Source: a virus. Taken from it: a DNA stretch of 35,079 nt. Numbering within the stretch: the stretch's first letter is position 1; every line of letters begins with the position of its first letter. Position numbers and translations under genes: made by a program. The stretch lies in IMG/VR virus record IMGVR_UViG_3300032053_000260, positions 1 to 35,079 of that record; one strand, 5' to 3'. The notes beneath the pieces are model-generated. The model did no database searches, was not told the origin of the DNA, and worked only from the letters and a program-made list of their open reading frames with translations. Below, piece after piece: positions 1 to 35,079 of the stretch.

Positions 1-53
1 CGGGGTTTGCTTCCAACGATTGCTTTCATCAACTTCTTTACATCAGCTTTCAT
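1..53 (-). CDS. Partial small phage protein, 3' end outside window
   Basis: A reading frame starts with ATG at 53 and runs off the left edge. The visible 17 codons read MKADVKKLMKAIVGSKP. A good Shine-Dalgarno (GAAGGA) lies five bases upstream of the ATG, which is why I call so short a fragment. It follows the portal gene and one small gene, the place where T4 carries the prohead core genes 67/68 and the protease gene 21. A head-core or scaffold role is positional inference only; too little sequence is visible to assign a family. Confidence 0.5.
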   Translation of the reverse strand, partial: MKADVKKLMKAIVGSKP

Positions 54-76
54 ACAATTCCTTCAAATATACAAAT

Positions 77-382
77 CTATTTATTCTTTTTTCGTTTTTG
101 TTTTGCCTTATTAGCTTTACCGCGTTTGGAGTTTCCTCTTTGTTGCGGCTGGGCCTTCTGGCTTGGATTGACACGATGAAATGACATATAACGAATTCTA
201 TTGTTTTGTTGGGATGCCTTTTGTTTCTTTGGATGATGCATTGACTTTTGACCGAACTCATCTTCAACTGCGGTTTCGTCATAAGAAAAGTTTTCAATTC
301 CATCGACCGCAACTTCTACGCTTCCGGATTCACCGTCTTCTTCTTTGAGAAGTTTCTTTCGAAGTTGTTTGAACGTAATCAT
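77..382 (-). CDS. Small basic-tailed protein downstream of portal, possible prohead core component
   Basis: A 101-residue protein with an acidic N-terminal half (MITFKQLRKK then LLKEEDGESG) and a strongly basic, Gln/Lys/Arg-rich C-terminal tail (ending KQKRKKNK). Its ATG directly abuts the portal stop codon (TAAATG), so it is probably translationally coupled to the portal. T4 has small prohead core genes (67, 68) immediately after gene 20, and the position and charge segregation suggest a similar head-assembly role. I see no catalytic motif and do not recognise a family. The basic tail could bind DNA or an acidic scaffold. Function is inferred from position alone. Confidence 0.6.
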   Translation of the reverse strand: MITFKQLRKKLLKEEDGESGSVEVAVDGIENFSYDETAVEDEFGQKSMHHPKKQKASQQNNRIRYMSFHRVNPSQKAQPQQRGNSKRGKANKAKQKRKKNK

Positions 383-2014
383 TTACTGCTCTTCTTCAGG
401 TTTAGGAACTTCTATTTCACTCGGCTCCGGTTCAGAAATATCTTTGCCGGGCTTTACTGGTTCCTCTGGTTCTCCAGAAGGTGCAGCAGGTTCCTCTTTA
501 GCTTTTTCTTCAGGCGGAGGTTCAACATCTCCGTCAATTTCTTTTTGCATCTTTGCAATTTCATCGTCGTCCAGCTGCAATATTTCTCTCTTGATATACT
601 TGGAAGAGAAATATTTTGCATCATCTTCAGCATAAGGAGTCATTTGATCTAGAATATCTAAACGCTCTTTAAGAATCTCTGTCTTCTTCAGTTCGGCAAA
701 ATAAGAATCAGATAAGAAATCATAGAAGATATTTTCACGAATGGCATCCCAATCATCTTCAGTTGTAATCTTTTTTAAGATAAGCTGTCGCTTTAAAAGT
801 TCATCAAACAACTTTGAAAATTGATGGCGAAGTCTTGTAATGAATTTTGAAAACTTCACTTCTTCTCTCGAAATTTCTGCGGCCCGTCCAATACTAAAAC
901 CATTTTCCGGATCTAATCTTGTTCTAGGAATAAACAAAGACTCGTACAGTTTTTGTTGAAAATATGTTACATCTTCAATCTCAGATAGATTCTGTCCACC
1001 GGCCAACGTTTCAACAGAGCTTTGTTGCTCGCCACGCTTTGGAAAGTAGAAGTCTTCTAGCATCATCATATGCCGCCGGTCATCTCTTGTTTCTCCTGTA
1101 GTTGGATTATAAACAAGTTTGTTTCTGAAATCGTCCATAATCTGTTGAACATATTGCTTTGCCTTAGCTGGCGGCATATCACCCACGTCAATATTGAATA
1201 CTCTGCGCTCTGGCGCTCTTGTGATACGATAAATGATAAGAGCATCTTCCATAGCTCGAAGTTGGTTATATGGTCGAATTGCACTGTGAAGATAAGAAAG
1301 AATCATTGTATTCTCTGTGCTCGGTAAACCGGAGTCAACCGCAGCAACACTATCAATTGTTATCTTTTCTCCGCGACTTAAACTCTCAGCAGTTGTTGGA
1401 CCAGTTGTTGAAAATCCCATCTTGTCATACAAATAATATTCGGTAACTTTCTGTACAACTTCTTGGCGGGTGTTTGGATCAAACCCCTTTGCAACTTCAC
1501 GAATCTTCTTAATGTATCTTGGGTCAACATAACGAAGTTCTTGAATTCCTGCTTCTGGTTTATCGGCATCAATAATTATATGATAGTGCAGCTTCGCATC
1601 AATGTACCAGCGTCTGGCAATGTTATATGCTTGGTTGTTGAAATTAAGAAGCTTCAAAACATTTGTGAACTCAAGCTCAATCTTTTCTCTTAAACGATCT
1701 GAAAATTTAAAGTTGTCGCCGATGACTAAACTGACAGGTGGCTTTTCTTCATCAGAAACAATCATATCATTTACAACTTCATCAATGGCTTTTTGAACAG
1801 TTCCGTCCATAGCCATGTTTCTGTATTTGTAAATTAAATCAATTTCATTATTAATGACGCCTTCGATATCGCAAATATATTTGTTGTATGCGGCATTGGG
1901 ACCGACTTCAACAACCAGAGCGCCATCTTCATTTACTGGAAGAGCAAATGATTTTGTGTTTGTATCTTTTTTTTCTTCTCTGCCAAATCGAAAACCAAAT
2001 AATCTGAAGTTCAT
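383..2014 (-). CDS. 20: Portal vertex protein (T4 gp20 family)
   Basis: A 543-residue protein, close to the roughly 520 residues of T4 gp20. It forms the dodecameric ring at the unique head vertex through which terminase packages DNA and to which the neck attaches. Features typical of gp20-type portals include a short hydrophobic-basic N-terminus, the segment KYRNMAMDGTVQKAIDEVVN near residues 63-82, ARRWYIDAKLHYH near 134-146 and ELRYVDPRYIKKIREV near 160-175. The last 50 or so residues are Pro/Glu-rich, acidic and probably disordered. Start: ATG at 2014, with a weak AGG upstream and a consensus late promoter about 33 bases before it. It is separated from the tail-tube gene by a homing endonuclease gene, whereas in T4 genes 19 and 20 are adjacent. 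Confidence 0.95.
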   Translation of the reverse strand: MNFRLFGFRFGREEKKDTNTKSFALPVNEDGALVVEVGPNAAYNKYICDIEGVINNEIDLIYKYRNMAMDGTVQKAIDEVVNDMIVSDEEKPPVSLVIGDNFKFSDRLREKIELEFTNVLKLLNFNNQAYNIARRWYIDAKLHYHIIIDADKPEAGIQELRYVDPRYIKKIREVAKGFDPNTRQEVVQKVTEYYLYDKMGFSTTGPTTAESLSRGEKITIDSVAAVDSGLPSTENTMILSYLHSAIRPYNQLRAMEDALIIYRITRAPERRVFNIDVGDMPPAKAKQYVQQIMDDFRNKLVYNPTTGETRDDRRHMMMLEDFYFPKRGEQQSSVETLAGGQNLSEIEDVTYFQQKLYESLFIPRTRLDPENGFSIGRAAEISREEVKFSKFITRLRHQFSKLFDELLKRQLILKKITTEDDWDAIRENIFYDFLSDSYFAELKKTEILKERLDILDQMTPYAEDDAKYFSSKYIKREILQLDDDEIAKMQKEIDGDVEPPPEEKAKEEPAAPSGEPEEPVKPGKDISEPEPSEIEVPKPEEEQ

Positions 2015-2046
2015 ATTAATTGCCTAATATCTTTAAATTCAAGATA

Positions 2047-2054
2047 TATTTATA
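2047..2054 (-). promoter_or_regulatory. T4-type late promoter upstream of portal
   Basis: Perfect TATAAATA on the minus strand, 33 bases upstream of the portal ATG. In T4 this octamer alone defines late promoters recognised by the gp55 sigma factor with the gp33/gp45 clamp. Expected transcription start is about six bases downstream, leaving a short leader. Confidence 0.8.
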
Positions 2055-2097
2055 CATCTTGAATTGTGGCAATTTTTAATATGTCTAGGAGAATGGA

Positions 2098-3786
2098 TTA
2101 GGAAATATATGAATATACTAAGTTTCCGGCATCCCAAATGCGCCGATATCCATTATTGAACATGTTATTGGCTTCAGTTATAGAAGAGTCAAATACCGGA
2201 AGTAATTTTGATAGCTTGTGTTTTTGAAAATGATTGCGAGAATATAAGCTAAACTCTCCCGATTTAAAATAAAAATAGTTGGGCGAGGTTTCTTTGATTA
2301 ACGTAAAACCTAACTTATCATAAACTTTACCATTAAAAAATCTTCGATCAGAATAAGAAATGACAGATTTTGGTTTATATTGAAGAACAAAATATGAAAA
2401 TAATTTGCTTGCTCCCCCAACAATTCGTGTGTTGAGTTTATTACAAAATCGAATCATTTCATATTCATAATTTGAATTAAACCTCGGTTTTGTAAATGTC
2501 ATTACAGATACCAATTCATTATTATGATAAAGCCCTAGATTAATTTTAGCATTGAATGAGCCTTGAATATGATTTTGGTTATTAAAATCTCTACTTTCCC
2601 GAGAAGAGATTTCTTTGATCGTACAATTTCTTGCAAATATTTTTTCGTTATAATGATTTAAATGTGAAGAAATAATTGATTTACAGATATCTTGTTTCAA
2701 TAACCACTCATTCTCAAATATTTGAATAAGATGAATTCCTGCTTCTATACATTTTTTATTCTTTGTCAAGTGAATACATTTTTCTTTAAATGTTTCAATC
2801 GAATCATATGAATGCCAAAATATACCGTTGAACTCGATAGCTAAATTTATCTCGGGTAAATAGATGTCTAATTCTTTTGGTGCTATAATTGTTCTATCAT
2901 TTTCGATTATGGCTCCGGAGTATATACTTTGAATATATACCAGAACTTCTTTTTCCAATAAAGAGTGCGAAAGTCCTTTAACTTCAATTTCATGTCTCTT
3001 GAAATATCGACTCACTAATAATTTAGTAACTTTTAAAATATTAGCAATTTCTGATAAGGTTTTGTTTTGTTCATAATGTTGATTTTTCAGCCATTCTTTG
3101 TCTTGAAGTTTTTGTAATATTTCTAAAGACAAGTGTTTCTGTAGATGGCTCGGTGTGCCATATTTTTTTAAACACGTAAGTTGCGTTTTTTCTTTTATAG
3201 GTTCGGACTGAGATGCATATGGAACTCCAAATTTTTTTCTATTAGTTGATTCTCTTCTAGATTTTATCTCGGGCATTCCAGATGGATTTGCGACCCCATA
3301 TTTTTGGATGCATGTTAGATCAGCCTTTTTTCGAATCTCTGTATTTTGTAAAGGCGCTGTAACTCCATATTTTTGAAGGCATGTATTTGTTATCTTTTTT
3401 CTAATATCTGCCGACTGTGCAGGATTTTCAACTCCATATTTTTCGATGTTTGTTTTTTTTCTCTGTTCGTTATTATTGATATATCCACATTTGCTAGAGC
3501 ATGTTGGCTGGAACTGCAACAAATTCGGCAACCACTTTAAAGGCGCGTGTCTACATACCGGACAGACTGGAATGTATTGAATGTCATTTAAAATGAATTG
3601 AAGTCTTTTAGAGAAAGACCCGGCCTCGTCCAAGAACGAAGTCATTTCTATGATATTATCTCTAATTGTTAAGAAATTTTTTTGCTGCCACCAATCTATT
3701 CGGTTTATAACGGTGCTATTAATTGCACCATTGGATTTAAGAAGATTTTGTTTAATCCAACTTTTAAGCTGTTCACGCTCCATCAT
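2098..3786 (-). CDS. Free-standing homing endonuclease, Vsr-like nuclease with YGV repeats
   Basis: A 562-residue protein inserted between tube and portal genes. Order of parts: an N-terminal alpha-helical segment; a zinc-knuckle-like CPVC...CSSKC (about residues 75-100); five imperfect repeats of about 23 residues with the core KYGVxxPxQ (about 110-217), common in phage homing endonucleases and probably DNA-binding; a helix-turn-helix-like segment ([20 protein letters not shown]); then the putative catalytic core [18 protein letters not shown] followed by FWH (about 304-325), matching the PD-(D/E)XK/Vsr-like (EDxHD-type) nucleases. An additional domain of about 200 residues follows. The reading frame extends to a TTG at 3801, but ATG at 3786 or 3783 is more likely because the -10 element of a promoter overlaps the upstream codons. 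It probably mediates its own spread and is dispensable for the virion. Confidence 0.85.
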
Positions 3787-3789
3787 TAA

Positions 3790-3817
3790 AGTATATCCCA
3801 AACAAATTAAATGTCAA
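3790..3817 (-). promoter_or_regulatory. Sigma70-type promoter for the homing endonuclease gene
   Basis: TTGACA (3812-3817) and TATACT (3790-3795) are separated by 16 bases on the minus strand. The -10 lies only three bases before the ATG at 3786, so the transcript would be nearly leaderless. The same -35, spacing and -10 occur at 20608-20635. This suggests early or middle expression by host holoenzyme, unlike the neighbouring late genes. Confidence 0.6.
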
Positions 3818-3830
3818 GTGAAATTATAAT

Positions 3831-3856
3831 AAAAAAGCCCCAGTTTCGGGGCTTAA
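3831..3856 (-). terminator. Rho-independent terminator after tail tube gene
   Basis: A perfect seven-base-pair stem (AAGCCCC/GGGGCTT) with a six-base loop is followed on the minus strand by a run of six T (forward A-run 3831-3836). It sits 25 bases beyond the tail-tube stop codon and just before the endonuclease promoter, insulating the two. Confidence 0.85.
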
Positions 3857-3881
3857 CAAAATTTAGGTATTAGAAAGTATA

Positions 3882-4448
3882 TTAATAGATTCCGGGGCCA
3901 GGTTGTACAGACTCCCAATAATCATATTGCATAACTATTTGATATTCTTCAATTGTATCATTCGTATCCCACGCCATTTCTATAGCTCCAATCTCTGAGG
4001 GATAACTACCAAGCATTCTATATTGAGCAATTGTATTACCCTTCTTATCATAATGATAAATGTCTGCATTCTTTTTATATGCACCAGAACCGCCCTCGAT
4101 GTTGTATACACCAGCAGCTCTAACATTGGCATTGTGACTATTGATTCTGTTGTTCCAGAGTTCGAAACTTCTGCGAACAATAAAATCCTCATCATTCAGA
4201 ACTGTTATACTCCATTCGGCGAATGTGCGATCACCAGCAACCTTTACCTTTCTGCCGAAGTATGGAACTTCAATTGTGCCTAAAGTAGCTGCTGGAAGAC
4301 TGGCCGCCCTACAGGTGAATGTTAATTTGTCTCCACCGCCCTGACCGGCTGACATATCTACCATCACCCGAAACAGGTTGGGTCTTGCGCCGCCTGTTTT
4401 GAAGTTACTCTTAAAACGATCAATCTGAAATGAATTATTGTCTGCCAT
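3882..4448 (-). CDS. 19: Tail tube protein (T4 gp19 family)
   Basis: A 188-residue protein, somewhat longer than T4 gp19 (about 163). It polymerises as hexameric rings to form the inner tube within the contractile sheath. The family pattern is clear: RFKSNFKTGGARPNLFRVMV near the N-terminus, then TFTCRAASLPAATLGTIEVP followed by YFGRKVKVAGDRTF, FELWNNRINSH in the middle, and a C-terminal SEIGAIEMAWDTNDTIEEYQ leading to the final beta strand. Start ATG at 4448 is supported by AGGAG seven bases upstream. It follows the sheath gene with a 42-base gap containing a late-promoter variant, and it ends in a strong terminator. This is the T4 order 18-19. Confidence 0.95.
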   Translation of the reverse strand: MADNNSFQIDRFKSNFKTGGARPNLFRVMVDMSAGQGGGDKLTFTCRAASLPAATLGTIEVPYFGRKVKVAGDRTFAEWSITVLNDEDFIVRRSFELWNNRINSHNANVRAAGVYNIEGGSGAYKKNADIYHYDKKGNTIAQYRMLGSYPSEIGAIEMAWDTNDTIEEYQIVMQYDYWESVQPGPGIY

Positions 4449-4474
4449 GAGTTTCTCCTAAAGAGATTTTAATA

Positions 4475-4482
4475 TATTTATT
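4475..4482 (-). promoter_or_regulatory. Late-promoter variant upstream of tail tube
   Basis: AATAAATA on the minus strand (seven of eight matches to TATAAATA), 27 bases before the tail-tube ATG and in the intergenic gap. The same variant precedes the sheath gene. Confidence 0.5.
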
Positions 4483-4490
4483 CAAACTGC

Positions 4491-6383
4491 TTAGAACTTC
4501 CCAACAACTTCTTCGAAAGCAACTCCAGTACGAACTGCAATGAAATTGAGTTGTATAAAATTAATTGATCTCGCGGGCTTAATGTAAATGTCACCAACGA
4601 ATTCGTTTCTATCAATTACTTCTCCTGTGTTGTTTGTGTCGTCGCAAACAATCATGAAGTCATAGATACCTCTGGCAGCTTTCACACTTCTCAGATAGGG
4701 ATCGACAAGACTCTTGAACTGCGCTCTGGTAAATTCATCATTGAATTCAAACAGGAAGAATCTTGCAGCTAGAGCAATTGCTTTCTCAAGAACGATGAAC
4801 AATCTGCGAACATTGATGCGATCAAACGCACTTGGTTTGCCAAGCAATGTCTTGTCACCGTAGAGAACGATGCCTTGACCTGGGATAGAAATAATCGGAT
4901 TGATTCCTTTCAGGTAGAGATCGTCCCTGTCAGCCTTGTCTGGATTGTAAGCAAGCTTTACAACGTTCTTAATCTGACCCCGGTTTAAACCGGCTGGCGA
5001 CCACCAAGGATCTCTATCTGTATCAGTTCTTACGCATAGACCGGCGATGTCTCCGTTCATGGGAACCCAACGATAAACATCATTGTACTTGTCATACATA
5101 AACTTCCAATTAGCATCCATGACGGCATATGAAGAAGAGATTTGCAAATCTTCGCGGTCTTGGATTACATCGGGAAGTGGATCAGGATTGTTTACAACCG
5201 AATCCAACTTGGGCGAAATCAGCGCAATACAATCCTTGCGATACTCGCAAAGGTTGTTAATGACATATCTAGCTACTGATGTGCTGTGATTTGCAGTAAT
5301 TACTAGAGCCACGTCCACAACTTCGGCGTTTCTGAACAGGTCATATCCGCGTTCGATGTCACCATCTGAAGGCGAGTTGCCATCAGCACCGCCAGCCATT
5401 ACCTCTGTCTTTGGAGCGCCACCGACATAAGCATATGCCGGATCTGCATTTTTGTATGGGGCAGTAATGTTGTTCGAATCAACCGAGTTCTCTAGGATCC
5501 TTACATATTTTGAAGATTGGTTGATTCTGGCTACCCAATAATTCGCGCTTCCATCTTCTGTCTTGGCCGTAGTGCATTTAGATAGGAACTGATACTTCTC
5601 AAGCAACTGGCCATTCAGGCCCGTGAAAACGCCTGAGCCATCTACTACTGCAACATGAATCTCATCATTGCTTCCTCCCTTTGCAGCAATAAAAGAAGAT
5701 GTGCTAGGAGCGATTCCAAACACTTCAAAGTATTGCCACTGAACCGTTACAGGAGTTCCAAATGTTATATCAACAGAAAATGCAGAGTTTAATGTAGCGC
5801 CGCTGCTATCCGGAACGCCGACAGCAGTGATAGTTCTTTGTTCATTAGTAACTTCGTTAATAACAACAGAGCCAACTCCAAAATTATTTACATCCCCCGA
5901 ACTTAGACTAAGGTGGGATCCTGTAGTGCCCACAGTTAACATTCCGGTTTGTCTAAAAGCGGCAGCTGATGGACACACTGAAACGATAATGCCGTTACCC
6001 TTTGCGCCCGGAAACTTTGCGGCAGAAAATCCAGAGGGGAACGGAGAGCGTGTCTCAAAATCCACATCGTTCTTAATGAGTTGTACATCTCCGGCATTGC
6101 TAGAAGCATTCTTTGAAGTTGCTTCGTTGATTGCTCGAACCAATCTGAGCTTGTTGCCGTATGCCAAGAAACTGGCAGCAGTAAACCAAGTGGCCGCGTT
6201 CGCCGTATCTGGCTTGCCATAGCTATTGACCAGTTCATTCTCAGAACTTACTAGTACAACTTCATCGCAAGGCCCCCAACGAAAGTCACCGGCCAGTGCG
6301 CCGTCAGTTGTGGACACAGCAGGAATTACATTAGTTAGATCAATTTCAGTTACGTTTACGCCTGGGCTAAGAGAAAATGACAT
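4491..6383 (-). CDS. 18: Contractile tail sheath protein (T4 gp18 family)
   Basis: A 630-residue protein, close to T4 gp18 (659). It polymerises around the tail tube and contracts on infection. Hallmarks are the N-terminal SFSLSPGVNVTEIDLTNVIP followed by TDGALAGDFRWGP, and the conserved C-terminal core FRNAEVVDVALVITANH, LISPKLDSVV, GLNRGQIKNVVKLAYNP, GINPIISIPGQGIVLYGDKT, FDRINVRRLFIVLEKAI and the terminal block IYIKPARSINFIQLNFIAVR. The central part (about residues 150-330) is the variable outer domain. Start ATG at 6383 has AGGAG upstream. It sits between terminase and tail tube as in T4. Confidence 0.96.
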   Translation of the reverse strand: MSFSLSPGVNVTEIDLTNVIPAVSTTDGALAGDFRWGPCDEVVLVSSENELVNSYGKPDTANAATWFTAASFLAYGNKLRLVRAINEATSKNASSNAGDVQLIKNDVDFETRSPFPSGFSAAKFPGAKGNGIIVSVCPSAAAFRQTGMLTVGTTGSHLSLSSGDVNNFGVGSVVINEVTNEQRTITAVGVPDSSGATLNSAFSVDITFGTPVTVQWQYFEVFGIAPSTSSFIAAKGGSNDEIHVAVVDGSGVFTGLNGQLLEKYQFLSKCTTAKTEDGSANYWVARINQSSKYVRILENSVDSNNITAPYKNADPAYAYVGGAPKTEVMAGGADGNSPSDGDIERGYDLFRNAEVVDVALVITANHSTSVARYVINNLCEYRKDCIALISPKLDSVVNNPDPLPDVIQDREDLQISSSYAVMDANWKFMYDKYNDVYRWVPMNGDIAGLCVRTDTDRDPWWSPAGLNRGQIKNVVKLAYNPDKADRDDLYLKGINPIISIPGQGIVLYGDKTLLGKPSAFDRINVRRLFIVLEKAIALAARFFLFEFNDEFTRAQFKSLVDPYLRSVKAARGIYDFMIVCDDTNNTGEVIDRNEFVGDIYIKPARSINFIQLNFIAVRTGVAFEEVVGKF

Positions 6384-6428
6384 CTTCGTTCTCCTTAATA
6401 ATTAGAATTTTATAGTATTCTATATTTT

Positions 6429-6436
6429 TATTTATT
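6429..6436 (-). promoter_or_regulatory. Late-promoter variant upstream of tail sheath
   Basis: AATAAATA on the minus strand (seven of eight), 46 bases before the sheath ATG, in the gap after the terminase stop codon. Confidence 0.5.
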
Positions 6437-6457
6437 AATTTGAGATTTTTCATTTGG

Positions 6458-8200
6458 TTAATGTGGCTGATAGTCATCGTCGCATACTAGCCATAAATCA
6501 CCATCTGCCACGAAACTTTCAGGTTTTGTCTTACCATCGTGGTTGTCTTTGAAAGCAAATGGAACTTCTATAAACATTCCGTCATTTGTCAAGGAAGTCT
6601 TTAATGTTTCTGGCGTGATATTCTTAAAGTATTTCTGACTTGTCAACCAGCCGAACATCACTAAAGACATAACAAGATCATCATCATAGCCAGAATCCGC
6701 CGCATACGAGCCGCCCTTGCTTATGAAAGACGAAAGCTCTGATATGATATCAAAATCTCTAATAACTAGTTTATCTTCTTCAATTAAAGTTTTAAGATTA
6801 GAACAACCAATTCTTTTTACACTTGTTGTTGTTCTTAAACCAAGTTTGAAACCTTTTGGCTGCCCGATTGCAATCTTTTGGGCCGACAGCTTCTTATCCA
6901 TAGTTGTACTTAAAACATTTTCATATTCGAGTTCATATTTAATAATATCAACTACTTGCCCGCCGATATCGTTGATTTCAACTAACACATAAGATTCATT
7001 ATACTTTTTTGCTATGTCAACAATGATAGCTGGATAAGCCATAGCCGAGATTGTATTTGAACGATACTTGGCCACAACTTTGTAGGGAAGGTTTGAGATT
7101 TGAATTACTGTAAAAGCAGAACAATTATTTTTATCTCCTCTGGCAGTATCTACACAAATACAATATTCCTTCCCAGCTTCTGGCAATTCATAAACATCTA
7201 AGCCGCGCTCTGAATAGAGAGGCTTATCGAATATCAAGTTAGCTAACTTCGAAGATGAAATTAAAGTATCGCTTACAGAACCAAAAAATTCATTGGAGTA
7301 CTCAATTCTGAAAGCTTCTTCTCCAATATTTTTAATTGTTTCTTCTTTCCATTTTTCGTCCCTTCCTGGAGTTTCCCACCAATATGCTTTAAATGGAGAA
7401 TAAGAATTTAGTCCGGCCTCTGCATCGTGCCAGAGTTTATAAAAAAGATTTACGCCGTTGGCGGTGCTGACTATAATAATCTTAGACTGCGTTCCGGCAG
7501 TTACCGTTGGATATACCGATTTAAAAAAATCTGATGCAACATTATTTGGCACAAATGCAAATTCGTCGAGCACGAGGTCTGTGATGCTGCCAGATCTAGC
7601 TGCATTTCCTGTTGTTGCATCCACGGAAACCTTCGAGCCGTTTTCAAGTTCGATAGAAGTTTTATTCCATTCAATTACACCCTGTTGTAGCCAAACTGGT
7701 AAATTTTCATACGCCATTTTTAATCTGGCTAAAATGTCTCTGGCAGTTTTAATTCTGTTGGCAAGTAAAACAATATTTTTGTGTTCATGAAAAATTGCTG
7801 CCCATAAAATATAACAAATATATCCAACTGTGTTGTGACTTAAAATTTCGTTGGTATAGTATCGATGGTTGTTTGAATCCACCGTGATATCATACATGTT
7901 TTCTTCAAGCTGTTCGTTTAATACAGACACAACTGTTTCATACCCATCGCGTGTTATAATTTTTGTTTGATTTGGAATACAATCTTTAATAAATATTTCA
8001 TCTCCACAAGCATCAAATATAATATGATTGTCGGCGCATCTTAATGTTTTTCCGGAATCGGTTATGATTGAATATACCAAATAAGGAACTGTCTTGTGGA
8101 TTTCGGTAGCATCTTCCCATCCAGTATCTGTTTCAATTTCCCAGTCAGAAATGTCAAAAGATTCAACAAATTTTCTTTCCAGCGAATCAGATTTATTCAT
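6458..8200 (-). CDS. 17: Terminase large subunit, C-terminal ORF: C-intein plus ATPase/nuclease
   Basis: A 580-residue ORF whose first 123 residues are a C-intein. It shows block B-like CADNHI (55-60) and block F MYDITVDSNNHRYYTNEILS ending in His122-Asn123 (DNA 7832-8200). The C-extein starts with Thr124, the missing Walker A threonine (TVGYICYILW). It continues with Walker B LVLDEFAF (209-216), the coupling motif SKIIIVSTANG (239-249) and the RNase H-like nuclease with Asp351 (CVDTARGD), Glu408 (LVEINDIGG) and Asp506-508 (YDDDLVMSL). These match T4 gp17 family motifs. It has no N-terminal ATPase segment and no complete P-loop, so it should be inactive until trans-spliced to the product of 9340-9732, giving a protein of about 545 residues. 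The start overlaps the end of the endonuclease gene by eight bases. Confidence 0.95.
   Translation of the reverse strand: MNKSDSLERKFVESFDISDWEIETDTGWEDATEIHKTVPYLVYSIITDSGKTLRCADNHIIFDACGDEIFIKDCIPNQTKIITRDGYETVVSVLNEQLEENMYDITVDSNNHRYYTNEILSHNTVGYICYILWAAIFHEHKNIVLLANRIKTARDILARLKMAYENLPVWLQQGVIEWNKTSIELENGSKVSVDATTGNAARSGSITDLVLDEFAFVPNNVASDFFKSVYPTVTAGTQSKIIIVSTANGVNLFYKLWHDAEAGLNSYSPFKAYWWETPGRDEKWKEETIKNIGEEAFRIEYSNEFFGSVSDTLISSSKLANLIFDKPLYSERGLDVYELPEAGKEYCICVDTARGDKNNCSAFTVIQISNLPYKVVAKYRSNTISAMAYPAIIVDIAKKYNESYVLVEINDIGGQVVDIIKYELEYENVLSTTMDKKLSAQKIAIGQPKGFKLGLRTTTSVKRIGCSNLKTLIEEDKLVIRDFDIISELSSFISKGGSYAADSGYDDDLVMSLVMFGWLTSQKYFKNITPETLKTSLTNDGMFIEVPFAFKDNHDGKTKPESFVADGDLWLVCDDDYQPH
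7832..8200 (-). other. C-terminal half of split intein (IntC, 123 residues)
   Basis: This region encodes the intein portion of the downstream terminase ORF. Visible motifs: GWEDATEIHKTVPYLVYSI, block B-like TLRCADNHIIFD carrying the conserved His, and block F ending ILSHN. The junction codons are AGT CAC AAC | ACA, so cleavage after Asn leaves Thr as the +1 nucleophile. Because block B lies on the C-piece, the split is early, unlike the DnaE type and like the atypical AceL-TerL split intein. Confidence 0.9.
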
Positions 8201-9308
8201 TTAAAAACTCTAAACATTGATAGACAATTGTTTCTGGAGATGCTTTATAGTCTTTTTCTCGGACACGAAGAACTTTGATTCCCAGTGCTTCTATTTTTTG
8301 TTGACGGTTTAGATCTCTTTGCATATTATTTGGATTTGCATGGTGCCAGTATTCTCCATCAAATTCTATAACCTTTTGAAGATCTTTAAGATAGAAGTCT
8401 GGTTTGCAATATGATTCTTCTAATTTCAAACAATATTCGTGATTAATTGTTTCGTCTTTGTTTTTTGTGTGTGTGTTCAATGTTGCAAAATATATTTCGT
8501 GACAAGATAAATCTAGTTGATTATATACCGACCAAAATAAAGTCTGAGATACATTTGAATAGTTTTGTTTTTTAAAATTTGATAACCACTTTTCTTGTCG
8601 ACTTTGCCATTTAAGTTTTCCCTCTTGTTCACCATATTTCTCAATACATCTTTTTAACGAAAAGGTTTGTTGTCTTTCTCTTCTTGCAATGATTGCGTCC
8701 TCTAAAGACATTCCACGAAATGTATAATATTCTAAACTAGTGGTGTTGTTGTGATTTCTTTTTCTTGATTCTTTAGACTTTTTAAGAACATCTTCTTTTT
8801 TGGCCTTTCCTATAAACTTATCTGAGAAGGGAGAAAATTTTCCTCCATGTTGATGTGCAGGATTTTTTGCTCCTAACACTTTGTCAGACAAAAACTTACG
8901 ATATGTTTCTGTTTGACACGACTCTCCTGGAAATTTTTCACAATATTCTTTTGTTGATATGCCGTGCATCTTTCGAATATGTGAAGCAATCGACTGTGAT
9001 TTAAGACCACATACTTTACATTCAACATATTCAGATAGAATATTGAATTTTAAATCGTTTCTTTCAAAGACCTTATCATTCTGTTTTAAATTTCTCCGTT
9101 GTCTCTTACACTCATCAGAACAACAAACTATTTTATTTGGACTTTTCGAATAAAAATCTTTGTCGCAGACAACGCACCGAATGTCTCGTTTTAATTTTTC
9201 GGATCTGGCACGAAACGCATAGTGGTTTTTGCAATTTGCATTACAATACAAAGCCTTTTTTGGTTTATGTGAAATATCTTTTCGACAAAACCTGCACAAT
9301 CTTTCCAT
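8193..9308 (-). CDS. Homing endonuclease between the split terminase halves
   Basis: A 371-residue protein. The N-terminal 120 residues hold three zinc-binding modules: CRFC...YCNANC (5-26), CVVC...CCSDEC (45-67) and a MucR-like CKVC...SHIRKMHG followed by STKEY (97-122). Then come a basic linker and the motif EKYGEQEGKLKWQSRQEKWL. The C-terminal nuclease has CKPDFYLKDLQKVIEFDG followed by EYWHH, then QRDLNRQQKIEALGIKVLRV, a Vsr-like (EDxHD-type) fold; the IEFxG...WH signature is shared with the gene at 2098-3786. Strong AAGGA precedes the ATG. The gene begins 32 bases after the N-terminal terminase ORF and overlaps the C-terminal ORF by eight bases. This is the known 'fractured gene' plan: split intein with an endonuclease gene between its halves. 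It probably cleaves intein-free terminase genes. Confidence 0.9.
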   Translation of the reverse strand: MERLCRFCRKDISHKPKKALYCNANCKNHYAFRARSEKLKRDIRCVVCDKDFYSKSPNKIVCCSDECKRQRRNLKQNDKVFERNDLKFNILSEYVECKVCGLKSQSIASHIRKMHGISTKEYCEKFPGESCQTETYRKFLSDKVLGAKNPAHQHGGKFSPFSDKFIGKAKKEDVLKKSKESRKRNHNNTTSLEYYTFRGMSLEDAIIARRERQQTFSLKRCIEKYGEQEGKLKWQSRQEKWLSNFKKQNYSNVSQTLFWSVYNQLDLSCHEIYFATLNTHTKNKDETINHEYCLKLEESYCKPDFYLKDLQKVIEFDGEYWHHANPNNMQRDLNRQQKIEALGIKVLRVREKDYKASPETIVYQCLEFLNE

Positions 9309-9339
9309 TTCATATCCTTAATAAATAATATTCATCGTA

Positions 9340-9732
9340 TTATTTATCTTCCTTTTCACTCGACAGTGCGGAGTTTTTATTGATTTCAAAAAATTCTTTC
9401 ATTGTCATTTCAACTATTTGATTTGTTTCTTTATTTTTTAAGCGAATTCGCGTAAGTGCGTCACAACACTTGCCAATTTGCCTAGAACACAAACTAATTG
9501 AAAATCTGTTATCAATGAAGTTTTTGATCATTCTCTTTTGATGATCGTATAGGACACAAGGAATCAATCCTTTGTCCAATGAAATAATCTTGACGTAGTT
9601 TTCGATGAAGTAGATTGGATCTTTGGAACACTTTATTATTTCGGCGACTTGTTCTTGCGTAAAATCAATCTTTACACCGGCAGCTTTTAGTTTGGGGTTG
9701 CCGAGATAAGTTGATTTCTGAAATAGTCTCAT
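9340..9732 (-). CDS. 17: Terminase large subunit, N-terminal ORF: N-extein plus N-intein
   Basis: A 130-residue ORF. Residues 1-88 are the N-terminus of a T4-type large terminase (FTQEQVAEIIKCSKDPIYFI then ENYVKII, GLIPCVLYDHQKRMI) and end at the Walker A sequence SRQIGK. Residue 89 is Cys1 of the N-intein, whose block A reads CCDALTRIRLKN, followed by EMTMKEFFEI and a stop after 42 intein residues. I place Cys1 at the first of the two adjacent Cys by alignment to known N-inteins and to T4 gp17 (SRQLGKT). An in-frame TAA lies six codons... upstream of the ATG (5'-TAATTCATTATG), so the ATG at 9732 is forced. I see no clear Shine-Dalgarno, and the late-promoter variant lies only seven bases upstream, suggesting a near-leaderless message. 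Confidence 0.94.
   Translation of the reverse strand: MRLFQKSTYLGNPKLKAAGVKIDFTQEQVAEIIKCSKDPIYFIENYVKIISLDKGLIPCVLYDHQKRMIKNFIDNRFSISLCSRQIGKCCDALTRIRLKNKETNQIVEMTMKEFFEINKNSALSSEKEDK
9341..9348 (-). promoter_or_regulatory. Late-promoter variant embedded in end of N-intein ORF
   Basis: GATAAATA on the minus strand (seven of eight), overlapping the last codons of the N-terminal terminase ORF and 33 bases before the endonuclease ATG. It would give the endonuclease gene, and the C-terminal terminase ORF behind it, their own late transcript. Confidence 0.4.
9343..9468 (-). other. N-terminal half of split intein (IntN, 42 residues)
   Basis: It starts with Cys-Cys-Asp-Ala-Leu-Thr and carries only block A and the following strand/helix (MTMKEFFEI). 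It must associate with the IntC encoded at 7832-8200 to splice in trans. The last two sense codons plus stop (GAT AAA TAA) also form a near-match to the late promoter octamer. Confidence 0.88.
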
Positions 9733-9739
9733 AATGAAT

Positions 9740-9747
9740 TATTTATC
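9740..9747 (-). promoter_or_regulatory. Late-promoter variant upstream of split terminase
   Basis: GATAAATA on the minus strand (seven of eight), ending seven bases before the terminase N-half ATG. Initiation about six bases downstream would leave almost no 5' leader. Confidence 0.4.
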
Positions 9748-9763
9748 ATCGCAATAAAGAAAT

Positions 9764-10348
9764 TTATTTAGCGTAAATTATTCTAATCCATGTTGACCAC
9801 CCTGTTCCGTAATCGGTGGTAAAGGTTCGTAGGTTAATTCCAGCTGGTGTTCCTATAAAAAGGCTAATGCTATATGTGGCGGGATTACCATAGACCGCCG
9901 GAAGGCCCACGAATTGATCAGAGCCAATACGCTGTGTAGCGCTATAGTATTTAAATATTTTTTGGGTATTAATATTTCCCAAAGATGTGGTTTTTATTCC
10001 ATCCTGGGGAAGATCACCCAGATCTATTTCTTTACAGTATAACGTTCTGCCCGATAAATCCTTCTCAAATGGCCAAACCTGTTCTGAAGTAGACCACTGG
10101 AAAGCAACTGGACCACCAACAAGAGTTGTGATGTCCTTGATCAAAGTTGCAAGTACATCCGCCAACTCATCTGCTGTTGTAACATCCGCATCAATCACGC
10201 GATCTGTAGTGTCGTTGGTGATAGTGTAAGCAGGTAACCCAGTTGGAGTATAAAACTCAAAACCAGATTCGTCCGTCTTGACTCTTAAAATCTGCCCAGA
10301 TGTTCCTGTAATGTTTGTAAGAACTGTACCAAGTCTTCTTGCTGCCAT
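9764..10348 (-). CDS. Virion appendage-like protein A, paralogue of 11391-11981
   Basis: A 194-residue protein of unknown exact function. It has three parts. The N-terminal cap (1-35, MAARRLGTVLTNITGTSGQI then LRVKTDESGFEF) is shared with the genes at 11391-11981 and 15676-17427. A central cassette (about 40-75) contains YTITNDTTDR and DADVTTADELADVLATLIKD. A C-terminal beta-rich domain of about 85 residues ends in RIIYAK. The first 110 or so residues are nearly identical to the paralogue while the C-terminal domain differs, except for the last few residues. The pattern of constant base plus variable tip suggests a fibre, spike or head decoration protein. It lies between gp13 and terminase, where T4 carries genes 14-16. 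It has its own consensus late promoter. Confidence 0.75.
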   Translation of the reverse strand: MAARRLGTVLTNITGTSGQILRVKTDESGFEFYTPTGLPAYTITNDTTDRVIDADVTTADELADVLATLIKDITTLVGGPVAFQWSTSEQVWPFEKDLSGRTLYCKEIDLGDLPQDGIKTTSLGNINTQKIFKYYSATQRIGSDQFVGLPAVYGNPATYSISLFIGTPAGINLRTFTTDYGTGWSTWIRIIYAK

Positions 10349-10382
10349 TTGAAATTCCTATTTAATACAAATGTAACATTTG

Positions 10383-10390
10383 TATTTATA
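10383..10390 (-). promoter_or_regulatory. T4-type late promoter upstream of 9764-10348
   Basis: Perfect TATAAATA on the minus strand, 35 bases before the ATG at 10348 and in an intergenic gap of 71 bases. Confidence 0.8.
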
Positions 10391-10419
10391 TTTTTGTTAT
10401 TTTTTGATTATTGAATAAT

Positions 10420-11385
10420 CTATCCCACGAAGAACCCAAGCGGCTCCGAGAATCTTCCATTTTTGACTTGTTCTTCAAGCTCAAGCTTCTCCGCTTTACC
10501 TTGTTCAAGAATCCTTGGTCCATCTAAAGTAACAGCGCCGGGCAATTGAATGCCAGCAAACTTAGAAATATTATTGCCCCACTGAATTCTAAACAGTGCC
10601 GTGCAGTATTGCTTCAAGAAATAATCGCCCCACACTTTTGTATACTCTTCTGGATCTAAAATTCTCATACATTCAATAATCAAATACATATCTGGAACTA
10701 CGGCGCGTTTCCAATCGAAATCAATATAAAGTTTTTCAGTGTGTCTATTAAATCGAATTGGCTTCTGACCAATCAACAACTGGTTCATCAGATTGATTCG
10801 TTCTTTCATTAGTTCATAAGAAACCATATCAAGTCCGTTGAAGTTCCAGATCAATTCAAACGCTTGATAGTAAGCTGGGTCAAACAAATATGAAGTTGTC
10901 ATATTTGCACTGATAGGAAATATCTTTGTAACACTCATCACAGCATTTGAAACGTCAATATATTTTTTATCCAAGTCTCCAATAACAACTGCATTGATAG
11001 CGGCCAAAGTTGCAGAGGAAATTATACTAGAGATAGTTTCTCCGTTTACAAATGCACCTTCTGTTTGCCACACCATAATAGAAGCGTTGTTGGCAGACTG
11101 AACGTGTACCATTGACTTAGCGCCGCTTGTTCCACCAATAACTTGATCGCCTTTCCTGAAAGTATCTACCGGTATTGGTGCAGCAAAGTTTAATTGAGTG
11201 GCTGTAAGCTTGTGTTTGGTATAGAGTTTCTCAGCGCCGTCAAAATGCCATTCATTAAAAAACTGCAAAGCGTCATCAATACGATCTTCGAGTTGTTGAT
11301 CGGCAACATTGATATCGATAACTGGATAGCCCAGTTGTCTCAAACAATATTCTTTCAGTTCTATTCTGCTATTTACTTCGGCCAT
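10420..11385 (-). CDS. 13: Neck protein (T4 gp13 family)
   Basis: A 321-residue protein of about the length of T4 gp13 (309). It belongs to the head-completion/neck complex that seals the packaged head and joins the tail. Family features: NSRIELKEYCLRQLGYPVID and INVADQQLEDRIDDALQFFN at the N-terminus; IRFNRHTEKLYIDFDW, MYLIIECMRILDPEEYTKVW and LFRIQWGNNISKFAGIQLPG in the second half; and a C-terminal LEEQVKNGRFSEPLGFFVG. Between about residues 70 and 145 lies an apparent inserted beta-rich segment (FRKGDQVIGGTSGAKSMVHV ... GAFVNGETISS) that interrupts the usual flow into VMSVTKIFPI. The ATG is five bases after the preceding stop with no clear Shine-Dalgarno, so translational coupling is likely. 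Confidence 0.9.
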   Translation of the reverse strand: MAEVNSRIELKEYCLRQLGYPVIDINVADQQLEDRIDDALQFFNEWHFDGAEKLYTKHKLTATQLNFAAPIPVDTFRKGDQVIGGTSGAKSMVHVQSANNASIMVWQTEGAFVNGETISSIISSATLAAINAVVIGDLDKKYIDVSNAVMSVTKIFPISANMTTSYLFDPAYYQAFELIWNFNGLDMVSYELMKERINLMNQLLIGQKPIRFNRHTEKLYIDFDWKRAVVPDMYLIIECMRILDPEEYTKVWGDYFLKQYCTALFRIQWGNNISKFAGIQLPGAVTLDGPRILEQGKAEKLELEEQVKNGRFSEPLGFFVG

Positions 11386-11390
11386 TTGTT

Positions 11391-11981
11391 TTATTTAGCG
11401 TAAATAACTCTAACTTTGGCAGTCCAGCCATAGGTTCCATAATTAAATCCCGTTTGAATAGTTACCACAGTGTATTGCATCCATACGCTTACAGTGTAAT
11501 TATATCCATCACTGCGGGTCATATTGAGAGGCAAAGCATAATCAGTTGATGTTGGACCAAACACCAATCCTTCAACTTTATGAACTTTTAGAGTATTTAA
11601 TGAAGGTATATTATGCGAAGTATTTGAATTGCCACTATTGGGCAGTGTTCCACAATCAATTTGTTTACAATATAAGATATTTCCAGAGTCATCTTTCTCA
11701 AAAGGCCATACTTGTTCTGAAGAACTCCACTGGAAAGCGACTGGACCTCCAACTAAAGTTGTAATGTCTTTAATCAGTGTTGCAAGTACATCCGCAAGTT
11801 CATCTGCCGTTGTAACATCTGCATCAATCGTCCTGTCCGTGGTGTCGTTGGTGATGGTGTAGGTCGGCAAACCCGCAGGAGTGAACATCTCGAAGCCAGA
11901 TTCGTCAGACTTAACCCGGAGGATCTGTCCTGAAGTTCCTGTTACGTTTGAAAGAAATTGTCCTAATCTTTTTGCTGCCAT
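11391..11981 (-). CDS. Virion appendage-like protein B, paralogue of 9764-10348
   Basis: A 196-residue protein with the same N-terminal cap (MAAKRLGQFLSNVTGTSGQI, LRVKSDESGFEMF) and central cassette (YTITNDTTDR, DADVTTADELADVLATLIKD) as the gene 1 kb downstream. It continues in common through VGGPVAFQWSSSEQVWPFEK, then has a different C-terminal domain (about residues 115-190) rich in Tyr/Thr/Val beta strands, ending VRVIYAK. AAGGAG precedes the ATG by eight bases. It lies in a unit with the upstream 79-residue gene (11-base gap) and gp13 (5-base gap). Probably a virion appendage protein; the exact role is unknown. Confidence 0.75.
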   Translation of the reverse strand: MAAKRLGQFLSNVTGTSGQILRVKSDESGFEMFTPAGLPTYTITNDTTDRTIDADVTTADELADVLATLIKDITTLVGGPVAFQWSSSEQVWPFEKDDSGNILYCKQIDCGTLPNSGNSNTSHNIPSLNTLKVHKVEGLVFGPTSTDYALPLNMTRSDGYNYTVSVWMQYTVVTIQTGFNYGTYGWTAKVRVIYAK

Positions 11982-11992
11982 TTAAATGCTCC

Positions 11993-12232
11993 TTAATACA
12001 AAGCTACAATATCAGTTCCGGCTAATATTTTTGTGACCATAAAGCGATATTCTTTCCCACCAACAACATTTGGTATTGTTACAGGAGCTTCTTGATCCAC
12101 AAACAAAACTTGTAGATTACAAGTAGTTCCGACCCAGATTGCATTGGTGCAAGGAATCAAAACATCTGCTGGAGTAATCGCAACAGCTGCGCGATATCGT
12201 AATTGATCTTTAACTCTTGTGTCTAACGCCAT
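11993..12232 (-). CDS. Small beta-rich virion protein, spike-base-like
   Basis: A 79-residue protein. The pattern AITPADVLIPCTNAIWVGTT ... VTIPNVVGGKEYRFMVTKIL ... GTDIVALY resembles short 'spike base' proteins of phages and gene transfer agents (a resemblance from memory, not a search). It has AAAGGA close to the ATG and a consensus late promoter 22 bases upstream, giving a leader of about 16 bases that contains the ribosome binding site. It is first gene of a unit with the appendage-like protein and gp13. No signal peptide or membrane segment is visible. Confidence 0.65.
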   Translation of the reverse strand: MALDTRVKDQLRYRAAVAITPADVLIPCTNAIWVGTTCNLQVLFVDQEAPVTIPNVVGGKEYRFMVTKILAGTDIVALY

Positions 12233-12253
12233 ATTATTTCCTTTCGTTTAAAC

Positions 12254-12261
12254 TATTTATA
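12254..12261 (-). promoter_or_regulatory. T4-type late promoter for 11993-12232, appendage-like protein and gp13
   Basis: Perfect TATAAATA on the minus strand. It overlaps the stop codon region of the upstream membrane-protein gene and lies 22 bases before the next ATG. Confidence 0.8.
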
Positions 12262-12631
12262 TCTTTAAAAGACTGGGAGATTCTTCTGGTAAACTAATAC
12301 TCATCGGTTTATATTTATTTGAATTAACTCTGATATGATCCCAGCCAATATCAATTGTTATCCCCGAATATTTAACTTCTGTTGCAACTATCAAACCGCT
12401 TAACAGCCCGACAATCATAATGAAAATTGATAGTGGCACTTGTTTTTTCCCTGCAATTATTTTCAAATGTTCGTTGTTGTCTGTATGAAGTTCCTTTAAT
12501 GTTGATACTGTCGCCGCCGTATTTGCTTCAATATTTTGGGCACTTATCTTAAAGCATTCGATTGCTGATTTGAAACATTCATGATCTTGTTTAAGGTCTA
12601 AATAATTCGATTGGTTAATGGGTTTAGTCAT
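12257..12631 (-). CDS. Small membrane protein with one transmembrane segment
   Basis: A 124-residue protein. A mostly hydrophilic N-terminal half (about 65 residues, Asn/Glu/Lys-rich, helical) is followed by one hydrophobic segment, VPLSIFIMIVGLLSGLIVAT (about 65-84), and a C-terminal part of about 40 residues (ITIDIGWDHIRVN). The architecture could suit a holin, antiholin, spanin or superinfection-exclusion protein, but there is no recognised family motif. The ATG at 12631 has GGAG eight bases upstream and a consensus late promoter 43 bases upstream. It borders the plus-strand accessory island. Confidence 0.65.
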   Translation of the reverse strand: MTKPINQSNYLDLKQDHECFKSAIECFKISAQNIEANTAATVSTLKELHTDNNEHLKIIAGKKQVPLSIFIMIVGLLSGLIVATEVKYSGITIDIGWDHIRVNSNKYKPMSISLPEESPSLLKI

Positions 12632-12673
12632 GCAAACACTCCAGACAGTATTTTATTAAATATTACACAAGTA

Positions 12674-12681
12674 TATTTATA
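12674..12681 (-). promoter_or_regulatory. T4-type late promoter for membrane protein gene
   Basis: Perfect TATAAATA on the minus strand, 43 bases before the ATG at 12631. It is back to back with a plus-strand sigma70-like promoter at 12694-12722. Confidence 0.75.
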
Positions 12682-12693
12682 AGAAGATTTTAT

Positions 12694-12722
12694 TTGATTT
12701 TCTTTTAAAGAGATGCTACAGT
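12694..12722 (+). promoter_or_regulatory. Sigma70-like promoter for secreted repeat protein
   Basis: TTGATT (12694-12699), 17-base spacer, TACAGT (12717-12722), with TG one base before the -10 (extended -10). Each hexamer matches four of six consensus bases. It lies 48 bases upstream of the ATG at 12770. Confidence 0.5.
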
Positions 12723-12769
12723 ATGTAATCTTGGTGAAAAAGATTTGTGCGTTATTAAAGGAGTTTAAT

Positions 12770-13945
12770 ATGTTTCGAAAGAATATCAATACGTTGTGCA
12801 TACTCATCGCATCTATCTTGTGCGGTGCAACTGGAGTTTATGCTCTCGATGTCGGTGCGCCAATGTGTGTACCCAGCTGTGAATCGACTTGCACCTTTTC
12901 ATTCAATTCAACCGGAACCAGTGTTGTGGTTTCCTGCACCAAAGATTTGTCAAATGTGGTCTTGTATTTTTGCGATGAATCGGCATCTTATAAATTTGAT
13001 AATTTGAATGTTGGTCATACTTATACTTTCAGTTATCAGAATAAACAAATATCAAAGGTCGCCGCTAAAGCTGGATGCAGCACCAGATACAAGTTCAGAA
13101 CTTGTCTTCCGCCAACGCCCACTCCAACGGCAACTCCGGTTCCGCCAACGCCCACTCCAACGGCAACTCCGGTTCCGCCAACGCCCACTCCAACGGCAAC
13201 TCCGGTTCCGCCAACGCCCACTCCAACGGCAACTCCGAAGCCGACTCCTTGCACAATGATCATTTGTCACTGTGCTTGTAACTGTTCTAATCAAGCACAA
13301 AGACTCGTGTGTTTGACATCAAATAGATGCGAAACAATAACCATTCGCTGCGAAGATTGGCAGGATTATTATATTCACGGAGATACTAAGGGAGAGTGTG
13401 TTAATCCTACTCCTTCTCCGACACCCAAACCTTCACCTAAGCCTACCCCAAAACCGACAGCCACCCCGTCCCCTTCTCCAACGCCCTGTCAGTATGATGC
13501 GTGTGGTATTTGCGGCGGCGATGGAAAAAAGGAAGTTATATTGAAGGCCAGAACAAAGAGAATGATTCGTAAAGTCAATTCCCTTCTTAATGTTTCTATC
13601 TTGAAGTATTTAGACATTGGAAGGAAATGCGGCCTTAATTCATCAGACGCGGATGAAATTGAAAAGAAATCATTAAAATTGTCTGATGACACAATTACCT
13701 TAATTAAGAGCTTACAAAAGAAAGTGTGGCTCTGCCCAGAAGAATGCGCTAAGGGAATTAATAAAACAACCAAAAAGCAAATTCGCAAGAATGTAAAGAA
13801 ACTTGTTGAACTTGCAAGACTTACAAGAAAAGCGGTTGTTCCTGCATGTAATGGAGAAAATGGTGCATGGGATGATTATTATAAGCGTGGCAAAGACATT
13901 GATAAAGATGTAAACAAATGTCCTAATGGAATCTGTCGGAAGTAA
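12770..13945 (+). CDS. Secreted Cys-rich protein with Pro/Thr repeats (moron-like)
   Basis: A 391-residue protein from ATG 12770, chosen because AAAGGAG precedes it and because a Sec signal peptide starts here (MFRKNINTLCILIASILCGA, then TGVYA|LDVG). The mature protein has a Cys-rich beta domain (about 30-105), a Pro/Thr spacer of four PPTPTPTATPV units, a second Cys cluster (TMIICHCACNCSNQ), a second Pro/Thr/Lys spacer, the motif CGICGGDG (about 249-256) and a Lys-rich helical C-terminal region with further cysteines. Cys-X-Cys-Gly-Gly-Asp-Gly motifs and Pro/Thr linkers are typical of exported bacterial surface proteins; function is unknown. It is encoded opposite to all neighbouring structural genes and has its own promoter and a hairpin after it, as expected for a moron that alters the host surface or periplasm. 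Confidence 0.8.
   Translation: MFRKNINTLCILIASILCGATGVYALDVGAPMCVPSCESTCTFSFNSTGTSVVVSCTKDLSNVVLYFCDESASYKFDNLNVGHTYTFSYQNKQISKVAAKAGCSTRYKFRTCLPPTPTPTATPVPPTPTPTATPVPPTPTPTATPVPPTPTPTATPKPTPCTMIICHCACNCSNQAQRLVCLTSNRCETITIRCEDWQDYYIHGDTKGECVNPTPSPTPKPSPKPTPKPTATPSPSPTPCQYDACGICGGDGKKEVILKARTKRMIRKVNSLLNVSILKYLDIGRKCGLNSSDADEIEKKSLKLSDDTITLIKSLQKKVWLCPEECAKGINKTTKKQIRKNVKKLVELARLTRKAVVPACNGENGAWDDYYKRGKDIDKDVNKCPNGICRK
13109..13240 (+). repeat. Four tandem 33-bp repeats (PPTPTPTATPV)
   Basis: Four head-to-tail units of 33 bases, beginning CCGCCAACGCCCACTCCAAC, encode an 11-residue Pro/Thr repeat. Units 1-3 are identical as read and the fourth diverges only at its last bases. They are not CRISPR-like: there are no spacers, and the units are in frame in a coding region. 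Confidence 0.95.
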
Positions 13946-13967
13946 ATAAGTCCTGGTCATCAGTTAC

Positions 13968-13989
13968 GGCGGGGGACTCAAACCCCGCC
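13968..13989 (+). terminator. Hairpin after the secreted protein gene
   Basis: A seven-base-pair GC-only stem (GGCGGGG/CCCCGCC) with an eight-base loop, 22 bases after the stop codon. The following sequence (TCTTTCG) is only weakly T-rich, so termination may be partial, with read-through into the next plus-strand gene. Confidence 0.6.
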
Positions 13990-14005
13990 TCTTTCGAGAC
14001 TTAAA

Positions 14006-14347
14006 ATGACAAACGATAAAGAAGATACTCCAGAACTTCCTCTAAAAATTATAATGGAAACCTGCGAAGTTGGAAAGACATATCCTTTGTATGGGATGAT
14101 TACAGCAATTGAATCTGAATATCCGGATGTAATTGTTATTGTTAATCGCGATTTGAGACTGACGCTTTTGATTCCTGCGGATGATCCAACCAAACTAAAC
14201 ATTATTAAAGACCGAGTGTTTGAACCAGGAATCTTCATCACTACAATTACAAAGATGGAAAAAGATATCAATCAAGAATATCGAATTGAGGGCGACGTTC
14301 AAACGGTCGTGTTTGGAAAGAAACAAATGACGAAATATGATGCGTGA
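14006..14347 (+). CDS. Hypothetical protein, 113 residues
   Basis: I do not recognise this protein. It is 113 residues, acidic and probably beta-rich (YPLYGMITAIESEYPDVIVI, then LRLTLLIPADDPTKLNI), with no signal peptide and no cysteines in catalytic patterns. The alternation of hydrophobic strands could form a small OB-like barrel. Only a weak Shine-Dalgarno (GAG) precedes the ATG. The stop overlaps the start of the next plus-strand gene by about 11 bases, suggesting coupled translation. The antisense strand is also open for 97 codons but lacks a good start context. Confidence 0.6.
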   Translation: MTNDKEDTPELPLKIIMETCEVGKTYPLYGMITAIESEYPDVIVIVNRDLRLTLLIPADDPTKLNIIKDRVFEPGIFITTITKMEKDINQEYRIEGDVQTVVFGKKQMTKYDA

Positions 14348-14585
14348 TGCTATGATGGAAATTAAAAGTGATAATGCTCTTTATGAACAGCGCGTATGGA
14401 TCGACGAGGCAGAAATTGCATCAGTTGAAATACATTCTCCGCCAGTTGATCCTCCAGAATATATTTTGGAAATAACTTTAAAAGGCGGTCAAGTATTTAC
14501 TCTCGGGTATAATGACAAAAATAAACGAGACAATGAGTTAGCAATATTGGGGTGTCACATTCATCTGCCTGGGTATCACAAATAA
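14337..14585 (+). CDS. Hypothetical protein, 82 residues
   Basis: An unrecognised small protein. It begins with clustered start codons (MMRDAMMEIK) overlapping the previous gene; initiation at 14337, 14340, 14352 or 14355 is possible. The core alternates strands (RVWIDEAEIASVEIHS, YILEITLKGGQVFTLGY) and ends in GCHIHLPGYHK. Charge and strand pattern resemble small phage immunity or host-takeover proteins, but this is not evidence of function. It is last in the plus-strand pair, 35 bases before a plus-strand late-promoter octamer. Confidence 0.55.
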   Translation: MMRDAMMEIKSDNALYEQRVWIDEAEIASVEIHSPPVDPPEYILEITLKGGQVFTLGYNDKNKRDNELAILGCHIHLPGYHK

Positions 14586-14619
14586 TTTTAAAAATGCTTG
14601 TATTTAAATCTATTTGTGA

Positions 14620-14627
14620 TATAAATA
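14620..14627 (+). promoter_or_regulatory. T4-type late promoter on plus strand, upstream of tRNA
   Basis: Perfect TATAAATA on the plus strand, the only exact copy I noticed in that orientation. It lies 67 bases before the tRNA 5' end, so the tRNA is probably made late. Confidence 0.65.
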
Positions 14628-14634
14628 GAGCCGT

Positions 14635-14679
14635 ATGAAACATTTTCTTCTGTCATATTATCCATTCTATCTCCCGTAA
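14635..14679 (+). other. Possible Tyr-rich leader ORF before tRNA-Tyr
   Basis: A 14-codon frame, MKHFLLSYYPFYLP, starts at the predicted transcription start and stops inside the loop of a hairpin (14671-14685). Three of its 14 residues are tyrosine, and the tRNA-Tyr lies 15 bases further on. It may be coincidence; no Shine-Dalgarno would be present if transcription starts near 14633. Confidence 0.25.
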
Positions 14680-14685
14680 CGGGAG
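14671..14685 (+). other. Short perfect hairpin before tRNA
   Basis: CTCCCG-TAA-CGGGAG forms a six-base-pair stem with a three-base loop, eight bases upstream of the tRNA. No T-run follows on either strand, so it is not an obvious terminator. The left arm could pair instead with the GGGAG at the tRNA 5' end, giving alternative folds relevant to 5' processing. Confidence 0.5.
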
Positions 14686-14693
14686 AACAATAT

Positions 14694-14779
14694 GGGAGTG
14701 CGGTAACGACGGTGGGTTACGGCAGTCTGTAAAACTGCTCCCGCAGGGCTAGTAGGTTCGAATCCTATCACTCCCACCA
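14694..14779 (+). tRNA. tRNA-Tyr (anticodon GUA)
   Basis: An 86-base class II tRNA read by eye: acceptor stem GGGAGTG/CACTCCC, discriminator A and encoded CCA; D arm GTAAC/GTTAC; anticodon stem GCAGT/ACTGC with loop CTGTAAA, anticodon GTA; long variable arm with stem CCC-GCA-GGG; T arm GTAGG-TTCGAAT-CCTAT. The long variable arm agrees with bacterial tRNA-Tyr. It lies on the plus strand downstream of a plus-strand late promoter, and its 3' end is three bases from the convergent HNH endonuclease stop codon. Confidence 0.95.
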
Positions 14780-14782
14780 AGA

Positions 14783-15250
14783 TTATTTTTTAAAATGCTT
14801 ATGTACAGACGCATCACTGACACCCAACAAACGAGCAACTTTTGAAAAATTCATTTCATTTTCAAACATCAAACAATTTAAATCTATAAAATTCCAATTT
14901 ATTTTTGTTGGGTGGATTCGATCTGTATTAGAACATTTACAAGAACAATATGTTCTTTCTCGCGATTGCCTCGTTTGAAATTTCTTATAACAGACAGGAC
15001 ATTCTTTAGTAAGATAGTTAATAATTCTTTTCTTTTTAATATTTCTACCACAAAATGTACTTGTTTGACTATTGCAGTTTGGACAAAGTAATCTAAGATT
15101 TTCAGTTCGATCATCATTATTGATACCATTAATATGATCTAGAACCAGTGTTAGTGGTTTAAGATTCCATTCGGATAACCCACATATGGAACATTCATTT
15201 TTGATTTTGTTTTCTTTTAGCAGCCTTCTTTTAGGTGTTCCTCGGTGCAT
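14783..15250 (-). CDS. HNH homing endonuclease with C-terminal zinc finger and HTH
   Basis: About 155 residues from ATG 15250. Order of parts: an HNH nuclease with zinc-binding CSICG and CPNC, and catalytic core LVLDHINGINNDDRTENLRL followed by LCPNC; a second CPVC...YCSCKC zinc module; and a C-terminal helix-turn-helix (FSKVARLLGVSDASVHKHFK). This is typical of phage mobile endonucleases. The frame opens further upstream at ATG 15265, but a TATAAATA promoter ends three bases before that ATG, so transcription should start at or past it. The ATG at 15250 has AGGGCGG at proper distance and is preferred. It is adjacent to and convergent with the tRNA-Tyr, a common setting for homing endonucleases in phage tRNA regions. 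Confidence 0.88.
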   Translation of the reverse strand: MHRGTPKRRLLKENKIKNECSICGLSEWNLKPLTLVLDHINGINNDDRTENLRLLCPNCNSQTSTFCGRNIKKKRIINYLTKECPVCYKKFQTRQSRERTYCSCKCSNTDRIHPTKINWNFIDLNCLMFENEMNFSKVARLLGVSDASVHKHFKK

Positions 15251-15267
15251 ATATTCCGCCCTCATTG

Positions 15268-15275
15268 TATTTATA
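15268..15275 (-). promoter_or_regulatory. T4-type late promoter for HNH endonuclease
   Basis: Perfect TATAAATA on the minus strand. Its closeness to the first in-frame ATG (two bases) decides the start call in favour of 15250. Confidence 0.75.
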
Positions 15276-15291
15276 TTAGAGGGCCATCAAT

Positions 15292-15322
15292 AAAAAAGGC
15301 CGGAAGATTCGAACTTCCGGCC
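15292..15322 (-). terminator. Strong rho-independent terminator
   Basis: A perfect nine-base-pair stem GGCCGGAAG/CTTCCGGCC (15298-15306 with 15314-15322) and seven-base loop, followed on the minus strand by six T. It is 31 bases after the stop of the 15354-15617 gene and upstream of the HNH gene promoter. Confidence 0.93.
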
Positions 15323-15353
15323 CGTGCCAATACGTTAATTGGTATTTAAAACC

Positions 15354-15617
15354 TTAGTTGTCTAGCTTGACTTGAATCTTTTCGCCAGCAGCAACTTGTC
15401 CTTCGTTTAAGAAAACTCTAATACGAGTCTTATCTTCTGCACATCCGCCGTTCTCTACATAAGTTGTAGGAGGAACGACAACTCCAACCAATTCGTCACT
15501 GGCTGAAAATTTTGATACTTCTAACTTCACTTGAGCATCAATCGAAACGCGATTAATAAGAATCTCGACTGGATTCTCAGAAACTTCCATAAGCTGTGAT
15601 GTATATAAATTTGCCAT
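15354..15617 (-). CDS. Small beta-rich protein, probably virion-associated
   Basis: An 87-residue protein, MANLYTSQLMEVSENPVEIL..., beta-strand rich with a C-terminal KTRIRVFLNEGQVAAGEKIQ and VKLDN. I do not recognise the family. It has GGGAG before the ATG, its own late promoter 51 bases upstream, and a strong terminator behind it. A single-gene, strongly isolated late unit suggests a protein needed in high copy, such as a decoration or fibre-associated protein; this is inference. Confidence 0.65.
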   Translation of the reverse strand: MANLYTSQLMEVSENPVEILINRVSIDAQVKLEVSKFSASDELVGVVVPPTTYVENGGCAEDKTRIRVFLNEGQVAAGEKIQVKLDN

Positions 15618-15632
15618 TTTAAACTCCCAAAT

Positions 15633-15668
15633 AAAAATTTTAGGAAGGGGCCGTGAAGCCCCATTCCT
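15633..15668 (-). terminator. Probable terminator after collagen-like gene, overlapping a late promoter
   Basis: A GC-rich hairpin, AGGAA-T-GGGGC paired with GCCCC-TTCCT (one bulged base), followed on the minus strand by AAAATTTTTAT. The predicted start from the TATAAATA at 15668-15675 falls inside this hairpin, so the downstream transcript would carry only part of the stem. Confidence 0.6.
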
Positions 15669-15675
15669 ATTTATA
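15668..15675 (-). promoter_or_regulatory. T4-type late promoter for 15354-15617
   Basis: Perfect TATAAATA on the minus strand, directly adjoining the stop codon of the upstream collagen-like gene. Confidence 0.75.
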
Positions 15676-17427
15676 TTATCCTAAAATGTTTTTCGCTTTT
15701 AGGTGAGTAATTACTGATCCAAGAACATCTGCTAACTCATCGATTGATGTTACATCAGCATCAAATTCTTGATCCAGCGTTACGTTGGTCACAGTATAAG
15801 CACCAGTTGGGCCAGTGAAGGTTCCAGTCGGACCTGTTGGACCAAGTGCTCCAGTGGTTCCTGTTGGACCAAGTGCTCCAGTGGTTCCTGTTGGGCCTAG
15901 TGCTCCAGTGGTTCCTGTTGGACCAAGTGCTCCAGTGGTTCCTGTTGGGCCTAGTGCGCCGGTTGAGCCTGTTGGACCAATCGATCCGGTATTGCCGGTT
16001 GGACCTAAGTTACCCTGAGCACCATCAGCACCCGTTGGGCCTAAGTCTCCGGTATTGCCTTTAGCCCCAGTTGGACCCAAGTTGCCCTGAGAGCCTGTTG
16101 GGCCTAATGCGCCGGTTGTTCCTGTTGGGCCTAAGTCTCCGGTTGTTCCTGTTGGACCTACTGCACCAGTCGAACCAGTTGGACCTACTGCACCAGTCGA
16201 ACCGGTCGGACCAATTGGACCAACTGCACCACCAAAGATTGGGGTATGTAGGTGCGAACTGTGGGTTGTTCCTTCAAGATATACCGTAATAGTTCTTCCG
16301 CCAGTGGAACTAGACTTTGCATAATATTTTACAACAATACGATCAGTTACGTCAAGAGCAACATCTAGCGTTTGTGTAACATCGATTACGTACATTGTAG
16401 CAGAAGTTGCTGTAACAACCGCTTCGCCCGAAACAATCAATGTTTCAGTTATGCCAGCCCTCTTATAAACTTTAACAAGCAGCTTGTTAACGTCTACATT
16501 GGTGTCTACTTTAGCATAGGTATCAATCGTCCATTCACCGGCAGGAATATTCATAAGACCGGGATCGCCCGCTTCCGAAACATATTCCTTGATTAGAACT
16601 TCTGTATTACTATCAGACGTAGCAGCCTCAGATGATTCTGGATCATCGGCAGGAATGCGGTACATGTAATCATAATTAGTAACATCCGAGTTCTCTTCGT
16701 GAATGTAGTATACAATGCCAGCGGCGTTTGTGCCCGTAACACCCTGAATGCCCTGGTCGCCAGTTGGACCCGTTGGACCCAGGTTGCCCTGAGCGCCTGT
16801 TGGGCCTAAAGCGCCAGTGGTCCCTGTTGGGCCTAAAGCGCCAGTGGTTCCTGTTGGGCCTAAAGCGCCAGTGGTTCCTGTTGGGCCTAAGTCTCCCTGC
16901 GGACCAGTTGGACCGAGTGAGCCACCATTACCCGTTGGACCGATAGCACCGGTTGAACCTGTTGGACCAAGCTCGCCCTGTACGCCAGTGGTTCCTGTTG
17001 GGCCTAAAGCGCCAGTTGTTCCTGTTGGACCGAGTGCTCCAGTTGAACCTGTTGGGCCGAGTGCTCCAGTTGAACCTGTTGGGCCTAAGTCTCCGGTTGT
17101 TCCTGTTGGACCGAGTGCTCCAGTTGTTCCTGTTGGGCCGAGTGCTCCAGTTGTTCCTGTTGGGCCGAGTGCTCCAGTTGTTCCTGTTGGACCGAGTGCT
17201 CCAGTTGTTCCTGTTGGACCGAGTGCTCCAGTTGTTCCTGTTGGACCGAGTGCTCCAGTTGTTCCTGTTGGACCGAGTGCTCCAGTTGAACCTGTTGGGC
17301 CAACTAAACCAGACACATCCCCCGGCGAAACAAACTCAAAGCCACTTTCGTCATTTTTGACGCGAAGTACTTGCAGGGATGTCCCTGTAATGTTACTAGC
17401 AATAACTCCAAATCGTTGTGCAGCCAT
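15676..17427 (-). CDS. Collagen-like fibre protein with two GPT repeat blocks
   Basis: A 583-residue protein. Order: N-terminal cap (1-35, [32 protein letters not shown]) shared with 9764-10348 and 11391-11981; first Gly-X-Y block (about 38-235) of nine-residue units GPTGTTGAL; a beta-rich non-collagen domain (about 235-400); second Gly-X-Y block (about 400-540); C-terminal cassette (about 545-583, [21 protein letters not shown]) like that in the same paralogues. Collagen-like triplets form trimeric rods, and the domain order suggests an elongated trimeric virion fibre or whisker. The Thr-rich GPT triplets are possible O-glycosylation sites. AAGGA precedes the ATG, and two tandem late promoters lie upstream. 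The repeats at DNA level are nearly identical and prone to expansion or contraction. Confidence 0.85.
15800..16230 (-). repeat. Collagen-coding tandem repeats, distal block
   Basis: Imperfect 27-base units coding for GPTGxTGAL. Neighbouring units differ mainly at third positions (GGACCA/GGGCCT type changes). They lie inside the 15676-17427 coding region. Confidence 0.9.
16750..17320 (-). repeat. Collagen-coding tandem repeats, proximal block
   Basis: Long array of 27-base units; between about 17090 and 17290 several consecutive units are identical or differ by one base (forward unit CCAGTTGTTCCTGTTGGACC followed by GAGTGCT). Such homogeneity indicates recent slippage or recombination. Confidence 0.92.
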
Positions 17428-17470
17428 CGTTATTTCCTTAAATTGGTTAAATCAATATTGAATCGTTATT

Positions 17471-17486
17471 GAATCGTCAACGATTC
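17471..17486. promoter_or_regulatory. Inverted repeat in leader of collagen-like gene
   Basis: GAATCGT-CA-ACGATTC, a perfect seven-base inverted repeat, with a further GAATCGT-like copy next to it (17460-17467). It lies between the tandem late promoters and the gene, so it would be in the 5' leader. It could be an RNA hairpin or an operator. No T-run follows. Confidence 0.4.
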
Positions 17487-17507
17487 GCTTTATTACATAA
17501 TCAAATG

Positions 17508-17515
17508 TATTTATA
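17508..17515 (-). promoter_or_regulatory. T4-type late promoter (proximal of tandem pair)
   Basis: Perfect TATAAATA on the minus strand, 81 bases before the ATG of the collagen-like gene. Confidence 0.8.
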
Positions 17516-17521
17516 CGAAAG

Positions 17522-17529
17522 TATTTATA
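17522..17529 (-). promoter_or_regulatory. T4-type late promoter (distal of tandem pair)
   Basis: Perfect TATAAATA on the minus strand, 14 bases upstream of the proximal copy. The doubled promoter suggests strong late expression. Confidence 0.75.
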
Positions 17530-17537
17530 AAAAACAA

Positions 17538-19841
17538 TTATTTGACAGCAACCGCTCTTAAGCTTGGAGCATCATATTCGAAGGTTTCATTTAGCGACAT
17601 TGTAGTAAACCCGGCAGCTTCCAGTGTCTTCTTTAATGTCTGGTTAAGATAACCAAATTTATGAAAGTGCCCAGGGTTGCATTGCCATCCATACATAACT
17701 CTGCAACGATATTCAGGATTTTCTACCAATTGTACCAAGCCCATATCTGGAACGGCAATTTCAATTTCACCGCCAAGCTTTAAAGCTTTATATAAGATGC
17801 TAAGTAATTCTTTTCCTTCAGCTTCTGTAAAATGTTCTAACACATGTTCAAGCAAAAATTTATCAATGGTTTCTGGTTTGAACAATCCTTCTTCTAATAT
17901 ATCAGCTTTGATATCTGCTTTACAGAACTTATCAAGAGTAATATATCCTTCGTGCTTAACAGTGCCCGCCCCGATATCAATCTTTATTTCTTCTGTGTCG
18001 GCCAACCAATTATTTGCTTTACGTCTTGCAAGAAGTTCTCTGTCTGCCGTACAGTTAGCATCGTTCCAAGCCAGCTTATAACAATCATCTACTTCAGCAA
18101 CTTTATTTTTATCAGAACACACATTTACAATACAATGAATATGATCAACATAAGCTTTTGGTTCATACTTATACAAACCTTTTGCCTTTGCTTTCTCTGT
18201 TAATTCATTGTCACAACCGAGATGATGATAGCCTTTATGGAAAAAGAATCCACCAAGTTTATCTCTGAGATCAATTGGAGCAAACCAGTGGCAAGCAATC
18301 TCTCCGTTCCAAACTTTATCGTTGTAACAAACAAGATTTTTATCTTCACAGGCCAGGTATGCATGAACTAAAAATCCAACCAGCGGTTCAGTATCATCAC
18401 CAAGATATGTGCAATAGGTGCAGCCGTGTTCTTTTGCAAGATCAATTAACTCTTCTACGATTGTAGGCACACCAACTTTCTTTTCGAACAACACAATCGA
18501 CATTTGTGTTTCGGCTTTAAAGCATTCATTCAATTCATTAAAGTAAGCTTCATTGCCATCAACACCAATTAAGATTTCATAATTAGAAATCATTATGTTT
18601 TCTTTTATTTTGCTGACACAGTTTATCAGCCTTTCTTTGCGGTCGAGGGTCGGAATAATAATAGCAGTCTTCTTTATATCGTTATGAAATAATGCCCAGT
18701 TGTGTAAATATCTGCGCTCGTGCGGCTTATAGAAGAGGCATTTGTCCAACGCTTCTTTTGCTTTCTCTGGCTGGCCTAGATAATAATATGCGGCTTGCAT
18801 ATAATCTTGTGGCAACCAAGTTGACATTGGCATATAATCGAAAAAATAAGTCTCCGCTCGATCTAAGTTGGGAGCAATCTGCGCCCAGTTGATACACATC
18901 TTCCAGTCTTTCTGCTCATATGCAATCTGTGACATTAACACATATGGGTCAGGATATCTTTGGTCGGCAATGATTGCTTCAAATGCCCACCGCTTTGCAT
19001 CTTCGATCTTACCAAGAACTTTATAACAGTTTGCCAATTCGTATAGGGCGCGGATTTTTTCCGCCGGGAAATTTGAGATTGGTAGATAGAATTTGAAATG
19101 CTCAATGGCTTCTTCGTGCAGCCCGTTATATGTACATTCTTTGCCAAGATAAAAAGCGTACCGAGCTTTCTCTTCTGGCTTTGCATCGTCATAAACTTTT
19201 CTAAGGATACGAAGATTCCTAGCAGTGTTCGCCACGCCTGTTCCGCGTCGGAAGTGATGAAAGGTAACGTCTGCCGGTGCAATATGTTTTCCTGCATTTG
19301 ACTCTAGATATTCATGAATTCTTGCCGTCCACCTTGCAGTTCCTTTTTTGAATGCACGAAGTCTATAATATTTAAATTCTGGTAGAGACTGATTTCCGAT
19401 TTCGTTTGAGCTATGCGAATAAATGTAGGGCATATTAATACACTCTACATTTGGATTGTCTAGATATTGATCTAGGATTTCCCTGTAGCGAGTTACATCC
19501 TGCGGCGACATCAAAACATCGTCGCAGTCGAACCACATAACCCAATCTAGATTTGGATCTGTCTCATAAAGAAAATCCAAAGAAGTATTCCGACTGCGGC
19601 CAAAATCATCATACCAAGAATCTTCTTTAACAAAAGCGCCGTGTGACTTTGCAATCTCAATAGATTTGTCTGTACTGCCGGTGTCTACAATACACAAAGT
19701 ATCCCAGCAGCCTTTCATACTGGAGAGTGCTCGATCAAGATCAAGCTCCTCGTTTTTCATTATTAAATGGCAGCCTACTCTAGACTTCCATTTTCTTTCT
19801 GTTTCTTTTGGAGTTGCTTCTGTTTGTTTCTTGTTATCCAT
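17538..19841 (-). CDS. Fusion glycosyltransferase - TPR - glycosyltransferase - methyltransferase
   Basis: A 767-residue multidomain enzyme. Residues 20-215 form a GT2-type (GT-A fold) glycosyltransferase with HLIMKNEELDLDRAL, CIVDTGSTDKSIEIAKSHGA and the metal-binding WFDCDDV. Residues 225-385 form TPR-like helical repeats (YAFYLGKECTYNGLHEEAIE, ALYELANCYKVLGKIEDAKR). Residues 390-600 form a second glycosyltransferase-like domain (TAIIIPTLDRKERLINCVSK, YLGDDTEP). Residues 617-767 form a SAM-dependent methyltransferase (IDIGAGTVKHEGYITLDKF, FLLEHVLEHFTEAEGKELL, LKLGGEIEIAVPDM). It probably transfers sugars and methylates one. ATG 19841 overlaps the upstream gene by 67 bases without a strong Shine-Dalgarno, so coupling is likely. 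It lies between two collagen-like genes. Alternatives to fibre glycosylation are host-surface or DNA modification. Confidence 0.88.
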   Translation of the reverse strand: MDNKKQTEATPKETERKWKSRVGCHLIMKNEELDLDRALSSMKGCWDTLCIVDTGSTDKSIEIAKSHGAFVKEDSWYDDFGRSRNTSLDFLYETDPNLDWVMWFDCDDVLMSPQDVTRYREILDQYLDNPNVECINMPYIYSHSSNEIGNQSLPEFKYYRLRAFKKGTARWTARIHEYLESNAGKHIAPADVTFHHFRRGTGVANTARNLRILRKVYDDAKPEEKARYAFYLGKECTYNGLHEEAIEHFKFYLPISNFPAEKIRALYELANCYKVLGKIEDAKRWAFEAIIADQRYPDPYVLMSQIAYEQKDWKMCINWAQIAPNLDRAETYFFDYMPMSTWLPQDYMQAAYYYLGQPEKAKEALDKCLFYKPHERRYLHNWALFHNDIKKTAIIIPTLDRKERLINCVSKIKENIMISNYEILIGVDGNEAYFNELNECFKAETQMSIVLFEKKVGVPTIVEELIDLAKEHGCTYCTYLGDDTEPLVGFLVHAYLACEDKNLVCYNDKVWNGEIACHWFAPIDLRDKLGGFFFHKGYHHLGCDNELTEKAKAKGLYKYEPKAYVDHIHCIVNVCSDKNKVAEVDDCYKLAWNDANCTADRELLARRKANNWLADTEEIKIDIGAGTVKHEGYITLDKFCKADIKADILEEGLFKPETIDKFLLEHVLEHFTEAEGKELLSILYKALKLGGEIEIAVPDMGLVQLVENPEYRCRVMYGWQCNPGHFHKFGYLNQTLKKTLEAAGFTTMSLNETFEYDAPSLRAVAVK

Positions 19842-20014
19842 TGTTCGTTGGCCACCTTATAAGATTCTTGAAGATTCTTTTCTCGCTGCTCTTCATCAAA
19901 CGCTGATCCACCTCTTTCATAATAATCAAATCTGCAACTAAGGTTACAGAACTCTGGCATATTGGGATGCCACTCCATAGAAATAAATTTGCCGCAATTA
20001 AAACAACTGTGCAT
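19775..20014 (-). CDS. Small zinc-finger-like protein
   Basis: A 79-residue protein with four cysteines arranged CFNCGK...FCNLSC (residues 4-27), a treble-clef/zinc-ribbon-like pattern, followed by a charged Glu/Gln/Lys-rich helix. The family is unknown; similar small CxxC proteins are common in phages. Its ATG overlaps the preceding stop by one base (TAATG), and its end overlaps the glycosyltransferase start by 67 bases, so it is embedded in a tightly coupled operon. Confidence 0.65.
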   Translation of the reverse strand: MHSCFNCGKFISMEWHPNMPEFCNLSCRFDYYERGGSAFDEEQREKNLQESYKVANEQWITRNKQKQLQKKQKENGSLE

Positions 20015-20319
20015 TACTTAATTATCTTGTTCGGTTGTCCTGGATCGCCTTCCTTATAAAGTAAGGAATAATTCAATCCCGTAGATCCTATTTGCGGTTC
20101 GCCACATTTTAAAGCTTTATATGTCATTAAATATTCATAATCAGACGCACCATTCCAAGAAAGCATCGGTCTAAATTTCCAGTGCCCCGTGGCGATCTTT
20201 AATAACTTTTGTACACCGCACTTATAGAACACAAAATGAAATGCACCATCCAATATGCGAAGCAACTTTCCAACAATCAAATAATAATACTTGTTGTGCT
20301 TAATAAGTCCAATGCTCAT
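20014..20319 (-). CDS. Hypothetical protein, 101 residues
   Basis: An unrecognised 101-residue protein with a basic, aromatic N-terminal half (HNKYYYLIVGKLLRILDGAF, HFVFYKCGVQKLLKIATGHW) and a Gly/Tyr-rich C-terminal half (ending KIIK). The first half could be an amphipathic helix pair; there is no clear transmembrane segment or signal peptide. It shares ATGA (four-base overlap) with the previous gene and TAATG with the next one, so it is translated as part of the glycosyltransferase operon. Function may relate to the modification carried out by the last gene, but this is only context. Confidence 0.65.
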   Translation of the reverse strand: MSIGLIKHNKYYYLIVGKLLRILDGAFHFVFYKCGVQKLLKIATGHWKFRPMLSWNGASDYEYLMTYKALKCGEPQIGSTGLNYSLLYKEGDPGQPNKIIK

Positions 20320-20567
20320 ATACTCTCCTCTTCATTCAACAGTTGTTTGTCTTCTTTGACCGCTTCTTGTTGCGGCGCGGGTTCTTGCGCTTGAATCAAT
20401 TGACTCTTGGCAGCAATTTGTTGATTGACTTGATTCAACTTGTTTTGAAGATCCTGCTTTGCATTTCGATATTGGATCTCGACTGATTCCATATTTGCAA
20501 GAATATCATAAGCTTGTGCCTTGAAGAAATTCATTTCATTCTCAAGTGTCTTTTTATCTGCTGTCAT
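20316..20567 (-). CDS. Small coiled-coil protein, first gene of glycosyltransferase operon
   Basis: An 83-residue protein, mostly a long amphipathic helix (EIQYRNAKQDLQNKLNQVNQ, QIAAKSQLIQ), followed by a Glu/Gln/Pro tail (EPAPQQEAVKEDKQLLNEEE). No enzymatic motif is seen. The start has GGAG eight bases upstream and a sigma70-consensus promoter about 40 bases upstream. It may be a scaffolding or chaperone-like partner, for example for fibre assembly; this is inference from helix content and position. Confidence 0.65.
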   Translation of the reverse strand: MTADKKTLENEMNFFKAQAYDILANMESVEIQYRNAKQDLQNKLNQVNQQIAAKSQLIQAQEPAPQQEAVKEDKQLLNEEESI

Positions 20568-20607
20568 AGTTTACTCCAAATTTAAAACTAAAAGATTACA
20601 CGGTAAT

Positions 20608-20635
20608 AGTATACTATAAAAGGAAAATGTGTCAA
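20608..20635 (-). promoter_or_regulatory. Sigma70-consensus promoter of glycosyltransferase operon
   Basis: TTGACA (20630-20635), 16-base spacer, TATACT (20608-20613) on the minus strand, starting four bases after the stop codon of 20639-21295. It has the same hexamers and spacing as the promoter at 3790-3817. It is one of the few non-late promoters visible in the structural region. Confidence 0.75.
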
Positions 20636-20638
20636 GAA

Positions 20639-21295
20639 CTAACTTATCAATCCAGCACTTCGTAAATCATTTATTAGAGTGCCGAGCAGGTTTCCAATTT
20701 GATCGATGTTTAAATTTAAAGCATCGGCGGATCTTGACTCAGACCAATTAGTAATATTATAGGTCGGCATTGGTGTGGTGATTGTTAATACCTTTTTTCT
20801 CACCAATGGACTTGTTGAAAAATATAAATCCGTTCCATTGTATTGAAGTTCGCCTTGAGTGATTGCCCCCAGTGTTGTTACAGATAAAACTAAACTTGGA
20901 GACGACAGCTGTGATTTGATATTGTCCCAAGACAAACTAGATGATGTAGCTAACGTAGTAGAATCATTACCAAATAAGATTCTTCCGGACGGAACAACAG
21001 TCAATCCGGTGCCGCCCTGATCGACCGTAACAGTTCCAGAAACTCCGCCAGTAAATTCTGTCCAGTTTGCATTATCAATTCCACCAAGAAGATAATAGAA
21101 TTTGTGTACGTCGGTAACGTAACACATCATTCCTTCACGTCTGCGCGGAACCGTTATCGTATTTCTTTCGGTTGTATTCGCTACTTCTCGATAACCGCCC
21201 TTGCCATAAATTGGATCAAGAACATAATAGATATCGCTAGAATCCGACGGAGCGATAAATCCAGTGAACCTTATGCTTCCGGGAATTTGTGCCAT
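20639..21295 (-). CDS. Virion appendage protein with shared C-terminal cassette
   Basis: A 218-residue protein. The N-terminal part (MAQIPGSIRFTGFIAPSDSS, YYVLDPIYGKGGYREV) and TTERNTITVPRRREGMMCYV, followed by HKFYYLL, are typical of fibre or attachment proteins in T4-like environmental phages. A middle beta region with VSGTVTVDQGGTGLT resembles tail-fibre repeats. The C-terminal 45 residues (YNITNWSESRSADALNLNID, QIGNLLGTLINDL) are a divergent copy of the YTxTN...DELADVLxxLI cassette in the other appendage-like proteins. AGGTGAG precedes the ATG, which begins one base after the collagen-like gene's stop. Probable fibre or whisker component. Confidence 0.75.
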   Translation of the reverse strand: MAQIPGSIRFTGFIAPSDSSDIYYVLDPIYGKGGYREVANTTERNTITVPRRREGMMCYVTDVHKFYYLLGGIDNANWTEFTGGVSGTVTVDQGGTGLTVVPSGRILFGNDSTTLATSSSLSWDNIKSQLSSPSLVLSVTTLGAITQGELQYNGTDLYFSTSPLVRKKVLTITTPMPTYNITNWSESRSADALNLNIDQIGNLLGTLINDLRSAGLIS

Positions 21296-21296
21296 A

Positions 21297-22409
21297 TTAA
21301 CTCACCTGAATATTAATAGCACTTCCAATAATATTGGTCGATCTGTGAACATTATAATTCGTTGTTACGCCATAAGCATTTGTTACAGAAACTGTATAAG
21401 GCGCTTCAAAAGGAACATCCAAATTAGTACCAGTGTCTTTAAAACTCGTGGCCGATCCCATTAAGCTTGGATAGCAAATATATTTATAACCAGTTGTTTG
21501 ATAAGCATATGTCGCAGCAAACCCGGCTTGCAAAGAATTGGCGCGTAAAGCTTCAATTTGATTTTCATCTAATGGAGTATTAGTCGATTCTCCATAATAA
21601 ACTTTCCACCTCCAAGAAACTGTAAATGTTCTTGAGAATACTTGGCTGTGCGTATTTGTTTGATCAATTGTCCAGTTATTAGCTGTTGCTACTATCTTAG
21701 TTACATCACCGTCAACCACTGCTCTTGGACTTGTATTAGAAACATTGTTAGCTACAATAACACCGTTGTTTCTAATGACTGTTGTATTCGGATTAACATT
21801 CCCTATATTTGTTTCTGTCCAAGTAAAGGTTGGATTTGCGGGAACACTAGCGCCAACTTCAATTACTGTTGCTTGACCAGAGATTGTGAAAGAAGTAAAT
21901 GCTGGTGCTTGATAAGGATACAGAAGAGCATCCCACATTTCTTTCATTGTTTGATCAACGAACGAACTGCCAGAAGGAATTCCTCCGAGTGTCTGTGGCG
22001 TAGGATTTACATTGTTGTATACATCTCCGACGCCAGACCCCGTTGGTCCTATTGGCCCATCTTCTCCAGTAGGTCCGATTGGGCCACTCTCTCCAGTAGG
22101 CCCAGTCGATCCGGTTGGTCCTAGATTTCCAACTCCCTGTGAGCCTGTTGGACCAACTACGCCAGTTCCGCCAGTGGGGCCAATGTCTCCAGTAACTCCG
22201 GTTGGGCCAATCACCCCATCGTGGCCCGCTGGACCAGTTGGTCCGAGACTTCCAGCGCCAGTCGCGCCAGTTGGACCAGGAGCGCCGGTAGGTCCGGTGG
22301 GGCCAACACTTCCTGCGCCTCCAGTTCCTCCGATGGATCCATAATATCCATCGATGATAACATCAATGTGAACATCGCCGCTTGTTAAATCATAAGTTCG
22401 TGGAGGCAT
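21297..22409 (-). CDS. Collagen-like virion protein with C-terminal beta domain
   Basis: A 370-residue protein. N-terminal residues 1-30 ([20 protein letters not shown]) precede a Gly-X-Y block (about 30-130, [16 protein letters not shown] and similar). Then come a linker ([20 protein letters not shown]), a domain with [20 protein letters not shown], and Ig-like beta strands ([30 protein letters not shown]) reaching the C-terminus. Proteins with this C-terminal region occur as phage structural proteins. The AGGAGA coding for the last two arginines of the upstream gene serves as its Shine-Dalgarno. It probably forms trimeric fibres or base components. Thr-rich GPT triplets are potential glycosylation sites. 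Confidence 0.8.
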
Positions 22410-22411
22410 TT

Positions 22412-22762
22412 TTATCTCCTGCTCACATCGTCAAAAAATTCTATCTGTCCTCTTGCGAATGTCTTTCTAATATTGTGATTTGTTTTATACTGTATGTCAT
22501 ACTGATAGACACCGAAGAGAGGATCGGTTAAAGCATGTGGAATCACAAAGCCCGTAATACCGTTTACTGGATCGGCATGTGTTGAGACATCAATTAAGAT
22601 AACATCATCGGCATCAGAGTGATAAGTTTTTTCTTTAACTGAGAACGAAATTATCCAACCGGTAATATCAATTGAATCGTGGTCTGGGGTTTTGAATCTT
22701 AAACCTATAGAAGAATCATCACCACGATAAACAAGCAAATTGATAAAGTCTGTTAAGGCCAT
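22412..22762 (-). CDS. BppU-like baseplate/fibre attachment protein
   Basis: A 116-residue protein with the pattern [20 protein letters not shown], then [15 protein letters not shown], ... [12 protein letters not shown] ... [15 protein letters not shown]. It resembles the N-terminal immunoglobulin-like domain of lactococcal phage baseplate upper proteins (BppU) and similar small structural proteins in T4-like phages. It probably links a fibre to the virion. The stop is two bases from the next ATG. The upstream gap of 97 bases holds a late-promoter variant and a repeated CAATCAGT pair. Confidence 0.7.
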
Positions 22763-22839
22763 TTAAAACCAATCCTAAATCAATCAGTCAACCAATCAGT
22801 AATGATTTGACCAATAAGGTTTATACTATCATAACATTT

Positions 22840-22847
22840 TATTTATG
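22840..22847 (-). promoter_or_regulatory. Late-promoter variant upstream of BppU-like gene
   Basis: CATAAATA on the minus strand (seven of eight), 78 bases before the ATG at 22762, in the gap after the long tail-fibre gene. Confidence 0.45.
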
Positions 22848-22859
22848 TCTAGAAAATAA

Positions 22860-25202
22860 TTAAGCACTATGAAACCCGGTATCATCAACATGACCTTGAA
22901 TAACATTATTGTGTTTAAATGAAAGATTGCCATTATTAAGAGCTTCAATTGTCCAAATTGAACTTCCATCTGGAGAATAATATGTAACTTTTTCTGTTAC
23001 AACATCTATCAAAGTACGCCGATTGCCCACACTTCCGGCCCGGCCCAACGATGCTGGTACTCCAAGATTTGGCCTTATATAATGTACATCCACAGACTCA
23101 ACTTCCGCAACATCCATTATCCAAGCCGGAGTTGTGTTACTATTATCATAAAACCAAATGGAATCAGTGATAGGGCCAGTTGATCGAGAAGTCCCATATC
23201 CTTTAATTTTATGTACATATATTTCTTCAATTGGATAAGTCGAATAACCAATTGAATTGTTTGTATTGGCCCCCGATGGTATAAATCTTTGAAGGCCACC
23301 AAAAGCATGAGTCAGCGTCCAGGCAGAGGTGTTATTATTGTATAATACCAAATCTTGAAATCCGCCATAGGTTCCACGTATTGAATCGGCTACAAAAATC
23401 GGCCCAGTAAAATCAACACCATCAACAGATGTAAATTCAACATGATCTTGAAAATTAACATATTGTGTAAAAATTGTTTGTCGCAAAAATTTAAACTGAT
23501 TTAAAGACCCAGTATCATTATAAGTTAATATTTTTTCATTTGGAGATTCATGATCATAAAACAAATATACTGGAGCATTAAATGTTTCTAGTGTTATCGC
23601 ATTTAACTGTACAATTCCTGGTGATGCATTTGCAGATATTGTTATCTTGCTATCTGCATCTAAGCTCATTGCGCCGGTACTTGCCAGATATAAATTGGAT
23701 GCAGCCGTAACATGTAGATGTCCACCACCGCCGGAAGCCGTTGTTCGAATTTCACATGCGCCACTTGATGATGTTAGTTGAATACTGGGGGCCGCCGAAT
23801 CTACGACCAACGTTCCATAAAGTCTTGCGCCAGTTGAAGAGACGCGAAGTTTATTAACCGCATCAACTTGTAGATATACATAATCACCGCCAGCATTTAA
23901 GTAGGAGTCACCATAGTTTGCACCGATGAAAAGATCATCATTGGCCAGGAAAAGTATTTGATGTCTTACTTCATTGCCGACATGATTGGCACAAAAATTT
24001 TCAATGGCAGCTGTATCCGACACTCCCGGCATAAACCATAAAACCGGAGTTGTTTTTTGAATTATTAAATCGGCAAAGGATCTATTATGATCAACCGAAG
24101 ACGTTTGAAATCGATTAAGGCCATTGTTAATAAAACTTGTAACTGTTGCACTTTGTATGATTGTTTGACCATATTGGGAAACAATACTTAAATCATCATT
24201 ATTATGAAATTGAATTGAATGACGAATATGATCAGCATGACTTCCATCGACTGGAAAGTAACTTCGAATTAATCCATTGCTTAAACCGCTTAATGGTTCA
24301 AGTTGAATAATAGGAGTTGTTTTGATAACTGATATATCATTATAAGATCTTATATCTGCTCCTATTAAGAATCTCTTATTTGCCGGAATTGTAGGATCAC
24401 CTTGCCAGAATTCAATTGCATTATCATCACATATCTGCATTGTTCCGCCAGCTTTAACATTAATAAAATGAGTGGTTGGGTTACCCGCCCACATAATCTT
24501 GCTGTCTTGAGCAAGATTCATATCAAAGCCGTTTCCAATATCCAACCCTTTCCAAGTACTTCCGCTGGCCAATGTTGTTTCAAACCATTTAAAATTTGAA
24601 CTTTCAGATATTAATCCTAGTGGACTTGACCCGGCTGAATTAAATAAGATTGAATTTATAAGTCCTGTTGCAACTTTATTTCTTGGAAGCAAACCAGAAT
24701 TTGGATCATCTTTACTATAAAGTGAATAGTAATTTGGATCGTCTCCTTTTACATATTGCCATGTTCCGGTGGTTTCATCAAAGATCATTTGAGCATTTGT
24801 TTCAGATCCTCTTTCAATTTCAATTCCGGATTTAAATCCATCTGGTTGAACACCAACAGCATTTTTATTCAATGTAATAATATTATCTTCAATTGTAACC
24901 GTCTCGGTGTTAAATACAGTGTTGTCGCCCTCTACATCTAAATCTTGATCAACATGTAAGTCGGCTGTTACTTTGAAAATAGTTGCATCTTTGGCCGTAA
25001 CATGATCTGTAACAACAAGGCCAACGGCTGCTGTGACTGCCGCAAGATTAATTGGAAGAACATCCGACAATGTAACATGTCCTGTCAGTCCCGGAAGAAT
25101 TTCTAAAATACGATATACTCCGACAATTGAATCTTGACTCAATTCTAATTTGAGTTTTTCAATATCAATGTTTGTTTTTGCAATTGCAATTGTTGTAGAC
25201 AT
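22860..25202 (-). CDS. Long tail fibre protein
   Basis: A 780-residue protein rich in beta strands. The N-terminal region is followed by the fibre signature TADLHVDQDLDVEGDNTVFN, TETVTIEDNIITLNKNAVGV and GFKSGIEIERGSETNAQMIF, typical of long fibre and adhesin proteins in T4-like environmental phages. Repeated short strands run through the centre (SKITISANASPGIVQLNAIT, GARLYGTLVVDSAAPSIQLT). The C-terminal part has GTYGGFQDLVLYNN and IGYSTYPIEEIYVHKIKGYG (a motif often near fibre ends), finishing with VIQGHVDDTGFHSA. I see no intramolecular chaperone catalytic motif. Probably trimeric and involved in host recognition. It is co-transcribed with the 25213-26115 gene (10-base gap). Confidence 0.85.
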   Translation of the reverse strand: MSTTIAIAKTNIDIEKLKLELSQDSIVGVYRILEILPGLTGHVTLSDVLPINLAAVTAAVGLVVTDHVTAKDATIFKVTADLHVDQDLDVEGDNTVFNTETVTIEDNIITLNKNAVGVQPDGFKSGIEIERGSETNAQMIFDETTGTWQYVKGDDPNYYSLYSKDDPNSGLLPRNKVATGLINSILFNSAGSSPLGLISESSNFKWFETTLASGSTWKGLDIGNGFDMNLAQDSKIMWAGNPTTHFINVKAGGTMQICDDNAIEFWQGDPTIPANKRFLIGADIRSYNDISVIKTTPIIQLEPLSGLSNGLIRSYFPVDGSHADHIRHSIQFHNNDDLSIVSQYGQTIIQSATVTSFINNGLNRFQTSSVDHNRSFADLIIQKTTPVLWFMPGVSDTAAIENFCANHVGNEVRHQILFLANDDLFIGANYGDSYLNAGGDYVYLQVDAVNKLRVSSTGARLYGTLVVDSAAPSIQLTSSSGACEIRTTASGGGGHLHVTAASNLYLASTGAMSLDADSKITISANASPGIVQLNAITLETFNAPVYLFYDHESPNEKILTYNDTGSLNQFKFLRQTIFTQYVNFQDHVEFTSVDGVDFTGPIFVADSIRGTYGGFQDLVLYNNNTSAWTLTHAFGGLQRFIPSGANTNNSIGYSTYPIEEIYVHKIKGYGTSRSTGPITDSIWFYDNSNTTPAWIMDVAEVESVDVHYIRPNLGVPASLGRAGSVGNRRTLIDVVTEKVTYYSPDGSSIWTIEALNNGNLSFKHNNVIQGHVDDTGFHSA

Positions 25203-25212
25203 GTTTAATACT

Positions 25213-26115
25213 TTACGGAACTAAAATATCATACTCGGCTCGAATCTTAAAACGCACATCATTACTAATAAGATAATTAATACCATGCTGTCTTTGAATA
25301 TCAAATTGTCCAGATCCTGCCCAAGTTTGAATCCCGGATTCTAAAATATTATCATTGTAGAAATTAATATTGATAGATGCCGGAACACATTCGTCCGCGA
25401 CTTCCCCAATATTTGGCAAAGTATATCTGATAATATTTGAAGCTGTGCCACCCAAATCAACTTTGAAATCCAATTTAAGTCTCACATTAAGAACATTTTT
25501 TGCCCGTAAAGTTAAATATTCAGCTTTATAAATTTGCTGACTTGTAACATTCATACCACCCAAAGAAGATATAACTGGAGCAAATGCTTTCCATTCCAGC
25601 TCACCATATTGATCAAATCTTTCTACTCCATGTACATATATATCTACTTTCTGTCCAAGAAGAAGTCCACTATTAAATGAAACGATATTTCCGGCAATTG
25701 TATAATCGCTTCCAAATATCTGTTGAATGCCATCCACAAAAACAATAATACCGGCATCATATACGGCGATAATTTCATTCGGATTAATCGTTACAATAAA
25801 ATCAGTTTGTCCGGCTGTGGCCACAAATTGATTTAAGATCGGCGATATTCCTACATGGTGTGCTACTTCAAGTTCTCTTCCAAGATATATAATATATGTT
25901 CTTAGTGTTGGGGCGACAGTAAAGTTAATTGTCTTGCCGTCAAGTATTACATTGAAGTCTTGAATCGGTTCTAAAACTTGGCCGCCCGAAACAACCAACA
26001 AAGACGTAGACGAACCAACTTGCCAGGTTAGAGCATAAGTATTTTGCCCAGGCACAAGTACTAGCAATTGTTTTTCAAAAACACCGTAAACTAAATCTCT
26101 TCCTATGTAACCCAT
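25213..26115 (-). CDS. Fibre/adaptor protein with repeated beta module
   Basis: A 300-residue protein with two copies of a beta module: copy 1 PGQNTYALTWQVGSSTSLLV, VSGGQVLEPIQDFNV (about 20-100); copy 2 FVATAGQTDFIVTINPNEII, FVDGIQQIFGSDYTIAGNIV (about 107-170). A C-terminal domain (about 180-300) then contains LSSLGGMNVTSQQIY and INFYNDNILESGIQTWAGSG. The module (GQTxF ... V.VDG ... DY) is common in tail fibre and receptor-binding proteins of T4-like cyanophages, and is also present twice in the upstream gene. The ATG overlaps the previous stop by one base (TAATG), indicating coupling. Probably connects or forms part of a tail fibre. Confidence 0.75.
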   Translation of the reverse strand: MGYIGRDLVYGVFEKQLLVLVPGQNTYALTWQVGSSTSLLVVSGGQVLEPIQDFNVILDGKTINFTVAPTLRTYIIYLGRELEVAHHVGISPILNQFVATAGQTDFIVTINPNEIIAVYDAGIIVFVDGIQQIFGSDYTIAGNIVSFNSGLLLGQKVDIYVHGVERFDQYGELEWKAFAPVISSLGGMNVTSQQIYKAEYLTLRAKNVLNVRLKLDFKVDLGGTASNIIRYTLPNIGEVADECVPASININFYNDNILESGIQTWAGSGQFDIQRQHGINYLISNDVRFKIRAEYDILVP

Positions 26116-28193
26116 TATACTATTGCTCTGATAATAAAGTTAACTGTTACGTATGGAGGCGGCCCGTTCATTATGCCATTGACAACATTTGGATTTGTTA
26201 TCAGGCCAGTTTTTAAATTTGTATTTCCGGAAATAGAAGAGTGACTTGATGTGTTTGATTCATCACTTGTACCAACAACATTAAACTCTTGTGTTGTCCC
26301 CTGGTTCATGGATCCTGGATCGCCATTACTCGCCCGATTGTATCTCGTTTGCCCCCACGGAAAATTTTCCACTAAATCATATGTCCCGATAGTTGGCAGC
26401 GGATGCCCCGCCGTGAATTCGGCACTCCTGGTTAAAATTTCAGATGTGCCACCATCTTCAATACCATAATCGGGCGAATTGGTGCTGTTAATAGTTAATG
26501 ATGGGATAGCATGAACGTGCTCTAAATTTTGAGTAGAAGTATATCTGTCTTCTATATTTGGACCAATCGGCGCATCTGGATTGGCCGGAAGACCCCTAAA
26601 ATTAATATCAGTTCCGGCTTCTGATTTAAGCTTAATTCTAAAGCTATGATTATGATTTATGTGGGTAGACATTCCACCAGTTCCGTCGGGAAGTACTTTA
26701 GCAATGGTACTGTGTTTGTGTTTTCTCGAAGTGTGAAAGTGGTTTTCTAAATTATGATAGTGGCGATTTAAAAAATGACAGTGATTTTCAATAGTTACTT
26801 TATAAGTTCCATCAGCATGGGTATGACCGGTATCTGTTATTGTTATGTTAGTATTACTTAAAGCATGATCATGATTTGGTACAGTGTGGTTGTGTGTGAA
26901 AGATCCACCAACTTCTCCAATAATATTTCCTACTTCTCCGGGCGTTCCTTTCTTTCCAATTAGAAATCTTTGTTGTAAATTGGGAGTGCTCGATCCACAA
27001 AATCCCCGAAGCGTGTCATATTCTGATCCTGGAGGAATTGCACCACCATCACATATCAAATATTTGGTTGGTGCAACATTTCCATAGAATGCTAAAATGG
27101 CCCCAACCGGAACTGCGTCTGCAACTCCGCCAGGAAAACTAACCGTTCCGTGTACAACCAGATCATGTAGGATATCCATGCTTCCATTGATATCGGCATT
27201 TTGTTGTACAATTAAATCTCCACCAGCTTTGAGGTCACCAGCAATCGCCTCAATGTCGCCAGTAGTTGCAGTAACATTTGTTTGTGCTATTATACTTGCA
27301 TCGGAGTTAATATTTGAAGATGCATGTATTTCTTTAAACTTTTTACTAGATGTTCCTAAGCTGATCATGTCGGTAGCTAATGGTTCAATTTTAGTAGCAT
27401 CAACAACAACCTGATCTAAAATATCAGCCTGATTAGATGCATTCAATTTAATAAGTTCTTGTGTTCCCGACGTGGACGTCTTGCTTCGAATTGCTTCATT
27501 GTTCTCCAAGAGAATCTTGGCATCAGTGACCGCATTATTTGCAATGTCTGCCGTATTAATTCCTCCCGGTGGAACTATTAAAATTGGATAACTTGCTCTT
27601 CGAAGAACAGTTGAAAATGCCAAATGACAAATTCCAATATGCGATCCATTTGCTGGAGCAGCATGAAATACGATACTGGTATGTGAAGTATCTGGTTGAA
27701 TTAAATGATAATCATATGTTGGTGCGTCATCGCCGGGAGTTTTAAGAACACCATCGATAGTAACTAATAATGACTGTTCAATGAATTCTTGTTTGGCCAG
27801 CGGAAAGGTCGTTTGCCCTGTAACGCCTATAAAATTTTCATAGAGAAAAGTTCTAAGATTTTCGGCCAATGATTCGTCAGTTACAGAACCGGGCGAAGGA
27901 ACCAAATTATAAGTCGAAGATCCCTTGTGAATAACAAATACTATTTGTCCAACGACTGGGACCGGAGCATTAAATGTTAATGTGTCATTCTTATTTGTTG
28001 ACGGATTATAATCAATGGCATATTGTACTTCTGGTTCTAGAACCTGTCCATCTACTACGACCAGGACATTTGTTTCGGATGCACCGGGGACATCTTGGCT
28101 CAGAGTATACTGAGTGATACCAGCTTCAATAGTAATATAATCAACTGCATTTTCTGCGCGTATCTTATCAGATTCTGATTTACCGATGTACAT
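26115..28193 (-). CDS. Short-tail-fibre-like protein with collar domain and HxH motifs
   Basis: A 692-residue protein. The N-terminal 220 residues hold two GQTxF-type beta modules (TQYTLSQDVPGASETNVLVV and VTGQTTFPLAKQEFIEQSLL). A fibre shaft with QNADINGSMDILHDLVVHGT follows. The C-terminal part is a phage tail-collar domain: AVPVGAILAFYGNVAPTKYL, ICDGGAIPPGSEYDTLRGFC, TPNLQQRFLIGK, then a large His-rich head and final PPYVTVNFIIRAIV. At least six His-X-His pairs are seen (HNH, HDH, HTH, HCH, HFH, HKH, HNH, HVH). In T4 gp12 such motifs bind a metal ion inside the trimeric receptor-binding head. It probably contacts the host receptor. The gene is tightly coupled to the next one. Confidence 0.85.
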   Translation of the reverse strand: MYIGKSESDKIRAENAVDYITIEAGITQYTLSQDVPGASETNVLVVVDGQVLEPEVQYAIDYNPSTNKNDTLTFNAPVPVVGQIVFVIHKGSSTYNLVPSPGSVTDESLAENLRTFLYENFIGVTGQTTFPLAKQEFIEQSLLVTIDGVLKTPGDDAPTYDYHLIQPDTSHTSIVFHAAPANGSHIGICHLAFSTVLRRASYPILIVPPGGINTADIANNAVTDAKILLENNEAIRSKTSTSGTQELIKLNASNQADILDQVVVDATKIEPLATDMISLGTSSKKFKEIHASSNINSDASIIAQTNVTATTGDIEAIAGDLKAGGDLIVQQNADINGSMDILHDLVVHGTVSFPGGVADAVPVGAILAFYGNVAPTKYLICDGGAIPPGSEYDTLRGFCGSSTPNLQQRFLIGKKGTPGEVGNIIGEVGGSFTHNHTVPNHDHALSNTNITITDTGHTHADGTYKVTIENHCHFLNRHYHNLENHFHTSRKHKHSTIAKVLPDGTGGMSTHINHNHSFRIKLKSEAGTDINFRGLPANPDAPIGPNIEDRYTSTQNLEHVHAIPSLTINSTNSPDYGIEDGGTSEILTRSAEFTAGHPLPTIGTYDLVENFPWGQTRYNRASNGDPGSMNQGTTQEFNVVGTSDESNTSSHSSISGNTNLKTGLITNPNVVNGIMNGPPPYVTVNFIIRAIV

Positions 28194-28207
28194 TCTTTTA
28201 TTATCCT

Positions 28208-28576
28208 TTATACGCTTGCAATATACGTATCCATATAAGAGCCGGTCACATCAACCCCCGCATCCGTATCACAATTGATTTGAAGTTTCATACCAACCTC
28301 AAGCACATGTTTCTGATGAATGATCACCGGAAGAGTTGAACCCGCCGGAACCGGAACACTCTTGCAAAGATAGTAGCTATTGCTGACATCTTTATATATA
28401 ATGATATCTACACTGACGCCGGTATCTGTAATGTTACATATATCCAAACCAAGAACCATCCACACATGATCGGCAGGAACGGCGGCTTCAATATCTTCTG
28501 GAATATTTGGATGTCCGGCACCAACAAAATGATGCGCCAGGTTTTTGAAATTTGTTACTAATGATGTTGTCGCCAC
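28208..28576 (-). CDS. Small virion structural protein
   Basis: A 122-residue beta-rich protein, MATTSLVTNFKNLAHHFVGA ... HVWMVLGLDICNITDTGVSV ... SVPVPAGSTLPVIIHQKHVL ... MKLQINCDTDAGVDVTGSYM. This layout (jelly-roll-like strands with a 'PAGST' turn) is typical of small tail or head structural proteins in T4-like environmental phages; the exact role is unknown. The start is GTG, supported by AAGGAG eight bases upstream. Gaps on both sides are under 15 bases, so it belongs to the baseplate/fibre operon. Confidence 0.65.
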   Translation of the reverse strand: MATTSLVTNFKNLAHHFVGAGHPNIPEDIEAAVPADHVWMVLGLDICNITDTGVSVDIIIYKDVSNSYYLCKSVPVPAGSTLPVIIHQKHVLEVGMKLQINCDTDAGVDVTGSYMDTYIASV

Positions 28577-28588
28577 TTTTGTTTCTCC

Positions 28589-29050
28589 TTAATTACACGC
28601 AATGGATCTCATTAAATTCCTCAGAGCCATTTCTGTTTCTGCGAAGTTGCTTAACGAATTAATGGCCTTTACAATATCTCTTCGATCATCTAAATTGGAA
28701 CTTAGTAAAGTTTTATCTCCAAGATCGTTACTCACCTGATTTACAGCTTGCCGAAGTGTATCAATTGTTTCACCTTCAGGATTTACTAATATCGGTCTTG
28801 GTCTTGAAACTTGCCAGGCGCACCCCTGTTCATCACCAACAAATGCTGGATATGTCATATCTAAATTCTTAATGATGAAACTTCCTGTTCCAACACTCTC
28901 GGTAATATAAGTTCCAACATATAGCGTTGAATGCAATATTTCAATTATTGTGCCTTCCATTAATCCATGAGCAGATTGAACTGTGACGACAACCTTTCCA
29001 ATAGGTAAACTATCTGAAAAATTATATATCTTATTGCTTGTTGTTGGCAT
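28589..29050 (-). CDS. Structural protein, 153 residues
   Basis: A 153-residue protein with an N-terminal beta part (VVVTVQSAHGLMEGTIIEIL, SVGTGSFIIKNLDMTYPAFV) and a C-terminal helical part (ETIDTLRQAVNQVSNDLGDK, RRDIVKAINSLSNFAETEMA). I recognise the N-terminal pattern only as a general 'phage tail protein' type. Genes of similar size lie next to the DUF4815 protein in T4-like marine phages. Its start overlaps the end of the upstream small coiled-coil gene by about 20 bases. Probably a baseplate or fibre-base component. Confidence 0.6.
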   Translation of the reverse strand: MPTTSNKIYNFSDSLPIGKVVVTVQSAHGLMEGTIIEILHSTLYVGTYITESVGTGSFIIKNLDMTYPAFVGDEQGCAWQVSRPRPILVNPEGETIDTLRQAVNQVSNDLGDKTLLSSNLDDRRDIVKAINSLSNFAETEMALRNLMRSIACN

Positions 29051-29273
29051 TTAACGCCTCTACTAAAGTAAGAACTAGTTCTTTTATTTCCTTTACATCT
29101 TTCTTCAAGTTATTTATTTCCTCTTCCTGGCGCAGCTTCTTTTCTTTTTCTGCCCTAATTGATTCTCGTTTCTTCAAATATTTTTGCAAAGATATATCAT
29201 CTGTATTTAAAATGGCTCCACTGGTTGTGTCTCTTATCAAATGCTTTTCATTTTTTACTTTTAAATATGTCAT
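29031..29273 (-). CDS. Small coiled-coil protein next to DUF4815 gene
   Basis: An 80-residue protein, MTYLKVKNEKHLIRDTTSGA followed by ILNTDD, then a long charged coiled coil (RAEKEKKLRQEEEINNLKKD, VKEIKELVLTLVEALNANN). The frame opens with TTG at 29285, but ATG 29273 is preferred because it follows the upstream stop by one base (TAATATG). Proteins beginning with this 'K..HLIRDT.SGAI.N' pattern are widespread small proteins of T4-like phages; role unknown. The coiled coil suggests oligomerisation. Confidence 0.7.
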   Translation of the reverse strand: MTYLKVKNEKHLIRDTTSGAILNTDDISLQKYLKKRESIRAEKEKKLRQEEEINNLKKDVKEIKELVLTLVEALNANNKQ

Positions 29274-29274
29274 A

Positions 29275-32200
29275 TTATTCTGCAAGTGCTTTAATTCTAA
29301 AGTCTTTAATCATCGGAACATCACAACTTTGTAATAAGTCTTGTTTTAAAACAATCTTGCAAACAAATAAGTCAAATGGTTCTAGGCTTTTAATATCATA
29401 TGCATAGTCTTTATACTCGCCTTTTGAAAATGATGGAGTCATTTCTTCAATCGTATCTGCTTTAATATATTCAATGTCGTCAATTTCCCGAATATCACTG
29501 GTCGATTTTATCTTATAATAAAATTCAACATTGCCAATCTGAGATCGATATACAGCAAATTGAGTATACAATGCAGTTGCAGAATTTTTTAATTGCACCC
29601 TGAGAGATGGCCACTTCGCCGACACGCTACCGTCAGCTGGAGCAATCTCGTCGGTATAATAATCATACTGTTGAATTTTGACAACTGCCGTTACTGCTGG
29701 AGTAACTGGATAGCTAATCGATTCTAAATTAGTATTTAAATAAAGTTTGAAATATCCAGTAGTTGTGTCATATTCTTTTTTAAGAATCATGAATGGACCA
29801 AAATATGATCCTCCATCCAATCTGAATCTGATATATTTGCCAACTGAAAATTTATTATTATAGGTCAGATAATCGCTTCCTGTGCTTCCGGTTGTTGGAA
29901 ATGAAATTGAATTATCTGAACTTTCAACTATAAAAGCCTTAGTTAAATAAGGAGCTGCCCCAACCGTAATATCTACAATTGTAAAATAATTTATAGGAGA
30001 GGCCGTAACAGATGGTATTAAAGGAATATCAATTCTATTTGAAACGGCAATACAATGCAACGAATCCATATCAAATACTGGAGATAGATCCGGATTGTTG
30101 GTTGTCAGTCCGATAGTTAATTCAATTGATGGATCAATAATATTATTAGGCGGAGCAATGATGATCATTGGCTCATCAAAATATATGTTATCTTTTAATG
30201 TAATTTTTGCAATATTGAACTGTTCTGTATTATTGTTATACTTTCTGGTTTTTCCCGAAACCAAAACGCCCGTTCCAGCCGGAGTAATGGTCGTCATCGA
30301 ATTGAGACACATCACATCCATTTTCTTTTGACTGGTTGCATATGCAGAAATTCCTCCGCATCTTCCGGAAAAATTGGTAGTGTCTTTATACTGCCATGTA
30401 CTTCCATCGTCTGGAGTGGCAAAATATCCATCTAGACTAATAGGTTCGCTAACTCTAACTAGCTCTTTTGTCCCAACGGATACGGCGGCTCCTGGAGGAC
30501 TCGGAATCTTTTTAATATCTGTTAAACCATATATCTCAACTAAGTCTCCGGCTTTACTAAAGCTATGATTTGGATGATGTACATATATTCGCAAATCACT
30601 TGAATTTTCTGGGTCGCGATTTATTTGAATCGGATTGCCAGGCAATGGAAGTATATATTCAATTGTGTCTGTGGTATCATCAATCGACTGGAAAGATCCA
30701 CCAAGATTAAATTTAGCTTTAAATATCTTACACTTAAGTTTCATCGAAGAATTGATTGTCCAGTCATTTCTATTTGCCGAAACAAACAAAGAATGAATTC
30801 CTTCAATTCCTGTTATTGCACAATCAGCGCCTTTGGAATCTTCTGGATATAATATAATTTGAGAAGTTTTTTCTGCGGCAGTTAATGAAGCCGGATCTAT
30901 AAAATCGCCTTCACTTGTACTATTATGTGCGAGCCAAATTTCATAATCTTTAGAACCAACACTTTCAACAATAAAACTATATACTGTGTTGTTCAATAGA
31001 TAAACTGGTGTACTGAAAGTAAATCTAGTTGCTCCATCATTCGGAGAACCAACATGTGCTAAAGATATCACCGGGGGCGAAGTTAAACTATATTTCACGG
31101 TAGAAACATCAGCCGGATCCAACGTGACACTTGCAAATGCCGGTCCTACGCTACCAGGAACTCCGTTCACAGTTTCAACGATGCTCAGTTTAACTGGTGT
31201 TGTTTGTGACTTTGTTTTAAAATATACATCAATGCTCGTAATGAAAACTCCATCAGCCGACGATGCGATTCCAAAATTTTGAGCAATTGGATCGTGCCAT
31301 GGCCCATAATACTGTTCAGTATAAGAGTCGGTTTCTGTCTTAGTCTCTGTCCCGTCCTGTTCTTGTTTAGCTCCGGTAACTACTGGATTTCTAATCGAAA
31401 CAATTGTATCGCGCTTCTGTTCAATTAACCCTCTGGCAGAATATGTTCCTTCTCCCTGTACATCTGGCATTGGATTTAATTCATTTCCGGGATTTGATGT
31501 CAGACGAAGAATTCGTTCTCCTACTTCAAAGCGAAGTCCTTTCTTAAGTGTGCCATGATCCGGATCATCTGCCGCCGGAAAGATGTCTTTTTCACATGGC
31601 AATTCAAAATAAAATTTTGGAATATTGCCATCTGCATCAGTACGAATTGTCTGAACTCCCGCCTCTTCTGAGTTGTGCATTATGCGAGCAAACGGTTCGT
31701 GGTTGGGTCCGCCAGCTGATACCTTTTTGTTTGAACAATATCTGTTAACATTTATATTATTGAAATATATATGAACTCTGGCGTTCGCCTTTAATAAATG
31801 CATTGCACTACATTCGATCAGCCGTCTTCTCATGAATTGTGCATTATTGACAGAAATTACTTTTGAACCCAGATTATATTTAAGTGGCGGCCCTTCAGTC
31901 ACATTAAGTTCTACCCCAGTCCTATGAGTTGGAGTCGTCGTTTCTTTGGTGGTCGTTGTCATGCGCTGATATATTTTTCTTCTTGGATGGGGCAAACTGG
32001 TTACTGGCGCACCCAGCCCTAAAGTTTTTCTAGCGGCATTGATTCTTTTTAATAGATATTCTTTCTGGTCTTTCCCATTACCTACCAGTTTAGGATCTTT
32101 AAAGACTTCTCCAATCCCTTCAAACACATAACCAATACAAGAAACGTCTTCATCAATATCTTCATCAGTGACAATTCCCCCGGTGTCTTCTGTAGCCCCT

Positions 32201-35079
32201 GTCCAATCAACTTTCCAAGCATCCCATATTGTGCCCATCTCTTTGGTCAGATCTGATAGCTGATCAAATGCTCCGGTATCAATGTTGGTAATTTCAGGAC
32301 TGAGTTTTATTGTTTCTTTCCAATTGTCAATAGATGGGCTTAGCTTAATTTTGCCAAAGGATTTAAAGACTTCGAATGGATTTAGATTCAATGTCGTAGT
32401 TGCATACTTCTGTTCTAGCATCAACAGTTCTTGCTCCATTGCCAGAAGAACAACTCCGTCAGCTGTCAAATTGATTGATGAGTTAAATAGCTGAGTCATA
32501 TTAATGCTCATCTGATTATACGATGGGCGCATCAGTTTTTTAGATGTGTCATAACAGCATTTAAATTCTTTGCTCAGACGATTGACTTTGGCACTGGAAT
32601 CTTTGTTGTTCGAATCGTTTCTAAGATCATCGGTAAACGGATCAACCATGAAACCAATACTATGTCTGTCATTACCGCCTTCATCGAGCACGGTCATGTC
32701 CTTAGTTTCTTTTTCAAGCATACTAAGTAATGTATAATATTCAACATTTTCAATGCGTTGCTCAAGCTTTCCAATGTCTCTCATAGTATAACGTTTGTTT
32801 TCAATGAACTTCGGAGTTACATCTTTTGCAGTAATAGTATATGCAGGAATCTCTAAATTATACAGCGCCATTGCATTTGCAGGAGTCTCCGGAGTCTTCG
32901 GATCAATTGCCGATTTTCCTCTGATTGATTTAAAAATACCATCGATATCAACACAGACTTTATCAGTTCGGTTTAAATAATATTCATAATCGCCAGTAAA
33001 ATTTTTGTTTGGCATTGGTAATTTAATTGGAGTGGACGAATTGTTCATTTCCCACACATCCGGCCTGAAATCCAAACAATCTCTCAGATAAAATTTATTG
33101 CCATATGATGAAAAATATATTGGAATATTTGTAGGTGGCGAATATGAATTGACACAGTAGTAGGCATTTGACATTTCGGCCCGAACATAGTATTCGAATA
33201 TAACCCGAATTGATCCGGTCGGATTGTTTGATCCTACTAGTCGAGTCAGTTTAGCATAATCATAATAATTGTCTCGTTGGCCACTGTCCAATTTATAATT
33301 CAATTTGATATCACTGCAATTTGTATAAGTTGCGGTTGGGCTATAGGCCGGAAGAGTTCCTCCAACAGCATCGGTCATCCATATAGCTATAATTCTGACG
33401 ACATCTATTCCGGCGATTGCAGCTCCGTTCGTTGTTTCTAAAGACAAGACCTGTGCTTGGAATTCATTAATATTTGTAAAGTCTTTATACCACTGAGTTA
33501 AAGTCTTGGTTCTATAAGATGTTGAACCGGTTGCAACTTTATTAATAGGAGCAATAACACGGCAGCCAGTTCCATTTGGCACTGTACTTGAAGGTACGCT
33601 TATTGTCAATTGATTATTGCTGGGAGAATTTGCAACAATTGAAGTTGGTGTTATTAAAGTTGCGCTCGACCCATATGATAACACGATATCATATTCTTTG
33701 CTGATCAAATCAAATTGATCATTTGGAGAATCTGTATTAATAGTTACAGTACTTACGCCTCCGCCGACGTTGACTGCCGTAACAGAATATGCTTTTAAAA
33801 TTGAAAATTTATTATCTAAAGTTGAAGATTGATTAACATTGACAAATCTTTTAAGATTTGCATGTGGTGTATTATATAGTAAAGAGTTACCGCTACCCAA
33901 TAGAGGTTCGGCAAATTCAATGACGACATTGTTATCTGAGATAGTATTATCGGCCACATCTACCCATGCATGGCCAGTGCTATCCCATTTCTTAACTGTT
34001 ACTGAAAATGCATTGACGATTGGATCTGGACCTATAACTTTAAGTCGAACTGAATTATTCGGCTGTTCCGAATTGATAACAATTACATCTCCAATATGGG
34101 CAAGAGTACCAAAAACGTTCTGTCCGGCATTGTTGATTGTCAATACATTTCCGGATAGTGTAATGTTGCCTTTGTATTCGTAACCTGCACAAACAATGTT
34201 GGCTTTAAAATTTCCCGAGATGAAACTTTTTGCGGACTCCATTTTTTGTCCGGGCAGCAAATTAACATCAAACACCGATATGAAATATGTTGCACCAGTT
34301 TGTCCGGACACCTTTCCGCCGGATCGATCAGTTGTAAAATATTTGGCTTTACACGTTCCGATTAAATTGCGTCCAGTCACTGTAGCCCAATGTCGATCAT
34401 CATAAATGTTTAAGGTTTCAAATTCTTCAAATTTAGGAATCCCAAATACATCAGTGATTTGAAAAGCGTTTCCGTGATATGTTGAAATCACTTGATTGTC
34501 AGACTGTCCGACATCTCTGGCTTTGTCAACCAATAAAGTCACCGGCGATATTGTTTCGATTTCATAACCTTTAACATATCCCTTGCCCGGATCTAATTGA
34601 ATAGCAAATTGATCAACATATGCAGATACGGCAGGTAAATCGCCAACTGCATCTTTGCCGTCTCCGATCACTTCTTGTATATAAGCAGTTGCTATCTTAG
34701 TTGAATTTTTATAAATTTCAATTGGTGTTCCACTATCAATTGGCAATCCAGCTACAAAATTTGAAACTGATGTTTGAATATATTGAATGTTATAAGTTGA
34801 ATCATTGAATGAATAAACTTCAGCAGCAGCCGTAGATTGTGACAATAAGCAGTCCGAATCTATTTCACTGAGATCATATCCAGTTTCCATTACTAAGTTT
34901 CCAGACTCTCCTGGCAATGGAAGTATTAATACTTTTTGTTTAACACCATCGTTGTTGCCTTCGTTCAAACATTCTTTTACGTGGAGTATAAATGGTCTAA
35001 CAGTATAATCTCCAGACTCGTCAGATGTTCGCCGAGCCATCGTATCACCAAGTATATTATATTGAGTCTTGTCTACGTG
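29275..35079 (-). CDS. Giant DUF4815-type tail/baseplate structural protein, 5' end outside window
   Basis: At least 1,934 residues. An ATG exists at 35040, but the frame stays open to the window edge (13 further codons, including ILGDT just before MARRTSDESGDYTVRPF). In the DUF4815 family the RTYDESGDYTVRPF motif is internal, so the gene very probably starts outside. Visible family marks, numbered from that ATG: GKGYVKGYEIETISPVTLLV (about 150-170), SYGNKFYLRDCLDFRPDVWE (about 655), YTMRDIGKLEQRIENVEYYT (about 755). Further on comes the block ASSADGVFITSIDVYFKTKS, TRFTFSTPVYLLNNTVYSFI and KDYEIWLAHNSTSEGDF, a beta-sandwich found in large tail proteins of marine T4-like phages. It is probably a baseplate or fibre-base scaffold. 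It ends one base before the start of the 80-residue gene. Confidence 0.88.
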   Translation of the reverse strand, partial: HVDKTQYNILGDTMARRTSDESGDYTVRPFILHVKECLNEGNNDGVKQKVLILPLPGESGNLVMETGYDLSEIDSDCLLSQSTAAAEVYSFNDSTYNIQYIQTSVSNFVAGLPIDSGTPIEIYKNSTKIATAYIQEVIGDGKDAVGDLPAVSAYVDQFAIQLDPGKGYVKGYEIETISPVTLLVDKARDVGQSDNQVISTYHGNAFQITDVFGIPKFEEFETLNIYDDRHWATVTGRNLIGTCKAKYFTTDRSGGKVSGQTGATYFISVFDVNLLPGQKMESAKSFISGNFKANIVCAGYEYKGNITLSGNVLTINNAGQNVFGTLAHIGDVIVINSEQPNNSVRLKVIGPDPIVNAFSVTVKKWDSTGHAWVDVADNTISDNNVVIEFAEPLLGSGNSLLYNTPHANLKRFVNVNQSSTLDNKFSILKAYSVTAVNVGGGVSTVTINTDSPNDQFDLISKEYDIVLSYGSSATLITPTSIVANSPSNNQLTISVPSSTVPNGTGCRVIAPINKVATGSTSYRTKTLTQWYKDFTNINEFQAQVLSLETTNGAAIAGIDVVRIIAIWMTDAVGGTLPAYSPTATYTNCSDIKLNYKLDSGQRDNYYDYAKLTRLVGSNNPTGSIRVIFEYYVRAEMSNAYYCVNSYSPPTNIPIYFSSYGNKFYLRDCLDFRPDVWEMNNSSTPIKLPMPNKNFTGDYEYYLNRTDKVCVDIDGIFKSIRGKSAIDPKTPETPANAMALYNLEIPAYTITAKDVTPKFIENKRYTMRDIGKLEQRIENVEYYTLLSMLEKETKDMTVLDEGGNDRHSIGFMVDPFTDDLRNDSNNKDSSAKVNRLSKEFKCCYDTSKKLMRPSYNQMSINMTQLFNSSINLTADGVVLLAMEQELLMLEQKYATTTLNLNPFEVFKSFGKIKLSPSIDNWKETIKLSPEITNIDTGAFDQLSDLTKEMGTIWDAWKVDWTGATEDTGGIVTDEDIDEDVSCIGYVFEGIGEVFKDPKLVGNGKDQKEYLLKRINAARKTLGLGAPVTSLPHPRRKIYQRMTTTTKETTTPTHRTGVELNVTEGPPLKYNLGSKVISVNNAQFMRRRLIECSAMHLLKANARVHIYFNNINVNRYCSNKKVSAGGPNHEPFARIMHNSEEAGVQTIRTDADGNIPKFYFELPCEKDIFPAADDPDHGTLKKGLRFEVGERILRLTSNPGNELNPMPDVQGEGTYSARGLIEQKRDTIVSIRNPVVTGAKQEQDGTETKTETDSYTEQYYGPWHDPIAQNFGIASSADGVFITSIDVYFKTKSQTTPVKLSIVETVNGVPGSVGPAFASVTLDPADVSTVKYSLTSPPVISLAHVGSPNDGATRFTFSTPVYLLNNTVYSFIVESVGSKDYEIWLAHNSTSEGDFIDPASLTAAEKTSQIILYPEDSKGADCAITGIEGIHSLFVSANRNDWTINSSMKLKCKIFKAKFNLGGSFQSIDDTTDTIEYILPLPGNPIQINRDPENSSDLRIYVHHPNHSFSKAGDLVEIYGLTDIKKIPSPPGAAVSVGTKELVRVSEPISLDGYFATPDDGSTWQYKDTTNFSGRCGGISAYATSQKKMDVMCLNSMTTITPAGTGVLVSGKTRKYNNNTEQFNIAKITLKDNIYFDEPMIIIAPPNNIIDPSIELTIGLTTNNPDLSPVFDMDSLHCIAVSNRIDIPLIPSVTASPINYFTIVDITVGAAPYLTKAFIVESSDNSISFPTTGSTGSDYLTYNNKFSVGKYIRFRLDGGSYFGPFMILKKEYDTTTGYFKLYLNTNLESISYPVTPAVTAVVKIQQYDYYTDEIAPADGSVSAKWPSLRVQLKNSATALYTQFAVYRSQIGNVEFYYKIKSTSDIREIDDIEYIKADTIEEMTPSFSKGEYKDYAYDIKSLEPFDLFVCKIVLKQDLLQSCDVPMIKDFRIKALAE

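What the first reader, a model, noticed from the sequence alone, without database searches (positions are those of the whole stretch)
6458..9732. Terminase large subunit made by trans-splicing: split intein inside the Walker A motif
The terminase is encoded by two ORFs. The first ends SRQIGK|CCDALTRIRL..., the second begins with 123 residues ending SHN|TVGYICYILW. Joining exteins regenerates SRQIGKT, a canonical P-loop, with the essential Thr serving as the +1 splicing nucleophile. Neither half can hydrolyse ATP alone, so packaging would be gated by trans-splicing. IntN is short (42 residues, block A only) and block B sits on IntC, an early atypical split as in the known AceL-TerL intein. Split TerL inteins are therefore known as a class; this one has a longer IntN and a tightly packed gene order and may be a new member useful for comparing splice efficiency and evolution.
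Basis: partly seen in the sequence, partly recalled or inferred. Interest (0 to 1): 0.85.

Follow-up and report, generated by a model that had tools for sequence, protein, structure and literature searches.

The report
Split-intein phage terminase with nested endonuclease
A phage's DNA-packaging motor is encoded in two genes that must be spliced together as proteins, with a DNA-cutting selfish gene between them; related phages show possible intermediate steps by which such a split could have arisen.

Summary
Confirmed. On the minus strand the T4-gp17-type large terminase (TerL) is in two ORFs: 9340-9732 (N-extein plus 42-aa IntN) and 6458-8200 (123-aa IntC plus C-extein). Joining the exteins at SRQIGK|T gives 545 aa that aligns without a junction gap to intein-free TerLs. 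Intein residues are conserved; IntC resembles VidaL, gp41-1 and Cat inteins. So this is a 'fractured gene' with split intein and homing endonuclease, a known kind.

I recovered 99 distinct related inteins, 98 inside GK|T/S P-loops (TerL, gp46-like, gp41-like). Cultured phages point to trans-splicing: PhiW-14 is split without endonuclease, VmeM-32 has halves 77 kb apart, SCTP-2 has TerL in three pieces. In six lineages the N- and C-parts share one continuous frame overprinting the whole endonuclease gene with no stops (14-19 expected), the endonuclease's ribosome-binding site and start lying inside intein motif TIGEFYE. That suggests how inteins become split. Splicing and homing are inferred, not assayed.

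The parts
9469..9732 (-). TerL N-extein, 88 codons, ends SRQIGK (first part of Walker A)
9343..9468 (-). IntN, 42 codons, Cys1 and block A; stop at 9340-9342
9385..9404 (-). Stretch coding TMKEFFE, matching TIGEFYE of relatives where the endonuclease ribosome-binding site and start are embedded; signal not present in the window
9315..9319 (-). AAGGA, likely ribosome-binding site of the endonuclease gene
   Evidence: sequence
8193..9308 (-). Endonuclease gene, 371 aa: zinc-finger N-terminal region and Vsr/I-Bth0305I-like C-terminal nuclease; presumed homing endonuclease
8193..8200 (-). 8-nt overlap of endonuclease stop and C-half start (ATGAATAA); likely translational coupling
7832..8200 (-). 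IntC, 123 codons, blocks B, F and G, ends SHN
6458..7831 (-). TerL C-extein, 457 codons plus stop, starts with Thr+1 of Walker A; Walker B and RNase H-like nuclease

Best explanation
A T4-gp17-type TerL gene has been invaded at its P-loop codons (GK|T) by an intein that now exists as two pieces. Each half of TerL is translated from its own ORF with its intein half. The halves bind, rebuild the HINT fold and trans-splice: Cys1 attacks, Thr+1 takes over the N-extein, and Asn123 cyclises with help from His122. The result is a 545-aa TerL with an intact SRQIGKT P-loop. The gene between the halves makes a homing endonuclease that most likely cuts intein-free P-loop DNA and so spreads the whole insert. 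Shown here: anatomy, conserved residues, homology, predicted fold of IntC, purifying selection on IntN, IntC and endonuclease in relatives, and relatives whose gene order leaves protein trans-splicing as the only visible route to TerL. Inferred: splicing in this phage, target cleavage and homing.
For: Exact junction and gapless extein alignment. Intein C-terminal model on the C-half and N-terminal model on IntN+IntC joined are above cut-off; PDB profile and fold matches to inteins, VidaL first. 99/99 relatives keep Cys1, 96 end in SHN, 98 have Lys at -1 and Thr/Ser at +1. dN/dS in the close pairs used: IntN 0.13-0.38, IntC 0.06-0.21, endonuclease 0.10-0.23. 78 distinct loci with the split plus endonuclease. 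Cultured phages: VmeM-32 halves at 79947-80624(-) and 1102-3216(+); PhiW-14 two stops between halves and one TerL; SCTP-2 three TerL pieces at 429, 256 and 216 kb. No Rfam intron in 6300-10500. Endonuclease homology.
Against: No assay was possible. Pfam Intein_splicing stays below its cut-off (19.2 vs 35.8 bits), as it also does for Kuja's continuous intein (21 bits). The record is a 35-kb fragment, so an intact terL elsewhere in the genome cannot be excluded. The window's nearest intein is only about 59-66% identical, so selection could not be measured on the window itself.
Confidence: 0.9

Rival explanations
1. The two TerL pieces are joined in RNA by an intron that carries the endonuclease gene, as in ICP1 terL.
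For: Phage terL can be joined by RNA splicing (ICP1, PMC10448857), and endonuclease genes often sit in introns.
Against: No Rfam intron match in 6300-10500. The endonuclease ORF leaves only 31 nt on one side and overlaps the C-half by 8 nt on the other. The extra residues are conserved intein blocks under purifying selection in relatives. Continuous homologues are ordinary inteins.
Confidence: 0.03
2. terL is broken: a degraded intein insertion in a dead gene or defective phage, with packaging done by another TerL.
For: The record is a fragment, so a second TerL cannot be excluded; jumbo phage LR756500 has an extra, P-loop-less TerL fragment.
Against: Both halves are intact to their ends with intein and extein motifs conserved. 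Of 12 other records searched, 11 have a single match to the TerL N-terminus. The arrangement recurs in 78 distinct loci.
Confidence: 0.05
3. The split intein is kept as a regulatory switch that gates packaging, rather than as a tolerated selfish element.
For: The split falls inside the P-loop, so neither half should hydrolyse ATP alone.
Against: P-loop K|T is a common insertion point of ordinary inteins (PMC5050341). Distribution is sporadic with intein-free close relatives, and an endonuclease travels with it; that is the pattern of a mobile element.
Confidence: 0.07

Closest known systems
[quoted passage not shown] 2009, 10.1093/nar/gkp095; paper not held, content from memory)
   Same: Extein-IntN / endonuclease gene / IntC-extein order; endonuclease of the Vsr/I-Bth0305I group
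   Different: P-loop of terL; genes overlap; relatives have the endonuclease overprinted inside a continuous intein frame
AceL-TerL, GOS-TerL and Cat inteins (PMC11766414)
   Same: TerL, early atypical split, short IntN (25 and 37 aa)
   Different: GOS-TerL has Cys at +1, and a Cys+1 site EFE|CEF occurs elsewhere in TerL in L221; here K|T in the P-loop; CatC is a weaker match than VidaL or gp41-1
VidaL atypically split intein (PDB 6vgv)
   Same: Best solved relative of IntC by sequence profile (7e-13) and fold (TM 0.75)
   Different: 26% identity in the fold match; its host gene was not checked here
Continuous P-loop inteins of TerL: mycobacteriophage TerL1-a (PMC5050341) and Ackermannviridae such as Klebsiella phage Magnus (annotated intein), Det7, Kuja
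   Same: Insertion between P-loop Lys and Thr; the Ackermannviridae ones are homologous to this IntC
   Different: Single ORF; no endonuclease in the Ackermannviridae ones examined
Hidden out-of-frame HNH endonuclease of the ShiLan domain (PMC11855218)
   Same: An endonuclease in another frame inside an insertion that is read openly in the host frame, as in the overprinted relatives
   Different: ShiLan is not an intein and has no detectable ribosome-binding site; here the frame carries intein splicing blocks and a GGAG-type site precedes the start

Membership tests
Split intein | Two separate ORFs, each an extein fused to one intein half | tested here: met
Split intein | Cys/Ser at 1, block B His, penultimate His, terminal Asn, Cys/Ser/Thr at +1 | tested here: met
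   C1, H59, H122, N123, T+1; the Thr of the usual TxxH is Ala here, as in VidaL
Split intein | HINT fold | tested here: met
   IntC model pLDDT 90.5; 47 PDB matches at E<=0.001, nearly all inteins; the assembled pair was not modelled
Split intein | Trans-splicing activity | not testable with these tools
   needs co-expression; trans is implied by gene order in VmeM-32 and SCTP-2
Fractured gene with homing endonuclease | Endonuclease gene between the two halves | tested here: met
   8193-9308
Fractured gene with homing endonuclease | Endonuclease cuts the empty target and drives homing | not testable with these tools
   needs a cleavage assay; only sporadic distribution and selection on the gene were seen
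EDxHD / I-Bth0305I homing endonucleases | Homology to the I-Bth0305I catalytic domain | tested here: met
   3r3p profile E=1e-4; fold TMt 0.69, although Foldseek E is only 0.07
EDxHD / I-Bth0305I homing endonucleases | The E, D, H, D catalytic residues | tested here: inconclusive
   Invariant D304, E315, D317, H322 in 12 homologues; not mapped residue by residue to the active site
AceL/GOS-TerL allele | Insertion at the Cys+1 site of TerL | tested here: not met
   window is GK|T; a Cys+1 site EFE|C is seen in L221
Self-splicing intron | Intron RNA core | tested here: not met
   no Rfam match

The most novel reading that the evidence does not exclude
Relatives of the window show a new arrangement and a possible route to split inteins. 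An out-of-frame homing endonuclease gene is wholly overprinted on a continuous intein frame, and its ribosome-binding site and start codon are written into the conserved intein motif TIGEFYE. The intein frame is kept only free of stops. Once a stop appears, the halves still splice in trans, giving the fractured gene seen in the window, and genome rearrangement can then scatter the pieces (VmeM-32, SCTP-2). The window would be a late stage of that series.
Probability: 0.65. Interest if true: 0.8.

Novelty: new member of a known kind. Interest (0 to 1): 0.65.

Why it matters
The window gives a new split intein with Cys1/Thr+1 chemistry and a 42-aa IntN in an essential packaging ATPase, plus about 100 relatives to compare for splicing tools. 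How natural split inteins arise is poorly understood. This family holds every suggested step at one site: empty, continuous, continuous with an overprinted endonuclease, split around the endonuclease, split without it, and pieces scattered in the genome. Cultured phages with split or scattered TerL (PhiW-14, VmeM-32, SCTP-2) make it testable on real virions.

Tried and rejected
Intron explanation: no Rfam hit, and gene order in relatives excludes it there. AceL-TerL allele: rejected by site and +1 residue. Programmed readthrough or frameshift joining the window halves: the N-half frame has 33 stops before IntC. Protein-level conservation of the overprinted spacer: rejected, because in L072/L068 24 of 31 substitutions fall at endonuclease third positions, giving 7 endonuclease changes versus 26 in the intein frame. 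Assembly artefact for overprinting: unlikely, because L005/L006 and L008/L012 are near-identical or identical sequences from different metagenomes. The direction split-to-continuous or continuous-to-split is not settled by the tree: overprinted loci fall in at least two places and many forks are weak. dN/dS for distant pairs is saturated and was not used. The endonuclease model is of low confidence (pTM 0.35). Dassa 2009 and the AceL/GOS primary papers were not available (Dassa 2009 and GOS paper look-ups failed; Nature's recipe review also), so their content is from memory or from a review.

Full report
Observation. All features are on the minus strand. ORF 9340-9732 (130 aa) is an 88-aa TerL N-terminus ending SRQIGK, followed by 42 aa starting CCDALTRIRL. 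ORF 6458-8200 (580 aa) starts with 123 aa ending EILSHN, followed by 457 aa starting TVGYICY. PHROG TerL families match both parts. Spliced in silico, the 545-aa protein aligns with the intein-free TerL of L001 over 531 aa at 57% identity with no gap at the junction, and with L002 and Caulobacter phage Cr30. Terminase_6N improves from 31.4 to 42.7 bits on joining. The neighbours fit a T4-like packaging and tail module: sheath, tube, a homing endonuclease and portal downstream, and a head-tail adaptor upstream.

Between the halves lies ORF 8193-9308 (371 aa). It starts 31 nt after the N-half stop behind an AAGGA site, and its last 8 nt overlap the C-half start. Its C-terminus matches PF18741, DUF559 and, weakly, Vsr. 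A profile of the family matches the I-Bth0305I catalytic domain 3r3p (1e-4), and its N-terminal part matches the Ros zinc finger (0.01). The predicted fold, of modest quality, finds Vsr and I-Bth0305I first.

The intein. IntN carries block A; IntC carries blocks B, F and G. TIGR01443 is above cut-off on the C-half, and TIGR01445 is above cut-off on IntN+IntC joined. The IntC profile matches solved split inteins: VidaL 7e-13, gp41-1 9e-12, CatC 5e-8, NrdJ-1 1e-4. AlphaFold2 gives IntC a mean pLDDT of 90.5, with VidaL as best PDB match, TM 0.75. No intron is recognised.

Relatives. Scans of viral contigs and phage records gave, after removing identical copies, 99 distinct inteins with both halves recognised: 78 split with the endonuclease between, 10 classed as continuous with endonuclease sequence in another frame, 6 continuous without it and 5 other splits. 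Cys1 is invariant, 98 have Lys at -1 and Thr or Ser at +1, and 96 end in SHN. Besides TerL, 29 lie in the P-loop of a gp46/SbcC-like protein and two in a DnaB-type helicase. In the close pairs used (L207/L209, L185/L190, L166/L168, L169/L197, L187/L197, L066/L072, L066/L174) dN/dS is 0.13-0.38 for IntN, 0.06-0.21 for IntC and 0.10-0.23 for the endonuclease. The window groups with L104, L107 and L143, all split TerL with endonuclease (95/96). IntN lengths in split loci run 32-78 aa, median 38, so 42 is ordinary. About 320 phage records carry a homologous IntC; most of the Ackermannviridae ones examined are continuous inteins at the same site.

Cultured phages that point to trans-splicing. In Delftia phage PhiW-14 two stop codons separate IntN from a new ORF starting at IntC, with no endonuclease, and only one TerL was found. 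In Vibrio phage vB_VmeM-32 the N-half is at 79947-80624 on one strand, near the small-terminase gene, and the C-half at 1102-3216 on the other, next to the tail-sheath gene. In Salicola phage SCTP-2 TerL is in three ORFs at about 429, 256 and 216 kb. The middle one begins with IntC of the P-loop intein and ends with what looks like IntN of a second intein at the Walker B motif, whose IntC begins the third. Protein trans-splicing is the only visible way to build TerL in the last two.

The overprinted form. In L005, L008, L066/L068/L072, L067, L218 and L221, N-extein, IntN, a spacer of about 270-280 codons, IntC and at least the following part of the C-extein lie in one open frame, while the endonuclease gene fills the spacer in the +1 frame. 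That frame has no stop over 273-279 endonuclease codons, whereas synonymous-codon shuffles expect 14-19 (lowest of 1000 shuffles: 6-12). The related split locus L073 has 34 stops against 33.6 expected. Split relatives in the same frame relation carry mostly 20-60 stops. Substitutions follow the endonuclease frame: 24 of 31 at its third positions, 7 versus 26 amino-acid changes. So the intein frame seems to be kept open while its spacer sequence is free. In these loci, and in 30 of 77 split ones by a strict pattern, a GGAG-type site and a start codon lie inside the IntN codons for TIGEFYE (ATAGGAGAATTTTATG). The window lacks that signal and uses a downstream start. L174 and L175 have lost most of the endonuclease with the intein frame kept.

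Interpretation. The window is best read as a fractured terL with a functional split intein and a homing endonuclease that targets P-loop codons. The series empty, continuous, overprinted, split around the endonuclease, split without it, scattered is my inference. The tree does not fix the direction. One asymmetry favours continuous to split: a single stop closes the frame, while opening it would need removal of a dozen or more stops. Against it, overprinted loci form at least two groups among split ones.

Known versus new. P-loop K|T inteins in terminases are known (TerL1-a, PMC5050341; an annotated one in Klebsiella phage Magnus). Split TerL inteins are known at another site (AceL, GOS; PMC11766414). 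Split inteins flanking a Vsr-like endonuclease are known (Dassa 2009, from memory). An out-of-frame hidden endonuclease is known in a non-intein insertion, ShiLan (PMC11855218). I found no report of an endonuclease overprinted on an intein frame, or of these scattered TerL genes, among the papers searchable here. The window itself is a new member of a known kind; the overprinted relatives would be a new variant.

Noticed in passing
L005 5634-8483, L008 5643-8447, L218, L221, L067, L072: Continuous TerL-intein frame fully overlapping a homing endonuclease gene in the +1 frame, no stops over about 275 codons; endonuclease ribosome-binding site and start inside intein motif TIGEFYE.
   Followed up: yes
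MF360958 (SCTP-2) 429404-429730, 256428-257321, 216116-216895 (loci L236, L250, L251): terL in three distant ORFs apparently joined by two split inteins, with a further apparent continuous intein in the last piece.
   Followed up: partly
KU160494 (VmeM-32) 1102-3216 and 79947-80624 (loci L059, L051); 69004-74600: terL halves 77 kb apart on opposite strands, C-half with a second, continuous intein; DNA polymerase and RecA-like genes of the same phage are also annotated in several pieces.
   Followed up: partly
GQ357915 (PhiW-14), locus L230 2476-4755: terL split by two stop codons inside the intein with no endonuclease; the N-half is not annotated in the record.
   Followed up: yes
Caulobacter phage Cr30, locus L054 3986-6704: A homologous endonuclease gene sits just upstream of an uninterrupted terL whose P-loop reads SRQSAKS instead of the usual GK; possibly an altered, resistant target.
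   Followed up: no
L145, L165, L167, L194 and others; L213, L219: Same split intein family in P-loops of gp46/SbcC-like and gp41/DnaB-like genes: spread between unrelated P-loop genes.
   Followed up: partly
L055 7058-7874: Second, truncated TerL-like ORF with a broken P-loop (SSRQMGIS) downstream of the split terL; L033 and L034 also hold a second TerL-like copy.
   Followed up: no
window 2098-3801 and 14783-15265: Two more endonuclease genes: a homing endonuclease (phrog_3339) between tail tube and portal, and an HNH endonuclease.
   Followed up: no
window 9764-10348 and 11391-11981: Two similar ORFs of unknown family either side of the head-tail adaptor gene, where gp16 might be expected; no small terminase was recognised.
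   Followed up: no
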